From a virus: a stretch of DNA of 64,000 nt. The position numbers and the translations under genes were made by a program. The notes under the pieces are model-generated. The model made no database searches. It was not told the origin of the DNA and worked only from the letters and a program-made list of their open reading frames with translations. Where the stretch lies: positions 1-64,000 of the IMG/VR virus record IMGVR_UViG_3300043409_000956; one strand, given 5' to 3'. Every line of letters begins with the position of its first letter. Position 1 is the first letter of the stretch. Of the stretch, positions 1 to 64,000 are shown in pieces.

Positions 1-2
1 CC

Positions 3-1307
3 AGTGCTGGTACCAGATTAACCACAAGATGGGACGGAACCATAGTTCCAACCGATGCCGCAGCCCGGTCCTGGTGGACCAGTGGTTCCAACAGATCTGC
101 ACAATTTGCATCAGCAGGTACTGTGGCAGTTCCGTCATACTACACAAGAGCCAACTGCAATGGATCATCCAGCACCAACTCAGTTGAGGGAGATCACGGC
201 ACACCCTGTGCAGGACAAACATACGGTAAAACTTTTGGTTGGGCATACAATGCCAACAAGTGGTTCATTGATGCCTACGGCAGTTATGGATTTGGACTCA
301 ATGTAAATCTTTATTTTGACATAATGAAAATATTCCATGTCAACAAACCCATTAATCCAACATATGGTACAAAAGATCCCACAATCTCCAGCAACAGTTG
401 GGGATTTAGAGCCACACAAGGCAGTACAGGATATTATTATTTTAGACAAGGTACATCTGGCACCGGAGGAGTAGCGTACGGTAGCAAACCGGCCTTTATG
501 ACCTATCTAGGATCTTCGGGCGACAGTGGCCGATTCAAAGGTGAGATGGTTACTAACTCACTCACTGTGGCTGGGGATGAATTAATAGCCAGTGGGGTTA
601 TATTTGTTGCGGCCGCAGGCAACAGCAACCAACAACAGTCTGGTTCAAGCAGTCCCAATTTCAACAACTATTGGTCCAGCTCAGCATCAACTCCGTTAAC
701 TAGTGCAACACATGATGAATTTGGATCTACTTGTTATAATACCACCAGTCGAAGAGGGTTTCCGCAACAGATAGGAAAATATACCGATGGTAGTGGAAAT
801 GTTGTGTATCCAGTTATCAATATTGGAGCATTAGATAAAAACTTCACAGCAGGTAGCCTAGAAAGAAAAGTTGATTACAGTGACATGGGAGATCAGATCG
901 ATTGTTACACCCCCGGAGATAACACTTTATCATCGGCAAGAACTCCGTATACCTCATACAGCCGATACGAGCAACGTGCCAGTGGCCTAACATCATATGA
1001 TACTAGCTTCAATGGTACTAGTTCTGCATGTCCAACTGCCACGGGGTTTATTGCCACTGCACTAGAAACCAACAGATCATGGACCTGGCAAAATGTGCGG
1101 ACCTGGTTACAGGGTTTAACAGAACAAGATGCCGCTACATTTTATCAAGGGCCCGACCCTGCCACAGCAACCAGCACAGACTGGAGTGACTTAAACAGCT
1201 TGATGGGCGGCACAAGAAGAGTGGCGTACAACAATATGGTCATGCTATCACTAACGGGCAATGGATTGGCAATAACAGGTAACGGAATTAGAATATCATT
1301 GGTTTAA
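3..1307 (+). CDS. Subtilisin-like serine protease (S8), 5' truncated
   Basis: The reading frame is open to the left edge, so the start and the catalytic Asp lie outside the window. The rest of the subtilase signature is present: the catalytic His in DHGTPCAG (codon 195-197), the oxyanion Asn in AAAGN (codon 621-623) and the catalytic Ser in GTSSACPTATG (codon 1020-1022). GTG at 123 is an internal codon, not the start. The gene lies directly upstream of three tail-fibre genes, so a virion or fibre-processing role is plausible, although a role on host surface proteins is also possible. The fold call is firm; the role is inference. Confidence 0.85.
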   Translation, partial: SAGTRLTTRWDGTIVPTDAAARSWWTSGSNRSAQFASAGTVAVPSYYTRANCNGSSSTNSVEGDHGTPCAGQTYGKTFGWAYNANKWFIDAYGSYGFGLNVNLYFDIMKIFHVNKPINPTYGTKDPTISSNSWGFRATQGSTGYYYFRQGTSGTGGVAYGSKPAFMTYLGSSGDSGRFKGEMVTNSLTVAGDELIASGVIFVAAAGNSNQQQSGSSSPNFNNYWSSSASTPLTSATHDEFGSTCYNTTSRRGFPQQIGKYTDGSGNVVYPVINIGALDKNFTAGSLERKVDYSDMGDQIDCYTPGDNTLSSARTPYTSYSRYEQRASGLTSYDTSFNGTSSACPTATGFIATALETNRSWTWQNVRTWLQGLTEQDAATFYQGPDPATATSTDWSDLNSLMGGTRRVAYNNMVMLSLTGNGLAITGNGIRISLV

Positions 1308-1357
1308 CAATGAATAATATACACACATAATCCAATCACAACATACTTTCCCAGAGC

Positions 1358-1365
1358 GATAAATA
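1358..1365 (+). promoter_or_regulatory. Late-promoter-like box GATAAATA
   Basis: The octamer differs by one base from the T4 late consensus TATAAATA and lies 26 bases before the tail-fibre start at 1392, in an 84-base intergenic gap. Its position before a structural gene suits late transcription. Confidence 0.5.
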
Positions 1366-1391
1366 ACATATAATAATGGAATCTTCGCTCT

Positions 1392-2915
1392 ATGACAACT
1401 GTTAATTTAAATAGTGTAAACACAGGCAGTACAGCCAACTCTGGTGATGGTTCTACCATTAGAGATGCGTTTACAATTGTCAACTCAAACACCAACAAAC
1501 TCAACAATCAGTTGAATGGTACTGCATCACAGGCCGACACTTACCAAGTAACCAATGTCAGTGCCACTGGCATTATCAGTGCCAACACCGGTGCTGTCTA
1601 CGGATTAAATGTTTACGGTGGAATTGTTTTCTCCCGTGGATCAGAAGTGTTAACATCCAGCTCGGGTACATGGAACGGTGGCAATGTTAGTTTATATGGT
1701 ATTTTTGCCAACACAGAACCCAGTACCAGCACAACAACAGGTATGCTTCAAGCATTTGGTGGTGTGGGTATTCGTGGCAACATCAATGTTGGTGGCACAG
1801 TCAACACTGTTGTTGGCAATTTGGCAGTTGGTGGTGTATTTTCTTCAGGTAATGCCAGTGTAGGAACTCTTAGCGCAAGTGGTGCCACCACAGTTGGGGC
1901 ATTGACTGTAGCGGGTACAACAACATTTATTGGTAATGTCACTGTGGCCAATGCCACAGTGAGTGCAACACTAACTGGCAACACTGGTATTTTTACAAAT
2001 CTAACAGGTACAAATGTTTCGTTTGGAACTTTACCGAATTTAGTGGTTGCAGGAACCAGTGCATTAAACACCGCAACAGCGGCCAGTGTACAGGCCAGTG
2101 CCATCGGCAACATAACACCGGGCTCAGGTGCGTTTACAACATTATCTGTCAGCAGTACCAGCGCACACACAGGTGCGGCAACATTCACTACACTTACATC
2201 AGGCGGAATACAATCCACAGCAATAGGTAACGTAACTCCTGGCTCAGGCGCATTTACATCTGTATTGGCCAGCAACGTAACTAGTTCTGGTAACTTGGTT
2301 ACAACCAATGGATTATTTTGGGCCAACGGTATCAACGTGCTGTCAACATTTGCGGCCGCGTCGGCACTGTATGCCAATACCAATGTGGCAGCTTATTTGC
2401 CAATATACACTGGTGCTGTGCAGGCCAGTAGCATATTGCCCAATGCCAATGTCACTGCCAACATTGGATCATCTACTGCTTGGTTCAGTAATGTGCATGC
2501 CATAACATTCCGTGGAACGTCTACCACTGCACAATACGCTGACTTGGCTGAGGTATACGAATCTGACGTTGACTATGAGCCAGGTACAGTACTGGTGTTT
2601 GGCACAGATACCGAAGTTACTATCAGTTCTAAACACGAAGATAATCGTGTTGCTGGAGTAGTTACTACCAATCCTGCTTACTTGATGAACAGTGACGCTA
2701 CAGGTGTGGCAGTGGCACTACAAGGTCGTGTACCATGTCGTGTTGTTGGCACTATTCGACGAGGTGACATGATGGTGACTAGCACAACTCCTGGCGTGGC
2801 AACCGCATGTATGCCACCGTTTGGACCACATATAGGTACTGTAATTGGTAAAGCCTTACAGAACTATGAAAGTAGCGAAGTTGGTGTAATTGAAATTGTC
2901 GTAGGCAGAGTATAA
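1392..2915 (+). CDS. Tail fibre / virion structural protein
   Basis: This 507-residue protein is rich in Gly, Thr, Asn, Ser and Val. Its degenerate beta-repeats (GNVTV, VGGTV, GNxTPGSGAFT twice) are typical of trimeric phage fibres. The last 140 residues are non-repetitive and begin around AQYADLAEVYESD. That layout resembles the C-terminal domains of fibres that carry a chaperone or autoprocessing module (Peptidase_G2-like), but I cannot confirm the family. A similar repeat style recurs in the gene at 6817. The role is probably host adsorption. The long antisense ORF inside it is a composition shadow. Confidence 0.7.
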   Translation: MTTVNLNSVNTGSTANSGDGSTIRDAFTIVNSNTNKLNNQLNGTASQADTYQVTNVSATGIISANTGAVYGLNVYGGIVFSRGSEVLTSSSGTWNGGNVSLYGIFANTEPSTSTTTGMLQAFGGVGIRGNINVGGTVNTVVGNLAVGGVFSSGNASVGTLSASGATTVGALTVAGTTTFIGNVTVANATVSATLTGNTGIFTNLTGTNVSFGTLPNLVVAGTSALNTATAASVQASAIGNITPGSGAFTTLSVSSTSAHTGAATFTTLTSGGIQSTAIGNVTPGSGAFTSVLASNVTSSGNLVTTNGLFWANGINVLSTFAAASALYANTNVAAYLPIYTGAVQASSILPNANVTANIGSSTAWFSNVHAITFRGTSTTAQYADLAEVYESDVDYEPGTVLVFGTDTEVTISSKHEDNRVAGVVTTNPAYLMNSDATGVAVALQGRVPCRVVGTIRRGDMMVTSTTPGVATACMPPFGPHIGTVIGKALQNYESSEVGVIEIVVGRV

Positions 2916-2918
2916 CGT

Positions 2919-5900
2919 ATGTCAAGACCAGTATGGATCACTCCCGGAGGTAATCTCCCTATACAGCCTGAATTAGAGTTTTACACACTGCCATTACAGG
3001 TTACGAATCCAACTGGATCACCTGTCACCTTTACTTTTTTATCTGGTGAACTGCCGCCCGGATTACAAATTATACGTTCTGGTATATTACAAGGTGTACC
3101 GGTTGTATTAGATCCAAAGCCCGACGCCGAAACACGCACATATAAATTCACAATTCGAGCCAGTTGCCAAACACCAGTTGTAGTAGTGGACCGTACATTT
3201 ACATTTACAGTCAGCAATATACAACCACCAGTTATTGTTCCCGAGGAAGAGTTACTGGGCGAATTCTTTGATGGTACCAAAATTGATCTGGCTTTAGATG
3301 CCATAGAAGGAAATCCATCAGCTGTGTTGGTATGGGCCGTTAAAGATGGCGAGCTGCCGCCGGGTGTTGTATTAACTCAAGATGGTAGATTGATGGGATT
3401 TATTGGGCAGGCTGAATCGGTTACAACCGACGATAGACTTGGTTATGATGCAAGGCCGTCACAGGTACAAGTATTATTTTCTGCGGCCGCCAATGTCACT
3501 GTACCGGACAATCAATACTTTACAGGCAATGCACAACCATACAGACTAGAAACACAAACACCATTTGGTAGTCCGCAGTTGTATCAAGAACTGCCATACG
3601 ACTATAGCACATCGTTATCAACTAATAAAAATTATTCGTTTACAGTACAGGTATTTGATGGAGCCAAGTACGATACACAAACATACACAATTAAGGTTGT
3701 TTCAAAAGGTTCTTGGTCTACCGACAATGATATAAACACCATTGATGATAATATCATCACCACAGATGCTGACCAGTTATATGTTCCAATTATAACCACT
3801 GCCATTACTAGTTTGCCTGATGTACGTGAAAACAGCAACTTTGCTTTCAAGTTCAGCGCAATTGATTATTACAATACTCCGTCTCTGTATTGGTCTAGTC
3901 CCGATATGAGCGGAAATACTAATATTGCCAACTTGATTCCTGGACTAACTCTTGATTCAACCACAGGTTGGTTGTCGGGCCACATTGGAAATCAAGCTGA
4001 CTACAAGCAAACGTATACTTTTTATATAACAGCCGCCAATAACACACCAGGCACTAGTGTAATTACAGCAACATACGTTGCTGGCGGATACAGTAATACC
4101 AACTTGATTGTCAACAGCACCTCTGGTATCAGAGCTGGCATGTATGTACAATCTAATGTATACACCAACAGTCAACAAGTACTACGGGTGTTTAGTTCCA
4201 ATAACACCTTAGAGATCTCAGGTGTTGCCGCTAGTACTCCTGCAGGTAATATAACATTCAATGGCACGTTAACCAGTGCTCCAGTTGAATACCAGTTGAC
4301 TGTGTTGGGTGATGTTAATAACAAAATTGTTTGGGACACCGACAGCCTAGTTGGCACCATAGTCAACGGATCTATTAGTGAGTTAACCATTGATGCACAC
4401 AGCACATTGTATGTTGATGATGCAACTACCCCCGGTAAAAAAATGGTTTATAAAATAGTACACGGTACTGACACAGATGGATCGGCCATAACAGACACAG
4501 GATACAATACTCCAACGGAAGTTAGTTTGCCACAAGGTCTGGAACTATTACAATCCGGGCATATTGCGGGACGAGCCTCGTTTAGACATTTCCAATTGGA
4601 TGCTGGTGCTACATCAATTGATGGTGGCAGAACAAACTTTGATACCATCTACACATTCACAGTTCAAGCTGAATCTGTGGATCAGACAGTATCTGATGAA
4701 AAAACATTTACCATCAAGATTAGTAATTTATACAAAACACCTTACGAAAATTTGTATATGAAGGCACTAACAACGTTAGACCAGCGTAGATTATTCAATA
4801 ACATTCTTAAAGATCCAACTGAGGGTGGATTGTTCCCTGACGATTTAATTTATAGACTTGATGATCCAAACTTTGGTAAATCTAAAGATATTAAATTCCT
4901 AGCAGTGCCCGGTGTTGCTCCCAGTAGTCTAGAAGATTATATGTCGGCCATGCAAAAGAATTTCCAAAATAAAACAATTAAGTTTTCGGAAATCAAAACA
5001 GCCATAGCCACAGATCCAAACAATAACTATGCTGTCAAATACGAAGTAGTGTATGCCGACATTGTGGATCCATTCAATCCAGATAATGCTGACGTAGCAA
5101 TAGAGACTAATTTATATTCTACTGTAAATCATATCGAAAATCCATACTATGGCTCAAATAGTTCAGAGTATCATATACTAAATCCCAACACATTTGACAA
5201 CATGGAAACTCGTATCAGTCAGAATTTGGGTTACAGCGCACAGGGTGTTATACCCGATTGGATGACTAGTGTGCAACAAGATAAAACTGTATTGGGTTTT
5301 AAACGTGCCATAGTGTTGGCATATACCAAACCTGGAGCGGCAAAGAAAATTGCCTGGCGTGTCCAGAACAAGGGCATCACGTTAGATACTATCAACTTCA
5401 CTGCTGATCGTTACGTACTTGATAACATATTGAGTGCGTACTATAATGTTCCATCTGCTAATTTTGATTCAAGTAGACAAACAACTTTTGATTATTTGAC
5501 TCTAGTAGATTCTACGTCGTTTGATGTAGTTAACTATGCGGCCGAACAAACATTTGCCAGTATCAACAATCAACATGTTTCTTATATCGATGCCCGAGGC
5601 GGTATTGATGGAGTAACAACTTTCAGAGATGGTGATCGATTGATATTTGCCAAGCAAGAAAATTTCACAACTGATTTTTCAAATGATGGTTGGATATACT
5701 ACCGAGATTTATTTGTAGGAAATTATTCCGATGCAACTGATGATATTGATACAGCATATTTTGACTCTGCAGGATTTGATAGCTCGTATATTGTTCCGGG
5801 TTACATTGAAAAAGCCGCTAAAATACAAGAGCCTAGTTTAACTGGTGCCGTAACAGTTGGTAACCAGTACATCTATGTTCCGTATATTGTTGGTGTTAAT

Positions 5901-6782
5901 TATGTTGGTAAGATGATTAAGGCCACTAGTTTTATTGACGACAATACTGTGATCACCAGTCAAGTTGCTGACAACAGCACAGGCACATTGAGTTGGCGCC
6001 TAACATTAAATCAGATCACCATTGGTACAACTGCTGTTGGTACCACTGTTAAAATTGAATCATATTTGGTAGTTACCGCAGTCGATGGCAATGTGATAAC
6101 AGTTAATCCTGCATCATTCCCCAGTGATATTGGGGACAAGTTGGCCTTGATTGAAAATGCAGTATCTGGATATGGGATTGCAGAAGGTAGTAGAATTGCC
6201 AACATTGTTGATAATGTAATTACATTAGAAAACTATGAGTCCACATTTACAACCAGCATAAGAGTTGGTGATCTACTAGGTTATTATGTAGAGAACCAAC
6301 GAGCAGGTATTTGGGAAATACAGGTTAACGAAACTACTGATACTATTCGGTTACAGTTTGTAAAAGAACTAAGCCAAGGATCTGTAGTCAAAGTGCTAGA
6401 TGGTAGAAGTCATAGCCTAAGTTTCTTACAATATAGTCACAGTATAGAAAGCGGTCATACTGTACCAGATTTTAACAAAGTACCAAACGTTATCACGTTC
6501 AATGGCGCAGATGGTGGTAGAACTAGTTTTGACAGTAACGGAACAAAATTCCTTGATCGCAGAGATCAACCAATTTATATCCCAACAGTACCCGATGCCT
6601 GGGTTGCAAACACATACTACCCAGTGAGTAGCCGAGTACAATACCAAAATCAATATTACAGAGCCACCACAAATGTTGATGGGGCCGCGGTATTCCAGAC
6701 TGGAAAATGGGAAAAATACAACGAGTTAGAGGTCACCGGAGAAACGTACTTGAAGTTTCCGCAACTTAATGTATTCAACTAA
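2919..6782 (+). CDS. Large tail-fibre/adhesin protein with putative Ig (He_PIG-like) domains
   Basis: This 1287-residue protein starts three bases after the preceding fibre gene. The N-terminal half carries at least three copies of the He_PIG pattern, in which a LPPGL-type turn is followed by a G-x-xxG strand: GELPPGLQI near residue 45, GELPPGVVL near 145, and LIPGLTLDSTTGWLSG near 345. The last 70 residues have a Trp/Tyr pattern (WVANTYYPVSSRVQYQNQYY) like small carbohydrate-binding modules of the CBM5/12 type. It is probably a receptor-binding or baseplate-attached fibre. The middle (about 600-1150) has no motif I recognise. Confidence 0.7.
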   Translation: MSRPVWITPGGNLPIQPELEFYTLPLQVTNPTGSPVTFTFLSGELPPGLQIIRSGILQGVPVVLDPKPDAETRTYKFTIRASCQTPVVVVDRTFTFTVSNIQPPVIVPEEELLGEFFDGTKIDLALDAIEGNPSAVLVWAVKDGELPPGVVLTQDGRLMGFIGQAESVTTDDRLGYDARPSQVQVLFSAAANVTVPDNQYFTGNAQPYRLETQTPFGSPQLYQELPYDYSTSLSTNKNYSFTVQVFDGAKYDTQTYTIKVVSKGSWSTDNDINTIDDNIITTDADQLYVPIITTAITSLPDVRENSNFAFKFSAIDYYNTPSLYWSSPDMSGNTNIANLIPGLTLDSTTGWLSGHIGNQADYKQTYTFYITAANNTPGTSVITATYVAGGYSNTNLIVNSTSGIRAGMYVQSNVYTNSQQVLRVFSSNNTLEISGVAASTPAGNITFNGTLTSAPVEYQLTVLGDVNNKIVWDTDSLVGTIVNGSISELTIDAHSTLYVDDATTPGKKMVYKIVHGTDTDGSAITDTGYNTPTEVSLPQGLELLQSGHIAGRASFRHFQLDAGATSIDGGRTNFDTIYTFTVQAESVDQTVSDEKTFTIKISNLYKTPYENLYMKALTTLDQRRLFNNILKDPTEGGLFPDDLIYRLDDPNFGKSKDIKFLAVPGVAPSSLEDYMSAMQKNFQNKTIKFSEIKTAIATDPNNNYAVKYEVVYADIVDPFNPDNADVAIETNLYSTVNHIENPYYGSNSSEYHILNPNTFDNMETRISQNLGYSAQGVIPDWMTSVQQDKTVLGFKRAIVLAYTKPGAAKKIAWRVQNKGITLDTINFTADRYVLDNILSAYYNVPSANFDSSRQTTFDYLTLVDSTSFDVVNYAAEQTFASINNQHVSYIDARGGIDGVTTFRDGDRLIFAKQENFTTDFSNDGWIYYRDLFVGNYSDATDDIDTAYFDSAGFDSSYIVPGYIEKAAKIQEPSLTGAVTVGNQYIYVPYIVGVNYVGKMIKATSFIDDNTVITSQVADNSTGTLSWRLTLNQITIGTTAVGTTVKIESYLVVTAVDGNVITVNPASFPSDIGDKLALIENAVSGYGIAEGSRIANIVDNVITLENYESTFTTSIRVGDLLGYYVENQRAGIWEIQVNETTDTIRLQFVKELSQGSVVKVLDGRSHSLSFLQYSHSIESGHTVPDFNKVPNVITFNGADGGRTSFDSNGTKFLDRRDQPIYIPTVPDAWVANTYYPVSSRVQYQNQYYRATTNVDGAAVFQTGKWEKYNELEVTGETYLKFPQLNVFN

Positions 6783-6783
6783 A

Positions 6784-6791
6784 TATAAATA
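6784..6791 (+). promoter_or_regulatory. Late promoter, perfect TATAAATA
   Basis: This is an exact match to the T4 late consensus, 26 bases before the fibre gene at 6817 and just after the stop of the preceding gene. It is the best late-box match in the window. Confidence 0.65.
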
Positions 6792-6816
6792 TAGCTAATA
6801 TCGGAGCACACATTTA

Positions 6817-7698
6817 ATGTCATCAAACATAAACCCAAATAATATTAACGGTAATTTTCCCGTTGCAGGCCAGGACAATGACAGTCAGGGTTTTCGTGAC
6901 AACTTTACCAATATTTTAAACAACTTCAGTTTTGCAGCCACAGAAATCAATGCTCTGCAAAGTACAACAGCTTCAGTTCAAACTGTTGTACAATCCAATG
7001 GCAACGTAGAAGCCTTTTACGGTAACATTGCTCAAGGGTTGACTGTAAATAACACTACACATTTAATTGGTGCGGCCACACTGGATGCTAATTTAACTGT
7101 TGCTGGAATTTCTGCATTTACTGGAAACATTTCAGTTGGTGGAGTGGCCAGTATCACCGGAAATCTAACATCAGCCAACCTAACCGTGGGCAATGTACGG
7201 TCCACCGGAAATCTTTCGTTGACCAACAACATGTCTGTGGGTGGCAATGTTGCTGTAACTGGCAATGTTGCTGTAACTGGCAATATTACACTGGCCAGTA
7301 ACCTTATTGTAACAACTGGTACTGTGGTTGGTAATTTAACTGTAACTGGAGCTGTTACTACTCCCAATTTAATTATATCAGGTAGTACTATTGCATCTGG
7401 TGGCGGGGTACAATATAATACGCCATCGGCTAACTTTACGTATTCAATGAATAGTGGTATTAGTTTCTTTATACTAAATCCAACAACCTCAATTACAAAC
7501 GGTCAAATTACCCTACCAACAGGTAATATTCAAGGTGCCATGGTAACAGTCCATACAACTCAGGCCATAACAAACTTACAGGTATTGGGAAATCCGGGCA
7601 CTGTAGTAGTACCATCGGCTAACGTTTCACTGTCAGCTGGAAATGGATCACGATACTACTACCAACAGAGCGAAGCCAAGTGGTTTAAAATCAATTAA
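6817..7698 (+). CDS. Tail fibre / virion protein
   Basis: This 293-residue protein has the same low-complexity beta-repeat style as the gene at 1392 (GNVAVTGN, LTVGNV, SVGGxA). The N-terminus (residues 1-25, Asn-rich with GFRDNFTNI) resembles attachment segments of fibres. The C-terminal 90 residues (QYNTPSANFTYS onward) are a non-repetitive head. It is probably a short fibre or fibre adaptor. An 18-base tandem repeat lies inside it. It ends the structural block and is followed by a stem-loop terminator. Confidence 0.65.
   Translation: MSSNINPNNINGNFPVAGQDNDSQGFRDNFTNILNNFSFAATEINALQSTTASVQTVVQSNGNVEAFYGNIAQGLTVNNTTHLIGAATLDANLTVAGISAFTGNISVGGVASITGNLTSANLTVGNVRSTGNLSLTNNMSVGGNVAVTGNVAVTGNITLASNLIVTTGTVVGNLTVTGAVTTPNLIISGSTIASGGGVQYNTPSANFTYSMNSGISFFILNPTTSITNGQITLPTGNIQGAMVTVHTTQAITNLQVLGNPGTVVVPSANVSLSAGNGSRYYYQQSEAKWFKIN
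7243..7278 (+). repeat. Perfect 18-base tandem repeat in fibre gene
   Basis: GGCAATGTTGCTGTAACT occurs twice head to tail and encodes the hexapeptide GNVAVT twice. The repeat is in frame, so slippage would change fibre length without breaking the gene. Confidence 0.8.
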
Positions 7699-7713
7699 TT
7701 GGTTATACTGAGT

Positions 7714-7742
7714 TTGACTCCTAGTGGGCTGTAGTGTATACT
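7714..7742 (+). promoter_or_regulatory. Sigma70-type early promoter, TTGACT-N17-TATACT
   Basis: The -35 TTGACT (7714-7719) and -10 TATACT (7737-7742) are separated by the ideal 17 bases. The promoter overlaps the terminator hairpin of the fibre operon and drives the small early genes that begin at 7765. Confidence 0.75.
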
Positions 7743-7764
7743 ACTAGTTACTAGGAGTTTTTTT
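7717..7764 (+). terminator. Rho-independent terminator overlapping an early promoter
   Basis: ACTCCTAGT (7717-7725) pairs perfectly with ACTAGGAGT (7750-7758), and the T run ends at 7764. Inside the loop GTAGT (7731-7735) pairs with ACTAC (7740-7744). The -10 of the next promoter lies in this inner hairpin. The 3' arm (TAGGAG) also works as the ribosome-binding site for the ORF at 7765. Confidence 0.65.
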
Positions 7765-7890
7765 ATGAAAATTGCTTTGAGTCTATATCCTACCCAGGTC
7801 ATTGCGGAGAATGTAAATAAGTTAAACAGCCGCTATCATAGTGGCACGTTTGATCCACAGCACAAAAATAGAAAAGACGGAGATTTATAA
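7765..7890 (+). CDS. Small hypothetical protein, 41 residues
   Basis: The ORF starts with ATG seven bases after a TAGGAG site and ends in TAATG, sharing one base with the next start. The peptide (MKIALSLYPTQVIAEN, then a basic and polar tail) has no motif I recognise. It is the first gene behind the promoter at 7714, which supports its being real. Early T4-type genes of this size are often host-takeover peptides, but nothing specific shows that here. Confidence 0.55.
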   Translation: MKIALSLYPTQVIAENVNKLNSRYHSGTFDPQHKNRKDGDL

Positions 7891-8138
7891 TGCATCCACT
7901 TAGCCCAGATTTAAGTACGCTCACAGATGATGAAGTTGCAAGAAAATTCAATGAGTTGAGCAAACGTCTGGGGCAAGCATATAGATCAGGGCCAAGTCAA
8001 ATTATTCCACAGATTCAAATGCTTATGCAAGACTATCAACAAGAGCTTGGTAACAGACAGCAAAAACTAATGACAGAAATGGAACAACGTGCTGAGAAGA
8101 ATGGCAAGGGATTTAAAGGTATTATTGATATCTCATGA
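7890..8138 (+). CDS. Small hypothetical protein, 82 residues
   Basis: The start overlaps the previous stop by one base (TAATG) and the end overlaps the next start (8135). The protein is probably helical throughout. A DxxxRKFNELSKRLG-like segment and a long Gln/Glu-rich helix (about 28-70) suggest a small coiled coil. I do not recognise the family. Confidence 0.7.
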   Translation: MHPLSPDLSTLTDDEVARKFNELSKRLGQAYRSGPSQIIPQIQMLMQDYQQELGNRQQKLMTEMEQRAEKNGKGFKGIIDIS

Positions 8139-8659
8139 AGTATAATCAATTTGGACAAGCATACACTGACACCAATGAACTGTTTGAACTACTGTACGAA
8201 AATCCCGACTTAGACATCAGTCGTTTCCAAGTTGAGGATCCGGGACAGTATAATCAAGCAAGGGAAATTACGTACAGTGATTTTCCCATTGTGCAACGCT
8301 ATATGCCAATGGATTACAAAGAAGAAATACCCCTGGAGTTGTTTGATCACCATCAACAACAAACATGGTATATGCCAGAAGAATATAAAAAATTAGATGT
8401 TGCACAATGGTTAATGGATCAATGTGATACTGAACCAAAGTTACAGCGTGTTGGTCAAGAGTTATTACTATATCAAGAACGTGAGTTATTTGATTTATTG
8501 CGTTACCTAAAATACTTTGTAGATACCATGCGAACAAATTCGGTGGTATGGGGACTAGGTAGAGGTAGTAGTGTAGCCAGTTATGTGTTATACTTGATTG
8601 GAGTACATAAAATAGACAGCATGTATTATGATTTAGACGTGACTGAATTTTTAAGATAA
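8135..8659 (+). CDS. Protein resembling a segment of DNA polymerase III alpha (DnaE)
   Basis: The C-terminal 60 residues match the start of the DnaE palm region: WGLGRGSSVASYVLYLIG followed by YDLDVTEFLR. In bacterial DnaE the counterpart is a GRGSGAGSLVAY loop followed by DLLFERFLN. The protein stops where DnaE would continue into its catalytic aspartates, so it cannot polymerise DNA alone. The N-terminal 100 residues are unassigned. It overlaps the upstream gene by four bases. It could be a nucleotide- or DNA-binding fragment, or a decoy of the host replicase; that is inference. Confidence 0.55.
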   Translation: MKYNQFGQAYTDTNELFELLYENPDLDISRFQVEDPGQYNQAREITYSDFPIVQRYMPMDYKEEIPLELFDHHQQQTWYMPEEYKKLDVAQWLMDQCDTEPKLQRVGQELLLYQERELFDLLRYLKYFVDTMRTNSVVWGLGRGSSVASYVLYLIGVHKIDSMYYDLDVTEFLR

Positions 8660-8682
8660 GTATACATATAACGGAGAACCAT

Positions 8683-9150
8683 ATGAGTAAACACATTTAT
8701 ACCACAGCACAAGGCAAGCAAATCGACATCGAAGGTTTGCGTGTTGCCAATGAAGAAACTATTGCAGTTGGCAACATGAAGGTCAATGCACGAGGAGACA
8801 AACTTGGAGCAGGTGGGCGAGTTGCTGAAACTCGGAATCAGTCACAAGATGCATATTATCGCCTAAACACACAGGTGCCGCAAGAAATTGCCAATCCCGA
8901 TTCCGAAGTGGCTGTTAGACAACAAGCCAGATCTGGCGCCAAGGTAACACAGGGTACACCAATGCCTGAACCGTTGGCCGAAGCGCCAACAGTAGAAGCT
9001 GACCAAGAAGAAATTGTGTCACCGACTACACCAGCAGATCCAGTTCCGCAGTTGCGTGGATCCCTGGCTTCTGCAGTGGCCGCACCCACAGTACACAAAC
9101 AAGAATTACTCAAAGACCCACGTAAACCAACAGGACCCGCAAGGATTTAA
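8683..9150 (+). CDS. Conserved-type phage hypothetical protein, 155 residues
   Basis: The ORF starts after a clear site (ACGGAGAACCAT). The first 60 residues are ordered and polar (a GNMKVNARGDKLG segment). The rest is Pro/Ala/Glu-rich and looks disordered, with a Lys/Pro/Arg tail. It is immediately upstream of the GroES-like gene, so the two may be co-expressed. The function is unknown. Confidence 0.65.
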   Translation: MSKHIYTTAQGKQIDIEGLRVANEETIAVGNMKVNARGDKLGAGGRVAETRNQSQDAYYRLNTQVPQEIANPDSEVAVRQQARSGAKVTQGTPMPEPLAEAPTVEADQEEIVSPTTPADPVPQLRGSLASAVAAPTVHKQELLKDPRKPTGPARI

Positions 9151-9151
9151 T

Positions 9152-9565
9152 ATGCCAGTAGAAGAACCGTTATTTCAAGCCAGCAACAAATATAGAGCAA
9201 CAAATCAAGTTGACGGTGTTAGAGCATTACATGACCATGTGATCGTGCGAGACATGAACTTTGGTGCAAGAAAGTTAGCCAGTGGTATTTTCTTACTCAA
9301 CGACGATGGCAAGACTGAAGGTATTCGCCCACGTTGGGCCCGGGTGTATGCTGTTGGTCCCGACCAAAAGGATGTTGCTGTTGGTCAATGGGTGTTTATC
9401 GAACACGGACGCTGGAGTCGTGGCATGGAGGTTGAAATTGACAATGAAATATTTACTCTACGCAAAGCAGATACTAAATGTATTATTTTTGTCAGCGATG
9501 AAGAACCCACTGAAGATGAAACTATCAGTGATGCAGTAATGGCAGAGCGTAAATCAAGAGATTGA
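9152..9565 (+). CDS. GroES/gp31-like co-chaperonin
   Basis: This 137-residue protein has the Cpn10 plan: an ALHDHVIVRDM first strand, a mobile-loop region (LASGIFLLNDDGKTEG), then ARVYAVGP and VGQWVFIEHGRW before an acidic tail. T4 gp31 and related cyanophage proteins replace or modify host GroES so that GroEL can fold the large major capsid protein. ATG at 9152, just after the upstream stop, is the right start. The longer frame from 9014 runs through the previous gene. Confidence 0.7.
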   Translation: MPVEEPLFQASNKYRATNQVDGVRALHDHVIVRDMNFGARKLASGIFLLNDDGKTEGIRPRWARVYAVGPDQKDVAVGQWVFIEHGRWSRGMEVEIDNEIFTLRKADTKCIIFVSDEEPTEDETISDAVMAERKSRD

Positions 9566-9566
9566 T

Positions 9567-9806
9567 GTGATGATCATCGACTGGAATGTGGATAAAGTCA
9601 TTGCTGATTGTCAGAAAATGTATGCGGCCGCTAACGATCCATATGTAACAGGTTGGAACAATTGGCCCTGCAAACAAGACTTGTATCGTGTAAAATTTGC
9701 AGTAGATGAGATGCTGGCAAAAACTTCTAAGTTTAGCGGTGAAGAAGAATGGTTAGAAGCATTAGAAAAAGAAAAAGTAATTAGGATATTAAAAAATGGA
9801 AATTGA
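9567..9806 (+). CDS. Small hypothetical protein, about 79 residues
   Basis: GTG at 9567 or ATG at 9570 may be the start, directly after the co-chaperonin stop. The protein is acidic and helical with a Trp-rich N-terminal part (DPYVTGWNNWPCKQDLYRVK). I recognise no family. The end overlaps the small membrane ORF at 9796. Confidence 0.65.
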   Translation: MMIIDWNVDKVIADCQKMYAAANDPYVTGWNNWPCKQDLYRVKFAVDEMLAKTSKFSGEEEWLEALEKEKVIRILKNGN

Positions 9807-9969
9807 AGTGCAACCCAAAGATACAAGTCGGGGACATTTTTATGTTAGTCTTGTAAAAAGTATTATCCGTATTGGAGCAGGAGGTTGTTTAATTATTGGT
9901 AACGTATTCTTTGCAGGCTTTTTATTAATTTTTGCAGAACTATTAGGAATTATTGAGGAACTGGTATGA
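9796..9969 (+). CDS. Small single-pass membrane protein, 57 residues
   Basis: The N-terminus is polar (MEIEVQPKDTSRGHF) and is followed by an amphipathic stretch and a strong hydrophobic segment at about residues 31-53. The gene overlaps the upstream gene by 11 bases and the downstream one by ATGA, so translation is probably coupled. The function is unknown; a small inner-membrane early protein is the simplest reading. Confidence 0.6.
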   Translation: MEIEVQPKDTSRGHFYVSLVKSIIRIGAGGCLIIGNVFFAGFLLIFAELLGIIEELV

Positions 9970-10220
9970 GTAAAGGGTCTAGTCCAAGACCATTTAGTGT
10001 TAGTCAAGCGGAATTTGACAATCGGTTTGATGTCATCTTTGGTAAAAAGAATAAAGCCAAAGACATTGACGATTCAACGTTAAACGTGTATAATGATGAA
10101 CGACTAGTGTCAAAGTTTGACAAGATGGTTGTTATGGCGAACGAATACTACGACTTAGAAACGAAAGAAACAGATGAAAGAACTTTGGACGGAAAAGTAC
10201 AGACCCCGGACAGTCAGTGA
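9966..10220 (+). CDS. Hypothetical protein upstream of the clamp loader, 84 residues
   Basis: The start sits in an ATGA overlap and the last 47 bases overlap the start of the gp44-like gene in another frame. The N-terminus (PRPFSVSQAEFDNRFDVIFGKK) is basic and aromatic and the rest is acidic. The tight overlap suggests coupling to clamp-loader synthesis. The function is unknown. Confidence 0.6.
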   Translation: MSKGSSPRPFSVSQAEFDNRFDVIFGKKNKAKDIDDSTLNVYNDERLVSKFDKMVVMANEYYDLETKETDERTLDGKVQTPDSQ

Positions 10221-11097
10221 TTATGTATTCACCGACACCAATCAAAAACAAATTGTTGAGTCGTGGGTTAAGGAAGGTACTATACCGCACATACTGTTAA
10301 GTGGTAGTCCTGGCACAGGCAAGACCACACTGGCTAAGGTGTTGATTAACGAATTGGGCATTGATGAGTTTGATGTGCTACAGATCAATGCTAGTCGTGA
10401 CAACGGTGTAGACTTTATCAAGAAGAGTGTGGAAGGCTTTGTGCAGACCATGCCGTTTGGCCGGTTTAAAGTTGTACTAATGGACGAGGCCGACTACTTG
10501 AGTCCACCGGCACAGGGCATCATGCGTGGACTATTAGAGACCTACGCAAGCCAAGCTCGCTTTATCTTTACTTGTAATATGCCACACAAGATCATGGATG
10601 CGCTACACAGTCGTTGCCAAAGTTTCCACATTGACAAAAGCGATGTAACTGAGTTTACTGCTAGGGCCGCAACAGTATTGGTCACAGAAGGTATGGAGTT
10701 TGATCTAGATACTCTTGACAGTTATGTCAAAGCTACATACCCAGACTTGCGTAAGTGTTTGAACTTGTTACAAAGCAACACAACAACCGGTGCATTGAAC
10801 CGACCCAGCGAAAATGATCGCGGAGTCAAAGACTGGAAATTGGAAGCAGTTAACTTTATGAAACTGGGTGCTATCCGTCAAGCCCGTAGTGTAATTTGCA
10901 CACAGGCCGCAGTAGAAGACATCAACGAAATGTTTCGCTGGATGTACGACAATCTTGAAATGTGGAGCAAGACTCCCGAAGGTCAAGACGAGGCCATACT
11001 GGCCATACGCAAAGGAATGGTTAACCACTCAATGGTTGCCGATCCGGAAATCAACTTGAGTGCAACCTTAGTGGAGTTATGTCAAATTGACAAATAA
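10174..11097 (+). CDS. 44: Sliding-clamp loader ATPase, gp44-like
   Basis: This AAA+ protein of 307 residues is close to T4 gp44 (319). It has Walker A GSPGTGKTT (44-52), Walker B VVLMDEAD near residues 100-107, sensor 1 FIFTCNMP and the SRC box (HSRCQSF). The N-terminal WTEKYRP segment is diagnostic of RFC/gp44 proteins. It loads the gp45 ring, encoded here at 47554, at primer ends. It lies far from gp45 and gp43, unlike the compact T4 cluster. Confidence 0.93.
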   Translation: MKELWTEKYRPRTVSDYVFTDTNQKQIVESWVKEGTIPHILLSGSPGTGKTTLAKVLINELGIDEFDVLQINASRDNGVDFIKKSVEGFVQTMPFGRFKVVLMDEADYLSPPAQGIMRGLLETYASQARFIFTCNMPHKIMDALHSRCQSFHIDKSDVTEFTARAATVLVTEGMEFDLDTLDSYVKATYPDLRKCLNLLQSNTTTGALNRPSENDRGVKDWKLEAVNFMKLGAIRQARSVICTQAAVEDINEMFRWMYDNLEMWSKTPEGQDEAILAIRKGMVNHSMVADPEINLSATLVELCQIDK

Positions 11098-11464
11098 ACA
11101 CGACATTTATCTAGTGGCCTTTTACGGCATGAAACCACGCAAGGGTGTCAACACATCTGTCAAGGGTTGGATGGCGGATAAGAACAACTTGCAGTATGAT
11201 GAGAAGGTAGAGATTACACGGGGGCAAAAGAAAAGCAGTTCTCTTGCCAATGTGATTTTGAACCTGAGTCAAAAGAGTGTTGAGCGCAACACATTCAATG
11301 ACGACAGAGATTTTAAAAGTTTCTTTAAATATTATTTTGGTGGGTACGACCAATACATCACCGCAGTAATGAAACAACTCGACCCCACTTATCTAACAGC
11401 AATATTGGATGAGTTAGAAGCAGAAATGAAAGAAGCTCAAGCCAATGAGCAACCTGCCCAGTAA
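11087..11464 (+). CDS. Hypothetical protein in the gp62 position, 125 residues
   Basis: The likely start is TTG at 11087, inside the end of gp44, with GGAG upstream. By location it could be the clamp-loader small subunit gp62. However, the sequence (GWMADKNNLQYDEKVEITRG, LANVILNLSQKSVERN) shows nothing that I know as a gp62 signature, and at 125 residues it is shorter than T4 gp62 (187). I leave the function open. The end overlaps the radical SAM gene by 20 bases. Confidence 0.6.
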   Translation: MTNKHDIYLVAFYGMKPRKGVNTSVKGWMADKNNLQYDEKVEITRGQKKSSSLANVILNLSQKSVERNTFNDDRDFKSFFKYYFGGYDQYITAVMKQLDPTYLTAILDELEAEMKEAQANEQPAQ

Positions 11465-12629
11465 GACATTTTGCATCCTGCCGTGGACGCACTTCTTCCA
11501 TGACCCAACGGGCAAAATAAAACCCTGTTGTGCGGCTACTGGTGATTTTGGGAACATACGAGACTTCACTGATGCTGATAGTGTAGCCAACACTGAAGCA
11601 ATGCGTCAAGTACGTGTCGACATGTTAGCAGGCAAAGAACCCCGGGCCTGCGCTGGATGCTATCAAGAAGAGTCGCATGGTATTCCTAGTTTTCGTAGTG
11701 CAAAAAATCAAGACATTGATCATTTAAGCATTAATGTTGATGGTCTACTAACAAAAACTTCCGCAGATGGGCATTTGCAAGACTTTGCCATGCAGTACTG
11801 GGACATACGTTTCTCGAATATTTGCAATTTAAAATGTCGTATGTGCGGTCCTGATTACAGTCATACATGGGGCAGTGATTCTGTTGCAATGTATCACAAG
11901 CCTGCTAAAACAAACTATGTTATTCATGCACTTGACGAACAAGTAGATATGCTACGCTATGGCAATTTAAGTCAACTCAAAGAGGTTTATTTTGCAGGAG
12001 GCGAAAGTCTATTTCAACAAGAACATTGGGAGTTGTTGGATCAATTAATCGCATTAGGTCTAACAGATATTAGATTAACATACACCACCAATTTGACCAA
12101 GTTGCAATTTGGGCAACGTCGACTAGAAGAATATCTAAAGCACTTTACCAATGTGCTGTTTATTGTCAGCGTGGATGCAACCGAACAGTTGGGAGAATAT
12201 ATACGTTCGGGATTGGACTGGAATCTACTGTTAAACAACATCAAAACAATAAAACAGTTTCCGGGTGTGAAGATCAAGTTTAACTGTGTGGTCAGTGTGT
12301 ATAATATCTTATACTTGGATCAAATGTTAGATTTTGCTTACATCCACGGCAATGCATTTGACCCAATTGATTTAACTCCTTGCCATCATCCGGTAGAATT
12401 AAACATTACAAATTTGCCACCAGAATTAAAAGAATTAAGTAAGCAACGTATACAATCTAGTCCACACTATGGCAAACAACAGATACGAATAAATGGAATT
12501 CTTAGTTACATAAACGAACCCCCGCAATCAACGTGGGATAGCACTATACAATTTACAAATAAACTTGATCAACTTAGGAATGAAAGTGTACTAGTGGTAG
12601 TACCAGAATTCGAGCAGTATTGGAAGTAA
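11445..12629 (+). CDS. Radical SAM enzyme with twitch/SPASM-like cysteines
   Basis: The [4Fe-4S]-SAM motif CNLKCRMC (CxxxCxxC) lies near residue 130. Before it, at residues 10-60, are CILPW, KPCCAATG and a CAGCYQEE segment, which look like an auxiliary-cluster (twitch) domain placed N-terminally. Such phage-encoded enzymes are known as a family but their substrates are not. The 394-residue length and extra cysteines argue against QueE. A second radical SAM gene lies on the other strand at 17562. Confidence 0.8.
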   Translation: MSNLPSKTFCILPWTHFFHDPTGKIKPCCAATGDFGNIRDFTDADSVANTEAMRQVRVDMLAGKEPRACAGCYQEESHGIPSFRSAKNQDIDHLSINVDGLLTKTSADGHLQDFAMQYWDIRFSNICNLKCRMCGPDYSHTWGSDSVAMYHKPAKTNYVIHALDEQVDMLRYGNLSQLKEVYFAGGESLFQQEHWELLDQLIALGLTDIRLTYTTNLTKLQFGQRRLEEYLKHFTNVLFIVSVDATEQLGEYIRSGLDWNLLLNNIKTIKQFPGVKIKFNCVVSVYNILYLDQMLDFAYIHGNAFDPIDLTPCHHPVELNITNLPPELKELSKQRIQSSPHYGKQQIRINGILSYINEPPQSTWDSTIQFTNKLDQLRNESVLVVVPEFEQYWK

Positions 12630-12638
12630 GGAAGTAAT

Positions 12639-12962
12639 ATGAAAAAGTTTCACATGAGGGATGCCGGCGAACGAGGCTGGTTTATAGGTCAATTTGACCG
12701 TGCAGTTTTTAAAACTGATGCTTGCGAAGTGGCGTTTCAAACCAACTATAAGGGTGAAGTCAGCGAACCACACTATCATCGAGTTGCCACAGAAGTCAAT
12801 TTGATTACTCGTGGTCTGGTTAGAATCAACGGTGAGATGTATACCGCGGGACAAGGCGTAGTTTTTCATCCGGGCGATGTTGCTGAATGCGAATACTACG
12901 AAGATACTGACACCTTGGTAGTAAAAATGCCCGGAGTGCTGAACGATAAATATATAGTATGA
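12639..12962 (+). CDS. Cupin-fold protein, 107 residues
   Basis: The pattern EPHYHRVATEVNLITRG followed by a GQGVVFHPGD strand is cupin motif 1 and 2 with plausible metal ligands (His, His, Glu, His). Small cupins of this type act as sugar-nucleotide epimerases, isomerases or metal sensors. Substrate and pathway are not readable. It is preceded by a GGAAGTAAT site and overlaps the next gene by ATGA. Confidence 0.65.
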   Translation: MKKFHMRDAGERGWFIGQFDRAVFKTDACEVAFQTNYKGEVSEPHYHRVATEVNLITRGLVRINGEMYTAGQGVVFHPGDVAECEYYEDTDTLVVKMPGVLNDKYIV

Positions 12963-13198
12963 GCTATTTAAAAGACATGTACAAGATCAAGAAGAAGCGG
13001 CCCGTGGACCCCAATGCACCACCGCGTCCAAATTTGATGACACACGAAGTTAAACTTCGCACAGCACAACAAACCATTGATGCAATGGAAACACAGGTGC
13101 GTGTAATGGCCGCACGAGTTGAAGCACTTGAAGCCAAGGCCCGTAGTCAAACACAATATCTGCAGGCCTTACACGACCAAGTTTCCAAACGCCGATAA
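12959..13198 (+). CDS. Small coiled-coil protein, 79 residues
   Basis: The N-terminus is basic and Pro-rich (KIKKKRPVDPNAPPRPN) and is followed by a heptad-like helix from about residue 30 to the end (AQQTIDAMETQVRVM, then RVEALEAKARS). It probably dimerises. The function is unknown. Confidence 0.65.
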   Translation: MSYLKDMYKIKKKRPVDPNAPPRPNLMTHEVKLRTAQQTIDAMETQVRVMAARVEALEAKARSQTQYLQALHDQVSKRR

Positions 13199-13202
13199 AC
13201 GG

Positions 13203-13231
13203 TTGACTCGAAAAGGTATCTTTAGTATACT
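13203..13231 (+). promoter_or_regulatory. Sigma70-type early promoter, TTGACT-N17-TATACT
   Basis: TTGACT (13203-13208) and TATACT (13226-13231) have 17-base spacing. The ORF at 13260 follows with an AAAAGGAGCC site. The boxes are the same as at 7714. Confidence 0.75.
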
Positions 13232-13259
13232 AGTGGCTTAATAACAAAAAGGAGCCACA

Positions 13260-13538
13260 ATGTTATTCAATGCTGTCCCAAGTAGTACTTTGTATTTAAA
13301 AGTAAACTTCAAGCGTAAACCTTACTCAAACACCATAAACACCCTGCGTATTGTAGCACACACATTCGCAGAATTTACTGCCAACAAAGCCCTGTTTCTA
13401 GTAGATTTAAACCCCGACAACGCCACTTTAGCCCAAATAAATGCAGTCGTAGAAACTCTGCGTGTTCGTGCTAATGCTCTTAATACCAAAGTATTAATGC
13501 CCAATGCCGTTTACAACAAGCTCGCCCTGCGAGAGTAA
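13260..13538 (+). CDS. Small hypothetical early protein, 92 residues
   Basis: It begins behind its own strong promoter and a GGAGCC site. The protein is basic and Ala/Asn/Leu-rich, with alternating strands then helices (INTLRIVAHTF, AQINAVVETLRV). I do not recognise the family. Being first behind an early promoter suggests expression soon after infection. Confidence 0.7.
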   Translation: MLFNAVPSSTLYLKVNFKRKPYSNTINTLRIVAHTFAEFTANKALFLVDLNPDNATLAQINAVVETLRVRANALNTKVLMPNAVYNKLALRE

Positions 13539-13544
13539 CACTAT

Positions 13545-13567
13545 AGTAGTACTACAAAAGTACTACT
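13545..13567 (+). terminator. Stem-loop after the 13260 gene
   Basis: AGTAGTACT and AGTACTACT pair over nine bases around an ACAAA loop, followed by TCTTCC rather than a pure T run. It lies between the stop at 13538 and the next promoter, so it may be a weak terminator or a 3'-end stabiliser. Confidence 0.45.
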
Positions 13568-13575
13568 TCTTCCAT

Positions 13576-13604
13576 TTGACACCAAATGGAATCTTTTGTA
13601 TAAT
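13576..13604 (+). promoter_or_regulatory. Perfect sigma70 promoter TTGACA-N17-TATAAT inside a stem-loop
   Basis: Both hexamers are exact consensus with 17-base spacing. The -35 box sits in a nine-base stem-loop, TTCCATTTG (13570-13578) with CAAATGGAA (13583-13591) and loop ACAC, followed by TCTTTTG. Promoter and stem-loop together form one cassette in front of the gene at 13635. Confidence 0.85.
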
Positions 13605-13634
13605 AGTGGCATAGTAAGTAAAAAGGAGCCCGTA

Positions 13635-13892
13635 ATGAAGACCAGCACAATCGAACAGTATGTTAAACAGAAAAATGCATGGAACTCAATCTTTGGTAAA
13701 AAAGAGCTCAGTCTGCTCAACACCAGTGATCGTCAGCGTATTGCTGATATGCTTGGGTCAGACCTTAGTCCCGAGAACCTAACTTGCGATGGCGAAGTGC
13801 GTGGCAGTGCATTACAGCAAAAGGCTCGCTTCTTGAACCGTGCCGCAGAAGAATTGCTCAGTATTGATTCTAACCTTGTTGTGGAGTATTAA
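13635..13892 (+). CDS. Small hypothetical early protein, 85 residues
   Basis: ATG at 13635 follows AAAAGGAGCC and is the proper start; the frame opens earlier inside the promoter. The protein is helical and mixed-charge (KQKNAWNSIFGKKELSLLN). It is the first gene of a run of small genes behind the strongest promoter in the window. The function is unknown. Confidence 0.7.
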   Translation: MKTSTIEQYVKQKNAWNSIFGKKELSLLNTSDRQRIADMLGSDLSPENLTCDGEVRGSALQQKARFLNRAAEELLSIDSNLVVEY

Positions 13893-13893
13893 A

Positions 13894-14037
13894 ATGAAAA
13901 TTATCTATAATAGCATATTGTCAGGTTGGTTTATTGTGCGTGGAGCACATCAAACCCCAATCAGTGGTCGATTCGACACTCGAGAATTGGCCCTGGCACA
14001 CCTGCGTAGACGCAACCCTTTACATACTGGAGTCTAA
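13894..14037 (+). CDS. Very small basic protein, 47 residues
   Basis: ATG at 13894 directly follows the preceding stop. The peptide is basic (GRFDTRELALAHLRRRNPL) with a hydrophobic N-terminal strand. The layout resembles a small domain found in some phage and host proteins in which DTRELALAHL forms a helix, but I cannot name it. Confidence 0.55.
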   Translation: MKIIYNSILSGWFIVRGAHQTPISGRFDTRELALAHLRRRNPLHTGV

Positions 14038-14038
14038 A

Positions 14039-14254
14039 ATGAACCCGTCAGTACAAATTTCGTTGAACCGTATAGGAGATCGAGAAATCTCTACTGTGTT
14101 GTTGTACAGATTTGACAACGAACCCCGGGTGTGGGAGACTTGTATTTTTGAAGATAATGGCAACTCGGATGTTGTGGCTCGCTATGCTACCGAAGCAGAG
14201 GCCATTGCAGGTCACAATAAAATCTTTATGAATGAAATAACAGCAGAGGTATAA
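14039..14254 (+). CDS. Small hypothetical protein, 71 residues
   Basis: ATG at 14039 sits just after the previous stop. The predicted pattern is beta strands with a late helix (RYATEAEAIAGHNKIF). The end has the same strand-then-EAxAxAGH layout as the 47-residue protein before it, so the two may be related small alpha/beta domains. Confidence 0.6.
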   Translation: MNPSVQISLNRIGDREISTVLLYRFDNEPRVWETCIFEDNGNSDVVARYATEAEAIAGHNKIFMNEITAEV

Positions 14255-14256
14255 TC

Positions 14257-14925
14257 ATGGCCAAGCAAGATTTTCCAAAATTTGAAACTGCAGAAGTGCT
14301 GGCTGTAGCACAGGCCATCTTCAGACTTGAAGGTAACAAGATAAATCGCGGTGACTTTGACTTTGTGACCAAGAAGCCGCAGGTGTCCAGCAAAGAGCGT
14401 ATTGTTGCACATTTCAACAATACCACCTCAATTGCAGTAACTGATGCCGATTGCGAGACAGCCAGTACCATTGCTGGTTACATACAACAACGAGTGATCA
14501 TGGACACCTTGATGCAAAAAGAAATCAGTGATTTTATTGCAGACATCAATACCATTGTCAGCAGAGAACATGTACACCAATTTGACCTGGGCCGTGTGGT
14601 ATGGGCACCCAAGTTGTATGCCGACATGTTGCAACAAAGCAATAACCAAGAAGACATTGCTCAGTATGCCATCACCAGCGGGTATGTGGGTCGGGTCAAA
14701 GAAAAGATCGAATTAGATTTTACGGTGATCAGTGCCAAGTACAATCGTGAATACGAATGCTTTAGGCACCTGGGACACGATGGTGCAGGAAACTTGATTG
14801 GCTTTTTAAATAAAAAATCAATCAGTAATGGACGCATACAGGGCCGTGTCAAGTCACAGGCCATCAGCAAGTACAACAACAATGGCAAGGTAACTTATCT
14901 CAACTATGTTAAGGAATTGGAGTAA
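14257..14925 (+). CDS. Hypothetical phage protein, 222 residues
   Basis: The protein is soluble, with a helical first half (to about 125) and a beta-rich second half with DLGRVVWAPKL, ELDFTVISAKYN and a basic GRVKSQAISKYNNNGK tail. The basic tail could bind nucleic acid. There is no family I can name. The RBS is AGCAGAGGTATAATC. Confidence 0.65.
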   Translation: MAKQDFPKFETAEVLAVAQAIFRLEGNKINRGDFDFVTKKPQVSSKERIVAHFNNTTSIAVTDADCETASTIAGYIQQRVIMDTLMQKEISDFIADINTIVSREHVHQFDLGRVVWAPKLYADMLQQSNNQEDIAQYAITSGYVGRVKEKIELDFTVISAKYNREYECFRHLGHDGAGNLIGFLNKKSISNGRIQGRVKSQAISKYNNNGKVTYLNYVKELE

Positions 14926-14928
14926 CAC

Positions 14929-15303
14929 ATGGGCTTAGACATGTACGCATACACTGCCGCCAAAGCAGAGGCAGACTATGAAACAGAACAGCGTGAAATT
15001 GCATACTGGCGCAAGCATCCTAACCTGCATGGTTGGATGGAACAGTTGTGGCGATACAAAATGCAAGCAGACAATCGTGATCCAGATCAGCACACCTTCA
15101 ATGGCATTGAGCTAGAACTTGACTGGCAGGACATGGACGAACTTGAACGGGATATCAATGAAGGCAAGTTGCCCGAAACCTCAGGATTCTTTTTTGGCAA
15201 CGATGCAGACGAGCATTATAAAGAAACGGATCTTGCATTCGTTAAACGGGCCCGAGCAGAGTTGTTCTTGGGGTTGAAAGTGTTTTATAATAGCAGTTGG
15301 TAA
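14929..15303 (+). CDS. Hypothetical phage protein of the MGLDMYAY type, 124 residues
   Basis: The N-terminal MGLDMYAY and internal YWRKHPNLHGWMEQLWR and TSGFFFGND segments resemble a small protein family that recurs in phage genomes without known function. The protein is acidic with many aromatic residues. It overlaps the next gene by one base (TAATG). Confidence 0.6.
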   Translation: MGLDMYAYTAAKAEADYETEQREIAYWRKHPNLHGWMEQLWRYKMQADNRDPDQHTFNGIELELDWQDMDELERDINEGKLPETSGFFFGNDADEHYKETDLAFVKRARAELFLGLKVFYNSSW

Positions 15304-15764
15304 TGAAAAAAATCTTTTACGAAAAACGGGGCCGCAGATATTATCCTGTATCTGAGTATGACAGTAACCTTATAGATGGGTTGCCCAAAGGCACACATCT
15401 TGTTGATGTCTACCCCGGTGGACAATCAACTCGTTACAATGTTGATCCCAACCATGCGGCCTTGATTGCGGCAGGCCGTGTGGCAGAAGATGCCATGTGT
15501 CGGGCTCTGCACAACGCCAGTGAAATTCGACCAACAACCAGAGCTCTTACACCGGAACAACGCAAAGCCTGGAATCAATTGATCCGGGTATTTGGTGAAG
15601 ATGCTAGGTGTTTAAGCAGGGCAAGTAGTCGTGACATTGCCGAAGCAGGCATTAAGGCCTTGCAAACAGAAGCAGATCAATTGATGACGCACGAAAGTGT
15701 CAGGCAGGCATTCGATCATTTTCAGTTGGTGTGTATGCTTACAAAGGAGCAAAAAAATGAGTGA
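15303..15764 (+). CDS. Hypothetical protein, 153 residues
   Basis: ATG at 15303 is preferred over the in-frame TTG at 15297. The N-terminal 45 residues are basic and beta-like (KIFYEKRGRRYYPVSEYD); the rest is helical. I do not recognise it. The end overlaps the cysteine-rich gene at 15757. Confidence 0.6.
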   Translation: MKKIFYEKRGRRYYPVSEYDSNLIDGLPKGTHLVDVYPGGQSTRYNVDPNHAALIAAGRVAEDAMCRALHNASEIRPTTRALTPEQRKAWNQLIRVFGEDARCLSRASSRDIAEAGIKALQTEADQLMTHESVRQAFDHFQLVCMLTKEQKNE

Positions 15765-16017
15765 AGTAACTTGTAGAGATTGTGTTCATAATACAGCCAA
15801 TTGGTTGGATCGACTACTCAATACCAATTATTATTTCTGGAACTGTAAGTTGACTTGGAGAGAACCCGAGTACAATCCAGTTAACGGAACAACCAGCAAA
15901 GGTCGTTATGAGAGTTGCAATGTTGCCCGTGTGCGAGAAGAAATATGTGGCAAGGGTGCCAAAGCTTGGCAACCACGCGGCAAGAACAACTTTCTTGTTT
16001 ATTTAAAAAGGATCTGA
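15757..16017 (+). CDS. Small cysteine-containing protein, 86 residues
   Basis: ATG follows AAAGGAGC. Cysteines occur as CRDC near residue 6, then singly near 30, 54 and 64. That could form one zinc site, although spacing and ligands are not a known finger. The function is unknown. Confidence 0.6.
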   Translation: MSEVTCRDCVHNTANWLDRLLNTNYYFWNCKLTWREPEYNPVNGTTSKGRYESCNVARVREEICGKGAKAWQPRGKNNFLVYLKRI

Positions 16018-16018
16018 C

Positions 16019-16246
16019 ATGGATGCTAAAGATTTTATTAACGATATCGAAATTGGCATGAAGGGACTTGGGGAATTTGAAGTACAAATTGAAATCCCCG
16101 AAAATTTCACCTTCTACGGAGAGGTACCTTATACCATGCACATTGTAAACAGAACTGCATTAGTAACTGTTCCTGCGTCAAGTGTGGAACAAGCTCGGGA
16201 ATTGGCTCTAGCATACTTTGCAGGTGGGGTAGATCTAGATGAGTAA
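16019..16246 (+). CDS. Small acidic hypothetical protein, 75 residues
   Basis: The protein is acidic and beta-rich, ending in a helix (SVEQARELALAYFAGG). It lies one base after the previous stop and overlaps the next start by eight bases. No family is recognised. Confidence 0.6.
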   Translation: MDAKDFINDIEIGMKGLGEFEVQIEIPENFTFYGEVPYTMHIVNRTALVTVPASSVEQARELALAYFAGGVDLDE

Positions 16247-16481
16247 TCTAACACGATACTTCGAGCGTAGAGATGCAGACTTGCCTAAGCCCCGGTACAA
16301 CTCCGGAGATAGGGTGTTTGGGCACTGGAATCGGATTCCTTTCATTGGAAGTGTGGTTCGAGAGATAGCACCCTTGGCGATGATACAAGTTGACTTGCCC
16401 ATCAAGTATGAAGGTACTGTACACAATATCATCTCTCCTCGTCTCAAAGATATCAAACGATTGGTGGTCGTGGGTGACTGA
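16239..16481 (+). CDS. Small SH3-like hypothetical protein, 80 residues
   Basis: The pattern YNSGDRVFGHWN, then GSVVREIAP, MIQVDLP and KDIKRLVVV is a run of short strands like a small SH3/KOW barrel. That resemblance is structural and weak. The gene overlaps neighbours on both sides. Confidence 0.55.
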   Translation: MSNLTRYFERRDADLPKPRYNSGDRVFGHWNRIPFIGSVVREIAPLAMIQVDLPIKYEGTVHNIISPRLKDIKRLVVVGD

Positions 16482-16797
16482 AGATCAAGAACACATGTGG
16501 GCCATGTTGAAATCAGAGCCACAAAAATTATGCCATGCATGGGCAGATCAACTAGTGGCTTGCAAGTCTGACGCAAAAGCAATGAACGCATTGGCAGATG
16601 ATTTTGTATACTACATGCTAGATCGATTTAGTCATGTTGATACTTGTAGGGTCATAAAGACTTGGTTGACTGTGTACAAACTGCCCATCGAACCAGAGCA
16701 TATTACAAGTTTTACTCGGTTTCATGTCAATTGTGGTCAATTTGTCGTAGACCATGCTGAGACCATAACTGCGTTTGAAAGGAAACAAAATGGATGA
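16474..16797 (+). CDS. Hypothetical protein, about 107 residues
   Basis: GTG at 16474 overlaps the previous stop; ATG at 16495 is the alternative start. The frame is open back to 16390, but that part duplicates the upstream gene in another frame. The protein is helical with Trp, Cys and His scattered (KLCHAWADQLVACKSD). The function is unknown. Confidence 0.55.
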   Translation: MTEDQEHMWAMLKSEPQKLCHAWADQLVACKSDAKAMNALADDFVYYMLDRFSHVDTCRVIKTWLTVYKLPIEPEHITSFTRFHVNCGQFVVDHAETITAFERKQNG

Positions 16798-16984
16798 CCG
16801 TGATGCTATCAAGCAACGCATGGCTGAACTCATGCAACCCATACATCAACAAATTCTAATGTGTGATGATCGTAAAGATCAATTGATGATGGCCAGTGCC
16901 ATGTTGATAGCGGCCAAGGACCTGTTTGATCTCCATATTGGAGAATCAGGTCGACGAACAATGTTTAAGGACATGCTAAAATGA
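16790..16984 (+). CDS. Small helical hypothetical protein, 64 residues
   Basis: ATG at 16790 follows AAAGGAAACAAA and overlaps the preceding gene. The end overlaps the HAD gene by ATGA. Two helices rich in Met and Gln are predicted. The function is unknown. Confidence 0.6.
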   Translation: MDDRDAIKQRMAELMQPIHQQILMCDDRKDQLMMASAMLIAAKDLFDLHIGESGRRTMFKDMLK

Positions 16985-17565
16985 AAGATAGAATTATACT
17001 TGTAGATGCTGATGGTGTGCTACTCAATTGGGAGTACGCATTTGCTGTCTGGATGGAAACACACGGATTCAACAAAGTTCCCGGCAGTGATTTCAATTAC
17101 AACATCGGAGAACGATACGGGATTGGACATGACCAAGGTCGTAAGTTGATCAAGATCTTCAATGAAAGTGCCGCAATTGGATTCTTACCTCCGTTACGTG
17201 ATGCCATGTACTATGTGAAACGACTACATGAAGAACACGGCTATGTGTTTCACTGTATCACTAGTCTAAGTCTAGATCCTGCCGCCGGCAAACTGCGTGA
17301 AATGAACCTTGCCAAACTGTTTGGTAAAACAGCATTTGAACGAGTTGTGTGTCTTGACACTGGTGCTGATAAAGATGAAGCACTTGAACCATATGAGAAT
17401 ACCGGTTGTTGGTGGGTAGAGGACAAGCCCGAAAATGCCATGGTTGGTCACAATTTGGGCTTGCGTAGTATACTAATAGAGCATGGTCACAATATGCACT
17501 TCTATCATGATGCTATTCCTGTTGTAAAAAACTGGCGACAGTTGTACGAACTAGTGACTGCCTAA
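16981..17565 (+). CDS. HAD-superfamily phosphatase / 5'-nucleotidase-like
   Basis: The N-terminal IILVDADGVLLNWE is HAD motif I (DxD plus a cap-like Trp). A Thr/Ser motif follows at FHCITSLSLDP, and the acidic motif IV is probably in WWVEDKPENA near residue 145. Phage HAD proteins of about 200 residues often dephosphorylate deoxynucleotides. That role is inferred from size. The gene converges on the minus-strand radical SAM gene with a four-base overlap. Confidence 0.7.
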   Translation: MKDRIILVDADGVLLNWEYAFAVWMETHGFNKVPGSDFNYNIGERYGIGHDQGRKLIKIFNESAAIGFLPPLRDAMYYVKRLHEEHGYVFHCITSLSLDPAAGKLREMNLAKLFGKTAFERVVCLDTGADKDEALEPYENTGCWWVEDKPENAMVGHNLGLRSILIEHGHNMHFYHDAIPVVKNWRQLYELVTA

Positions 17566-18527
17566 GTACCGCACTCAGTGTTACATTGGGTGAGTTGGTC
17601 TCCGGACCAGCTTTCCTTGACTAAATTAAACCACTCAATAGCCTGTTCTATGCCAACTTCAAGTGCATTGTTACTAGCCGGCAACATTTCTAAAATGCGA
17701 TCATTGCCCAAATGATACATGGTACGTGGATAAAATCCCAACCAACAACAGGGACTTACTTCGCCTGTGGCTGATACATACACTGATCGCTTGGTAACAC
17801 TTTTACAACTAATTTTTTTTGGTGTTACTGGTAGACTACGTTTACCATCACGTCCATCGGAGTGTATCCATAATACTCGTTCAAATGCCACAGGTTGATC
17901 ATGTGAGCCTATGTGATGTCGGAACCTACCTTTTTGATCAAACACTGGAAAAGCATTGCGCCCATGATCAACAAACTCAAAATGCTTAAATCCCATTTGC
18001 TGACTTAACTTATAGCAATCCTGCTCTTGATGCTGGTTGTGATCAAACTTAATCATCTTCCATACAGCGTAGCCACCAGCTTGTATAAAGGCCAAGGCGT
18101 TGTCTATAACCGTGGCCCACTTGGTTTGCTGTCGATATAACTCATGAGTGCCTTCTAATCCGTCAAGACAAAATCTCACAATCACATTCAAGTGTGCTAA
18201 TTCAGCCCAAATGTCAGATTTAATACCAGCGTTTGTACTAATATCAATTATCAGTTGTTTATTATGTTGTCTAAAGTATTTCACAATTGCTAGGCCTTCA
18301 CGAGCTGTAATAAAGTCGCCTAAATTTCCGTTGATGTTTATTGCTGTTAACTGTTTAAGAAATTGGGGGGTGAATATTTGTTCCGCTTCAGCCAATGTCA
18401 TGTCATGAAGAGGAAAATCGTCGATTACATCAACACCGCATAAATTACGAGGACAACCAGGACAAGCGGCGTTGCACCTGGTTGATATTTCTAAATGAAC
18501 ATGTCGGATGTCGGAATATGTGTACAT
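17562..18527 (-). CDS. Radical SAM enzyme with C-terminal twitch/SPASM cysteines
   Basis: The cluster motif CNAACPGC (CxxxCxxC) is near residue 18, followed by CGVD. C-terminally, ISCKSVTKRS, EVSPCCWLGF and a terminal QCNTEC supply a plausible auxiliary Fe-S cluster. The size (321) and layout fit SPASM/twitch enzymes that modify peptides or small molecules. The substrate is unknown. It is the last gene of the minus-strand island, 12 bases after phoH. Confidence 0.8.
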   Translation of the reverse strand: MYTYSDIRHVHLEISTRCNAACPGCPRNLCGVDVIDDFPLHDMTLAEAEQIFTPQFLKQLTAININGNLGDFITAREGLAIVKYFRQHNKQLIIDISTNAGIKSDIWAELAHLNVIVRFCLDGLEGTHELYRQQTKWATVIDNALAFIQAGGYAVWKMIKFDHNQHQEQDCYKLSQQMGFKHFEFVDHGRNAFPVFDQKGRFRHHIGSHDQPVAFERVLWIHSDGRDGKRSLPVTPKKISCKSVTKRSVYVSATGEVSPCCWLGFYPRTMYHLGNDRILEMLPASNNALEVGIEQAIEWFNLVKESWSGDQLTQCNTECGT

Positions 18528-18539
18528 CCAATACTTATA

Positions 18540-19292
18540 TTAGATCTCCTTGTAAATCTTTAAAATTTCCAGTACAGCAGGGTGGCGCTGAATATCGCGT
18601 CCCCCAAATTCTATACCTGCAACATAATGACAGGACTCATACTCTTTTACTAGCCTCTTAAAATCTAGTAATCCGTTTTCGCTCTCACGGCGGTCGGTTT
18701 GTTGAGTATCGCCTGTAACAACTAGTTTGCTTCCTTCACCAAGTCGTGTCAACAGCATTTTCATTTGGTTTGGTGTGGCATTCTGCATTTCGTCAGCAAT
18801 GATCCACGCATTTTTAAATGTCCGTCCACGCATGTATGCTAGGGGAGAAATCTCAATCAACTGGTCTTCTAGCATAGCATTGATGTCCTGAGGTCTATAA
18901 TATTCTCCAATGTAGTCCATTATAGGTCTAGTCCATGGTGCCATTTTGGCATTAAGATCCCCCGGAAGGAATCCATGCTCTTCATCATCCACGCCAACGG
19001 CAGGGCGTGTAACAATGATCTTTGTACACTCGCCTGTTTGGTAGGCCTTCAATGCGGCCAATACAGCCATCATTGTTTTGCCAGTACCGGCAGGGCCAGT
19101 AGCAAATACTATTAATTTATCGGGATTGTCCAGTAACTCTATATAATCTTCTTGGGTGCGAGTTCTAGGTACTAAATGAACTTTGCGCGGTTGCTTCCTG
19201 TAATTATCTAGTTGAAGTGGTTTGTTTACTACAGTTGGCAGGGGATCTTGAAATTGCTGAGCCAGAGCTCGGTTATTACGCCGTTTAGACAA
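18540..19292 (-). CDS. phoH: PhoH-like ATPase
   Basis: Walker A is FATGPAGTGKT and Walker B is AWIIADEMQN, followed by MKMLLTRLG and VVTGDTQQTD. This is the PhoH signature, often seen in marine and freshwater T4-type phages. The likely start is TTG at 19292, six bases after a perfect AAGGAG on the minus strand (19304-19299). The upstream in-frame ATG at 19337 lacks a site. PhoH is linked to RNA metabolism and phosphate stress in bacteria, but its phage role is unsettled. Confidence 0.9.
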   Translation of the reverse strand: MSKRRNNRALAQQFQDPLPTVVNKPLQLDNYRKQPRKVHLVPRTRTQEDYIELLDNPDKLIVFATGPAGTGKTMMAVLAALKAYQTGECTKIIVTRPAVGVDDEEHGFLPGDLNAKMAPWTRPIMDYIGEYYRPQDINAMLEDQLIEISPLAYMRGRTFKNAWIIADEMQNATPNQMKMLLTRLGEGSKLVVTGDTQQTDRRESENGLLDFKRLVKEYESCHYVAGIEFGGRDIQRHPAVLEILKIYKEI

Positions 19293-19437
19293 ATGTTTCT
19301 CCTTATGGTTAACGCTGAAAATGTTTGAACTTTGCATCTTTGCGTAACTGGCAGTTGATGCCAGCTACAAAGATATTTAAGGAGCGGGGCCGGTGCCAAT
19401 TAACGGCATGTTTAAATTTATAAAACAGGCATAAGTA

Positions 19438-20160
19438 TTAGGCTAACTTAGAGTACACAAAGTACAGTCTATCATTAGCATCCTTTTTAAAAGTTTCTAA
19501 TTTAAGACTGTACTTGTCTTCAAACTCTCGAACTATTTCAAATGTCCAAGGAAATATATCAACGTATGGTCCAGTTTTGTGCGGAATACCTGGATTGGCT
19601 CGCAGAAAAAATGAGCCACCTGCCCGAAGCATATTAACGCATTTTGCAAAGCGAGCTTCAATTTCATCCCGGCTATTAAAGTTAATGCTACCTAGGGCAA
19701 TGATAACATCATGCTCACCGACATAGTCAAGAATGTCAACCATATAATCAGCGCAGTTGTTGTAGGGATCAATCCCTACCAAGTTATTGATTCGCCCTTT
19801 GAATGGGTGATATCCACAACCCACGTCTAGCACACTCTTGGGATTCAGCGCATTGATTTCATCTACTAGATGCCATCCGGTATAATCATAGTCTCCGGTC
19901 CGGGGTTTCCAAATCTCACCAAAGAATCGGTTGATGTAACGTTCACTAAGATCGTGCGTGATATCTTTAAGCGTTCCAACGTAGTCACAGGGCAGACTTA
20001 GTTCTGCTTCCACAGCATCTTTAAATTTGCTGTAGCGGGCAGGAGTCCATGGTAGCGTATCCACTACAGTAGTTTCGTCTATGACTATGTTAGAGTACTT
20101 GGGTAAATTAAATGCTTCTTGTAAATTTTTTGTTAAGAGTGCAAAAATTTTAGTATTCAT
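19438..20160 (-). CDS. SAM-dependent methyltransferase (class I)
   Basis: Motif I is VLDVGCGYHPF near residue 95, followed by LVGIDPYNN (acidic motif II) and DVIIALGSINF. The N-terminal 80 residues are not part of the core fold. The substrate is unknown. It is the first gene of the minus-strand island, preceded by an AGGAAAAA site, with a late-like box about 55 bases upstream on its strand. Confidence 0.75.
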   Translation of the reverse strand: MNTKIFALLTKNLQEAFNLPKYSNIVIDETTVVDTLPWTPARYSKFKDAVEAELSLPCDYVGTLKDITHDLSERYINRFFGEIWKPRTGDYDYTGWHLVDEINALNPKSVLDVGCGYHPFKGRINNLVGIDPYNNCADYMVDILDYVGEHDVIIALGSINFNSRDEIEARFAKCVNMLRAGGSFFLRANPGIPHKTGPYVDIFPWTFEIVREFEDKYSLKLETFKKDANDRLYFVYSKLA

Positions 20161-20238
20161 TGAAATTTTTTCCTATTTGATAAATAAATTTGCACCAAGT
20201 GCAATTTTTCTATAAGTATTTAATCAAAGGAACTACAC
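20161..20238. promoter_or_regulatory. Divergent control region between methyltransferase and TctC genes
   Basis: This is the only divergent gap in the window. It holds GATAAATA (20179-20186, + strand) and TTAAATAC (20216-20223, minus strand), both late-box-like and facing opposite genes. Between them is a palindrome, TTGCAC-CAA-GTGCAA (20190-20204), followed by TTTTT on the + strand. The palindrome may be an operator or a small terminator. Confidence 0.45.
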
Positions 20239-21195
20239 ATGAAAAAACTTCTTGCCCTATTGGCATTACTTCCCGCTTTGGCTTTTGCATGGCAACCCAC
20301 ACGGCCAGTTACTGTTATATTCCCAAATGGACCTGGTGCGGGAAATGAAATCTCATTTCGTATAGTGGCCAGCATAGTCGAGCGTGAAACAGGAGCTAAA
20401 TTCAATCCCGAGTATCGCCCGGGTGCCGATGGCAACATTGCCATTAACCACTTTGTTACGGTGCCTGCAGATGGACACACCATAAGTGTGCCAGCTTGCC
20501 AATCAAATTGGGTCACTCCTGAAATATGGTACTCTAACATGGTCAAATACAATCCCATGGATCTAGAGCCTGTGGCCAATATTGCTCGCAGTCCCTTGGC
20601 ATTCTGGGCCACGCCCAAGAGCGCAATTAATACTCCCGATGAATTAATAGCACTTATTCGCAAAAAAGAACGGCCCATAACATTTGCTATTGGTGGCGGC
20701 GGGCACAGACTGGCAGTGGAATATCTAGTAGATAAGCTACGTGTACCTGGTGGAGATCGGGTAGAAACTGTCATGTACAAAGGTCCTGCACAGGCATTGT
20801 TAGATGTCATGGGCGGCCATGTTGAGTTTGCGGTCACTCCTGTTGCTGTGGGCTACCCACATGTACAAGCAGGCCGACTACGACTAATTGGTATTGCAGA
20901 CACACGCATATTACCTGGTTTAGAGAGTGTACCTTTGATGAGCCGTGCCGCGCCGGGGCTAAGTATACACGGCTGTTGGAATATTGTATTACCACCAGGT
21001 ACGCCACAAGACGTACAAACATGGTATCACGAAAAATTTGTACCTGCCATACGCTCAGCAGAAGCCGCTGAAAAGTTTCGTGAAAACATGATGTATATCA
21101 CGCCCGAAGAACACACACCTGCAGGTGTACGTGTCGCTATGCTAAGATTACAACAAACTTGGCAACCTATCGCTAAAAGGATTCGACCAGAATGA
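20239..21195 (+). CDS. Tripartite tricarboxylate transporter substrate-binding protein (TctC/Bug family)
   Basis: This 318-residue protein has a textbook signal peptide (MKKLLALLALLPALAFA, cut before WQP). The Bug fold follows, with PVTVIFPNGPGAGNEI, YRPGADGNIA, MYKGPAQALLDVMGGHVEF and RLRLIGIADTR. Such proteins bind carboxylates in the periplasm and pass them to TctAB. They are strongly amplified in Burkholderiales, so this is probably a host-derived auxiliary gene. No TctA/B gene is present, so it would have to work with host permeases or act otherwise. It overlaps the next gene by ATGA. Confidence 0.88.
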   Translation: MKKLLALLALLPALAFAWQPTRPVTVIFPNGPGAGNEISFRIVASIVERETGAKFNPEYRPGADGNIAINHFVTVPADGHTISVPACQSNWVTPEIWYSNMVKYNPMDLEPVANIARSPLAFWATPKSAINTPDELIALIRKKERPITFAIGGGGHRLAVEYLVDKLRVPGGDRVETVMYKGPAQALLDVMGGHVEFAVTPVAVGYPHVQAGRLRLIGIADTRILPGLESVPLMSRAAPGLSIHGCWNIVLPPGTPQDVQTWYHEKFVPAIRSAEAAEKFRENMMYITPEEHTPAGVRVAMLRLQQTWQPIAKRIRPE

Positions 21196-21812
21196 AATAT
21201 ATTTTTGTAAGTGGAGCCCCGGGCTCTAAGTGGAGCTCTGTAGTTAAAAACATTTACTACAGTCCTGATGTTGATTCAAGTGACTATAGTGAAGCTAGAA
21301 CATATCGACATGACGCTACAGGCACAATGGAGTTATTACACATGGGTGTATACTGGGGTCCGGCTATGGAATTTGGCAACCATTTTGAACGTTTGGATCA
21401 GTACACACGTGAACAAAACGAAGCAGAGTTTGATGCTCCGTTTTCAGGCTCAGGTGTACGCATTATTAAAAGTCATGTGTTTGGTTATCACATTGACTAC
21501 ATTAAAAAGACCTGGCCCGATTGTCCCATTGTGCTAGTGGATCGTACCGACGATGCTTGTCTAGGTTGGTGGGTCAAGTGCGGAGAATTTAAAATAACAT
21601 ATCCATTATATAGAGATTACTATAAAGATCTTCGTGAAATGTCTGCGGCCATTGCCCGAGAAAATCGTGGCAATAGGCAAGCCGCAAGAGATTACCCAGG
21701 ACGGGTAGTAGAAACCAATAGACAACTAGCTAGAGTATGTGGTATTCAAGTTCCTGCACCTGAATACTATCAAGACTATATTGCGTCCGACATAAAGGTA
21801 ACAGTGATATGA
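21192..21812 (+). CDS. P-loop protein, sulfotransferase-like fold
   Basis: The N-terminal IFVSGAPGSKWSSV is a P-loop-like 5'-PSB segment and CPIVLVDRTDD is a second core strand. The following YPLYRDYYKDLREMS region and the overall length (206) resemble P-loop proteins of T4-type cyanophages with no proven activity. A sulfotransferase or kinase is possible. The DUF2061 gene three positions downstream is weak support for sulfur chemistry. Confidence 0.5.
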   Translation: MKYIFVSGAPGSKWSSVVKNIYYSPDVDSSDYSEARTYRHDATGTMELLHMGVYWGPAMEFGNHFERLDQYTREQNEAEFDAPFSGSGVRIIKSHVFGYHIDYIKKTWPDCPIVLVDRTDDACLGWWVKCGEFKITYPLYRDYYKDLREMSAAIARENRGNRQAARDYPGRVVETNRQLARVCGIQVPAPEYYQDYIASDIKVTVI

Positions 21813-22462
21813 AAAGCAACTGGGAAGCAAGTCGAGCACGAAGTGATTATCACTTTAATCCCGGCATTAAAGACAATCCAATGGACGTCATGCAGTACCT
21901 GGGATACGTTACTCCCATATGGACTGCTGACATTGAAGATATTGTTGCCAATGCCAAGCCCGCAACATGGGCCACACGTGGTTACAAAGGTGAGGGTATT
22001 ATGGCCCCGCGTGAAGATCTTGCCATGGAAGAATACGACTTAACCAGTCATGGCATGAGCCGGGACTTGCCTATAACACATCTTAATTGGCGCATACCCG
22101 AAAGTCTACAACGACTAAGCGATGAGTTTGGATTAGCAGACTGTATGGATCGTATTCATGTACAGATGCCTGGCGAAATTTGGAACTTACATCTAGACAA
22201 GTTGTCAAAATGGGCACCAGATGATCCTACAAATGTCGTACGTATTATGATACAGTTAACCGACTGGGCGCCAGGGCAGTTTTGGGAATATGGCAACTAT
22301 CATTATCACCAATGGCATGCTGGAGATGTAACCACATTTGATTGGGCCAACATACCGCATTGCACAGCAAATGCTGGGTTCCATCCCAGAGTTACATTTC
22401 AGATCACCGGTGTTAAAACCGAGCAAACACAAGTCATGCTAGATAGGTTACATCATGGTTGA
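21809..22462 (+). CDS. 2-oxoglutarate/Fe(II) oxygenase-like protein
   Basis: The segment WNLHLDKLSKW supplies the HxD of the iron triad and IPHCTANAGFHPRVTFQITG the distal His and an Arg for the 2OG carboxylate. The strand HAGDVTTFDW fits the double-stranded beta-helix. T4-type phages often carry such hydroxylases, which may act on nucleobases or proteins. The substrate is unknown. The gene is coupled to both neighbours. Confidence 0.6.
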   Translation: MKSNWEASRARSDYHFNPGIKDNPMDVMQYLGYVTPIWTADIEDIVANAKPATWATRGYKGEGIMAPREDLAMEEYDLTSHGMSRDLPITHLNWRIPESLQRLSDEFGLADCMDRIHVQMPGEIWNLHLDKLSKWAPDDPTNVVRIMIQLTDWAPGQFWEYGNYHYHQWHAGDVTTFDWANIPHCTANAGFHPRVTFQITGVKTEQTQVMLDRLHHG

Positions 22463-22664
22463 CACTCCGTTACGTAGTCTAGCAAAAGCAATAAGCTGGC
22501 GAGTGACCGGAACTGTAGATACATTTATCATCAGTTGGCTTATTACTGGACAAGTATTACTAGCCAGCGGGATTGCACTGACTGAAATAATGACTAAAAT
22601 ATTCCTATTTTGGGTCCACGAGCGTGTTTGGAATAAGATTTCCTGGCAAAGACAACAACAGTAG
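22455..22664 (+). CDS. DUF2061-type small membrane protein
   Basis: The 69-residue sequence RSLAKAISWRVTGTVDTF, then ISWLITGQ and a HERVWNKI end is the DUF2061 pattern. It has two hydrophobic helices. In bacteria DUF2061 proteins occur next to or fused with sulfate-assimilation genes. That context is known; a sulfur role in the phage is inference. It overlaps the upstream gene by eight bases. Confidence 0.75.
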   Translation: MVDTPLRSLAKAISWRVTGTVDTFIISWLITGQVLLASGIALTEIMTKIFLFWVHERVWNKISWQRQQQ

Positions 22665-22677
22665 ATATATTGTTGGG

Positions 22678-22685
22678 CTAAATAA
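22678..22685 (+). promoter_or_regulatory. Late-promoter-like box CTAAATAA
   Basis: Located 20 bases before the virion-type gene at 22705, in a 40-base gap. One of a recurring set of NTAAATA boxes. Confidence 0.45.
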
Positions 22686-22704
22686 TATATCAGCGGAATA
22701 AACC

Positions 22705-23274
22705 ATGGCCAACCATATTAAAGATGTAATACAAAACACCAAAGAAATCTACATGAGTGATAGTGCTCTAAGCACCCTTATGGACTTTGAGCGTGTACTA
22801 GACGAACTAGACATGTATGTGTTTAAGAATTGGAAGGCGGGCGAATTGGTAGCAGGTCCTGCTTATGAAAAGTATTTTATAACCTGTACATTCATGTGGC
22901 CGCACCGGTTAATGCCCGACCCGCGCGGAGCAGATCGTTTGATGGAATACGACTGCGAAATCAAGTGGACCAAGGATGTGTTAGAATATCCTGTTACGGT
23001 CAAAGAGCCCGGTGATTTTAGGCCTGGCACTAAGATGCCTAGACTGGGAAAAATTCCGGTATGGCTAGTGGAAATTACCATGCCCAAGAAACTAATGTTT
23101 GAAATTGAACGTGGATCACTGGAATTAGAAAGCGAAAGTGTAGAAGCAGAAGATGTCGAATCAGCTTACGAAACTGGCGCAGATGATTTAGAAGCACAAG
23201 GACAAGCCGCAGGAGCAACAGCACCTGCCGCGCCAGCACCCGCAGGAGCACCTGCACCAGCACCGGTGGCATAA
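22705..23274 (+). CDS. Hypothetical, possible virion-associated protein, 189 residues
   Basis: The first 135 residues are folded (DFERVLDELDMYVFKNW, then strands around WPHRLMPDPRGADR). The rest is acidic, then Ala/Pro-rich (many AP repeats), which looks like a disordered linker. It lies behind a late box and next to a gene of the same style, so it may be structural. No family is named. Confidence 0.6.
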   Translation: MANHIKDVIQNTKEIYMSDSALSTLMDFERVLDELDMYVFKNWKAGELVAGPAYEKYFITCTFMWPHRLMPDPRGADRLMEYDCEIKWTKDVLEYPVTVKEPGDFRPGTKMPRLGKIPVWLVEITMPKKLMFEIERGSLELESESVEAEDVESAYETGADDLEAQGQAAGATAPAAPAPAGAPAPAPVA

Positions 23275-23275
23275 T

Positions 23276-23854
23276 ATGAAACAATTATTTGAAGGCCTAG
23301 AAACAGGCGACTTAAAAAGATTAATACACACAGAACTGCACATTGACGAGTTTAAAAGCAAGTTGGGAGCGGATGAAGATACTGTGGTGATCAGTTTCAA
23401 AGTCAAGGGCAAAGAGCCTGCACAAGACCTAGTCAACTTTATTGAAAAAGGTTACGAGTGGGTTATTGATGCAGATGTCAGTTCAGGAGAAATGGACGAT
23501 GGCGATTTTATTGTTTTCATTGAATGTGATCGTACTCCCAAATTGGCACAAGAGCTTGTTGAAATGATGGAGGACATCATGAACATCACAGAACAAACGG
23601 CAGAAGATTGGCGTGTACGTTATTACACCAGCCAAGAAGATCACAAGCTGGATGTAGACAGCCTACGCAATTTAATTCCCAGTACTCCCGAAGAGTATGA
23701 ACGTAAATTTGGCCACAAAGACCAAGAGCACAAAGAAAAAGGTGACGACCGTGACCTGGACAACATGCGCTCTGCGGCCGGCATCAAAGTTAAAACCAAA
23801 GCACCCAAAAACGAATACACTGAAAGTCTAAGGATTGCGGCCGGTATTCGTTAA
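23276..23854 (+). CDS. Hypothetical, possible virion or core protein, 192 residues
   Basis: It starts one base after the previous stop. A globular N-terminal 120 residues (acidic, with WRVRYYTSQEDHKLD) is followed by a charged helical tail. Two near-repeats in the tail, MRSAAGIKV and LRIAAGIR, resemble the SL-x-AAGI peptides seen in some phage core proteins. The function is unknown. Confidence 0.6.
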   Translation: MKQLFEGLETGDLKRLIHTELHIDEFKSKLGADEDTVVISFKVKGKEPAQDLVNFIEKGYEWVIDADVSSGEMDDGDFIVFIECDRTPKLAQELVEMMEDIMNITEQTAEDWRVRYYTSQEDHKLDVDSLRNLIPSTPEEYERKFGHKDQEHKEKGDDRDLDNMRSAAGIKVKTKAPKNEYTESLRIAAGIR

Positions 23855-23859
23855 AGTCA

Positions 23860-24747
23860 ATGATTGACCTAATTACTGTTGTATTTCAACAAGAATTAAA
23901 TTTCTTAAAGGTTCAAGCACAGTCCATAGAACTATACATACAGCAAGCGGATCTTGGCAACATTTATGTTGTTGTCAATGATGATGATTCTGTTGTAGAT
24001 CTAATAGACTCTCGATGGTGGGGCATAAACCAAGCAAAAGTCAAAGTTATATCGTATAGTTGTTGGAACTACTCAAGTAGAATCAACGGATGGGAAAACC
24101 AACAACTGTGTAAATTATTAGCGGCCGGTTCAGCTGAACATGAATGGAGCATGAGCTTAGATGCCAAGACTTGGTTTGTGCAACCCGTGGACTTGACAAA
24201 ACTGTTTGATGATCAAGGGCGTGTTACTGCTGGAACAGTTCCTGTGTTTACTGTATTTGATAGTAGTAAAGAATTCCTAGAAAAGTATTATGCGGTTAGC
24301 ATGCCTAACATCATTGGTCCACAGGGTGTGCCATTTGTATTTCATACCGCAACAGTTAAAGAACTAATAAACAGCCATCAAGACTTTACGGAATTTTTTC
24401 AAACCAACGTTAGGTATCCTCACTTGATTACTGAATTTCATTTGTATTCTAGTTTTGTGCTGTCTAGAGATACCACCTACGAACATTTATACAATAAAAC
24501 CCAGTATTATACCTGTTGCAACATTGCTGACTCTGACGTTGACAATTTTGATCAACATTATGCCAGGATGCTGTCTGACAAAAAATTACTGACTGCAAGT
24601 ATACACCGTCGTGCTTATCCGTTATTAAATTCAAAACAATTAATAAACTGGACACAATTCTTACTCCAACGAGGGCTAAATATTAGAGCTATCCTAGGAG
24701 AACAGCAATTATGGCATTCGAATTTGACTTCACTGTCGCCCAACTAA
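23860..24747 (+). CDS. DUF6492-like glycosyltransferase
   Basis: This 295-residue protein opens with DLITVVFQQELNFLKVQAQS and carries MSLDAKTWFV, whose Asp could be part of a GT-A metal site. Those features suit DUF6492-type glycosyltransferases. The sugar and acceptor are unknown. The last 37 bases overlap the endolysin gene in another frame. Confidence 0.55.
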   Translation: MIDLITVVFQQELNFLKVQAQSIELYIQQADLGNIYVVVNDDDSVVDLIDSRWWGINQAKVKVISYSCWNYSSRINGWENQQLCKLLAAGSAEHEWSMSLDAKTWFVQPVDLTKLFDDQGRVTAGTVPVFTVFDSSKEFLEKYYAVSMPNIIGPQGVPFVFHTATVKELINSHQDFTEFFQTNVRYPHLITEFHLYSSFVLSRDTTYEHLYNKTQYYTCCNIADSDVDNFDQHYARMLSDKKLLTASIHRRAYPLLNSKQLINWTQFLLQRGLNIRAILGEQQLWHSNLTSLSPN

Positions 24748-25343
24748 AACAAATCGTCCCTGGTAATCCCTATATCGATCATTGGTATGAGGCATTGTCG
24801 GAAATATGTCCCGACTACGACATCAACACACCACAGCGCCTGGCGGCTTTCTTAGCCCAATGTGCTCATGAGTCAGGTGGCTTCAAAGCAATCAAAGAAA
24901 ACTTAAACTATAGACCAGCAACCCTGGTCACGTTGTTTAAAAAGTACTTTGACCAACCCACAGCAGAACGCTACTGCGCCATGCCCGACAAGCAGGCCGC
25001 AATTGCCAACAAGATATATGCTAACAGAATGGGTAACGGCCCAGAAGAGAGTGGCGACGGATATCGTTATTGTGGTCGTGGCTTAATACAGTTAACTGGC
25101 AAAGACAACTACACTCGTTACGCTCAAAGTACAGAACAAACTGTGGAAGAAGCCAGCGAGCACCTGACAACATTCGAAGGCTGTGTACAAAGTGCCGCTT
25201 GGTTCTGGGAAGCCAACAACTTAAATCAGTATGCAGACACAGGCGATATTCTAACAATGACCAAACGTATCAATGGCGGAACCATTGGCTTAGAAGATCG
25301 CAAGAAACATTATGAACATGCTTGTCACGTACTAGGTGCATAA
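24711..25343 (+). CDS. Endolysin, glycoside hydrolase family 19 (chitinase-like)
   Basis: The pattern FLAQCAHESGGFKAI holds the catalytic Glu. YRYCGRGLIQLTGKDNY and WFWEANNLN follow, then TKRINGGTIGLEDR. This is the GH19 lysozyme plan common in phage endolysins that cleave peptidoglycan. At 210 residues it is a single catalytic domain with no binding module and no signal peptide, so release would need a holin. It heads the lysis region. Confidence 0.9.
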   Translation: MAFEFDFTVAQLKQIVPGNPYIDHWYEALSEICPDYDINTPQRLAAFLAQCAHESGGFKAIKENLNYRPATLVTLFKKYFDQPTAERYCAMPDKQAAIANKIYANRMGNGPEESGDGYRYCGRGLIQLTGKDNYTRYAQSTEQTVEEASEHLTTFEGCVQSAAWFWEANNLNQYADTGDILTMTKRINGGTIGLEDRKKHYEHACHVLGA

Positions 25344-25346
25344 ACC

Positions 25347-26075
25347 ATGCCAACAATAGGTCCAGGAATAACTGTAGGTCCAGGAATAACTGTAGACGGT
25401 TTTAGTGTAGTTACCTCAGGTTTGTTGCAGTATCTTGATGCTGGAAACCCTGCAAGTTACCCCGGTACTGGCACCACCTGGACTGATTTGAGTGGTAATG
25501 CCAACAACGGTACTCTTGTCAATTCGCCAAGTTTTATTAGTGCAGATGGTGGCGGATGTATTCAACTGGATGGTATTAACGATTATATCACGCTTCCCAC
25601 AACCGGATTTGCACCAGCCAGTCTAACTATAGATTATTGGATAAAGAGAATAAGTGATAACGGATACTTTTGGGTAATAGATAATAATGACCAACCTGAG
25701 TTGCGGATGCTTTTTCAGTCATCAGGGAAATTACAAATATATTTCTATGATGATGGTGGATATTTTTCAACCGCCCTATCCTCGACTACATTTAGTACCG
25801 GTTCGTGGTATAATATTACAGCCACTCTTACTAACGGTTCACAGAATGTATACATTAACGGTAATCAAGAAATATTAACCACTACCGGAACATATACAGG
25901 TAACCCAGGTGGTAATGCAGGTGAACATACCCTAGGTACATATAACCGACCAAGTCCAGGTTATGGAGGTTATGCCAATGTACGAATAGGTGGCTTCAAG
26001 TTCTATAACCGAGTATTGACCACAATTGAAATAACACAAAATTATAATGCGGTACGCGGCAGATACGGATTATAA
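25347..26075 (+). CDS. LamG/concanavalin-like virion protein
   Basis: The sequence YLDAGNPASYPG, WTDLSGNANNGTL and the end FYNRVLTTIEITQNYNAVRGRY are the LamG_3-type jelly roll found in phage fibres and adhesins. The N-terminus has a repeated GPGITV hexapeptide. It sits inside the lysis region, perhaps as a surface-binding virion protein inserted there. Confidence 0.7.
   Translation: MPTIGPGITVGPGITVDGFSVVTSGLLQYLDAGNPASYPGTGTTWTDLSGNANNGTLVNSPSFISADGGGCIQLDGINDYITLPTTGFAPASLTIDYWIKRISDNGYFWVIDNNDQPELRMLFQSSGKLQIYFYDDGGYFSTALSSTTFSTGSWYNITATLTNGSQNVYINGNQEILTTTGTYTGNPGGNAGEHTLGTYNRPSPGYGGYANVRIGGFKFYNRVLTTIEITQNYNAVRGRYGL
25359..25394 (+). repeat. Perfect 18-base tandem repeat
   Basis: GGTCCAGGAATAACTGTA occurs twice head to tail and encodes GPGITV twice at the start of the LamG protein. 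Its length equals the repeat in the fibre gene at 7243. Confidence 0.8.
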
Positions 26076-26081
26076 TAAATA
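26074..26081 (+). promoter_or_regulatory. Late-promoter-like box AATAAATA
   Basis: Overlaps the end of the LamG gene and lies 16 bases before the spanin-like gene at 26097, with AGAAGGA as its ribosome site. Confidence 0.45.
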
Positions 26082-26096
26082 TTAGAAGGAAAAATA

Positions 26097-26543
26097 ATGT
26101 GGATGTTGAGTTTTATTCCTGATGCGTGGTTACACTTGGCAGTGCTGAGTGTATTGGGATTGGGTGCCGTAATTTATGTGCTCAGTTACTTTACTGTGCT
26201 GGTTCCGCCGTTGATGCCTGCTCGAGAATTTATTAGAATACTTGGCACACTGATCATCGTGGCGGGCGTGTTCTTTTACGGCAGTTACGACACAGAGATG
26301 AGCTGGCGCGATCGTGTTGCAGAAGCAGAAGCACGAGTTGCCAAAGTAGAAGTGGCAAGTAAAACAGCCAACGATAAAATTGAAGCAAAGGCCAAAGAAC
26401 GAGTCAAGGTTATATATCAGCAAGGCACAATCGTACGACAATACATTGACCGTGAAGTTGTCAAGTACGATGATTCATGTAAAATTCCCGACGCGGTAGT
26501 TCGAGCACACAATGCCGCGGCCAAGAATGAGGAAATCAAATGA
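26097..26543 (+). CDS. Inner-membrane spanin-like protein (Rz type)
   Basis: Two hydrophobic helices (about 10-32 and 45-62) are followed by a long charged coiled coil (AEAEARVAKVEVASK onward) of about 60 residues. It is directly upstream of, and overlapping, a small lipoprotein, the standard Rz/Rz1 pair. Spanins fuse inner and outer membranes at lysis. The second membrane helix is unusual for an i-spanin, so the call rests partly on context. Confidence 0.6.
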   Translation: MWMLSFIPDAWLHLAVLSVLGLGAVIYVLSYFTVLVPPLMPAREFIRILGTLIIVAGVFFYGSYDTEMSWRDRVAEAEARVAKVEVASKTANDKIEAKAKERVKVIYQQGTIVRQYIDREVVKYDDSCKIPDAVVRAHNAAAKNEEIK

Positions 26544-26809
26544 GATATTTGTTAGTGACAATAGCATTGATGTTATCGGCATGTGGTACTACCGTACCAG
26601 TTGTTGCCAAATTCCCCGATGAACCGGGCAAAGCCGCTATGGAACCATGTCCACAGCTGACCACAGTAGACAACGGGGTTAAGTTAAGTGAATTGACTCG
26701 GACTGTTACTATGAATTATAACACATACTACGAATGTGCAGTCAAGATGGATACCTGGATTGAGTGGTATCAGATACAGAAAAAAATACACGAGGATCTT
26801 AAGAAATGA
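26540..26809 (+). CDS. Outer-membrane spanin-like lipoprotein (Rz1 type)
   Basis: The signal peptide ends in the lipobox LSAC (Cys near residue 15). The mature part is about 75 residues with a Pro-containing N-terminal stretch and a helix. The ATGA overlap with the i-spanin-like gene and the size fit an o-spanin. Confidence 0.6.
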   Translation: MRYLLVTIALMLSACGTTVPVVAKFPDEPGKAAMEPCPQLTTVDNGVKLSELTRTVTMNYNTYYECAVKMDTWIEWYQIQKKIHEDLKK

Positions 26810-27165
26810 AAAAGTTCTTATATATTGCTGTGGTGTTATTAACAGGTTGTTCAACTTTACAAGACTTAAAGCAATACATACCACGTGATCATGATCCTGT
26901 TATGTTTAACTACCTAGTCATCACTGACATAGCCATCAAGCACATAGATTGCGAGCGAGCAGACTGGGGTGAGGCACACCGCAATGCTGAGATTTTAGCG
27001 CAATATACCGAATGGCGTCGAGATCCACAATCCACAAACATCAAGGGCCTTTCAGCACATACAGAACGTATGGCCAAGGGTGGCAGTAAAACATTTTGTG
27101 AACTAGGCAAGAAGACTGCCGCACAAAGAATAGAAGCGGCACGGTCCGCATGGCAAGGAAGATAA
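26806..27165 (+). CDS. Lipoprotein, 119 residues
   Basis: A lipobox LTGC follows a short hydrophobic signal. The mature part is basic and helical with two Cys (HIDCERADWG, KTFCELGKK) that could form a disulfide. It overlaps the o-spanin candidate by ATGA. It could be an extra spanin component or a lipoprotein that alters the host surface. Confidence 0.6.
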   Translation: MKKFLYIAVVLLTGCSTLQDLKQYIPRDHDPVMFNYLVITDIAIKHIDCERADWGEAHRNAEILAQYTEWRRDPQSTNIKGLSAHTERMAKGGSKTFCELGKKTAAQRIEAARSAWQGR

Positions 27166-27166
27166 T

Positions 27167-27355
27167 ATGCATCCACTAGAACAAGAAATCCAGTCAATCA
27201 CAGAACAATGCCAATTGGGTAATATCAGTGAGGATGAGCGTAATTATTTGTTAACTGAGATTAGAGACATTCGTGCGGCACAAGAGTGTGCAGGCAACGA
27301 ACAACTATTTAGATACGTTGTACAGGCATGCAATGTCGCAATGTGTCTTGTTTAA
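27167..27355 (+). CDS. Small hypothetical protein, 62 residues
   Basis: It starts one base after the previous stop. The body is helical and acidic (EISEDERNYLLTEIRDI-like), with a hydrophobic Cys-containing end. The function is unknown; its place is in the lysis region. Confidence 0.55.
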   Translation: MHPLEQEIQSITEQCQLGNISEDERNYLLTEIRDIRAAQECAGNEQLFRYVVQACNVAMCLV

Positions 27356-27373
27356 GGAATAAGGAATTAACAT

Positions 27374-27937
27374 ATGGCATTAATCGATTCAGTATTAAAT
27401 TTAGTAAACAAAACACCCAAAGATCCAGACGCACCCAAGCCCGTAGTGGGATCTAGATCCGAGCGTGAAGCACGTATCAAAGACCGAGCAGGTATGGTTA
27501 TTTCTGTGTTTGCACTGTTATTGGCAGTAAATTCTTGGTATGGTGGTAAATTATCAAGTGCAGTATTAAACAATACATTAGGTGCCAACAACACTTGGGC
27601 ACAGTATCAAGCAAAGGCGGGTCGTGGTGTTAGTTATGAACTTGCGGCTAAGACAACTACTGATTCAAAACTAAAAGCAGAGTTCATGGCAGAGAAAGAC
27701 CGCATGGACAATGACAAGAAAGAACTTGCTACTAAAGCAAAAGCCATGGAAGCTGTCCGTGAAGAAGCCAAAAAAGGATCACCATGGATTGCTTATGCCA
27801 ATACTGCATACCAATTAGCCATTGTTGTGTTATCTGCAAGTATTCTTGCAGTTAGTATGCCAATGTTTTGGGGCAGTTTTGCAGTAGCGGCCATAGGAAT
27901 TCTATTGTCAGCCAATGGGTTATATTTGTGGTTTTAA
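27374..27937 (+). CDS. DUF4337-like membrane protein
   Basis: A hydrophobic helix near 42-58 precedes a periplasmic-type segment with NNTWAQYQAKAGRGVSYELA and a long charged coiled coil. Two helices close the protein (about 137-187). That is the DUF4337 plan. Its role in bacteria is unknown. In the lysis region it might be holin- or antiholin-like. Confidence 0.6.
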   Translation: MALIDSVLNLVNKTPKDPDAPKPVVGSRSEREARIKDRAGMVISVFALLLAVNSWYGGKLSSAVLNNTLGANNTWAQYQAKAGRGVSYELAAKTTTDSKLKAEFMAEKDRMDNDKKELATKAKAMEAVREEAKKGSPWIAYANTAYQLAIVVLSASILAVSMPMFWGSFAVAAIGILLSANGLYLWF

Positions 27938-27938
27938 A

Positions 27939-27946
27939 GGTAAATA
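27939..27946 (+). promoter_or_regulatory. Late-promoter-like box GGTAAATA
   Basis: Twenty-three bases before the holin-like gene at 27970, in the only gap (32 bases) of this stretch. Confidence 0.4.
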
Positions 27947-27969
27947 TCAATATCAACTAGGAGCCAGAC

Positions 27970-28539
27970 ATGACAGAAGAAGTTAAAAGCGCAAGCGAAA
28001 CAAAAAAAGAAGACTGGATGAACAGCAAGTGGCGTCCCATGATGGGTTGGATGTACATGTTGGTGTGTACCATGGACTTTGTGGGTTTTCCTGTGCTATG
28101 GAGCCTGTTACAGGCCATGAGTAAGGGTGCAGTTAATGTACAATGGCAACCCTTAACTCTACAAGGTGCAGGACTATTTCACATAGCAATGGGTGCAGTA
28201 CTGGGACTAGCGGCATACGGTCGTACACAAGAAAAACTAGGCGGCGCCAATAATGGCGGGATTAACCTAGGAGCAGGCACAAGTTACACACCACCGGCAC
28301 CTGTTGCTGGTACAGGATTTGGAGGAACAACAAATGCAACAACCAACACACCCGGCGGATTTACAGCGCCTAGCGCACCTGCAACAGGAGGCTTTAACAG
28401 CAATCCAGGCGCTGGAGCGGCATCGTTTGGATCCGCACCCGCACCAAGCGGCTTTGACTCAGGCAGCTTTGGAAGCGCACCTGCAACAACAGCATCAGGA
28501 AAGAAAATAGTTCCTGGATTTGATCAACCATTAATTTAA
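27970..28539 (+). CDS. Holin-like membrane protein (3TM type) with Gly/Pro-rich tail
   Basis: The segment KWRPMMGWMYMLVCTMDFVG, then further hydrophobic helices to about residue 82, resembles the 3TM phage/GTA holin family. Residues 95-189 are a low-complexity Gly, Ala, Pro, Thr and Ser tail that looks cytoplasmic and disordered. Holins set lysis timing and let the GH19 endolysin out. The long tail is unusual. Confidence 0.6.
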   Translation: MTEEVKSASETKKEDWMNSKWRPMMGWMYMLVCTMDFVGFPVLWSLLQAMSKGAVNVQWQPLTLQGAGLFHIAMGAVLGLAAYGRTQEKLGGANNGGINLGAGTSYTPPAPVAGTGFGGTTNATTNTPGGFTAPSAPATGGFNSNPGAGAASFGSAPAPSGFDSGSFGSAPATTASGKKIVPGFDQPLI

Positions 28540-28548
28540 GGAACAACA

Positions 28549-28692
28549 ATGTTAGAAACATTATTTTGGATTTTTGTAGGTGCATTTGTAGGTTGGAACT
28601 TTCCCCAACCCGAATTTGCAAAAAGCATACAAACCCGGTACTTGCAAAAGTACATTGACCGATTAAAAACAATATTATTCTTTTGGAGATAA
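28549..28692 (+). CDS. Small membrane protein, 47 residues
   Basis: ATG follows AAGGAACAACA. A hydrophobic N-terminal helix (LETLFWIFVGAFVGW) is followed by a basic amphipathic C-terminus. It is a candidate small holin or antiholin by location and shape only. Confidence 0.6.
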   Translation: MLETLFWIFVGAFVGWNFPQPEFAKSIQTRYLQKYIDRLKTILFFWR

Positions 28693-28696
28693 TGCT

Positions 28697-29020
28697 ATGG
28701 CAGATGAATCAGCAAAAGGAATGTTTATAGAGAAACTATTGTTTGCTCTACTACCCTTAATTATAGCAGGTGTAGGTTATTTGTTAAATGCAGTTAGTAC
28801 CCTCAATCATCAAGTAACGGTATTGGAAAGCAAAGTAAGTTTAGTTGTAACATCGGATAACAAGCAGGCATCAAATACTGGTGCTGAACTTGCTCGTGAA
28901 AAACTACGTCAAGACCTAACAGAAGCAATTCAACGCAATCGTGATGCTATTCAAGCAAACAGAGAACAAATTTCTATACACGAAGAAAAATTAAAATCAC
29001 TTGCGGGTAGAGGCAAATAA
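28697..29020 (+). CDS. Membrane-anchored coiled-coil protein, 107 residues
   Basis: One strong helix (about 13-31, LLFALLPLIIAGVGYLL) is followed by a coiled coil to the end (VTVLESKVSLV, REKLRQDLTEAIQR). Phage proteins of this plan occur beside lysis genes. It could be a holin partner or an alternative i-spanin. Confidence 0.6.
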   Translation: MADESAKGMFIEKLLFALLPLIIAGVGYLLNAVSTLNHQVTVLESKVSLVVTSDNKQASNTGAELAREKLRQDLTEAIQRNRDAIQANREQISIHEEKLKSLAGRGK

Positions 29021-29021
29021 T

Positions 29022-29234
29022 ATGAACGCATTAAAGAGTATGTTAAGTGATGACACAGGTGCAGTAAGCAGTAAGCGTACTATCACCTTTTTGTCATTTT
29101 TGCTATGTGCCGCGGCATTTGTAGCAGATCTGGGGTGGGATTTGAAAGTAGACTTTCCAGTCTTTCAGGCAATGATGTATATTGTTATTGCAGGGTTAGG
29201 ATTTACAGCAAGCGAAAAGTTTGCAACCAAATAA
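29022..29234 (+). CDS. Small two-helix membrane protein, holin-like
   Basis: ATG at 29022 is just after the preceding stop. Two hydrophobic segments (about 20-36 and 47-64) and a short charged N-terminus fit a small class II holin. Several genes here compete for that role. Confidence 0.55.
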   Translation: MNALKSMLSDDTGAVSSKRTITFLSFLLCAAAFVADLGWDLKVDFPVFQAMMYIVIAGLGFTASEKFATK

Positions 29235-29244
29235 GGAAATCAAT

Positions 29245-29448
29245 ATGAAAAACTATATATTTGTAGCAGGATTATGTTTAGCGGTGGCATCGACTGTACA
29301 TGCAGGTGGCGAGGAAAAGAAGGTCTGCGAAGACAAAAAAGACAAAGCCGGTAAAGTTGTTAACGGCAAAGACGGCAAGCCACAGCAGACCTGTAAAACC
29401 ATCAAGGTGCACAAAAAGGTTGAAGGCGAAAAAGTTCCCACCAAGTAA
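29245..29448 (+). CDS. Small secreted basic protein, 67 residues
   Basis: A signal peptide (FVAGLCLAVASTVHA, cut near residue 20) is followed by a Lys-rich, Gly-rich mature peptide with two cysteines (KVCEDKKDK and QQTCKTI). The mature peptide is only about 47 residues. Function unknown; a periplasmic peptide acting on envelope or competitors is possible. Confidence 0.6.
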   Translation: MKNYIFVAGLCLAVASTVHAGGEEKKVCEDKKDKAGKVVNGKDGKPQQTCKTIKVHKKVEGEKVPTK

Positions 29449-29463
29449 ATTGGCACTACTCCC

Positions 29464-29498
29464 AAACCGGACTGGTTGACTCTGTCCGGTTTCTCGTT
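29464..29498 (+). terminator. Stem-loop terminator enclosing a -35 box
   Basis: AAACCGGAC (29464-29472) pairs perfectly with GTCCGGTTT (29484-29492), followed by CTCGTTT. The 11-base loop contains the TTGAC of the following promoter. Confidence 0.65.
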
Positions 29499-29504
29499 TA
29501 TAAT
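29476..29504 (+). promoter_or_regulatory. Sigma70-type promoter TTGACT-N17-TATAAT
   Basis: The -35 (29476-29481) lies in the terminator loop and the -10 (29499-29504) just past the stem. It drives the DnaJ-like gene; the ATG at 29512 is only eight bases from the -10, so the leader is absent or extremely short, or the gene starts further on. Confidence 0.7.
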
Positions 29505-29511
29505 AAGAGAT

Positions 29512-30354
29512 ATGACTCATTATGCCACATTAGGTGTTGCCGAAACAGCAACCGCAGACGAAATTAAACGAGCATATCGCGGTCTTGCATCTAAACATCA
29601 CCCCGACAAGGGTGGAGATACACAACGGTTCCAAGAGATACAGGCCGCATACGCTGTACTAGAAGACTCCAACCGGCGGGCACAGTATGATCAAGAGCGT
29701 CGTAATCCTGGTGGTGGTTTTAGATTTAATGTAAATGGTCAAGATTTCGATCAAATGCCTCCAGAAATGGAAAATATATTTAGAAACTTTGGATTTCCGG
29801 GCAGTCCGTTTGGGGCACAACGCCATCCTAGAAAGAATAAAGATCTAAGAGTTGAAGTAGTAATGCCCTTGGCTGAAACACTACAAGAACAAAAGAAAAC
29901 ATTGAGTGTACAGACCACAACAGGCCACAGGGAAACAGTAGAAGTAACAGTACCAAGGGGCATACACACAGGATCACAAATAAAATATCCCGGCCTGGGG
30001 GATAACATGTTCAACACACTACCACGTGGGGATCTTTATATTGTGTTTACTGTGCCACCAGATCCCAAGTTTAAAGTAGACGGCGTTGATTTAATATCTA
30101 GAGTAGCAATTAATTGCTTAGATGCCATCACAGGTGGGGTCACAGAGATTACAGGGTTAGACGGGCGTGTGTTTGAACTACAGATACCTGTGGGAACACA
30201 ACCTGGTACCCTGATGCGTGTGCGCGGAGAAGGATTGTATCATTTAAATCATACTGTTCGTGGCAATTTGTTGGTTGAAATTGTTGTTAGTGTGCCACAG
30301 AACCTGACTGAAACACAGTTAGAATTAATCCGACAAATTCAGTCTAACCAATAA
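29512..30354 (+). CDS. DnaJ-like co-chaperone
   Basis: The J domain is complete at residues 1-65: DEIKRAYRGLASKHHPDKGG with the HPD triad, then FQEIQAAYAVLEDSNRRAQYD. A Gly/Phe stretch and the C-terminal beta domains follow (ETVEVTVPRGIHTGSQI, GDLYIVFTVPP, GTLMRVRGEG). There is no zinc-finger region, so it is a type II (CbpA-like) J protein of 280 residues. It would recruit host DnaK. It is followed by the ClpA-like gene. Confidence 0.9.
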   Translation: MTHYATLGVAETATADEIKRAYRGLASKHHPDKGGDTQRFQEIQAAYAVLEDSNRRAQYDQERRNPGGGFRFNVNGQDFDQMPPEMENIFRNFGFPGSPFGAQRHPRKNKDLRVEVVMPLAETLQEQKKTLSVQTTTGHRETVEVTVPRGIHTGSQIKYPGLGDNMFNTLPRGDLYIVFTVPPDPKFKVDGVDLISRVAINCLDAITGGVTEITGLDGRVFELQIPVGTQPGTLMRVRGEGLYHLNHTVRGNLLVEIVVSVPQNLTETQLELIRQIQSNQ

Positions 30355-30357
30355 ATA
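30350..30357 (+). promoter_or_regulatory. Late-promoter-like box AATAAATA
   Basis: Overlaps the stop of the dnaJ-like gene, about 62 bases before the ClpA-like start. Confidence 0.35.
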
Positions 30358-30366
30358 TTTTAAAGG

Positions 30367-30395
30367 TTGCGTATGTACAGGATTTGCTGTATACT
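30367..30395 (+). promoter_or_regulatory. Sigma70-type promoter TTGCGT-N17-TATACT
   Basis: The -35 is TTGCGT (30367-30372), the -10 is TATACT (30390-30395). A seven-base imperfect stem-loop (30374-30380 with 30387-30393) lies in the spacer. It would give the ClpA-like gene its own early transcript. Confidence 0.6.
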
Positions 30396-30418
30396 TATAT
30401 CACAACAATATCATAAAC

Positions 30419-32698
30419 ATGATGACAATCCAACCGAATCCCGAAATTGAAGTAATTGTTAACTCAGCTATTAAATCAGCTAAAGAACTTAACCACGAAT
30501 ATGTAACCCTTGAGCATCTACTCAAAGCGGTTGTGTTGTACAAGCCATTTTACGAGCTTTGTCAAAATTTTGGTGCCGATATTGACAGCATGGTAATCGA
30601 GTTACATCAATATCTTGTATCACAAACATATCTGGTCAGCACAGAGAATGGCTGCGAGCCAAAGAAAACACATGCCCTGGAGCGTATGTTTAATCGTGCC
30701 TTTACACAGGTGTTGTTCAGTGGACGCACACACATACAAGTGATTGATATCTTCCTAAGTATGTCCAACGAGGCAAATAGTCATGCCGCATACTTCATGC
30801 TCAAATACGGTCTGGATAGACAAAAGTTAATTGAATTTTATAATGAGAATTATCAAGAGTCCAAACAAGTAAAGGCCGCTCGCAAGTTGCGGACACATGA
30901 TGTACTTGATGAGTATTGTACCAACCTCAGTGAGTCTGCCGCGGCCGGCAACATTGATCCAGTGATTGGTCGTGAATTTGAGATTAACGAAATAGCACAG
31001 GTCCTGGCCAAACGCAACAAGTCAAATATCTTAATGGTGGGTGATCCCGGTGTGGGTAAAACAGCCATTGCAGAAGGACTGGCAAGAAACATCTTTAATA
31101 AAGAAGTGCCCGACTACCTACATGATTACACAGTATTCAATTTGGACATTGGCAGTATCCTGGCGGGCAGTAAATACCGCGGTGAGTTTGAAGAAAAAGT
31201 CAAAGACGTTATTGAAGCATTGATTGCACGTGGCAAGTGTATCCTGTTCATAGACGAGGCACATCAAATGCAGGGCGCAGGCTCAGGCAGTCAAAGTAGT
31301 GTGGACTTTGGTAACATGATCAAACCTGCACTGAGCAAGGGACAGATCAAAGTCATTGCAAGTACCACGTGGGAAGAATACTCACAGAGCTTTGAAAAGG
31401 ATCGTGCGTTGATGCGTCGATTCCATAGACTGTCAATTGATGAACCTACTCCAGCAGTGGCCAAAGATATCTTGCGTGGCTTGCGTGGATACTTTGAAGA
31501 GTTCCATGGCGGCATTATTGATGATACAGCCATTGAAAGTGCTGTTGATCTAAGTGTACGCTATCAAACCGACAAGCGCCTGCCCGACAAAGCAATTGAC
31601 TTGATAGACAGCGCCTGTGCCAGAGTCAAGTTGGTAGAAAAAGAGTGGGTTGTGGCCAAGAGTCACATCATTGACACCCTGAGCAAGTTCACAAAGATAC
31701 CTGCAGATCAAATTGGTGCAGAAACTGTGCGTAGTTTAGATAACTTAGAAGGCAACATCAAAGCCAAGTTGTATGGACAGGAACAAGTTGTTGATACAAT
31801 CTTAGAACGTATATATGTCAGCCGGGCAGGACTCAAAGGCATCAACAAACCCATTGGTAGTTTTCTATTCATTGGACCCACCGGCACAGGTAAAACTGAA
31901 CTTGCTAAACTCCTGGCCGAAAACCTCGGGATGAAACTATTAAGATACGATATGAGTGAGTACCAAGAACGGCATTCGGCCAGCAAACTGATCGGTGCAC
32001 CCCCGGGGTATGTAGGCTATGAAGACAGCAACTTAGGTGGTGGCATGCTGATCAGCGATCTAGAAAAGAACACCAATGCAGTCATCTTGTTTGATGAAAT
32101 TGAAAAAGCACACCCAGACGTTAGCAATGTACTACTACAGTTGATGGATGAAGGTACGATTACCTCGAGCAATGGCAAAAAAGCAGATGCACGTAATGCC
32201 ATCATCATCATGACCAGTAACTTGGGAGCCGCAGACAATGAACGTAACAGCATTGGATTTAGCTCACCGGAAAAAACTGGTGAAGACGACAAGGCTGTTA
32301 AGGAATTCTTTAAGCCTGAGTTCCGTAATCGCCTGGATGGTATTTGTAAGTTTAACCGACTAGATAAGTTAAGTATTAAGAAAGTAGTTGCCAAGTTCAT
32401 TAACGAAGTCAACGACTTGTTAAGTGAAAAGACTATTAAGATTCGATTGACCGAGTCCGCTGTAGACTATTTGGCTGAAGTTGGATATGATAGCAAGATG
32501 GGTGCAAGACCACTAGGTCGTAAAATTAACGATTTGATCAAAGTACCGCTAAGTAAAAAGATACTATTTGAGCGTGTATCCCCAAATAGTAGTATTACTG
32601 TGGACTGGACTGGAACTGAATTTACATTCGATAGCAGAATTTGCATTGAAGCACCCCCCACTGTGGATGAGCATGGATACATCGTACTGGAAAAATAA
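30419..32698 (+). CDS. ClpA-like AAA+ unfoldase
   Basis: At 759 residues it matches E. coli ClpA (758) in length and order: Clp N-domain (about 1-150), D1 with Walker A GDPGVGKT and Walker B ILFIDEAHQM, then D2 with GPTGTGKTE, ILFDEIEKAHP and the FRNRLD box. In D2 the loop reads NSIGF, where ClpA has the IGL ClpP-binding tripeptide, so docking to host ClpP is plausible. There is no middle domain, so it is not ClpB. No clpP gene is seen. No clear ribosome site precedes the start; ATG at 30422 is an alternative. Confidence 0.9.
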   Translation: MMTIQPNPEIEVIVNSAIKSAKELNHEYVTLEHLLKAVVLYKPFYELCQNFGADIDSMVIELHQYLVSQTYLVSTENGCEPKKTHALERMFNRAFTQVLFSGRTHIQVIDIFLSMSNEANSHAAYFMLKYGLDRQKLIEFYNENYQESKQVKAARKLRTHDVLDEYCTNLSESAAAGNIDPVIGREFEINEIAQVLAKRNKSNILMVGDPGVGKTAIAEGLARNIFNKEVPDYLHDYTVFNLDIGSILAGSKYRGEFEEKVKDVIEALIARGKCILFIDEAHQMQGAGSGSQSSVDFGNMIKPALSKGQIKVIASTTWEEYSQSFEKDRALMRRFHRLSIDEPTPAVAKDILRGLRGYFEEFHGGIIDDTAIESAVDLSVRYQTDKRLPDKAIDLIDSACARVKLVEKEWVVAKSHIIDTLSKFTKIPADQIGAETVRSLDNLEGNIKAKLYGQEQVVDTILERIYVSRAGLKGINKPIGSFLFIGPTGTGKTELAKLLAENLGMKLLRYDMSEYQERHSASKLIGAPPGYVGYEDSNLGGGMLISDLEKNTNAVILFDEIEKAHPDVSNVLLQLMDEGTITSSNGKKADARNAIIIMTSNLGAADNERNSIGFSSPEKTGEDDKAVKEFFKPEFRNRLDGICKFNRLDKLSIKKVVAKFINEVNDLLSEKTIKIRLTESAVDYLAEVGYDSKMGARPLGRKINDLIKVPLSKKILFERVSPNSSITVDWTGTEFTFDSRICIEAPPTVDEHGYIVLEK

Positions 32699-33383
32699 AA
32701 ATCACTCGGTCAAATTTGAAGAAACTACCAAACAGTTTTTTGGAAAATACTTGTATCGATTAAAAATGTCTGTTCCTGGTGGGCGTATTATATACGAGAA
32801 TAGAGATTATGCTGAGGCAGTTGAATCAAGGCGCCATTTCCGACAGTTTAATCCTGGCGGATACTGGGGCAAAGGTACATTAAATACAGATAGTATAGAT
32901 GTAGGATTACTATATGCTATTCGCGAGTTAAAAGACACTAATCCAAATATCAAAATGCGTGTGGAAGAGCCCGAGATACAGTTCTACGCTGAGTCTGAAG
33001 CGGAGTTAAAAGCTATATCCATTAAGCTAGGGGCAAAATACAATACCGCACTATTGTCAATATCTGGTCCTGCCAGTGACTCCACACAACAACTGCTAAA
33101 AACTGGCGTAATTATACGCAAAAAAGAATTTGGGTACAAGTATAAGATTATATTGCGTGATTGTCGTTGTGAAATTGATACTAAACAACAAATTCTCAAC
33201 TACATGGAGGGCATGGGCGCAGACGAAGTCAAAGTTTCTGCGGGAACTAAACGTATGCTTGGCTCAAAGTACAACGGATTCTGGGGGATTTGGTTTTATG
33301 CCAACGACGAGAAAGTTATAACTTTTTTAGAACTAATACATCCAGGTTGTGTATTAAATATTCATCCAGTGGTCGTTGCCTAA
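32667..33383 (+). CDS. Hypothetical protein, about 238 residues
   Basis: The frame opens inside the ClpA-like gene. The likely start is ATG at 32667 (or 32673), overlapping the end of that gene. Basic and aromatic N-terminus (TTKQFFGKYLYRLKMSVPGG), then mixed alpha/beta with an AESEAELKAISIKLG helix. The N-terminal pattern recurs in T4-type phages without assigned function. Coupled to the unfoldase, it could be an adaptor; that is inference. Confidence 0.6.
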   Translation: MSMDTSYWKNKNHSVKFEETTKQFFGKYLYRLKMSVPGGRIIYENRDYAEAVESRRHFRQFNPGGYWGKGTLNTDSIDVGLLYAIRELKDTNPNIKMRVEEPEIQFYAESEAELKAISIKLGAKYNTALLSISGPASDSTQQLLKTGVIIRKKEFGYKYKIILRDCRCEIDTKQQILNYMEGMGADEVKVSAGTKRMLGSKYNGFWGIWFYANDEKVITFLELIHPGCVLNIHPVVVA

Positions 33384-33390
33384 ATAAATA
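33380..33390 (+). promoter_or_regulatory. Double late-promoter-like box CTAAATAAATA
   Basis: Two overlapping NTAAATA boxes before the small gene at 33414, whose ribosome site is CAAGGAGAAG. Confidence 0.5.
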
Positions 33391-33413
33391 CTTGTATATT
33401 CAAGGAGAAGCCC

Positions 33414-33578
33414 ATGGCTAAGATTCAAGAAGAGATAATTGTCATTACCATCAGTAAACTAGTTAAAAACGACGATGCCGGGCATGATATTGCAAACACA
33501 GAAACTTTAACAGCATTGGCATCTGTAGCAGAAGAACTACTGGGTCAGGGCGTGGTAGTTGAAGTTAACAAAGCATAA
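33414..33578 (+). CDS. Small hypothetical protein, 54 residues
   Basis: Preceded by AAGGAGAAGCCC. The peptide is beta then helix (EEIIVITISKLVKND, then LASVAEELLG) and acidic. Probably a late gene given the boxes upstream. No family known. Confidence 0.65.
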   Translation: MAKIQEEIIVITISKLVKNDDAGHDIANTETLTALASVAEELLGQGVVVEVNKA

Positions 33579-33599
33579 ACAAACCTAAGAAAGTAATCA

Positions 33600-34499
33600 A
33601 TGAGTAAAGAAAAAAAGATTAATCAATCTGCCGCTGTAGAGTTGATCAAAAAAGCCGCGGCTGCCAGGGCGCAACAACAAACACAAGCACCTGCACAACA
33701 ACCAGGTCCGGGTGTACCGTTTGACTTTAGTAAAACACATCTACACATCGGCATTCCTTGTTATGGTGGTATGGTTAGTGAACCCACCATGACCAGCTTC
33801 TTGCGTTTTATCTTGTTGGCACAACAGGCAGGCTTAAATTGGAGCCTAGACACCATGGTCAACGAATCATTGGTTACTCGTGCTCGTAATAACTTGATGG
33901 CCAAGATGATGACCAACACAGCGGCCACACATTTTATGTTCATCGACGCAGACATTCGCTTTGAACCAGATGCTATTCTTAAAATGATTGCCTGTGACAA
34001 GGATGTCATTGGCGGACTGTATCCCAAGAAAGCCCTGCCAGTCAACTATGTGATTAACCTGCGTCCGGAAACTAAGATCCAAGGTGATATCTTCACTGTA
34101 GACACAATGGGCACAGGCTTCTTGTTGTTCAAGCGTCATGTGTACGAGAAACTGATTGCGGCACATCCAGAGTGCAAGTATGTTGACGATGTTGGCCTGG
34201 GCAAACAGTATGAGCCAATGATGTATAGTATCTTTGATTGTAACATTGATGCCCGCGGACACTATCTAAGTGAAGATTGGTTGTTCTGCAGACGCTGGGC
34301 GGCCATTGGTGGCGAGATTTGGGCACACGGTAAAGTGTTGTTGAACCACATCGGACACTATGAGTTTGCTGGTGACTTGAGCAAGATGCCAAAATTTGGC
34401 GATGAAGCCAGTAGTGCATTGCCAGGCGGAGCACCAGCCGCACTACGAGATGCTATCAATATGGCTGCCAAGGGCGCACCACAGGCCATCACAACCTAA
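33600..34499 (+). CDS. Glycosyltransferase, GT-A fold
   Basis: A Gln/Ala-rich N-terminal tail (1-40) precedes a GT-A core: LHIGIPCYGGMV, SLVTRARNNLMAKM, and HFMFIDADIRF with the DxD metal motif near residue 118. GGLYPKK and TGFLLFKR follow, then YLSEDWLFCRRW as the likely catalytic acid loop. This layout is common in T4-type phages. The acceptor may be DNA, virion or host polysaccharide. Confidence 0.75.
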   Translation: MSKEKKINQSAAVELIKKAAAARAQQQTQAPAQQPGPGVPFDFSKTHLHIGIPCYGGMVSEPTMTSFLRFILLAQQAGLNWSLDTMVNESLVTRARNNLMAKMMTNTAATHFMFIDADIRFEPDAILKMIACDKDVIGGLYPKKALPVNYVINLRPETKIQGDIFTVDTMGTGFLLFKRHVYEKLIAAHPECKYVDDVGLGKQYEPMMYSIFDCNIDARGHYLSEDWLFCRRWAAIGGEIWAHGKVLLNHIGHYEFAGDLSKMPKFGDEASSALPGGAPAALRDAINMAAKGAPQAITT

Positions 34500-34508
34500 G
34501 GAAACGAT

Positions 34509-34982
34509 ATGTCAATGGAAAAGATACACTTTAAGATCAAACTCAGTGGAACATATTGGGATAAACGACCACACTATGTTATTCTAATAGATGATCAAGA
34601 GTGTGTCAATGCCTACATTACAAAAGATTCCGATGAAGTAGAATATGTTGAATTTGATTGTAGTGTGGAAGAAGACACCGAGCATGTTTTACGCATACAG
34701 TTTGACAATAAAGCACAAGAAGATACAGTCACAGATGTTGCAGATCCCAATAATCATGTAATTATCAAAGACATGTTATTAAACATCATAGACATTGAAG
34801 TTGATGATATTGAATTAGGTACCTTAACCCAGATGTTAAGCGTATTTAAATATGATGAGCCCCGTGATTGGCCCGAACCCAATAGCACAGAGTGGGCCAA
34901 CTGTGTTAATCTTGGTTTTAACGGTACGTATGAGCTTAAATTTAGTAGTCCATTTTACCTCTGGCTACTAGAGAACATATAA
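34509..34982 (+). CDS. Beta-sandwich-like hypothetical protein, 157 residues
   Basis: Acidic, strand-rich protein (FKIKLSGTYWDKRPHYVILI, then YVEFDCSVEEDTEHVLRI). Its plan matches the shorter protein at 35637 and recalls small calcium-dependent carbohydrate-binding sandwiches (CBM60-like). I see that as a structural hint only. A strong terminator follows. Confidence 0.55.
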   Translation: MSMEKIHFKIKLSGTYWDKRPHYVILIDDQECVNAYITKDSDEVEYVEFDCSVEEDTEHVLRIQFDNKAQEDTVTDVADPNNHVIIKDMLLNIIDIEVDDIELGTLTQMLSVFKYDEPRDWPEPNSTEWANCVNLGFNGTYELKFSSPFYLWLLENI

Positions 34983-34985
34983 ACT

Positions 34986-35006
34986 GGCCCGCAAGGGCCT
35001 TTTTTG
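34986..35006 (+). terminator. Rho-independent terminator
   Basis: GGCCC-GCAA-GGGCC followed by six T residues. A textbook tight hairpin with a GNNA-type tetraloop, ending the 33.4-35.0 kb unit. Confidence 0.85.
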
Positions 35007-35012
35007 TTTCCT

Positions 35013-35020
35013 GCTAAATA
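35013..35020 (+). promoter_or_regulatory. Late-promoter-like box GCTAAATA
   Basis: Directly after the terminator and only seven bases before ATG 35028, so a transcript from it would be nearly leaderless. Confidence 0.4.
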
Positions 35021-35027
35021 CAGTACT

Positions 35028-35633
35028 ATGTTTATTTTTGAACTGTTTGAAGCAAAACCAGCCGAAAAGACTGTGGTCATATTGCCCGGTGGGTTCCATC
35101 CCTTTCATCCCGGGCACCTGAGTCTGTACACTTCGGCACAGAAGATGTTTCCTGGTGCTGATATCTACTACGCGGCCACCAACGACAAGGCCAATAGACC
35201 ATTTGACATTGCAGACAAAGCACGATTAGCACAAATTGCTGGTGTTCCCCCAGGACATTTTGTACAAGTTAAGAGCCCTTTCCAAGCCAAAGAAATTACC
35301 GCCAATTACGATCCAGCCACAACTGTATTAGTATTTGCCCGTAGTATCAAAGACCGAGATGAACCACCACACGCAGGTGGCGTCAAGAAGGATGGCAATC
35401 CTGCATACTTACAACCTTACAGTAAAAACCCTGCTCCAATGAGTCAGCATGGTTATATGGCTTACTTGCCTACTGTGGAATTTGCCGCAGGTCCCAGTGG
35501 CATTACTAGTGCTACGCAAATTCGTACAATGTGGCCCAAAGCCACACCAGAACAAAAAGCCGAGATTGTCAGCGACTTGTATCCCAAGAACCCCCGGGCC
35601 GCACATCAGATTCTAGACAAATACCTAGGATAA
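35028..35633 (+). CDS. Nucleotidyltransferase (HxGH family), possibly packaged
   Basis: VVILPGGFHPFHPGHLSLY is the nucleotidyltransferase site with the HPGH motif, and GITSATQIRTMW is the ISSTxIR counterpart. The family adds NMP to small phosphorylated substrates (NMNAT, cytidylyltransferases). The first residues, FELFEAKPAEK, include LFE|A, which fits the T4 prohead-protease pattern (hydrophobic-x-E, then A/G/S). That hints at a propeptide and virion packaging. ATG 35028 is used; the upstream start lies in the terminator. Confidence 0.75.
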   Translation: MFIFELFEAKPAEKTVVILPGGFHPFHPGHLSLYTSAQKMFPGADIYYAATNDKANRPFDIADKARLAQIAGVPPGHFVQVKSPFQAKEITANYDPATTVLVFARSIKDRDEPPHAGGVKKDGNPAYLQPYSKNPAPMSQHGYMAYLPTVEFAAGPSGITSATQIRTMWPKATPEQKAEIVSDLYPKNPRAAHQILDKYLG

Positions 35634-35636
35634 TAC

Positions 35637-35918
35637 ATGTTACGACACGCCGAATTAAAATTTAATGTTCATTGTTATTACAGCGGTACCAACCCAAGAT
35701 ACCGAGTGTATGTTGATAACGATTTAATTACAGAGCGCACATTTGTTTGGAGATCTGGCGAACAGTATATAGAAGAAACAGTTATCATTGAAGCACCTGC
35801 GGGAACACATCGACTACGAGTGGAAAATGTTGATCCGGCATTGGGTACATTTAGTGTAGAGAATATAAAGTTAGACGGAATCACTCCTGCTGGGAATACC
35901 GTATTCGAAATAGTATAA
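35637..35918 (+). CDS. Beta-sandwich-like protein, 93 residues
   Basis: Strand pattern AELKFNVHCYYSGTNPRYRVYV, then RTFVWRSGEQYIEETVII and GTHRLRVENVD, like a small carbohydrate-binding sandwich (CBM60-like). Similar in plan to 34509. Possibly a virion decoration protein. Confidence 0.55.
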   Translation: MLRHAELKFNVHCYYSGTNPRYRVYVDNDLITERTFVWRSGEQYIEETVIIEAPAGTHRLRVENVDPALGTFSVENIKLDGITPAGNTVFEIV

Positions 35919-35926
35919 CATAAATA
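35919..35926 (+). promoter_or_regulatory. Late-promoter-like box CATAAATA
   Basis: One base from the T4 late consensus, 22 bases before the gene at 35948. Confidence 0.5.
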
Positions 35927-35947
35927 TAGCATAACCAGGATTAGGAT

Positions 35948-36436
35948 ATGAAACCAACAGATTTTATTGTAGAACACAACCCATTTATAGCACAAGATGC
36001 CAATGAAATGCACGGCGACCACGAAGTACAAATGGCCCGAGCTGATTGTTATAATGCCGCAGACTATGCCATCAAACTACATAAGATTTTGCAAGGTATA
36101 AAAGAGACTGGACAACTAGAAGGTTGGGTCAGCGAAAAGATCACCCTGGCCAACGACTACTTGCGTACTGTTTATGAGTACTTGAGTTACGAAAATCGTG
36201 AACAAGAATCGGGCGCAATGCCTGCGTTTGCTTATGAATCTGCTGATCGTCGATTTGAAGAAGTTGTGGCAGAGTCTGCCAGTATTGGTGCCAGTGTCTC
36301 AGGTGGTATGGCCATTGGTGCAGTAGGTTCCGCAACTCCCATGCAACGCCGTGTCAAGCAAGAGTCAGCTGCCACTAAAAAGTATGGCAACGCAATGAAA
36401 ACAAAACAGCCCAAGATTGGTAAAGGCGTTTATTAA
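35948..36436 (+). CDS. Hypothetical virion-type protein, 162 residues
   Basis: Helical first half (YNAADYAIKLHKILQGI, ITLANDYLRTVYEYL), then a Gly/Ser/Ala stretch (SIGASVSGGMAIGAVGSA) and a basic tail. VVAE|S at about residues 107-111 fits the prohead-protease pattern. Behind a late box, overlapping the next gene by one base. Probably an internal head protein, by inference. Confidence 0.6.
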   Translation: MKPTDFIVEHNPFIAQDANEMHGDHEVQMARADCYNAADYAIKLHKILQGIKETGQLEGWVSEKITLANDYLRTVYEYLSYENREQESGAMPAFAYESADRRFEEVVAESASIGASVSGGMAIGAVGSATPMQRRVKQESAATKKYGNAMKTKQPKIGKGVY

Positions 36437-37068
36437 TGAGTATGCGTGATCTATTAACCCAGCTGTCAGCGTTGGAAGAAGGTTCCAAGGTTCGATTTGC
36501 CGGCGAGCCCAAACAACGGCCCGGCGATCAAGTGCGTGGCACAGATCGGGCCGTGGGTAAAAAAGGTCAACATCCATTTCAAAATCGCTTGGTTGGTGGT
36601 GAAAGCATCCTGCGTGATTTAGAAGCCGCATTGCACGAAACACCTGTTAGAGACTTGATGCGTGAGTATCAAGACTTTGTCAACGAAGCTCCTGTTCCTC
36701 CCGTGCCCGCTCCAGCAGGTCAACAACAAAATCCCAATCCCAATCCCAATCAACCAAATCAAGATCCAGCAATTTTAGCCGCACAGGCCAAACTTGCACA
36801 ACAACAAAAAACCAAACAAGATGCCGCATTGCAACAAGGTATCTCTAAATTAAAATCAGCTGGTGCTGATGTTGACATGCAGACCATGAATGACAAAAAC
36901 AATGATCTAGCGCCGGTATTAGCACCCATCATGAGCAACCCACAGCTACAAGGCAAATTCCAAGAATTAATCAAACAGGCCAATGCCGAGCAAAAGAAAC
37001 AACAACAAGCACAACAGACTGCCGTGCCCGCAGGTGCTGTTGGCGCACCAGTTCCAGGACAGAAATAA
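36436..37068 (+). CDS. Hypothetical virion-type protein, 210 residues, Gln/Pro/Asn-rich
   Basis: SALEE|GSK near residue 15 is another possible processing site. Residues 75-110 are Pro, Gln and Asn-rich with a CCCAAT triplicate at DNA level (NPNPNPN). A helical domain follows (about 135-185), then a Gln-rich tail. Reads like a disordered head-core or scaffold component. Confidence 0.6.
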   Translation: MSMRDLLTQLSALEEGSKVRFAGEPKQRPGDQVRGTDRAVGKKGQHPFQNRLVGGESILRDLEAALHETPVRDLMREYQDFVNEAPVPPVPAPAGQQQNPNPNPNQPNQDPAILAAQAKLAQQQKTKQDAALQQGISKLKSAGADVDMQTMNDKNNDLAPVLAPIMSNPQLQGKFQELIKQANAEQKKQQQAQQTAVPAGAVGAPVPGQK

Positions 37069-37069
37069 T

Positions 37070-39604
37070 ATGAACTTATACGACCTATCTCATCCTAGCA
37101 AAAAGAAAAAACAACAACTAGCCATGGAAAGCCGCCTGGCTGAATTTGCACCACCTGGTGGAGATGATGGCGGTCCCGACGAAGATGAGATACTATTCAA
37201 ACTAGCCAAACAATGGTGGCTTGGCACTGAACAAGACATGATTCGTGTGGAACGCACACTAGCATCAATGGGTTGGGAAATTGGTGAAGATGAAGGCAGT
37301 TATGACGACGGTGGTGTGTTTGTTGTACGTGCCGGTGATGTCAACGGTAAAAGTTATCAGTCATGGCCGCATGAGGAATTAGTAACGGAAGGTGCCACGG
37401 TAACAACAACCCCTGGATCCGTTGAGCCAGGTGGTGCAGTAGACAACTTTAAACAACAGATGGCCAACAATACTGAACTTGCATATCAGAAAAAACAACA
37501 AGGCATGGCCGAAGGTGACACTGTAGTCAAACACCGTATCGGCCTAACTGTCACAGACCCCAACCACCCCATGGCGAGCAAGCGCAACGAACCCTTTCAA
37601 CGGACTGTGCGTGTGCCCGGCGATGATCCTGCCAAGGCCATCAATGCGGCCATTGCACACTATCGCCGCAAAGGTTACAAAGTGCATGACCATCACTACA
37701 TGGGCACAGTGGACTATACCATAGACGAAGCGGCACCCGATTGGTTGAGACGCACAGCCGGTGCGGCCACAGGTGCATTGGCCGGTGTTGGTGCAAGTTT
37801 CCCCGGTGCGGCCATTGCAGGTCCCATTGGTGGTGCAGTGGCAGGTGCATACGGAGCCAAAGCCGGATATGATTTAGGTGCCGATGCCGCTGACTGGGTA
37901 TATGACAAAGTCACTGGCGAACGAGTTCCGGCAGACAAGACCGAGGTTGATGAAGCATTAACAATGAAGCATCAGCGAGCTCATACAACTCAAAGACGCC
38001 CCGACATCAGCAATAGCCTGGCCGATAGAGACTTTGACATGTCAGAGAAACCCAATGTTGCCAAGAGTGCAGATGGTCACCCCACAGTCAAGTGGCGTCA
38101 TCATGGCCATGCCGGACATACTAGAGTTGAGCCCACACTGAACCCGACCACAGTGCAACGCAAGGACACAAGACCCATACCATCTTTCTTGAAGAAAGGC
38201 ATGGCGGAAGACGCAGAAAACTTTAACGGCATTGAGTTATCAATGAAGATACAACTCCAAGATGTTGAATATGTTGATGATGAAGATTATGATAATCAAG
38301 TAATATATGTCACTGCTAGTAGCAACGGTAGGGAACTGGGGCATGTGTTATTTTCGTTTGATGGTGAGTATTTAATGCCTCAGGATTTAGAAGTAGAAGA
38401 AAAGTATCGTGGACAGGGCATTGCTCAAACAATGTATGATTATGTAAAGAGCAAAGGATATAAAATACGCCGCAGTGGACAACAAACTGATGCAGGCGCT
38501 GGATTTTGGGACAAACATAAACCTGGAAAAAATGTCTGGGAACAAGGTGTGGCGGAAGGCTCACTAAACGAATTTGCACCAGATGGCTTTAACGGTGATG
38601 ACGATGAAGGATTCAGTCCGGAAATTGCCAAGATGGCGTATGATGCTGGTAGTGTCAAGGGCGTGAGCCTTGCTGACGGTGCTACATTAGCCAGAGCAAT
38701 GGCGATAACGGAGTGGGACAAACAAGACGGTGGCATTTACACCCAGCACTTTGCAAAAGGCTTCAAAGCAGGTCGTATGAATAAAATCAATCACCACAAT
38801 AAACAATACAATCTCAACTTGAAGTTGATGAAAGATGGTAGCATTAGACGCGGTCAGCAAGGTGTGGCGGAAGGTTCATTAGAAGAAGATGAATATGATA
38901 AAATGCTAAGAGATTTGTTGAAGGCAAGACCTGACTTAACTAAAAAATATGCCAAAGATGTTCAAAAGTCAAAAGATATTGAAAGTGGCAAAGAGTTAAA
39001 CAAACTTGTTAAAAAGAATCCTGGTGTATTGAAAACATACAGTGATGCTGTAAAGAGAGATAAGAAACTAGGTGTGGCGGAAGGTGGATACCGTCAAGGT
39101 TTTGCAGATCCCAACGCACCCAGTCTAGGTGGCAGTCGTAGAAAAGATGACGAAGGCAACTCAGAGTTTGATGACCGTCAGCGTAGACAAACCGGAATGA
39201 TATTCTACAAGGTTGACGACGCCGAACTAGCACAACAACTAGGACTCAAACAAACTCGTGCAGGCAAGTGGTATTTGCGTACAGGTAACAGACATGCACA
39301 ACAGACTGCTGACCGTGCATTTGGCCTGGGACGCATTTGGTATCCAAAGAATGAAACTGTAGAGTCAGAAGAGCTCGGCGAACTCAGCAATGAGTTGTTG
39401 GGTCGTTACAAAAAAGAACTAGGTATCCGTGCTAGTGCCGCAGATCGAGCAGGCAACTTTGACAAAGGTCACGAATACTTTAAAAAAATCAACCGAGCAA
39501 CTGTTCGCCAAGGTGATAATGATGCTCGCAGACACGCAGAAAAAGAAAACGATGTAATGGAAACTCGTTTAAATATGATGCGTAAGGCAGGATACGATCT
39601 ATGA
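37070..39604 (+). CDS. Modular 844-residue virion polyprotein candidate with an embedded GNAT-like domain
   Basis: ATG at 37070 is just after the upstream stop. Five seams of the form G(V/M)AE followed by G or D lie at Glu148, 380, 496, 601 and 671, splitting the chain into blocks of about 148, 232, 116, 105, 70 and 173 residues. Block 2 carries a glycine-zipper stretch (AGAATGALAGVGASFPGAA). Block 3 is almost exactly one GNAT-like domain (LEVEEKYRGQGIAQTMYDYV, then AGAGFWDK). Blocks 1 and 4 share an L-x-EFAP(P/D)G opening. The seam (hydrophobic-A-E|G/D) resembles T4 gp21 prohead-protease sites. The cargo role is inference; the seams are seen. Confidence 0.75.
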   Translation: MNLYDLSHPSKKKKQQLAMESRLAEFAPPGGDDGGPDEDEILFKLAKQWWLGTEQDMIRVERTLASMGWEIGEDEGSYDDGGVFVVRAGDVNGKSYQSWPHEELVTEGATVTTTPGSVEPGGAVDNFKQQMANNTELAYQKKQQGMAEGDTVVKHRIGLTVTDPNHPMASKRNEPFQRTVRVPGDDPAKAINAAIAHYRRKGYKVHDHHYMGTVDYTIDEAAPDWLRRTAGAATGALAGVGASFPGAAIAGPIGGAVAGAYGAKAGYDLGADAADWVYDKVTGERVPADKTEVDEALTMKHQRAHTTQRRPDISNSLADRDFDMSEKPNVAKSADGHPTVKWRHHGHAGHTRVEPTLNPTTVQRKDTRPIPSFLKKGMAEDAENFNGIELSMKIQLQDVEYVDDEDYDNQVIYVTASSNGRELGHVLFSFDGEYLMPQDLEVEEKYRGQGIAQTMYDYVKSKGYKIRRSGQQTDAGAGFWDKHKPGKNVWEQGVAEGSLNEFAPDGFNGDDDEGFSPEIAKMAYDAGSVKGVSLADGATLARAMAITEWDKQDGGIYTQHFAKGFKAGRMNKINHHNKQYNLNLKLMKDGSIRRGQQGVAEGSLEEDEYDKMLRDLLKARPDLTKKYAKDVQKSKDIESGKELNKLVKKNPGVLKTYSDAVKRDKKLGVAEGGYRQGFADPNAPSLGGSRRKDDEGNSEFDDRQRRQTGMIFYKVDDAELAQQLGLKQTRAGKWYLRTGNRHAQQTADRAFGLGRIWYPKNETVESEELGELSNELLGRYKKELGIRASAADRAGNFDKGHEYFKKINRATVRQGDNDARRHAEKENDVMETRLNMMRKAGYDL
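38546..39084 (+). repeat. Dispersed 14-base seam repeat GGTGTGGCGGAAGG
   Basis: The 14-mer is identical at 38546-38559, 38861-38874 and 39071-39084, always in the same frame (GVAEG). Divergent copies GGCATGGC(C/G)GAAG occur at 37502 and 38199. A second shared 12-mer, GAATTTGCACCA, is at 37142 and 38570. Identity at DNA level suggests recent duplication or recombination at domain borders. Confidence 0.8.
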
Positions 39605-40032
39605 CACTATCAGAAACTACAAAAATAGCATTTGCTAGCGAATATACCTTTTATTTGAAGGCACACAACTTTCACTGGAATGTGGAAGGTGCTGACTTCC
39701 TAGAACATCACCAGTTGTTTGGCATGATCTACGAAGAAGTATACGGTGCCATTGACGATTTTGCAGAAAAGATTCGCGGCATCGGTAGTTATGTGCCAGC
39801 CAGCTACACCAGATTCAGTCAATTGAGTCAAATTGGTGACGAGACCAACATACTCAGCCCGGGTGCCATGTTGCATGAACTATCAGAAGACAATGAAAAA
39901 ATGTTGTTGGTACTGAAGATGGCTTATGATGCAGCCGAACAAGCCGGCGAGCATGGATTCTCAAACTTCTTAGCTGAACGGTTAGATGCACATCGTAAAC
40001 ACGGTTGGATGTTGAGAGCAAGTCTAAAATAA
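39601..40032 (+). CDS. Dps/ferritin-like protein
   Basis: KAHNFHWNVEGADFLEHHQL then IYEEVYGAIDDFAEKIR is the Dps ferroxidase signature (H, W, H, D and E ligands). The length (143) fits a single four-helix bundle. Dps proteins oxidise iron and shield DNA from peroxide. It follows the modular gene by an ATGA overlap, so it is co-expressed with the virion-type unit and might be packaged or protect phage DNA. Confidence 0.85.
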   Translation: MTLSETTKIAFASEYTFYLKAHNFHWNVEGADFLEHHQLFGMIYEEVYGAIDDFAEKIRGIGSYVPASYTRFSQLSQIGDETNILSPGAMLHELSEDNEKMLLVLKMAYDAAEQAGEHGFSNFLAERLDAHRKHGWMLRASLK

Positions 40033-40733
40033 TGTTGCCCATCATAGCAACATTGGTGATGACACATATCACCATCATATGTGTCACAGTTTTCCTACAC
40101 CGCGGACAAGCACATCGCGGATTGATATTTCATCCTGTACTTAGTCACTTTATGCGAGCCTGGCTTTGGCTAACAACCGGAATGGTCACTAAACAATGGG
40201 TAGCCATACATCGTAAGCATCATAGGTTCAGTGATGTTGCGGGTGACCCACATAGCCCACACGTATATGGAATTGGACGAGTATTGTTTAAAGGAGCAAT
40301 GTTATATCATGAAGCAAGCAAAGATACGGACATGGTTAATACATATGGTGCTGGTACTCCTGCTGATTGGATGGAGCTTCACGTATACCAGCCTTACTCT
40401 AGACTTGGCATTGGCATTCTCTTTGTGCTAGACGTCTTGGTGTTTGGATGGTGGGGTCCTGTAATTTGGGGCATCCAGATGATATGGATACCGTTTTGGG
40501 CAGCCGGAGTCATAAACGGCGTTGGTCATTGGATTGGGTATCGTAATGGTGAAACCAAAGATCATAGTCGTAACATCGTGCCTTGGGGCATTGTCGTTGG
40601 TGGAGAGGAGTTGCACAACAATCACCACCTGAACCCAGCAAGTCCCAGGCTCAGCAAGACCTGGTTTGAATTTGATGCAGGCTGGATGTACATAAATATT
40701 TTTAAATCGCTTGGACTACTTAAAATTAAATGA
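40032..40733 (+). CDS. Fatty acid desaturase, acyl-lipid/acyl-CoA type
   Basis: Three histidine boxes are in order: HRGQAH (about residue 23), HRKHH (about 60) and HNNHH (about 195), separated by hydrophobic helices. This is the di-iron delta9-type desaturase plan, shortened to 233 residues. ATG 40032 overlaps the Dps stop by one base. It would change membrane lipid unsaturation of the host. Confidence 0.88.
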   Translation: MLPIIATLVMTHITIICVTVFLHRGQAHRGLIFHPVLSHFMRAWLWLTTGMVTKQWVAIHRKHHRFSDVAGDPHSPHVYGIGRVLFKGAMLYHEASKDTDMVNTYGAGTPADWMELHVYQPYSRLGIGILFVLDVLVFGWWGPVIWGIQMIWIPFWAAGVINGVGHWIGYRNGETKDHSRNIVPWGIVVGGEELHNNHHLNPASPRLSKTWFEFDAGWMYINIFKSLGLLKIK

Positions 40734-41359
40734 CATTTTTCTATAAAGAATTAGACCTGCCACCCATACCAGAAGAATTACTAGCACATTTGCCCGAGAT
40801 CAGCGATGAGACAACTGCAAAAGATATCGGATATGGATACAGACATTTTAAAAATGGTGTAGAGTTGCATGCCTGCACCTACTCGTGGACTGTGATCAAC
40901 GAAGGAATAATGTTGCCATGGTTAAAACAAAATATACTGCCGATACAAAAACATTTAGCAAATGCCACAGTCGATATTCCAGTATACATGCAGACCGCGA
41001 CTCCGAGACACCCAGAAGGTGGGGTACATATTGTGCATTCTGATTTCAAAAGAATTGCCGGACTAAATTATCATTGGGCTCTGGGCGGTGACGCTGTTGT
41101 TAATCGATGGTACAAAGAAAAAGGCAAACCCTTACTGCGCCGTAAAACACAACGTGGGCGACAGTCGGATTCCGGGCGTGTTAAATATGATGATTTAGAA
41201 ATATTAGAAGAAGTTATTATAAAAAAGAATTGTTGGTATCTTATCAACGTGGCCTGCTTGCATGATGTACAAAACATCACCAGCACAAGACAAGGTATAA
41301 CAGTTCCATTTATTTCCAACAAAGTGTTGGAGTTGGCAGGTTTTACAGAACACCCTTAG
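40730..41359 (+). CDS. 2OG/Fe(II) oxygenase-like protein
   Basis: HIVHSDFKRIAGLNYHW gives an HxD pair, and LINVACLHDVQNITSTRQGITV a distal His and an Arg. The fold layout matches the phage hydroxylase family and differs in sequence from the gene at 21809. Coupled to the desaturase by a four-base overlap. Substrate unknown. Confidence 0.6.
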   Translation: MTFFYKELDLPPIPEELLAHLPEISDETTAKDIGYGYRHFKNGVELHACTYSWTVINEGIMLPWLKQNILPIQKHLANATVDIPVYMQTATPRHPEGGVHIVHSDFKRIAGLNYHWALGGDAVVNRWYKEKGKPLLRRKTQRGRQSDSGRVKYDDLEILEEVIIKKNCWYLINVACLHDVQNITSTRQGITVPFISNKVLELAGFTEHP

Positions 41360-41362
41360 GAC

Positions 41363-41456
41363 CGTAACTTAGGTTACGTGGGTGACCCGGCTGCTGGGTT
41401 CCAAATGTGGGAGTCGTGCCCCATCAAGCATTTGGTGAAGTGAGCACTATTTTTTT
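41363..41456 (+). ncRNA. Structured intergenic RNA candidate ending in a T run
   Basis: Stem 1: CGTAAC-TTAG-GTTACG (41363-41378). Stem 2: GACCC (41384-41388) with GGGTT (41396-41400). Stem 3: CCAAATG (41401-41407) with CATTTGG (41429-41435), enclosing TGGG (41408-41411) with CCCA (41420-41423). A T run follows at 41450-41456. Three adjoining stems in 94 bases without an ORF suggest a riboswitch-like leader, an attenuator or a small RNA. I recognise no known class. Confidence 0.45.
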
Positions 41457-41481
41457 CTAAAGAATTGTGTTATAATCAATA

Positions 41482-42024
41482 ATGAAATCTGATCAATGGG
41501 CAATTACTCTCCCGCCAAGCAAGGACACAATAATCAGTAGCGCCGATTATCGTACATTGAAATTTGTACAGCTACTTGTTAGTAAAATGATTAACATATC
41601 TGTTGCGGAATTGAAAAAAAGTCCTAAACTAATTCTGTCAGATCAAGAACAAATAATCAATCTCATTTACCAAATAGTCAATGTTGAGTTAACTGGTATA
41701 GATACGTATAAGACTATTAGACAAGATCTTTATTATGTACACCATATTTCGGTAGATGTTACCAAAGAGTTCCTTACTATTGTCGGCGGTGTCGATACTG
41801 TCGTCGAACTTGCACATCAGTCCGAAATTAATAACTTAACTCAGTATATAGAACATTGTGATAATCATAAAAGTTTTGTTTTCAACTTGCTATACAATAC
41901 AGATTACAATAAATCTGCTGTTGAAATTTACAAATGGTTTCTCAACGAATTAACAAAATATCCGCCTGACACTAGTTATGTATCGTACAACCTGAATAAA
42001 CTGTTAAGTAACATTAACCTATGA
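41482..42024 (+). CDS. Hypothetical protein, 180 residues
   Basis: Helical, AT-rich gene with a different codon flavour from the neighbours. No motif recognised (ends YVSYNLNKLLSNINL). Overlaps the PP-loop gene by four bases and may be its partner. There is a TATAAT only six bases before the start, which is too close for a normal leader. Confidence 0.6.
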   Translation: MKSDQWAITLPPSKDTIISSADYRTLKFVQLLVSKMINISVAELKKSPKLILSDQEQIINLIYQIVNVELTGIDTYKTIRQDLYYVHHISVDVTKEFLTIVGGVDTVVELAHQSEINNLTQYIEHCDNHKSFVFNLLYNTDYNKSAVEIYKWFLNELTKYPPDTSYVSYNLNKLLSNINL

Positions 42025-43202
42025 ACAGCGACGTTAATACATTAATAAAATCCAATAGCACATTAACATTGAGGCTATCTACACCTATCAACAACATAAA
42101 AGGTAGATATTGGATTAATCTAAGAACTATGTTGTTTGGAGTCACCGACATTAGAGCCAGAGTCGGAACTTTTAGTAACCCGTGGTCAACTGAATTGTCT
42201 GACACTTACCGAGTGCCTCCGTTAATTTATATAAATGATAAACTCAAAGATATAGTTGACGCAAGAGCTGTTGAATTAAATCAGTATGCCAAAAAAACCA
42301 ACAAACGAATATTAATACAATGGAGCGGTGGTATAGATTCGACGTTGGTTCTTTCTGCATTTATTAAAAACATATCAGCGGCTGATTTATTAAATGTTTC
42401 TGTTATTCTAACACTTAATTCAATCATTGAAAATTATGACTTTTACTGTACACAAATAGCAGGAAAGATATCATGTATAAATTGGTTAGATATTGAGATA
42501 ACCGACGATGTACTAAGAAATAATATCATTCTACACGGAGACCCGGCTGATTGTTTATTTGGTCCCAGTATATCAATGTACCAATCATTGATGCACGATA
42601 ATACTCATTTAGCACCATTTAAAGATAATATAAACTTAGTTGCAAGAACTATAGATCGTTCAAAACTTGATGTTGTAAACAAATATCAAATTCGAGGATT
42701 TGGTAAATGGTATGCTGAAAAAATAACTGATAATCTATTGGAGATTGCACCTGACAATATTACCAGTATTGCTGATTGGTGGTGGTGGCACTATTTTAAT
42801 TTTAAATGGCAATTTAGCCTATCAAGACCTTTCCTACGCAGAAGAACAAATGGTAACGAAGACGTTGGGTTATCTCCGGTCCTTGTTACAGAATTTTTGG
42901 AAACAGCTTTTTTTAATACAGACCGTTTCCAGCAGTGGAGTTATAGTAACTTGCCATATCTAGTGGGAAATGATATAAAAAATCACAAACAAGAAGCCAA
43001 ACAATACATTTACGAATTAGACAAGAATCAAAAATATTTAAGTTGTAAAACCAAAGTAGAGTCCATGCCGGTGTATGATCACGGGCTTGTACTAAACTTA
43101 CGTAGACCAATAATGTGGGATCAGCAATGGAAAGGCTATCATACAAACTATCCAGACTTGCTACCAACATGTGTAGAACATTTAGAAAAATATAAAGGTT
43201 AA
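42021..43202 (+). CDS. PP-loop ATP pyrophosphatase (asparagine synthase/QueC-like)
   Basis: RILIQWSGGIDSTLVLSAF near residue 95 is the PP-loop SGGxDST, which activates a carboxylate or carbonyl by adenylation. The 393-residue length is larger than QueC or ThiI cores and nearer to asparagine-synthase C-terminal domains, but no glutaminase domain is present. No Cys ligands for a QueC zinc site are evident. Substrate unknown. A second PP-loop gene lies at 63706. Confidence 0.7.
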   Translation: MNSDVNTLIKSNSTLTLRLSTPINNIKGRYWINLRTMLFGVTDIRARVGTFSNPWSTELSDTYRVPPLIYINDKLKDIVDARAVELNQYAKKTNKRILIQWSGGIDSTLVLSAFIKNISAADLLNVSVILTLNSIIENYDFYCTQIAGKISCINWLDIEITDDVLRNNIILHGDPADCLFGPSISMYQSLMHDNTHLAPFKDNINLVARTIDRSKLDVVNKYQIRGFGKWYAEKITDNLLEIAPDNITSIADWWWWHYFNFKWQFSLSRPFLRRRTNGNEDVGLSPVLVTEFLETAFFNTDRFQQWSYSNLPYLVGNDIKNHKQEAKQYIYELDKNQKYLSCKTKVESMPVYDHGLVLNLRRPIMWDQQWKGYHTNYPDLLPTCVEHLEKYKG

Positions 43203-43210
43203 ATTTCTAT

Positions 43211-43239
43211 TTGCTTTTTCCAATAAGTTAGTGTAAAAT
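43211..43239 (+). promoter_or_regulatory. Sigma70-like promoter TTGCTT-N17-TAAAAT
   Basis: Weak hexamers with ideal spacing, before the DsbA-like gene, whose site is TAGGAGACAC. Confidence 0.5.
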
Positions 43240-43261
43240 ACATTTTTAACTAGGAGACACT

Positions 43262-43528
43262 ATGTCACAAGGACCACGCATGTTCAGCGGCGAACAAAAA
43301 GCCAAACTCACACAACTCATCAACGAAGGCATGCAAGTCATGATGGAAGTTGATACCTTAAATGAAGGCTTGGCTGATACAGTTAAAGCCATTGCAGAAG
43401 AACTTGAAGTCAAACCTGCTGTGCTTAAAAAAGCAATTCGAATTGCACACAAAGCCGCGCTGGGACAAACCAATGCAGATCACGAAGAACTAAACACTAT
43501 TTTAGAGACTGTTGGTAAAACTCTGTAA
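43262..43528 (+). CDS. dsbA: DsbA-like double-stranded DNA-binding protein
   Basis: An 88-residue helical protein with ADTVKAIAEELEVKPAVLKK and a C-terminal HEELNTILETV. Its size and pattern resemble T4 DsbA, a late-promoter DNA-binding protein. The N-terminal 35 residues are extra. Overlaps the next start by one base (TAATG). Confidence 0.6.
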   Translation: MSQGPRMFSGEQKAKLTQLINEGMQVMMEVDTLNEGLADTVKAIAEELEVKPAVLKKAIRIAHKAALGQTNADHEELNTILETVGKTL

Positions 43529-43818
43529 TGAATGACATCCTCAGTGGAACCTCTAACTGGATCAAAGAAGATTATAAAAGCGATAGACTTCGTTTTTGTT
43601 TTGAGGTTTTGGCTTGGGCTATATCTATTGGCTGTAGTATCACTATGGCCCTCACCGTGCCTAATCCTCCCCTTCTCACCATGTACCCAATTTGGATTAC
43701 AGGTTGTGCTATATATGCTTGGTGCGCTTATAGTCGTCGTTCCTTTGGTATGCTGGCTAATTATATCCTGCTGGTCACTATCGACACCGTTGGACTCGTG
43801 CGTATGCTCATCCAATGA
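43528..43818 (+). CDS. Small membrane protein, 96 residues
   Basis: Three hydrophobic stretches (about 25-42, 50-66 and 76-94) in MYPIWITGCAIYAW and GMLANYILLVTIDTVG. Upstream of DNA polymerase. Function unknown. Confidence 0.6.
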   Translation: MNDILSGTSNWIKEDYKSDRLRFCFEVLAWAISIGCSITMALTVPNPPLLTMYPIWITGCAIYAWCAYSRRSFGMLANYILLVTIDTVGLVRMLIQ

Positions 43819-43819
43819 A

Positions 43820-43827
43820 GATAAATA
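43820..43827 (+). promoter_or_regulatory. Late-promoter-like box GATAAATA
   Basis: Located in the 83-base leader gap before DNA polymerase. Late transcription of a polymerase gene would be unusual, so the match may be fortuitous. Confidence 0.3.
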
Positions 43828-43868
43828 TTATCACTAGTCTCGCCGGACTTGAAACGGCATGAAGAGTT

Positions 43869-43888
43869 GTGTAAGCTCAAAGTTACGC
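43869..43888 (+). promoter_or_regulatory. Hairpin at the DNA polymerase ribosome site, candidate translational operator
   Basis: GTGTAA (43869-43874) pairs with TTACGC (43883-43888, one G-U) around an eight-base loop, GCTCAAAG, and abuts AAAGGA before ATG 43902. T4 gp43 represses its own translation by binding a hairpin with an eight-base loop at the same place. The architecture matches; the loop sequence is not the T4 one. Confidence 0.45.
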
Positions 43889-43901
43889 AAAGGACAGATG
43901 A

Positions 43902-46565
43902 ATGAGTTATGTAGACGCTCTCTTTGATAGAGCAAAAGATAAGATACACATAGTTGAGCGAGTCAACGGAGAACGAGTATATCGTGAATATCCTGCAGAC
44001 TATATCTTTTACTATGATGATCCCCGCGGCAAGTTTCGCACCATATACGACACCCCGGTTGGCAGGTTCAGTAGTCGCAACAGCAAAGAATATCACAAAG
44101 AACTAAAAGCCAACTCAGGTAAGCGACTATGGGAAAGTGACATCAATCCCATCTTCCGATGTCTTGAGACCAATTACCTTGGTGTACCTAGTCCCAAATT
44201 ACACACAGCCTTTTTCGATATTGAGGTGGACTTTGATCCCTTGCGAGGCTTTAGTAAACCCGAAGATCCCTTTAATCCTATCACTGCTATTTCAGTTTAC
44301 CTAGACTGGATGGATAAACTAGTCACGCTGGTTATTCCTCCCAAAAGTTATTCGTGGGAAACTGCACAGGAAATTTGTAACAGGTATGATAACTGTTTCT
44401 TGTTTGAACGAGAAGCAGACATGTTGGACACATTTCTTGACTTGATTGATGACGCAGATATTTTAAGTGGATGGAACAGTGAAGGCTTTGATATTCCCTA
44501 CACTGTCATGCGTATTCAACGTGTACTAAGCAAGGATGATACAAGACGCTTTTGTCTATGGGGACAACTGCCCAAGCAAAGAACTTTTGAACGCTTCGGT
44601 GCTGAAAATTTGACCTTTGACTTGATTGGTCGTGTGCATATGGACTATATGCAACTGTACCGCAAGTACACCTATGAGGAACGACACAGTTATAGTCTAG
44701 ACGCAATTGGTGAATATGAAGAATGTGGCAGTAAGGTTGCTTACGAAGGCACATTGGATCAACTTTACAATAAAGATTTCCCGACGTTTATTGAATATAA
44801 CCGACAAGATACCATGCTAATTGCTAAGTTTGATAAGAAGCTCCGCTTCTTGGATCTAGCAAACGAACTTGCTCATGACAACACGGTGTTGTTACCAACC
44901 ACAATGGGTGCGGTTGCAGTAACAGAGCAGGCTATCATTAATGAAGCTCATCAGCGTGGTATGATTGTTCCTAATAGAAAGAGCAAAGATGACCCAAGAG
45001 AAACGCAAGCCGCAGGTGCCTATGTTGCTTACCCCAAAAGGGGAGTACACGAATACATCGGTGCGATCGACATCAACAGTCTCTACCCCTCGGCTATTAG
45101 AGCCCTTAACATGGGCCCAGAAACAATCGTTGGGCAACTCCGGACCACAATGACCGACCACTACATCAAGGAAAAGATGACAGCAGGTTCGTCTTTTGCT
45201 GATGCGTGGGAAAATATGTTTGGTAGTTTGGAATATCAGGCAGTCATGAACAACGAGCTTGGTACTGAGATTACCATCGACTGGGCCAGTGGTGAAGAAA
45301 CTGTACACAGTGCGGCTGAAGTCTGGCGATTAATATTCAACGGTAACCAACCGTGGACACTCAGTGCCAATGGCACTATATTTAGATATGACATGAAGGG
45401 TATTATTCCCGGCTTGTTGGAAAGGTGGTATGCAGAACGTAAAGAAATGCAAGCAAAAAAGAAGACCGCAGAAACTGCTGAAGACACGGCGTTCTGGGAT
45501 AAACGCCAACTCGTTAAAAAAATTAACCTTAATTCGCTCTATGGGGCTATCCTCAACCCACATTGCAGGTTCTTTGACCAAAGAATTGGCCAAAGTACGA
45601 CACTTACTGGTAGGATCATTGCCAAACACATGGACGCCACAGTTAACCAAGCAATTACAGGCGACTACGACCACGTTGGTTCGAGCATTATCTATGGCGA
45701 CACGGACTCGGTATACTTTACAGCGTGGCCCGCGGTCAAAGCGGAAGTAGAATCCGGTGCAATGGAATGGAACAAAGACATTGCTGTACAACTGTATGAT
45801 ACCATTGCCGATGGTGTAAATGAATCGTTCCCAGGGTTTATGGAACGGGCCTGTCATTGCCCTAGAGAAATGGGTGAGATCATCATGGGTGGTCGAGAGC
45901 TTGTGGCTCGCAAAGGTTTGTTTATTAAGAAGAAGCGTTATGCTGTGTTGATTTACGATATGGAAAATCATCGATTAGATGTAAACGGTAAGCCAGGCAA
46001 AGTAAAAGCCATGGGTCTAGACTTGAAGCGTAGTGATACTCCCAAAATTGTACAAGAGTTCTTGAGTGAAATACTTATGGATGTACTAACCACAGACGAT
46101 GCTAGAGAAGTAGTCATCGACAAAGTACGTGAATTTAAACTTGAATTTCAGAAACGTCCGGCTTGGGAAAAGGGCACTCCCAAGCGTGTGAACAACTTGA
46201 CCAAGTATACCGCAGAAGAAGCCAGACTAGGCAAAGCCAACATGCCGGGACATGTACGAGCCGCAATGAATTGGAACAATCTAAAGCGTATGCATGGTGA
46301 CAACTATTCAACCAGTATTGTTGATGGTATGAAGACCATTGTTTGTAAATTACGAGATAATCCCTTGGGATATACCAGTGTTGGTTATCCCACAGACGAA
46401 ACACATATACCACAGTGGTTCAAAGATCTTCCGTTTGATCAAGACAGTATGGAAACAGGCATTGTGGATCAAAAGGTAGAAAACTTGTTGGGTGTACTAG
46501 AATGGCAAATTGCCGACAGTACAGACATCAAGTCAACATTTGACTCATTGTTTACTTGGGAATAA
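43902..46565 (+). CDS. 43: DNA polymerase, family B, gp43-like
   Basis: At 887 residues it is close to T4 gp43 (898). Exo I is FFDIEVDF, Exo II is SGWNSEGFDIPY; polymerase motif A is DINSLYPSAI, motif B LNSLYGAIL and motif C IYGDTDSVYF, followed by KKKRYAVLI. The C-terminus (IKSTFDSLF) fits a clamp-binding tail. It forms the holoenzyme with gp45 (47554) and the gp44 loader. Confidence 0.96.
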   Translation: MSYVDALFDRAKDKIHIVERVNGERVYREYPADYIFYYDDPRGKFRTIYDTPVGRFSSRNSKEYHKELKANSGKRLWESDINPIFRCLETNYLGVPSPKLHTAFFDIEVDFDPLRGFSKPEDPFNPITAISVYLDWMDKLVTLVIPPKSYSWETAQEICNRYDNCFLFEREADMLDTFLDLIDDADILSGWNSEGFDIPYTVMRIQRVLSKDDTRRFCLWGQLPKQRTFERFGAENLTFDLIGRVHMDYMQLYRKYTYEERHSYSLDAIGEYEECGSKVAYEGTLDQLYNKDFPTFIEYNRQDTMLIAKFDKKLRFLDLANELAHDNTVLLPTTMGAVAVTEQAIINEAHQRGMIVPNRKSKDDPRETQAAGAYVAYPKRGVHEYIGAIDINSLYPSAIRALNMGPETIVGQLRTTMTDHYIKEKMTAGSSFADAWENMFGSLEYQAVMNNELGTEITIDWASGEETVHSAAEVWRLIFNGNQPWTLSANGTIFRYDMKGIIPGLLERWYAERKEMQAKKKTAETAEDTAFWDKRQLVKKINLNSLYGAILNPHCRFFDQRIGQSTTLTGRIIAKHMDATVNQAITGDYDHVGSSIIYGDTDSVYFTAWPAVKAEVESGAMEWNKDIAVQLYDTIADGVNESFPGFMERACHCPREMGEIIMGGRELVARKGLFIKKKRYAVLIYDMENHRLDVNGKPGKVKAMGLDLKRSDTPKIVQEFLSEILMDVLTTDDAREVVIDKVREFKLEFQKRPAWEKGTPKRVNNLTKYTAEEARLGKANMPGHVRAAMNWNNLKRMHGDNYSTSIVDGMKTIVCKLRDNPLGYTSVGYPTDETHIPQWFKDLPFDQDSMETGIVDQKVENLLGVLEWQIADSTDIKSTFDSLFTWE

Positions 46566-46567
46566 TT

Positions 46568-47500
46568 ATGAAACTAAGTGAACTTGTTGACCTAAGAGAA
46601 AGACTTAAAAAAGCATTTTATCTTGATCCGGTGTTGGCCAGTATTGATAACTTGCGATTAAATCTTAGCCTGGTAAATCAAAACGTAGATGAGAATTACA
46701 GCGAGCAACTAGATCTACTGATCAAAGATTATAGAGACATTCGCACAGAAGTACACAAGCCCAGCGAGCGTGTGCAGGAAATCATTGATGCAATCAACAA
46801 AGAAATATCATCTAAGAGCAGTCATTTCTTTTTGAACAATTACGAAGATGAATTAAATTACGAAGATCCCAATAACATCCGTCGAGTTCGTGTGATGTAC
46901 ATTCCAGTGCAAGTACAACAAGAAATTGAATCTCGTATTGGGTTATATTCAAATTGGAAGTACCCCGGATTGGAACTGGGATGTAGGGATGGTGAATGGA
47001 CAAAATTCCTAGTGGCCAGTGACCCGTTGTACATTGCTGATGCACATCAGGATTTTTTAGATAGTGCAATCAAAGAATATGCTCCGGAATTTCAACGTCG
47101 GGTCCGTCCTTACTTGATTCGAAACAACGAGTACGGTGTTCTGCCACAAAGTCAATTTAGCTTTGTTTTTAGTTGGAATCATTTCAATTACAAAACATTA
47201 GAGACCACCAAACAGACGCTAAAGCAAGTGTATAACTTACTTCGTCCCGGTGGTGTGTGTATGTTTAGTTATAACAATGGCGATATACCAGCTGGTGCGG
47301 CTTATGCAGAAACCTACTTCATGAGTTACATGCCAAAGAGTTTGTTGCTACCCATGTGCCAAAGTCTAGGATACGAAGTTGTTTATCAACAAGATCATGA
47401 GCCAGCGGTGAGTTGGCTAGAACTACGCAGGCCTGGTGAGCTGAGTACAATAAAAGGACATCAGGCTCTGGGCATAATCAAAGAAAAAACTGTCGAATAA
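46568..47500 (+). CDS. SAM-dependent methyltransferase-like protein with coiled-coil N-terminus
   Basis: Residues 1-85 form a long helix pair (DLRERLKKAF, ERVQEIIDAIN). The methyltransferase core follows: LELGCRDGEWTKFLV as motif I, PLYIADAHQDF as motif II, and LLRPGGVCMFSYNNG. Motif I GCRDG is a variant of GxGxG. It starts three bases after the polymerase stop. Such proteins are frequent beside T4-type polymerase genes. Target unknown. Confidence 0.6.
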   Translation: MKLSELVDLRERLKKAFYLDPVLASIDNLRLNLSLVNQNVDENYSEQLDLLIKDYRDIRTEVHKPSERVQEIIDAINKEISSKSSHFFLNNYEDELNYEDPNNIRRVRVMYIPVQVQQEIESRIGLYSNWKYPGLELGCRDGEWTKFLVASDPLYIADAHQDFLDSAIKEYAPEFQRRVRPYLIRNNEYGVLPQSQFSFVFSWNHFNYKTLETTKQTLKQVYNLLRPGGVCMFSYNNGDIPAGAAYAETYFMSYMPKSLLLPMCQSLGYEVVYQQDHEPAVSWLELRRPGELSTIKGHQALGIIKEKTVE

Positions 47501-47501
47501 G

Positions 47502-47531
47502 TTGACAGGTCTAAATACAATCATCTATAAT
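47502..47531 (+). promoter_or_regulatory. Sigma70-type promoter TTGACA-N18-TATAAT
   Basis: Exact consensus hexamers with 18-base spacing. A five-base stem (CTGTC 47490-47494 with GACAG 47504-47508) overlaps the -35 and a late-like TCTAAATA (47510-47517) lies in the spacer. It gives the clamp gene early and possibly late transcription. Confidence 0.75.
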
Positions 47532-47553
47532 ACACATTAACAGGAGAAACTCA

Positions 47554-48285
47554 ATGCAAGACTATTTGAAAGACATTGTACAGCACACACACGGACTAGG
47601 CACCATTGACTTGGTCAAGGTCACAGGCACAGATACCGAAACTCGGGTTATTGCTCTAGCCGAAGACAAAACAGCAGTGGTAGACGCAGTATTTAAAAGC
47701 GCACACCCAGACTTCATTGGCACATTTGGTATGCCAAACTTGGCCAAGTTGAACACCATATTGGGTATTCCGGAATACAAGGAAGATGCCAAACTGTCAA
47801 TTACCAAGCAAGATCGCAATGGCGAGTCAGTTCCAGTTGGTATCCACTTTGAAAACAAAGCCGGCGACTTTAAAAACGATTATCGTTTCATGACTGCCGA
47901 AATCATCAACGACAAGTTGAAGAATCAAAAGATGCGGCCAGTTAAATGGAATGTGGACTTTGCACCCACTGTACAAAACATTCAGCGCCTGCGTTTTCAA
48001 GCCAGTGCCAACAGTGACGAAACCACCTTTACTGCTCGAACAGAAAACGGCGACTTGAAGTTCTTCTTTGGTGACCATGCCAGCCACGCAGGTAACTTTG
48101 TATTCCAAGCCGGAGTCACAGGCACACTGAGCAAGGCATGGTCATGGCCAGTTGCGGCTGTGATGGCTATCTTGGCCCTGCCCGGAGACAAGGCATTCAG
48201 AATCAGTGATGAAGGTGCCGCACAGATCACAGTGGACTCGGGCGTTGCTGTTTGGAACTACACACTACCAGCACAGACCAAGTAA
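47554..48285 (+). CDS. 45: Sliding clamp, gp45-like
   Basis: A 243-residue protein (T4 gp45 has 228) with the phage clamp pattern: two alpha/beta repeats, ADPxFIGTFGMPNL-like strand, and a C-terminal FRISDEGAAQITVDSG. It follows a strong promoter and a CAGGAGAAAC site. In T4 the clamp also serves late transcription through gp33 and gp55; neither is seen in this window. Confidence 0.85.
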   Translation: MQDYLKDIVQHTHGLGTIDLVKVTGTDTETRVIALAEDKTAVVDAVFKSAHPDFIGTFGMPNLAKLNTILGIPEYKEDAKLSITKQDRNGESVPVGIHFENKAGDFKNDYRFMTAEIINDKLKNQKMRPVKWNVDFAPTVQNIQRLRFQASANSDETTFTARTENGDLKFFFGDHASHAGNFVFQAGVTGTLSKAWSWPVAAVMAILALPGDKAFRISDEGAAQITVDSGVAVWNYTLPAQTK

Positions 48286-48929
48286 TGTCATTTTCCTTCC
48301 ACCAATACTGGGAACCAAAAGGTCATGTGTTTGGTACTTGCATGAGCAAGCCGGATCTTGACCTTATGTATGTCAACATACCCAAGAATGCCAGTTCGTG
48401 GACCAAACCCAACTTGTTGGATCAACACTGGGAATTTTATAACTACCACCTTGATCATATCAGACATAAACATGCCATGGTTGTGTTACGAGATCCTGTG
48501 GAGCGTTGGCTCAGTGGTATATGCGAATACTTTACATTGTACCATCGAGATATAGACACTACTGAATTTAATTCTGCATTTTACGATCTGCTGATGGAAC
48601 AAATTACATTTGACGATCATACAGAAAAACAAGCGTACTTTATCAATGGTCTAAATCCCAATAGGATAACTTTCTTTTGGTGTGATGCAGATTATCGCTT
48701 GTACTTTAGTCAGTTCTTGCGTAACCAAGGCATTCCCGAAGCCGCTAGATATGCAAATTATGACTTTCAACATACCACAGAAGATCGCCAGGATGGCGAT
48801 ACTCGCAGACTTAAATTTAAAAATATATTCAAGCACCTACTAGACAATCCTGTGTATCTTGAACGAATCAAACAGCATTATGCTCCAGACTACGAATTAA
48901 TAAATAAAGTGAAATTTTGGCGTGGATGA
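48285..48929 (+). CDS. Sulfotransferase-like protein
   Basis: MYVNIPKNASSWTKPNL is the 5'-phosphosulfate-binding loop and MVVLRDPVERWLSG the 3'-phosphate-binding strand. These are the two PAPS-binding motifs of the sulfotransferase family. Length 214. Starts in TAATG after the clamp stop. The sulfated target is unknown. Confidence 0.75.
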   Translation: MSFSFHQYWEPKGHVFGTCMSKPDLDLMYVNIPKNASSWTKPNLLDQHWEFYNYHLDHIRHKHAMVVLRDPVERWLSGICEYFTLYHRDIDTTEFNSAFYDLLMEQITFDDHTEKQAYFINGLNPNRITFFWCDADYRLYFSQFLRNQGIPEAARYANYDFQHTTEDRQDGDTRRLKFKNIFKHLLDNPVYLERIKQHYAPDYELINKVKFWRG

Positions 48930-50463
48930 TTTAACCAGTAAACAAAAAGACTATGCAGTATTCCTGCCTGCTATCAGTGGCTTCTATGCTACCTTTGTGG
49001 GCAAGCAAAGAGATACTGCCAGTGTGCCGTATGTAGACCCTGCACGTTTTCCGCAGGGCTTAACTGATATGGAGCAACTCAACTGGTTAAACAGCCAGAA
49101 AGCGTTGTTCCCATATAAATGGTCGCTTTACTCCGGCGGCCATGCTAACCTCGATCTAAACAAACAAGATTGGAGCGAGGACATGGTTCGAAATCGTGAT
49201 CCCAACACACTGGTCTTAGGCGACTCTGGCGGATTCCAGATTGCTAAAGGACTATGGGAAGGCGATTGGAAAGCCAACTCAGGATGCCTGAAGGCCCAGA
49301 AAAAACGTGAACAAGTTTTGGCTTGGCTGGACGGCATTGCTGATTATGGAATGATTTTAGATATACCAACCTGGGTTGTAAATGATCCACACGCCAGTTC
49401 AAAGTGTCAAATCACCACACATCAACAGGCAGTTGATGCCACCAAGTTCAACAACGAATACTTTATGCGTAATCGCAAAGGCAAGAACAATGGTGGTGCC
49501 AAGTTCTTAAATGTGTTACAGGGTGCCACACACACAGAAGCAGAAGATTGGTATCAAACCATGAAACATTACTGTGACCCTGCTGTGTATCCAGACACAC
49601 ACTTTGACGGTTGGAGCATGGGTGGTCAAAACATGTGTGATGTACACTTGGTATTAAAACGCCTGGTGGCCTTGCGCTATGATAACTTGTTACAAGAAGG
49701 AGTTCATGATTGGATGCACTTCTTGGGTACTAGTAAACTAGAGTGGGCTGTTTTATTAACTGTAATTCAACGTGCCATTAGAAAATATGTTAACCCCTCC
49801 TTTACCATCAGTTTTGATTGTGCCAGTCCGTTCCTTGCAACAGCCAATGGTCAGGTCTACTTTGAAAATGTGTTTGAACACGATAGCAAATGGAGTTACC
49901 GGATGGCTCCCAGTGCAGACGATAAAAAATACGCCACAGACACCCGTAAATGGAGTACCGGAGTAGTTGCTGATGGAATCTATCCACGATGGGAAGATAG
50001 CCCATTGAGCGACTTGTTTAAGATGAAAGATATTTGCATCTACAAACCCGGCGACCTAAATAAGAATGGCAAAGAAGGCAAAACATCGTGGGATAGTTTT
50101 AGTTACGCATTGCTAATGGGCCATAATGTTTGGATGCACTTGACTGCGGTTCAAGAAGCCAACAGACGTTTTGATGCTGGCGAACATCCTGCTATGATGC
50201 AACGTTCGGGCGGAGACTATGCCAGATTTGAAGACATCGTAGAAGCAATCTTTGCGGCTCCCACCAAACAAGATGCATTGGACATTATTGAGCTGTATGA
50301 TACATATTGGATGGAAATTATTGGAACTCGTGGTGCCAAAGGTAAGAAAGCTAAAAACTCAAACACCATGTTTAAATCCTTATTTGAAGTTGACGAGCCT
50401 GAAAGCAATGACGACTCGGTTGAATTAGATCAAACAGCATTGGACAACTTGGAAGGATCATGA
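48922..50463 (+). CDS. tRNA-guanine transglycosylase superfamily protein, DpdA-like
   Basis: LVLGDSGGFQIAKG (Asp101) is the TGT substrate motif, FDGWSMGGQN stands for the GGxxxGE loop, and SFDCASPF (Asp299) gives the nucleophile, like the DCxxPTR of TGT. The CxCxxC zinc site of tRNA TGT is absent. DpdA enzymes, which put 7-deazaguanines into DNA, show that same loss. Start is GTG, overlapping the previous stop. At 513 residues it is longer than bacterial TGT. Confidence 0.75.
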   Translation: MDDLTSKQKDYAVFLPAISGFYATFVGKQRDTASVPYVDPARFPQGLTDMEQLNWLNSQKALFPYKWSLYSGGHANLDLNKQDWSEDMVRNRDPNTLVLGDSGGFQIAKGLWEGDWKANSGCLKAQKKREQVLAWLDGIADYGMILDIPTWVVNDPHASSKCQITTHQQAVDATKFNNEYFMRNRKGKNNGGAKFLNVLQGATHTEAEDWYQTMKHYCDPAVYPDTHFDGWSMGGQNMCDVHLVLKRLVALRYDNLLQEGVHDWMHFLGTSKLEWAVLLTVIQRAIRKYVNPSFTISFDCASPFLATANGQVYFENVFEHDSKWSYRMAPSADDKKYATDTRKWSTGVVADGIYPRWEDSPLSDLFKMKDICIYKPGDLNKNGKEGKTSWDSFSYALLMGHNVWMHLTAVQEANRRFDAGEHPAMMQRSGGDYARFEDIVEAIFAAPTKQDALDIIELYDTYWMEIIGTRGAKGKKAKNSNTMFKSLFEVDEPESNDDSVELDQTALDNLEGS

Positions 50464-50648
50464 TGATTAAAAATCGAATTGCACATTTAGAACAACAACA
50501 CCATGCACTAGACAAGCAAGTTGATCAAATGGAACGCACTGGAAACTTTTCGGACAAACAGATTGCCGAATTAAAGAAAAAGAGGTTGCACTTTAAAGAT
50601 GAAATTGCTAAACTAAAGCAACAACTCCGGGATGAATTGAATGATTAG
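50460..50648 (+). CDS. DUF465 (YdcH-like) coiled-coil protein
   Basis: 62 residues: IKNRIAHLEQQHHALDKQVD, then KKKRLHFKDEIAKLKQQL is the DUF465/YdcH pattern of small helical hairpins. Function unknown even in bacteria. Four-base overlap with the gene before and eight-base overlap after. Confidence 0.7.
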   Translation: MMIKNRIAHLEQQHHALDKQVDQMERTGNFSDKQIAELKKKRLHFKDEIAKLKQQLRDELND

Positions 50649-51177
50649 AGAAGGGCATGAAGAAACGAAATTCTTCGTAGGCACAGAAGTAGAACATACT
50701 CCTGCGTTTGGTAAGACAACTTTGTTTGTTGTTGGCATCCAGGATGCGAAAGATATACAGTCAATAATTGACGAGCGATCCTGTTTGCTTGACGAATCAA
50801 AACACATCAAGCATATCTATTTTGGTGCTAATCACAGTTTCCCCAACCTGGCAGTTAACGATGGTGCTGACTGGGCCAAGTGGGAAAAGATGATTTACAA
50901 CTTCCTGGACCGAGATTACTTATGCACATTGGATATTGATGTGGCCTGTGTCGAAGGATTACTAGAAGCCGGCTTTGTTGAATACCATAACTTTATCCCT
51001 ATGATTTCAGTTAAATTGCCCTATGTATTACAACTGGGGTATAATGCTGTCGTTAAACTTGATGACAAAGACTTCAATGCCACAACACCCGGAGTTTGGT
51101 GCCATCAATTACACAACCTATTAGACCGTAAGGTATTCACTGAGTGGTCTAAATATACCAAAGACGAAACATTATGA
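50641..51177 (+). CDS. Conserved-type phage hypothetical between DpdA-like and QueD-like genes
   Basis: 178 residues, alpha/beta, with TKFFVGTEVEHTPAFGK, LDIDVACVEGLLEAG and a C-terminal FNATTPGVWCHQLHNLLD. There is no CxxxCxxC motif, so it is not QueE. Position between two 7-deazaguanine candidates makes a pathway or partner role possible. Family not named. Confidence 0.6.
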   Translation: MIREGHEETKFFVGTEVEHTPAFGKTTLFVVGIQDAKDIQSIIDERSCLLDESKHIKHIYFGANHSFPNLAVNDGADWAKWEKMIYNFLDRDYLCTLDIDVACVEGLLEAGFVEYHNFIPMISVKLPYVLQLGYNAVVKLDDKDFNATTPGVWCHQLHNLLDRKVFTEWSKYTKDETL

Positions 51178-51614
51178 CACAAGAAGAACGCGAACAAGTT
51201 GAACGAATTAAACAACGTGCAGATCGTAAGATCTGGGTCACATTCCGTAAAGAAGGTATACATTGCTATCCTGCGGCGGCCACTGATCCTGCACTGGCCA
51301 CAGGCGATGAATATGATGTGAGTTTCTTGGGATCTCCACATCGTCACATATTCCACTTTAGAGTGTGGATTGATGTGTTGCACAACGATCGTGACATTGA
51401 GTTTATTCAATTCAAACGTTGGTTAGAAAATTTGTACAAAGACGGCATCTTGCAACTGGACTACAAGAGTTGTGAAATGATGTCAGATGATTTGTATTTG
51501 CAAATTGCCAATCGTTATCCCAACCGTGCTATCTGGATTGAAGTTTCTGAAGATGGTGAGAATGGCGCACTAATTAAGTATGAGACCTTTCGGCCACAAC
51601 TTATTAGTGTGTGA
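51174..51614 (+). CDS. QueD/6-pyruvoyl-tetrahydropterin synthase-like protein
   Basis: His30 in GIHCYP and His56/His58 in PHRHIFHFRV fit the zinc triad (family: AAH and HGH). DIEFIQFKRWLENLY corresponds to the IDFxxLK stretch, and WIEVSEDGENGALIKYE to the terminal Glu strand. Cys31 is a possible catalytic residue. QueD makes carboxy-tetrahydropterin from the FolE product. The match is partial, so an unrelated T-fold protein is possible. Confidence 0.5.
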   Translation: MTQEEREQVERIKQRADRKIWVTFRKEGIHCYPAAATDPALATGDEYDVSFLGSPHRHIFHFRVWIDVLHNDRDIEFIQFKRWLENLYKDGILQLDYKSCEMMSDDLYLQIANRYPNRAIWIEVSEDGENGALIKYETFRPQLISV

Positions 51615-52423
51615 TGTTAACGTTTGATGTAAGTTCCCCCAATCTTGTGTTGGTGCAGTATCCGGGTGGCGGATATGGGAATTTACTACATCATTTGTTG
51701 ACTGAATTTCTCGAAGATACAGTAAAAGTAAATAACGACCAGTTTGCTGTCAGTGGTACTGGTAATAGCCACAACACCGTTAAGTACACCGCCAAACACG
51801 AAACTCCGTTTGATCGAGAATACGTACCCGAAGTGTTTTTTCAATCAGCGCATGATCAAATAGCACAAGGTCGAAAGTTTTTAGTTTTATGTGACCCAAC
51901 TCCGGTTGCAGATAATCGTAAACAATTATTAGCACAGTTTCCGAATGCCCACATGGTTCGGGTATATACTGATACCTTTATCGACAGGTTAGTGATGTTA
52001 ACTAATCTAATGACCAAGTCCTACACCGATAATACCAAACAAGAATTATACAAAAATTCCCTACTAGGACACGATACTGTTGCTGGACTAACTGACGAAC
52101 AAATTGTTGATATGTTGGTGTTGACCTTTAGACAAAAGTTCAATGCATATGGTATGATGTTTAATAAGCCATTGAGTAATGATCGCATATATAACTTTAA
52201 CTTTAGATCCTTTACTAATTTTGATTCATTACTAAAAGAGTTACAGGGTGTTGCAACTTTTCTAAATACATCTATAACAGATGTAGAACAGTTGAGGTGT
52301 TTCTTTAGTGAATGGAAAATGACCCAGTCATCACATCAATACTATGACTATACCGCAGATACTGTAACCAACTCAAACGATTTAACGGGCAAGGCATTGG
52401 TTAAATTTTATGCGACACTTTAA
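51614..52423 (+). CDS. P-loop, sulfotransferase-like protein
   Basis: LVLVQYPGGGYGNLLHHLL is a P-loop-like first strand and turn. NAHMVRVYTDTFIDRLVMLTN resembles the 3'-phosphate strand. ATG 51614 overlaps the previous stop; GTG 51611 is the alternative. Similar style to 21192 and 48285. Target unknown. Confidence 0.5.
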   Translation: MLTFDVSSPNLVLVQYPGGGYGNLLHHLLTEFLEDTVKVNNDQFAVSGTGNSHNTVKYTAKHETPFDREYVPEVFFQSAHDQIAQGRKFLVLCDPTPVADNRKQLLAQFPNAHMVRVYTDTFIDRLVMLTNLMTKSYTDNTKQELYKNSLLGHDTVAGLTDEQIVDMLVLTFRQKFNAYGMMFNKPLSNDRIYNFNFRSFTNFDSLLKELQGVATFLNTSITDVEQLRCFFSEWKMTQSSHQYYDYTADTVTNSNDLTGKALVKFYATL

Positions 52424-52916
52424 TACATATACTCAACTACAATGTAAATGCAATCCCAGCATGGCTCCCACTTTGCAGGACCAAGAGTTTACGGACTGGT
52501 TGTCCACAGTACCACACAATAACTTGTTAGACCTAACAGACAAACACGAACAAGATAAATCAGACTACTATTCTTTTAAAAAACACCAGCAAGGGCAAGC
52601 GCCCTGGGACGTTGTCACTTATACCAATACCACTCGGGTTGTAGACTTGACACAATTACTCGGCAGAATAGATCAATTGGCAAACCAGATTAACAGCAAT
52701 GGGTATTTTTATCTTGCACTAAACAAATGGACAACAACAGTATCTAATCCGGATTCAGACTTTGCAAAATTAAGTTACGACCAGGCCATCGAGCAGTATG
52801 TGGCAAAATACATTAAAAATTATTCCTGTGTAGATTACAAATACATAGACAATGATCGTGGTGGACTTGGTAACTTTGTACACGGAAACAATAGATGTTG
52901 GCTACAGAAGCTATGA
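52410..52916 (+). CDS. Hypothetical protein, 168 residues
   Basis: Starts inside the previous gene. N-terminal CKCNPSM and a Tyr/Asp-rich C-terminus (YSCVDYKYIDNDRGGLGNF) with no recognised domain. The pattern RVVDLTQLLGRIDQ and FYLALNKW may be a degenerate Rossmann-like core. Confidence 0.55.
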   Translation: MRHFNTYTQLQCKCNPSMAPTLQDQEFTDWLSTVPHNNLLDLTDKHEQDKSDYYSFKKHQQGQAPWDVVTYTNTTRVVDLTQLLGRIDQLANQINSNGYFYLALNKWTTTVSNPDSDFAKLSYDQAIEQYVAKYIKNYSCVDYKYIDNDRGGLGNFVHGNNRCWLQKL

Positions 52917-53476
52917 GTATCTATAATATAATGACCAAAAAGAACATGCGGTCGTTGATGATACATTTCAACCAACTGTACCAACATTATCGATCAACAC
53001 CCGATGTGTTAGTACCAACTGACAAAATAACTGTTAAATTGTTAAAGCCTGGAAGTACGTTAGTATGGAACTCATATGGTTATCGTTTTGTCAATCACAT
53101 ACAGGATCTGCACATATATGATGATTTTCAAAAGTCTAACATAAGTTTAGACAGGACATTTGATAACATTGTGATTGTTAATCCAATGGTACTACGTTAT
53201 ACAACAACCACAGAGTTATCAGAAAGATTACTTCCGTTAATTACCAAAATCAATGAAGGTGGTAGACTTCAATTGAGCTTTAATAGTCAATTTCTACTTT
53301 GGAATCGTGTTAGTTCACCAATTGGTCCTGAAATAGAACTTTTGGTTAACAAACTAGAGCAACAAGGCTTGCAATTAATCTTTAAAGATGTTAAACTACT
53401 ACAAACAACAATTACAGGAGACTGTAAGTTTTTGTTTGACAAATCTAAACAACTTGACATACATAAGGAACTATAA
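52913..53476 (+). CDS. Degenerate methyltransferase-like protein, about 187 residues
   Basis: ATG 52913 is in an ATGA overlap with the upstream stop and is preferred over ATG 52895. The order TLVWNSYGYRF, FDNIVIVNPMVLR, then NEGGRLQLSFNSQF recalls a class I methyltransferase, but motif I lacks the glycines. It may be inactive or a binding partner. Confidence 0.5.
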   Translation: MSIYNIMTKKNMRSLMIHFNQLYQHYRSTPDVLVPTDKITVKLLKPGSTLVWNSYGYRFVNHIQDLHIYDDFQKSNISLDRTFDNIVIVNPMVLRYTTTTELSERLLPLITKINEGGRLQLSFNSQFLLWNRVSSPIGPEIELLVNKLEQQGLQLIFKDVKLLQTTITGDCKFLFDKSKQLDIHKEL

Positions 53477-53743
53477 ATGTCGCAAGATTGGCTTAAAAAA
53501 TATCTTCGTATGAAACCCGAAGTTGACTTTCTCTTTAACGAGCTCGACGAGTATCTAGAGTTCTGTAAAAAGCAGGGTTATGTATACGATGAATGTCATC
53601 TAGGTAACGAAAAGACTCCGTGGGGTGAATGGCAACGAGTCAAGGCAGGAAAGATTCCTAAAAACAATTGGAGTCCTTATCCCAAAGAACCACGTCGAGA
53701 GTGGAAACCACGTGATACCAATTCCAATTGGAAGTATCGTTAA
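53477..53743 (+). CDS. Small conserved-type phage protein, 88 residues
   Basis: N-terminal MSQDWLKKYLRMKPEVDFLF then DEYLEFCKKQGYVYDE is a pattern I associate with unassigned T4-type phage proteins. The C-terminal half is basic and Trp/Pro-rich, disordered-looking. Function unknown. Confidence 0.6.
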   Translation: MSQDWLKKYLRMKPEVDFLFNELDEYLEFCKKQGYVYDECHLGNEKTPWGEWQRVKAGKIPKNNWSPYPKEPRREWKPRDTNSNWKYR

Positions 53744-54939
53744 TGCGTAAGTTGTTCTACATGGGACTAGAGCCCTACAAGGCCAGATATACTCTACAGT
53801 TGCAAGACTGGAACGAAGCAGTCTTTCGGCGTCGTGGCATTGACTATGTGTTGGTGCCTGGTGATACATTAAGTAATGATCAGGCCATAGTGACAGGACA
53901 AGTTCTAGATGCACATGGACGCACATACTTTGGCATGAGCCAACTTATGAATTTGGTCAAGATGATGAAGGCTGGAGAAGTCACAAATGAAGATGTTGTG
54001 TACTTTGAAGACATGTTTCAGCCCGGAATTGAATCATTACCGTACATCATCAATCAAGTTCCAGAACATCTTAGGCCTAGGATTTATGTTCGTTGTCTTG
54101 CTCAGAGCATTGATCCTGATGATTTTGTTCATGTATGGGGTATGGGTAAATGGATGGGCTTGTATGAAAAAATGGTAGACAGTTTTGTTACTGGTGTATT
54201 GGCCAGTAACGAAGAAATGGTCATGCACATGAAAATTGCAGGCTGGGAAGCCCCTGTATACAACATCTCCGGACTAGCGTTCGGTCGAGATGAAGTCCGT
54301 GCAAGAGTACCAGGTGAATTGAAACCATTTGATCAACGTAAAATGCGTGTGGGCTTTGCGGCTAGATGGGATCAAGAAAAGCAACCAGACTTCTACATGG
54401 ACTTGATTGAAGAATGGAATCGGAGACATGATGCCATGGGACTTGATCCCACGAATCGTGTGGAGTTTGCCATCTTCTCAGGTGCCGCACTAAAGAGCAA
54501 TAACGACAGTTATATGGCCCGTACAAGAGACCTACAGGCTCGCGGACTGTTGACATTGTATGAGGATTTAGATAAAAATGACTATTATGCTTTGCTTGAC
54601 GATACTAGGGTTTTATTTAATTGTGCTTTACAAGATTGGGTCTCAAACACTGTATCTGAGGCTGATACTCTGGGCTGTAATGTGCTTTACCCTGCTTATC
54701 GCAGTTTCCCCGAAACCTTTGCTAATGATCCTGACCGACTTTATGTCCCTTGGAGCATAGACGATGCTATCCGCAAGTTGATGGTGTTGCTGGCCAAGCC
54801 GCATGCCAACCTAGGTCGTATCAGCGCCTGGACTGACGGCACTATTGATCGCGTCTGCGATATTATGGAAGGCAAAGGCGAGTCTTGGCGGCGTATGAGT
54901 ACAGACTATCGCCGGCACACACATGAATCAAAATTTTAA
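53743..54939 (+). CDS. Glycosyltransferase, GT-B fold (GT4-like)
   Basis: 398 residues. RVGFAARWDQEKQPDFYMDL starts the second Rossmann domain; LTLYEDLDKNDYYALLDD and NCALQDWVSNTVSEADTLG give the nucleotide-sugar site with the catalytic Glu in VSEADTLG. The rest is the acceptor domain. In T4 relatives GT-B enzymes glucosylate DNA; here the acceptor is not readable. Starts in TAATG. Confidence 0.7.
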   Translation: MRKLFYMGLEPYKARYTLQLQDWNEAVFRRRGIDYVLVPGDTLSNDQAIVTGQVLDAHGRTYFGMSQLMNLVKMMKAGEVTNEDVVYFEDMFQPGIESLPYIINQVPEHLRPRIYVRCLAQSIDPDDFVHVWGMGKWMGLYEKMVDSFVTGVLASNEEMVMHMKIAGWEAPVYNISGLAFGRDEVRARVPGELKPFDQRKMRVGFAARWDQEKQPDFYMDLIEEWNRRHDAMGLDPTNRVEFAIFSGAALKSNNDSYMARTRDLQARGLLTLYEDLDKNDYYALLDDTRVLFNCALQDWVSNTVSEADTLGCNVLYPAYRSFPETFANDPDRLYVPWSIDDAIRKLMVLLAKPHANLGRISAWTDGTIDRVCDIMEGKGESWRRMSTDYRRHTHESKF

Positions 54940-54951
54940 CAAAGGAAAAAT

Positions 54952-55401
54952 ATGTCTATTACTATTAAAAACTTAGAGGCGGCGTTTGCCGGTGAGTCAC
55001 AGGCTCACACTAAATATCGCTATTTTGCAAAACTGGCTCGTGCCGAAGGATTTGAAGATGTTGCAAAACACTTTGAACATACAGCAGATCAAGAACTGCT
55101 ACACGCATGGGGCCATTTAGAATTGATCATTGGCAAGCCAACAACTCGCGAATGTTTGGAAAAGGCTATCGAAGGTGAGACCTATGAGTTCACCACAATG
55201 TATCCAGAGATGAAACATCAAGCCATTGTTGAAGGTGACGAACATGCTGTGCTTGAAGCAGACATGCAAATTGGCGAAAGTAAAGAACACGCAGAGCAAT
55301 TTGCCGCTATTCTAGCCAAGGCAGAAAAGCGTTTTTCCGCTCTACAACGAGTAGAGCAACATCATGCAAATCTTTACAAACAAAAATTGGAGGCACTATA
55401 A
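54952..55401 (+). CDS. Rubrerythrin diiron domain
   Basis: AAFAGESQAHTKYRYFAKLA, then FEHTADQELLHAWGHLE with ExxH ligands, and further Glu pairs (AIEGETYEF, EGDEHAVLEADM, KEHAEQF) form the rubrerythrin di-iron bundle. Length 149: the usual C-terminal rubredoxin domain is missing and is encoded separately at 55403. Rubrerythrins reduce peroxide. RBS AAAGGAAAA. Confidence 0.88.
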   Translation: MSITIKNLEAAFAGESQAHTKYRYFAKLARAEGFEDVAKHFEHTADQELLHAWGHLELIIGKPTTRECLEKAIEGETYEFTTMYPEMKHQAIVEGDEHAVLEADMQIGESKEHAEQFAAILAKAEKRFSALQRVEQHHANLYKQKLEAL

Positions 55402-55402
55402 T

Positions 55403-55531
55403 ATGGAACATGTATGTGTAATTTGTGGTCATGTACACGACGAAGAAACAGAAGGCAAATGGGAAGATCTTCCTGAGGACTTTCCTTGTCCTGAATGCGG
55501 TGGGTTCAAAGCAGACTACGAGTCTATTTAA
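55403..55531 (+). CDS. Rubredoxin-like protein, 42 residues
   Basis: Two knuckles, CVIC and CPEC, with WEDLPEDFPCPEC spacing give the Fe(SCys)4 site of a rubredoxin. It starts one base after the rubrerythrin stop. Probably the electron donor of the rubrerythrin, which would otherwise carry it as a fused domain. Confidence 0.85.
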   Translation: MEHVCVICGHVHDEETEGKWEDLPEDFPCPECGGFKADYESI

Positions 55532-55533
55532 AA

Positions 55534-56757
55534 ATGTCTAAGAAGAAATCTGAACAAGCGGAAGCAGTCAACGCCGAGTACGAGCAGTTAATGGCGACTC
55601 TCAAGTTCACTCCACGTACCTATAAAATCTCCATGTGGGGCTATGGTGGTGAAATAGTCATGGGTACCGTGGATAAAAAAGTCTGGAACTACTGCATGAA
55701 AAACTCAGTAGATCTGCAAGAAATAGCCTGGAGCGATGAAGACACTGTGCAAGATGAAATGGGATTAGATTTAGATCAGTTACCGTTTACACCAGGGTCC
55801 TGGTATGAATGTGATAGCATGGCACATGTGAATGGGGTCAGTCGCGACTCGGGACACATCCAGATTGAAGATGAAAAAGGCAACACAGTATTTGAAAAAA
55901 GCCTAGATGACTGCGACGGTTGCGAAGACAGTCCGCAGTGGTCGGGGCAAGATGAAGTCTGGGTGGGCAGTCGCAAAAAAGGCGAAGTGGTATTCATTGG
56001 TAGAAGCAACGAAAAAGGCACATTCTTCGACGGTGAGATTGAACTGCGAGCCCCGTTTGATATTGAAAAACTAGAACTCTACTACGATGAAGTGGACGGA
56101 GAAGAGATTGTGAACTCCGTGATGTATGACGGTGAAGAAATCGACAACAACGGTGGCAGCACTGACGGCAAGAGTTCAGACATGATCATGGTTCGGCTCA
56201 CTGACAACAAGGGAAACTTTGAACGCTATGCACCCGAAGAGAAAGATTGGGGTCATCCTCCACATGGTTCAAGTCCCAGCACCTGGGAAAAGTCTAAAAC
56301 ATTTAAGTTTACAAAAGTCCAACCCACACTGCCTGGGTATTACAGTTGTACCTGGAAGCACTATGGCACAACATATGGCACAGCATACTGGGATGGCACA
56401 CAGTTTGGCGAATGGGAATACGGCAAGTTCAATCCTATTACAGGAGAGATTGTGACTTGGTCGGGCTATAACTGGGACACTGGTTCATGGGTCAACCAAC
56501 CACCAGAACCTGTAGATATTGCGTGTGACAATAAAAAATGCGGTTGGGTAGGCAAGAGTGAGGATCGTCGCACTGACGATGACTACAACGATCACTGCCC
56601 CGAATGTGATGGCACAGAGTTTACTTGGATTGACTATGATCCAGACTCAGCAGTTGGACGCAAGAATCGTGCTAAGTACTGTCGAGAGTGGGATCCTGCA
56701 ATTGCCATGGATCGTATTGTTGCTACTGCAACAGAACAAAGTTTAGAAGAAAAGTAA
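55534..56757 (+). CDS. Hypothetical protein, 407 residues, with zinc-ribbon C-terminus
   Basis: ATG 55534 is used. Acidic, aromatic body with many short beta elements (YKISMWGYGGEIVMG, GSWYECDSMAHVNGV, TLPGYYSCTWKHYGT). C-terminally, ACDNKKCGWVG and HCPECDGTEF form a likely four-Cys zinc ribbon. Phage proteins of this type are common and unassigned. Could bind nucleic acid. Confidence 0.65.
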   Translation: MSKKKSEQAEAVNAEYEQLMATLKFTPRTYKISMWGYGGEIVMGTVDKKVWNYCMKNSVDLQEIAWSDEDTVQDEMGLDLDQLPFTPGSWYECDSMAHVNGVSRDSGHIQIEDEKGNTVFEKSLDDCDGCEDSPQWSGQDEVWVGSRKKGEVVFIGRSNEKGTFFDGEIELRAPFDIEKLELYYDEVDGEEIVNSVMYDGEEIDNNGGSTDGKSSDMIMVRLTDNKGNFERYAPEEKDWGHPPHGSSPSTWEKSKTFKFTKVQPTLPGYYSCTWKHYGTTYGTAYWDGTQFGEWEYGKFNPITGEIVTWSGYNWDTGSWVNQPPEPVDIACDNKKCGWVGKSEDRRTDDDYNDHCPECDGTEFTWIDYDPDSAVGRKNRAKYCREWDPAIAMDRIVATATEQSLEEK

Positions 56758-56781
56758 TCATTTAACATAAAGGAAAATAAA

Positions 56782-56964
56782 ATGACTGATTTAAAAGCAC
56801 CGTTTGAAGCATACTTGGCTGAGAACGAAAAATTCGAAGGTGGTAACAATGCCGCAGGTACCCGTGCTCGCAAAGCATTGGCCGAACTAGGTAAAGCAGT
56901 CAAGGCACGCCGTAACGAAATTACCGAAACTAAAAATGCGAGAGTTGCCGCTAAAGCAAAATAA
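56782..56964 (+). CDS. Histone-like small basic protein, 60 residues
   Basis: NNAAGTRARKALAELGKAVKARRNE and a Lys/Ala tail resemble bacterial histone H1-like (Hc1-type) proteins. Very basic, likely DNA-binding. The site is AAAGGAAAAT. It overlaps the GalE-like start by one base. Confidence 0.65.
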   Translation: MTDLKAPFEAYLAENEKFEGGNNAAGTRARKALAELGKAVKARRNEITETKNARVAAKAK

Positions 56965-57935
56965 TGAACAGAACTGTTGTTGTAACAGGTGGATGTGGCT
57001 ACATAGGTAGCCATGTTGCTCGTGCATTTAAACAAAACAATGATACTGTACACATCATTGATCAAGTCAACCGCGAGCATACTCTCAAAGACATTGATGG
57101 ATATCTGATTGCCGACTTTGCCAGTGACGAAGCCCTGGCTATGATAGTTAACCTAGCACCCGATGTTGTTGTACATTGTGCTGGCACCAGCTTGGTTGGG
57201 CCCAGCATAACTGACCCCGCCGAATACTACACAAACAACATAGTCAAGACCATTGCCTTGTTGAATGTTGTTAGACACATGTCCAAACGGCCTGTGATAC
57301 TGTTTAGCAGTAGTGCCAGTGTGTACGGCGTACCTGATACTTGGCCCACCGATGAAGGCAGTGACATACAACCCATCAGTCCCTACGGTGCTACCAAGGC
57401 CATGACTGAACGCATACTAGATGACTATTTCAAAGCATACGACATTCATAGTATGTGTTTTAGATATTTTAATGCGGCAGGTGCCGAGCCTTTTAATTCG
57501 GATCTTGGGCAAGAACCTGGTGCAACACATATTGTTGCTCGTGCATTAGAAGCCAGCATTGCTAATCGTGCATTTACAATCAACGGTGACGACTACGATA
57601 CCGACGATGGTACTTGTGTTCGAGACTATGTGCATGTATGGGATTTAGCTCAGGCACATATACTAGGTGTCAACTACCTGCTAGATGACTATCCGCAACC
57701 AGGTGCTTATGTTTTAAATCTTGGCACTCGAGAGGGAATAAGTAATAAACAAATCGTTGATTATGTGTTTAACAAATACGGATTACCATTTGTTAACTAC
57801 GGACCAAAGCGGCCGGGCGACCCAGATATACTCGTAGCCGATGCTACACAAGCAAAGAACCTATTGGGATGGGTGCCCAAGTACAGCAACATTGAAACTA
57901 TTATCAACTCAGCACACAAATGGTATACTAAATGA
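56964..57935 (+). CDS. UDP-glucose 4-epimerase-like (GalE type)
   Basis: SDR epimerase: VVVTGGCGYIGSHVA (GxxGxxG), SSSASVYG, the YGATK catalytic Tyr/Lys, and FRYFNAAGAEP, which is a GalE signature. DYVHVWDLAQAHI follows. 323 residues, normal length. Interconverts nucleotide sugars and opens the sugar cassette. Confidence 0.88.
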   Translation: MNRTVVVTGGCGYIGSHVARAFKQNNDTVHIIDQVNREHTLKDIDGYLIADFASDEALAMIVNLAPDVVVHCAGTSLVGPSITDPAEYYTNNIVKTIALLNVVRHMSKRPVILFSSSASVYGVPDTWPTDEGSDIQPISPYGATKAMTERILDDYFKAYDIHSMCFRYFNAAGAEPFNSDLGQEPGATHIVARALEASIANRAFTINGDDYDTDDGTCVRDYVHVWDLAQAHILGVNYLLDDYPQPGAYVLNLGTREGISNKQIVDYVFNKYGLPFVNYGPKRPGDPDILVADATQAKNLLGWVPKYSNIETIINSAHKWYTK

Positions 57936-58291
57936 CAAGACTATACGGACAAGTAGAAAAAGGGTGGGGTTCAGAAGAAATCTGGGCCAGCAACGACCGA
58001 TACTGCGGTAAGTTAATGAACTTTAATACCGGTGCAAAATTCAGTATGCATTTCCATGCAGAAAAAGATGAGAGCTGGTATGTGCTCAGTGGAAAGTTCA
58101 GTGTACACTACATCGACACCGTAGATGCCAGTCTACGTACAGCAGAACTGAATCCTGGAGACACATGGCATAACCTACCATTGTTGCCACATCAATTAGA
58201 GTGTGTTGAAGCTGGTACTGTAATCGAAGTTAGTACACCAGACAGCGTAGAAGACAACTATCGTGTGGGTAAAGGTGATAGTCAACGATGA
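57932..58291 (+). CDS. Cupin, mannose-6-phosphate isomerase type II-like
   Basis: SMHFHAEKDESWYVLSGKFSV and NPGDTWHNLPLLPHQ are the two cupin motifs. WGSEEIW at the start matches the pattern before type II PMI domains. 119 residues. Overlaps both neighbours by four bases, so part of the cassette. Confidence 0.7.
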   Translation: MTRLYGQVEKGWGSEEIWASNDRYCGKLMNFNTGAKFSMHFHAEKDESWYVLSGKFSVHYIDTVDASLRTAELNPGDTWHNLPLLPHQLECVEAGTVIEVSTPDSVEDNYRVGKGDSQR

Positions 58292-58698
58292 CTCGAGTAT
58301 TTGTTAACGGCACCTTTGATATTATGCATCGAGGTCATCTCGAAATGCTCGAATATGCTCGTAGCCTTGGTGATGAAGTATTGGTTGCCATAGATTCTGA
58401 CAGACGTGTTCGAGAACTAAAAGGCGGTGGCCGACCTATCAATAACCAAATAGATAGACAATTTATGCTAGAAAGTTTAAAATACGTTGACAGAGTTTGC
58501 ATTTTTGATTCTGACGCGGAATTAATCAACACAATCAAACAGTATGATGTTGACGTTATGGTCAAGGGCAGTGACTATAAAGGTTATCCTATAATTGGAC
58601 AAGAGTACTGTAAACACATTGAATTTTTTAAATTAATAAATGAATACTCAACAACCAAAGCAATTCAACATATTGCTGATCGGCGACGACTGCATTGA
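58288..58698 (+). CDS. Sugar-phosphate nucleotidyltransferase (HldE C-terminal / RfaE2-like)
   Basis: RVFVNGTFDIMHRGHLEML has the HxGH motif (His14 and His17); VAIDSDRRVRELKGGGRP and VKGSDYK follow, as in heptose-1-phosphate adenylyltransferase. In bacteria this is the C-terminal half of HldE; here it is separate and precedes the kinase. Confidence 0.8.
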   Translation: MTRVFVNGTFDIMHRGHLEMLEYARSLGDEVLVAIDSDRRVRELKGGGRPINNQIDRQFMLESLKYVDRVCIFDSDAELINTIKQYDVDVMVKGSDYKGYPIIGQEYCKHIEFFKLINEYSTTKAIQHIADRRRLH

Positions 58699-59386
58699 TG
58701 TATACCAATTTGGCACTGTAGATCGCATCAGTCCCGAAGCTCCTGTACCTGTATTTGAATGCACCCATAAGGATACCAAACCCGGCATGGCCGGCAATGT
58801 GGCCAAGAACTTGGAAGCACTGGGTTGTCGGGTCACATACCTACACAACGAAACATCAACCAAGACCAGACTAATTGATGTTCGTAGTAAGCAACAAATT
58901 GTACGCATAGACAGCGACAGTCGATGCACACCGTTAACATTTGATACTGTTATCCCACCAGGGTATGATGCTATTGTTGTCAGTGATTATAACAAGGGTA
59001 CAGTAACATATGAATTACTTACGGAGTTACGTGAAGGTTTTGCAGGTCCCATCTTTGTTGACACAAAGAAAACAGATCTGGCACAACTGGAAGGTTGTAT
59101 TGTAAAGATTAATCAACTTGAGTCGAGTCGTATTACCAGTCGGTGTACAGACTTGATTGTAACACAAGGTGACAAGGGTGCGGTCTGGAGTGACATACAT
59201 TTTACTGCCAGACGTGTAGAAGTTGCTGATGTGTGTGGTGCTGGGGATACATTCCTAGCCGCACTAACTTACAAATATCTAACAGAAGACAACATGCCGC
59301 CTGCTATAAACTTTGCTATCCGTGCCAGTGCTGTTACTGTACAGCACATCGGTAACTATGCACCCACTGTAGAGGAAATTGCATGA
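58640..59386 (+). CDS. PfkB-family sugar kinase (HldE N-terminal / RfaE1-like)
   Basis: FNILLIGDDCIDVYQFGTVDRISPEAPVPVF splits into the HldE-type start, with GMAGNVAKNLEALG and the ribokinase signature CGAGDTFLAAL (Asp as base). At 248 residues it is shorter than the usual HldE kinase half (about 320). The start overlaps the previous gene by 59 bases and has no clear ribosome site. Confidence 0.78.
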   Translation: MNTQQPKQFNILLIGDDCIDVYQFGTVDRISPEAPVPVFECTHKDTKPGMAGNVAKNLEALGCRVTYLHNETSTKTRLIDVRSKQQIVRIDSDSRCTPLTFDTVIPPGYDAIVVSDYNKGTVTYELLTELREGFAGPIFVDTKKTDLAQLEGCIVKINQLESSRITSRCTDLIVTQGDKGAVWSDIHFTARRVEVADVCGAGDTFLAALTYKYLTEDNMPPAINFAIRASAVTVQHIGNYAPTVEEIA

Positions 59387-60228
59387 AAGTAATGGTCACA
59401 GGTAGTCGAGGTTTTATTGGACAAAACTTAATCGCCTACTTAAAACTACACACTGACTGGCATGTGGATGGTTGGAATATCACAGACAACCCAGATCTAT
59501 TGTTCAACGACTATGACTGGATCATTCACTTGGGCGCAAACTCAAGTACTGTGGAGCGTGATGTTGACAGCATAATGCGTACCAATTATGATTTTAGTCG
59601 TTGGCTATATCAACGCTGTTGCGAAGAGGGTATCAACTTACAATACGCCAGTAGTGCCAGTGTTTACGGCGTTGTATCAGATTTCAAAGAAACTAGCCCA
59701 CCAGATCCACGTAATCCCTATGCTTGGAGCAAGTACTTGTTTGATCGACATGTGGAACAAAATCCCACAGACCGAATCGTTGTGCAGGGATTTAGATACT
59801 TTAATGTATACGGTCACTATGAAGAACACAAAGGTGGACAAGCAAGCCCTGTTACGCAATTCAGACGGCAGGCCGAGTCTACAGGTGTTATCAAACTATT
59901 CCACGACAGCGACAAGTATCTGCGTGATTTTATCTGTGTGGAAGATGTTGCTTGGACACACTTACAGTTCGCACAACGAGTGCCCAAGTCCGGTGTTTGG
60001 AATGTGGGCACTGGAAATGCTGTTAGTTTTAAATACGTTGCTGATCAAATCGTAATGGTAACTCATGCCGACATTGAATACATAGACATGCCCGAAGTAT
60101 TAAAGGGCAACTATCAAGCATATACCCGCGCCGATATTGCCAAGTTGTACGAAGCAATAGGTCCACAAAATTGGATGACCGTTAGAGAATGGATCAAGGT
60201 AAACCCCGATGTTCGACGATTTATATAA
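59383..60228 (+). CDS. ADP-heptose 6-epimerase-like (HldD type) SDR
   Basis: VMVTGSRGFIGQNL, the SSASVYG strand and YAWSKYLFD (catalytic Tyr/Lys) are SDR; FRYFNVYGHYEEHKGGQAS and DKYLRDFICVEDVA are typical of HldD. Length 281, slightly short. With the two HldE halves it could complete ADP-L-glycero-D-manno-heptose. Confidence 0.78.
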   Translation: MKVMVTGSRGFIGQNLIAYLKLHTDWHVDGWNITDNPDLLFNDYDWIIHLGANSSTVERDVDSIMRTNYDFSRWLYQRCCEEGINLQYASSASVYGVVSDFKETSPPDPRNPYAWSKYLFDRHVEQNPTDRIVVQGFRYFNVYGHYEEHKGGQASPVTQFRRQAESTGVIKLFHDSDKYLRDFICVEDVAWTHLQFAQRVPKSGVWNVGTGNAVSFKYVADQIVMVTHADIEYIDMPEVLKGNYQAYTRADIAKLYEAIGPQNWMTVREWIKVNPDVRRFI

Positions 60229-60793
60229 ATTTGAATCTGCATTAGCAAAGTATACCGGAGCTCCGTATGTGGTGGTTACAGATGGATGCACCCATGCCAT
60301 AGAGTTATGCTTTAGGTTCAACCGTATTACCGCCTGTGAGTTCTCTGCATTTACCTATATCAGTATCCCACAATTAATGCGACAACTGGGTGTACACTAT
60401 ACCTTAAGGTCGGACTATTGGAACACCATTGGTGAATACAATTTTATAGGTACTAATATTTGGGATAGTGCCAGGCTATTACGTAGAGGCATGTACAAGC
60501 CAGGCCAGATCCAATGTCTCAGCTTTGGTCACGGCAAGCCACTAAGTGTTGGCAAGGCTGGTGCTATCTTAACAGACTCTTACGCACAGTATAGAGAACT
60601 GAGCCTAATGCGTAGTGATGGAAGAGATCTTTTAGTTACACCCTGGGAACGTCAACAGACATTCGGTGAGGGCTATCACTACTGTCCAACACTAGAAACT
60701 TGTAGAATGGGTTTAGATTTATTGGATATGGTTAGTCAAGAACCTAAATATCATCAATATCCGGACTTGAGAACCATTGACTTTACAAGTTAA
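60209..60793 (+). CDS. DegT/DnrJ/EryC1 aminotransferase-like, shortened
   Basis: YVVVTDGCTHAIELCFRF matches the PLP phosphate-binding start, and CLSFGHGKPLSVGKAGAILT is the PLP-Lys region, with Lys in SFGHGK. Only 194 residues versus about 370 in the family, so the C-terminal domain is missing. It may be a reduced aminotransferase or a non-catalytic relative. Overlaps HldD by 20 bases. Confidence 0.65.
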   Translation: MFDDLYKFESALAKYTGAPYVVVTDGCTHAIELCFRFNRITACEFSAFTYISIPQLMRQLGVHYTLRSDYWNTIGEYNFIGTNIWDSARLLRRGMYKPGQIQCLSFGHGKPLSVGKAGAILTDSYAQYRELSLMRSDGRDLLVTPWERQQTFGEGYHYCPTLETCRMGLDLLDMVSQEPKYHQYPDLRTIDFTS

Positions 60794-60846
60794 AGATATT
60801 ACAATACAACAAAGACATCCTCGTCTTAATAACTCGGAGAACTAAA

Positions 60847-61581
60847 TTGAACGAAAATTGGATTGACACCATAGACGACAAGGGCTATGAAGAAGGTTAC
60901 TTAGGCAACGCTATTCGCTTTCGAATGAAGCGTGACGGCAAAAGGTTTTGGGCCGGCGACAACATCAGTGACTATGTCAGCGAAGCAGATAAAGAACAAC
61001 TAATCGACGATGCCGCAGAAGCATTTGAAGGTGTACTTGATGCACTACTAATTGATCGAGAAACTGATCCCAACAGTCAAGGTACAGCACGACGACTGGC
61101 CAAAATGTACTTTAATGAAGTAATGGCTGGACGTTATGAACCAAGTCCCAATGCCACAGCCTTTCCTAACGATACCGACGGCAAATACGAAGGCATGTTG
61201 GTAGTACGCAGTGAGCTCAAATCAATGTGTAGTCATCATCACCAGCCGGTGTCGGGTGTGGCATACATTGGTATTATTGCAGGACCAAAACTAATCGGAC
61301 TTAGCAAGTATACTCGTATTGCACAATGGTGTGCCCGTAGAGGTACCTTACAAGAAGAATTGTGTATGGATATTGCCCGCGAAATTGAATATGCAACAGG
61401 ATCGCCAGACGTGGGTGTTTACATACAGGCCACCCACGGTTGTTGTGAGAATCGTGGTATTATGGCTCACAGTAGTTTGACACAAACTACGGTATTGCAT
61501 GGCGCCTTCCAAGCTGACCAAAGCACAAAGAAGGAATTCTTTGACAACATCAAACTACAACAAGACTTTGCACCCCGCTAA
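60847..61581 (+). CDS. folE: GTP cyclohydrolase I (FolE)
   Basis: TTG start after CGGAGA. The zinc Cys/His set is SMCSHHHQPVSG and THGCCENRG; GLSKYTRIAQWCARR binds the substrate. 244 residues, near the usual 220, with an extra N-terminal stretch. Makes dihydroneopterin triphosphate, the first step to folate and to 7-deazaguanines. Confidence 0.93.
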   Translation: MNENWIDTIDDKGYEEGYLGNAIRFRMKRDGKRFWAGDNISDYVSEADKEQLIDDAAEAFEGVLDALLIDRETDPNSQGTARRLAKMYFNEVMAGRYEPSPNATAFPNDTDGKYEGMLVVRSELKSMCSHHHQPVSGVAYIGIIAGPKLIGLSKYTRIAQWCARRGTLQEELCMDIAREIEYATGSPDVGVYIQATHGCCENRGIMAHSSLTQTTVLHGAFQADQSTKKEFFDNIKLQQDFAPR

Positions 61582-61582
61582 T

Positions 61583-61611
61583 TTGGCACAAACGGCGATC
61601 TTTGTTACAAT
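61583..61611 (+). promoter_or_regulatory. Sigma70-like promoter TTGGCA-N17-TACAAT
   Basis: Good hexamers with ideal spacing directly after the folE stop. The ATG at 61618 lies six bases past the -10, so the leader is nearly absent, or the real start is further in. Confidence 0.55.
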
Positions 61612-61617
61612 GCTTGC

Positions 61618-62412
61618 ATGAACCTAATAAATTTACTTAAAACCGGCTTTGTAATACTTTTGTACACCCTGTGTAACATGGGGAATTGTAACAGTTTACA
61701 ATTTATAGATGCGCCTAAACGTTTTTTTGGCAGTAAAGATCCCACTACCATTTACACTTTTAGTAACTCAAATGCTCGGGCTACAATAATATTCTTTCCT
61801 GGTGGTGACGGTAGTTTTAAAATAAACGAAAACATAAAGAATCACAAAGGCCTGCCGCGGATGCTACAAATGATTGCTGATGCAGGTTATAATGTAGTGT
61901 TTGTAGATAGTCCGTATCCGTTATTGGACTCTGGATCGGGCGGGTATCCCGCAATGCGAGATTCCGGCGATCATCTAGATAGAATGGATTCTGTATTAAA
62001 GCATCATCAAGGGCAAAATTTACCAATCTGGCTAATGGGTCATAGCAACGGGTCGTTTACTGTAAGTTCCTTTTTTTATCGCTTGCAAAAAGAACATAGA
62101 ACAAAAGAAATCAGCGGAATAATTCTGTCAGGCACACGCAATGTTGCAAAGTTTCAAGATTCAATGGATACTAATGTTATATTTGTGCATCATGAAAAAG
62201 ATGGATGTTTTAACACATTATATCGAGATGCTGTAAACAATTACAACAAAGTAAAATCGTTTAACCAAGGACCAACTACGTTTATAACTATCACCGGTGG
62301 CACTAGCGGTAGTATCCCCGGTGGTCCCAGCGGCCCCTGCTATTCGGGATACCATATGTATTATGATGCTCATACCGAAACTGTGCAAAATATTTTATCT
62401 AAATTACCGTAA
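61618..62412 (+). CDS. Secreted alpha/beta-hydrolase
   Basis: Hydrophobic N-terminus (LLKTGFVILLYTLC) fits a signal peptide or anchor. TIIFFPGGDGSF forms the oxyanion region, MGHSNGSF has the nucleophile Ser, HHEKDGCFN the likely acid and SGYHMYYD the His. 264 residues. AT-rich with its own promoter and a different style, so it looks like a separately acquired gene. Substrate unknown. Confidence 0.75.
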   Translation: MNLINLLKTGFVILLYTLCNMGNCNSLQFIDAPKRFFGSKDPTTIYTFSNSNARATIIFFPGGDGSFKINENIKNHKGLPRMLQMIADAGYNVVFVDSPYPLLDSGSGGYPAMRDSGDHLDRMDSVLKHHQGQNLPIWLMGHSNGSFTVSSFFYRLQKEHRTKEISGIILSGTRNVAKFQDSMDTNVIFVHHEKDGCFNTLYRDAVNNYNKVKSFNQGPTTFITITGGTSGSIPGGPSGPCYSGYHMYYDAHTETVQNILSKLP

Positions 62413-62421
62413 GGAGATGTA

Positions 62422-62880
62422 ATGAAGTGGTTACTTGACTTTTTAGAAAAGCATGGTCGCAAACGCATAGTCATGGATCGTGTCAATAACGAGCCATACT
62501 TAGAACGCTACTATCTTTTCTTAAAGGATCGTAAGCGTTTTCCCTTTAATGTGTTTTTACACAAATTCTTAAAATCAGATCCAGATGATGTGCATGACCA
62601 TCCTTGGCCCTATGCCACAGTTATTCTCAAAGGTGGGTATTGGGAATGGACCCCACAGTTTGACAGCTCGGGTAAAAAGATTAATGAAATTGCCAATTGG
62701 CGTGGTGCTGGACACTTTCGCGTTTGCAGTGCCAACAGTTATCACCGCATCGAACTTGATCCTACTGTAGAGTGTTGGACCTTGTTCATGCCTGGACCAC
62801 AGACTCAAGATTGGGGATTTCTAACTCGCACGGGTTGGGTACAACATGAACAATATTTAGATGCTAGGGCTGGCAAATGA
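62422..62880 (+). CDS. Cupin-like protein, 152 residues
   Basis: DDVHDHPWPYATVILKGGYWEW is a cupin metal site (HxH), with SYHRIELDPTVECWTLF as the second motif. N-terminal helix then a fold seen in phage hypotheticals. Possible dioxygenase or isomerase role. The site is TAAGGAGATG. Confidence 0.6.
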   Translation: MKWLLDFLEKHGRKRIVMDRVNNEPYLERYYLFLKDRKRFPFNVFLHKFLKSDPDDVHDHPWPYATVILKGGYWEWTPQFDSSGKKINEIANWRGAGHFRVCSANSYHRIELDPTVECWTLFMPGPQTQDWGFLTRTGWVQHEQYLDARAGK

Positions 62881-63197
62881 TGCAACTGCCGCCAGGTGTT
62901 ACAGTCAACTACTTTATTGCCATTGAGATTGATCGATTAACTGAAGAAATGGTCGACTGGTTTGAGATGATAGGCGGCCAAGTTGGCAAAGAAATCAAAT
63001 GGACCAGGCGCGGTAGTACTATCAATTTGCCCGTTGTGCAATATGGCCAAGGCAAGCCCAGTTACTACAGACAAGATGGATCAGGCAGTGTGCGTCTAAA
63101 TTTCCACGGTGATGATGCCAGTGCGGCCAGTATGTTTATATTGAAATTCATGGAACATGTTCAACAACACAATTTGAAAGAGGTACACTTTGCATAA
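62877..63197 (+). CDS. Hypothetical protein, 106 residues
   Basis: Overlaps the cupin by ATGA. Alpha/beta with VNYFIAIEIDRLTEEMVDWF and a basic middle (KEIKWTRRGSTINLP). No family recognised. Confidence 0.55.
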   Translation: MMQLPPGVTVNYFIAIEIDRLTEEMVDWFEMIGGQVGKEIKWTRRGSTINLPVVQYGQGKPSYYRQDGSGSVRLNFHGDDASAASMFILKFMEHVQQHNLKEVHFA

Positions 63198-63702
63198 AGT
63201 ATATTATACACCAGACGATGTTCGGTATTGGTTACACAACATCATCAGAGACATGACCGCACACAACTGGCGACCCGACTACATTGTGGGCATTGGTCGA
63301 GGTGGATTGATTCCTGCTACCATGTTGAGTCATTATATGAATGTGCCCATGCAAACACTTGATGTTAGCCTGCGTGACAGCACAGTTGGACCAACCAGTA
63401 ACTGCGGCATGGCCGAAGATGCATATGGTGGCGGCCGTGTGTTTCACCGTAAAAATATATTGGTTGTAGATGACATCAACGACTCAGGTGCCACACTTGA
63501 ATGGATCAAAAACGATTGGCCAGCTTCGTGTATGCCCAACGATACTGCGTGGCAAGACATTTGGCACAGCAATGTTCGCTTTGCTGTGATGGTCAATAAT
63601 CAGACTAGTGCGTTCAAAGATGCTGACTATGTGGGTGCTCATATTAACAAACTAGAGCAAGATATTTGGTGTGTTTTTCCCTGGGAAGAATGGTGGAGAT
63701 AA
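63190..63702 (+). CDS. Type I phosphoribosyltransferase
   Basis: TTG start overlapping the previous gene. YIVGIGRGGLIPATML is the PPi loop and KNILVVDDINDSGATLEW the PRPP-binding VDDxxDSG motif. 170 residues. Resembles xanthine/guanine PRTases. A base-salvage role would fit the 7-deazaguanine theme but is not shown. Confidence 0.82.
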   Translation: MHKVYYTPDDVRYWLHNIIRDMTAHNWRPDYIVGIGRGGLIPATMLSHYMNVPMQTLDVSLRDSTVGPTSNCGMAEDAYGGGRVFHRKNILVVDDINDSGATLEWIKNDWPASCMPNDTAWQDIWHSNVRFAVMVNNQTSAFKDADYVGAHINKLEQDIWCVFPWEEWWR

Positions 63703-63705
63703 TAC

Positions 63706-64000
63706 ATGGCCGGACATAACGATTGGTACGATGTCAAGTTAGAAAAATTAAGTGACCACAATGAGTTTACTATAAACTTCAATGTGGATAAGCCAACACA
63801 ACTAATGTCTTTTCAAGATGCAACTGATTATACTGCCAATTTAATATACCAGCAGAGTAAAAATATCTTTTTGGGACTAAGCGGCGGATTAGATAGTGAA
63901 TTTGTTGCCAATGTATTTGTTAGAAATAATATTCCATTTACTCCTATTATATTAACATTCAATAAAACCAAAGAACATTACTATGCATTAGAATGGTGTG
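63706..64000 (+). CDS. PP-loop ATP pyrophosphatase, 3' truncated by the window
   Basis: ATG after TGGAGATAATAC, open to the right edge (98 codons seen). IFLGLSGGLDSEFVANVFV is the PP-loop SGGxDS and TPIILTFNKTKEHYYALEW follows, as in asparagine synthase-like phage proteins. Related in plan to 42021 but not closely alike in sequence. Confidence 0.75.
   Translation, partial: MAGHNDWYDVKLEKLSDHNEFTINFNVDKPTQLMSFQDATDYTANLIYQQSKNIFLGLSGGLDSEFVANVFVRNNIPFTPIILTFNKTKEHYYALEWC

What the first reader, a model, noticed from the sequence alone, without database searches (positions are those of the whole stretch)
48922..51614. DpdA-like transglycosylase next to a QueD-like gene, with FolE in the same window
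The TGT homologue keeps the substrate and nucleophile motifs but lacks the tRNA-type zinc site, as DpdA does. A QueD-like gene lies two genes on, and folE is 9 kb away. Known phage systems use FolE-QueD-QueE-QueC with DpdA to put 7-deazaguanine into DNA and block restriction. QueE and QueC are not evident here; they may lie outside or be supplied by the host.
Basis: partly seen in the sequence, partly recalled or inferred. Interest (0 to 1): 0.7.

Follow-up and report, generated by a model that had tools for sequence, protein, structure and literature searches.

The report
Phage DNA guanine-swapping enzyme module
A large environmental virus of bacteria carries a previously unclassified enzyme of the guanine-swapping kind, together with most of the genes that make the replacement base, so it probably rewrites guanines in its own DNA to escape bacterial defences; the enzyme family is very common in environmental phages but current databases do not recognise it.

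Summary
The 48922-50463 protein is a TGT-fold base-exchange enzyme: confident model (pLDDT 90.5), top 25 PDB fold matches all TGTs. It is not a tRNA TGT: it lacks the zinc site, has His where all 12 tRNA TGTs have Tyr, and forms its own clade, closest by profile to DpdA2. Pfam, PHROGs and NCBIfam miss it. FolE and QueE occur in 22 of 22 long records checked. One correction: the 'QueD-like' gene at 51174 is not the QueD enzyme. It keeps the three zinc-type His and the Glu but lacks the catalytic Cys and the Asp-His pair. It occurs in 19 of 24 records and is missing from exactly the five with full-length QueC; nine more phages fit. It therefore probably acts on the QueC substrate (CDG), perhaps as the CDG decarboxylase recalled as 'DpdL' (Cui 2023, not readable here). 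Best reading: a new DpdA subfamily in a QueC-less 7-deazaguanine DNA module, probably inserting 7-deazaguanine or carboxy-7-deazaguanine. No DNA chemistry was tested.

The parts
48922..50463 (+). DNA guanine transglycosylase, new DpdA subfamily (here 'DPD'), 513 aa
   Evidence: Model pLDDT 90.5; Foldseek PDB top 25 all TGTs; hhalign to DpdA2 96.7%, E 3e-10; catalytic columns shared with TGT and DpdA2; zinc motif absent
50641..51177 (+). Conserved partner gene of unknown function, usually between the transglycosylase and the QueD paralogue
   Evidence: Homologue in 133 of 165 loci, median 3 bp after the DPD gene; also beside FolE, DpdA2 and the QueD paralogue in Acidovorax phage ACP17 (gp122)
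51174..51614 (+). QueD paralogue (here 'QDL', phrog_17812), proposed to process CDG in place of QueC
   Evidence: hhalign to QueD 90-92%, controls at most 1.5%; invariant H30, H56, H58, H70, E126; no QueD-type Cys or Asp-His; present in 19 of 24 records and absent exactly where full-length QueC occurs
60847..61581 (+). FolE, GTP cyclohydrolase I, first step of the base pathway
   Evidence: PF01227 E 1.1e-37; closest of the compared FolE proteins is that of Vibrio phage 2.275.O, 260 bits, which sits near a homologous transglycosylase; QueD (64626-65132) and QueE (65569-66420) follow just outside the window on the same contig

Best explanation
This is the core of a phage 7-deazaguanine DNA-modification module. 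FolE (60847), QueD (64626) and QueE (65569) make 7-carboxy-7-deazaguanine (CDG) from GTP. The QueD paralogue at 51174 acts on CDG in place of QueC, most likely removing the carboxyl group to give 7-deazaguanine. The 48922 enzyme, a new DpdA subfamily, swaps that base for guanine in phage DNA through a covalent Asp299 intermediate, which would protect the DNA from host restriction. Shown here: fold, active-site residues, lack of the zinc site, separation from tRNA TGTs, and conserved linkage to FolE and QueE. Inferred: DNA as substrate, restriction protection, and above all the reaction of the 51174 protein (my confidence in decarboxylation alone is about 0.45).
For: Fold and active site: model; PDB matches all TGT, E to 5e-8; viral matches include DpdA2 of Vibrio phage nt-1 and 'tRNA guanine transglycosylase' of Achromobacter phage Motura. 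Kinship: hhalign to DpdA2 96.7%, E 3e-10; to TGT 49.5%; controls at most 0.5%. Own clade; His266 in 13/13 DPD, 11/11 DpdA2 and 5/5 DpdA1 (His196 of 9g DpdA), but Tyr in 12/12 tRNA TGTs. Pathway: FolE 22/22 records, QueE 22/22, PTPS/QueD over cut-off 17/22. Vibrio phage 2.275.O has the homologue close to QueF, YhhQ, QueC and FolE. Module exchange: ACP17, X1 and BUCT-ZZ01 carry DpdA2 in the same FolE/QueE/QDL setting; DpdA2 phage nt-1 has measured dPreQ0, dADG and dG+ in its DNA (PMC6884629). QDL against QueC: 19 of 24 records have QDL and the five without it are the five with full-length QueC; nine further QDL phages lack full-length QueC.
Against: No chemistry. Some QDL phages carry divergent QueC-family paralogues (G009, D479). 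Hosts may supply QueC. The own contig is a 93-kb fragment of what is probably a much larger genome, so QueC could lie elsewhere, although complete genomes of PA5oct and Phosso lack it. G010, G016 and G017 show no Pfam-detectable QueD. Sampling for the QDL/QueC pattern was not random and records are related. PMC6884629 says DpdA2 lacks His196, whereas my alignment places a His there. The QDL fold is only weakly supported (model pLDDT 54; Foldseek matches not significant).
Confidence: 0.75

Rival explanations
1. Same DNA transglycosylase, but the inserted base is preQ0 (or ADG) made with the host's QueC; the 51174 protein is a second or divergent CPH4 synthase, or a regulatory subunit.
For: QueC is common in the control bacterial genomes (14 of 14 ring). 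YhhQ homologues near five of the loci suggest use of preQ0. Expressing 9g DpdA alone in E. coli gives dPreQ0 from host preQ0 (PMC6884629).
Against: The strict alternation of QDL and QueC across unrelated phages is unexplained. QDL lacks QueD catalytic residues and mostly co-occurs with a separate QueD.
Confidence: 0.25
2. Module ends at CDG: the phage inserts 7-carboxy-7-deazaguanine itself, and the 51174 protein is a carrier or a modifier acting on DNA-bound base.
For: FolE, QueD and QueE without QueC would stop at CDG; PMC6884629 considered the same for Mycobacterium phage Bipper, which lacks only QueC.
Against: Would not explain the conserved enzyme-like residues H30, H56, H58, H70, C100, E126 of QDL.
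Confidence: 0.2
3. The 48922 enzyme is a phage tRNA-guanine transglycosylase that raises queuosine in host tRNA, and the pathway genes supply its precursor.
For: TGT fold and the same nucleophile and substrate motifs.
Against: No zinc site in 136 of 137 homologues; own clade apart from TGT; His, not Tyr, at column 266 as in DpdA1 and DpdA2; exchanged for DpdA2 in equivalent modules.
Confidence: 0.06

Closest known systems
DpdA2 (Vibrio phage nt-1, YP_008125322; phrog_10773)
   Same: TGT fold, DSGG[FL]Q, nucleophile Asp, HxLG motif, no zinc site, sits with FolE/QueD/QueE; clearest profile match
   Different: Separate, well-supported clade; the DPD profile does not find nt-1 DpdA2 at E<=1 and finds ACP17 DpdA2 only at E 1e-4; nt-1 uses QueC, this module apparently does not
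DpdA (DpdA1, Enterobacteria phage 9g and Escherichia phage CAjan)
   Same: Works alike: DNA guanine exchange with a phage-encoded precursor; shares the His196 column
   Different: No significant profile match (1.4%); DSGA instead of DSGG; 317 against 513 aa; QueC or Gat-QueC present
Bacterial tRNA-guanine transglycosylase (Tgt, Z. mobilis and E. coli)
   Same: Fold and catalytic Asp, Gln and Gly positions
   Different: Zinc site missing, Tyr to His, large insertions, different clade
QueD / 6-carboxytetrahydropterin synthase (for the 51174 gene)
   Same: Profile match 90-92%, zinc-type His triad, Glu near the C-terminus
   Different: No catalytic Cys before the HxH motif and no Asp-His pair; has its own invariant His70 and SCE motif; co-occurs with a true QueD
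DpdL, CDG decarboxylase of phages (Cui et al. 2023, NAR, 10.1093/nar/gkad657; recalled, text not held)
   Same: Expected in phages with FolE/QueD/QueE and DpdA but no QueC, giving 7-deazaguanine
   Different: Identity of the 51174 family with DpdL could not be checked here

Membership tests
DpdA-type DNA guanine transglycosylase (general) | TGT-superfamily fold with substrate and nucleophile residues | tested here: met
DpdA-type DNA guanine transglycosylase (general) | Does not group with tRNA TGTs | tested here: met
   DPD 99* and TGT 100* as separate clades (quick tree, long branches)
DpdA-type DNA guanine transglycosylase (general) | Lacks the tRNA-TGT zinc site | tested here: met
   1 of 137 homologues with CxCxxC...H against 27 of 31 TGTs
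DpdA-type DNA guanine transglycosylase (general) | Genomic association with 7-deazaguanine synthesis genes | tested here: met
   FolE 22/22, QueE 22/22
DpdA-type DNA guanine transglycosylase (general) | 7-deazaguanine in phage DNA that depends on the gene | not testable with these tools
   Needs LC-MS and a deletion mutant
DpdA1 (9g) | Sequence or profile homology to 9g DpdA | tested here: not met
   hhalign 1.4%; the DPD profile finds nothing in the 9g genome
DpdA2 (nt-1) | Member of the DpdA2 clade / phrog_10773 | tested here: not met
   No PHROG hit; separate clade; homologous at profile level
DpdA3 / DpdA4 (Cui 2023, recalled: Campylobacter phages, archaeal viruses) | Homology to those subfamilies | tested here: inconclusive
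   DPD profile finds nothing in Campylobacter phage CP220 or Halovirus HVTV-1 at E<=1, but the reference proteins themselves were not identified
tRNA-guanine transglycosylase (PF01702) | Pfam match and zinc site | tested here: not met
   No Pfam match; zinc site absent
QueD (for 51174) | Catalytic Cys and Asp-His pair | tested here: not met
   Absent in all 11 aligned family members
DpdL CDG decarboxylase (for 51174) | Homology to a characterised DpdL and decarboxylase activity | not tested
   Paper not held; only the alternation with QueC was tested

The most novel reading that the evidence does not exclude
A new and environmentally dominant subfamily of DNA guanine transglycosylase works with a QueD-derived enzyme that replaces QueC by converting CDG to a different final base, so jumbo phages such as PA5oct, Paride and the window phage carry a QueC-independent modification (7-deazaguanine or an undescribed CDG derivative), and phages have switched repeatedly between the QueC and QDL branches.
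Probability: 0.4. Interest if true: 0.7.

Novelty: new variant of a known kind. Interest (0 to 1): 0.55.

Why it matters
It adds a large DNA-modifying enzyme family that the searched databases miss (no Pfam, PHROGs or NCBIfam hit), found in at least 590 viral stretches and in well-studied P. aeruginosa jumbo phages, where base modification could affect restriction sensitivity, sequencing bias and DNA quantification. The QDL/QueC alternation gives a simple, testable rule for predicting which modified base a phage carries.

Tried and rejected
tRNA TGT: rejected. 51174 as the QueD enzyme: rejected, since the catalytic residues are missing and a true QueD lies at 64626. PP-loop proteins at 42021 and 63706 as a hidden QueC: not supported (no PF06508 match in the own contig; the 63706 protein only weakly matches Asn_synthase; the 42021 protein has one weak 30-residue PP-loop match to the QueC PHROG). 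Sequence searches of PDB with single protein and profiles found nothing. Single-protein scans with PA5oct and Vibrio homologues found no loci because the patterns were too specific; an alignment-based scan solved this. The single-sequence model of QDL is poor (pLDDT 54); its helix-strand order fits the T-fold and its non-significant Foldseek list is rich in T-fold proteins, which I count as a hint only. A mixed QueD/QDL heteromer with a shared active site was considered; there is no evidence either way. The key paper on new phage 7-deazaguanines (gkad657) is not held. No report of 7-deazaguanine in PA5oct-group phages was found.

Full report
What is there. The window is the first 64 kb of a 93,092-bp viral contig. 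The gene at 48922-50463 encodes 513 aa. It matches no family in Pfam, PHROGs or NCBIfam and no PDB sequence. Named phages with it are the PA5oct group (36% identity, including Paride), Sinorhizobium phage Phosso and Vibrio phage 2.275.O. The family B DNA polymerase of the window is closest to Phosso and Atu_ph07, so the contig is probably a fragment of a jumbo phage.

The enzyme. A 40-sequence alignment shows invariant D101, S102, G103, G104, Q106, D147, G201, H266, L268, G269 and D299. The model is confident (pLDDT 90.5, pTM 0.89). The 25 best PDB fold matches are all TGTs, E-values down to 5e-8, with modest TM-scores (about 0.4 to 0.55) because of insertions and an extra C-terminal part. In the viral library the matches include DpdA2 of phage nt-1. 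Profile-profile comparison gives DpdA2 96.7% (E 3e-10), TGT 49.5% (E 1.7e-4), DpdA1 1.4%, and unrelated controls at most 0.5%.

DNA type rather than tRNA type. In a tree of 42 proteins the family is one clade (99*), apart from TGT (100*), DpdA2 (100*) and DpdA1 (95*) (quick method, long branches, so deep order is not claimed). Column 266 is His in all DPD, DpdA2 and DpdA1 rows and Tyr in all 12 tRNA TGTs; in phage 9g it is His196, the residue that PMC6884629 names as conserved in DpdA (that paper says DpdA2 lacks it, which my alignment does not bear out). The zinc motif is missing in 136 of 137 distinct members.

The pathway. FolE is at 60847-61581. Beyond the window end, on the same contig, are QueD (64626-65132; PF01242 E 3.9e-15, phrog_2389) and QueE (65569-66420; phrog_2076 E 4e-50). 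This QueE has the C-x3-C...CD cysteines with an insertion, as in phage nt-1. Across 22 long records with the enzyme (own contig, 17 other viral contigs, PA5oct, Vibrio 2.275.O, Phosso, and the distant Xanthomonas phage PhiXhv-15), FolE is in 22, QueE in 22 and a PTPS/QueD over cut-off in 17.

The neighbour at 51174. It is found within 5 kb downstream in 83 of 99 loci with enough sequence. It is a QueD relative by profile (90-92% against at most 1.5% for controls). All aligned members keep three His of the zinc type and a C-terminal Glu, but have no Cys before HxH and no Asp-His pair, and share their own His70 and SCE motif. A separate QueD with the usual catalytic residues is encoded by the same phage. 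I therefore do not count 51174 as QueD.

QDL against QueC. Of 24 records tested, 19 have QDL. The five without it (G007, Vibrio 2.275.O, Xanthomonas PhiXhv-15, 9g, nt-1) are exactly the five with full-length QueC. Nine further QDL phages (ACP17, Cellulophaga phiST, RHph_I1_18, X1, Ahp1, Bakedbeans, D479, BUCT-ZZ01, MA9V-3) have no full-length QueC, while Cellulophaga phi38:2 has QueC and QueF and was not hit in the QDL searches. Divergent QueC-family paralogues do occur with QDL in G009 and D479. The pattern holds with the DPD enzyme (Vibrio 2.275.O and G007 against the rest) and with DpdA2 (nt-1 against ACP17, X1, BUCT-ZZ01), so the switch happened more than once. Sampling was not random and records are related, so I give no P value. 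The simplest inference is that QDL acts on the QueC substrate CDG. From memory, Cui et al. 2023 named a CDG decarboxylase DpdL and reported 7-deazaguanine and CDG in phage DNA; the paper could not be read here.

Mechanism. By analogy with TGT, Asp299 attacks C1' of the target deoxyguanosine, guanine leaves, and the deazapurine bound by D101, D147, Q200 and G230 takes its place. Fold and residues are shown; DNA as substrate, the base identity and protection from restriction are inferred from DpdA and DpdA2 (PMC6884629).

Verdict. It is a new variant of a known kind of system, of moderate to good interest because of its abundance and because the final base is predicted to be unusual.

Noticed in passing
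window 50641-51177: A 178-aa protein with no Pfam, PHROGs or NCBIfam match is linked to the transglycosylase in 133 loci and also sits in the DpdA2/QDL cluster of phage ACP17; possibly a further module component.
   Followed up: partly
window 63706 to contig 64545 (L001:706-1545): PP-loop ATPase-like protein (SGGLDS, weak Asn_synthase match) between FolE and QueD; homologues near QueD/QueE in several relatives. Not QueC by Pfam, function unknown.
   Followed up: partly
L086:9581-11287 (Xanthomonas phage PhiXhv-15): Distant member of the enzyme family that still has a CxCxxC...H zinc-like motif and the His of DNA-type enzymes; possible intermediate, in a phage with QueC and QueD.
   Followed up: partly
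L253:7212-8363 (Vibrio phage Bakedbeans gp176): The QDL domain is the C-terminal part of a 383-aa fusion protein.
   Followed up: no
window 56964-60793: Run of sugar-nucleotide genes read by eye (epimerases, cupin isomerase, cytidylyltransferase, PfkB-type kinase, DegT-type aminotransferase), like a heptose or surface-sugar cassette.
   Followed up: no
window 39601-40733 and 54952-55401: Dps-like and rubrerythrin-like proteins (by eye) and a fatty acid desaturase (PF00487) encoded by the phage.
   Followed up: no
L095 (JAHZKQ010000191.1): A gammaproteobacterial MAG contains a contig piece with this viral gene; probably viral contamination or a lytic phage fragment in the bin.
   Followed up: no
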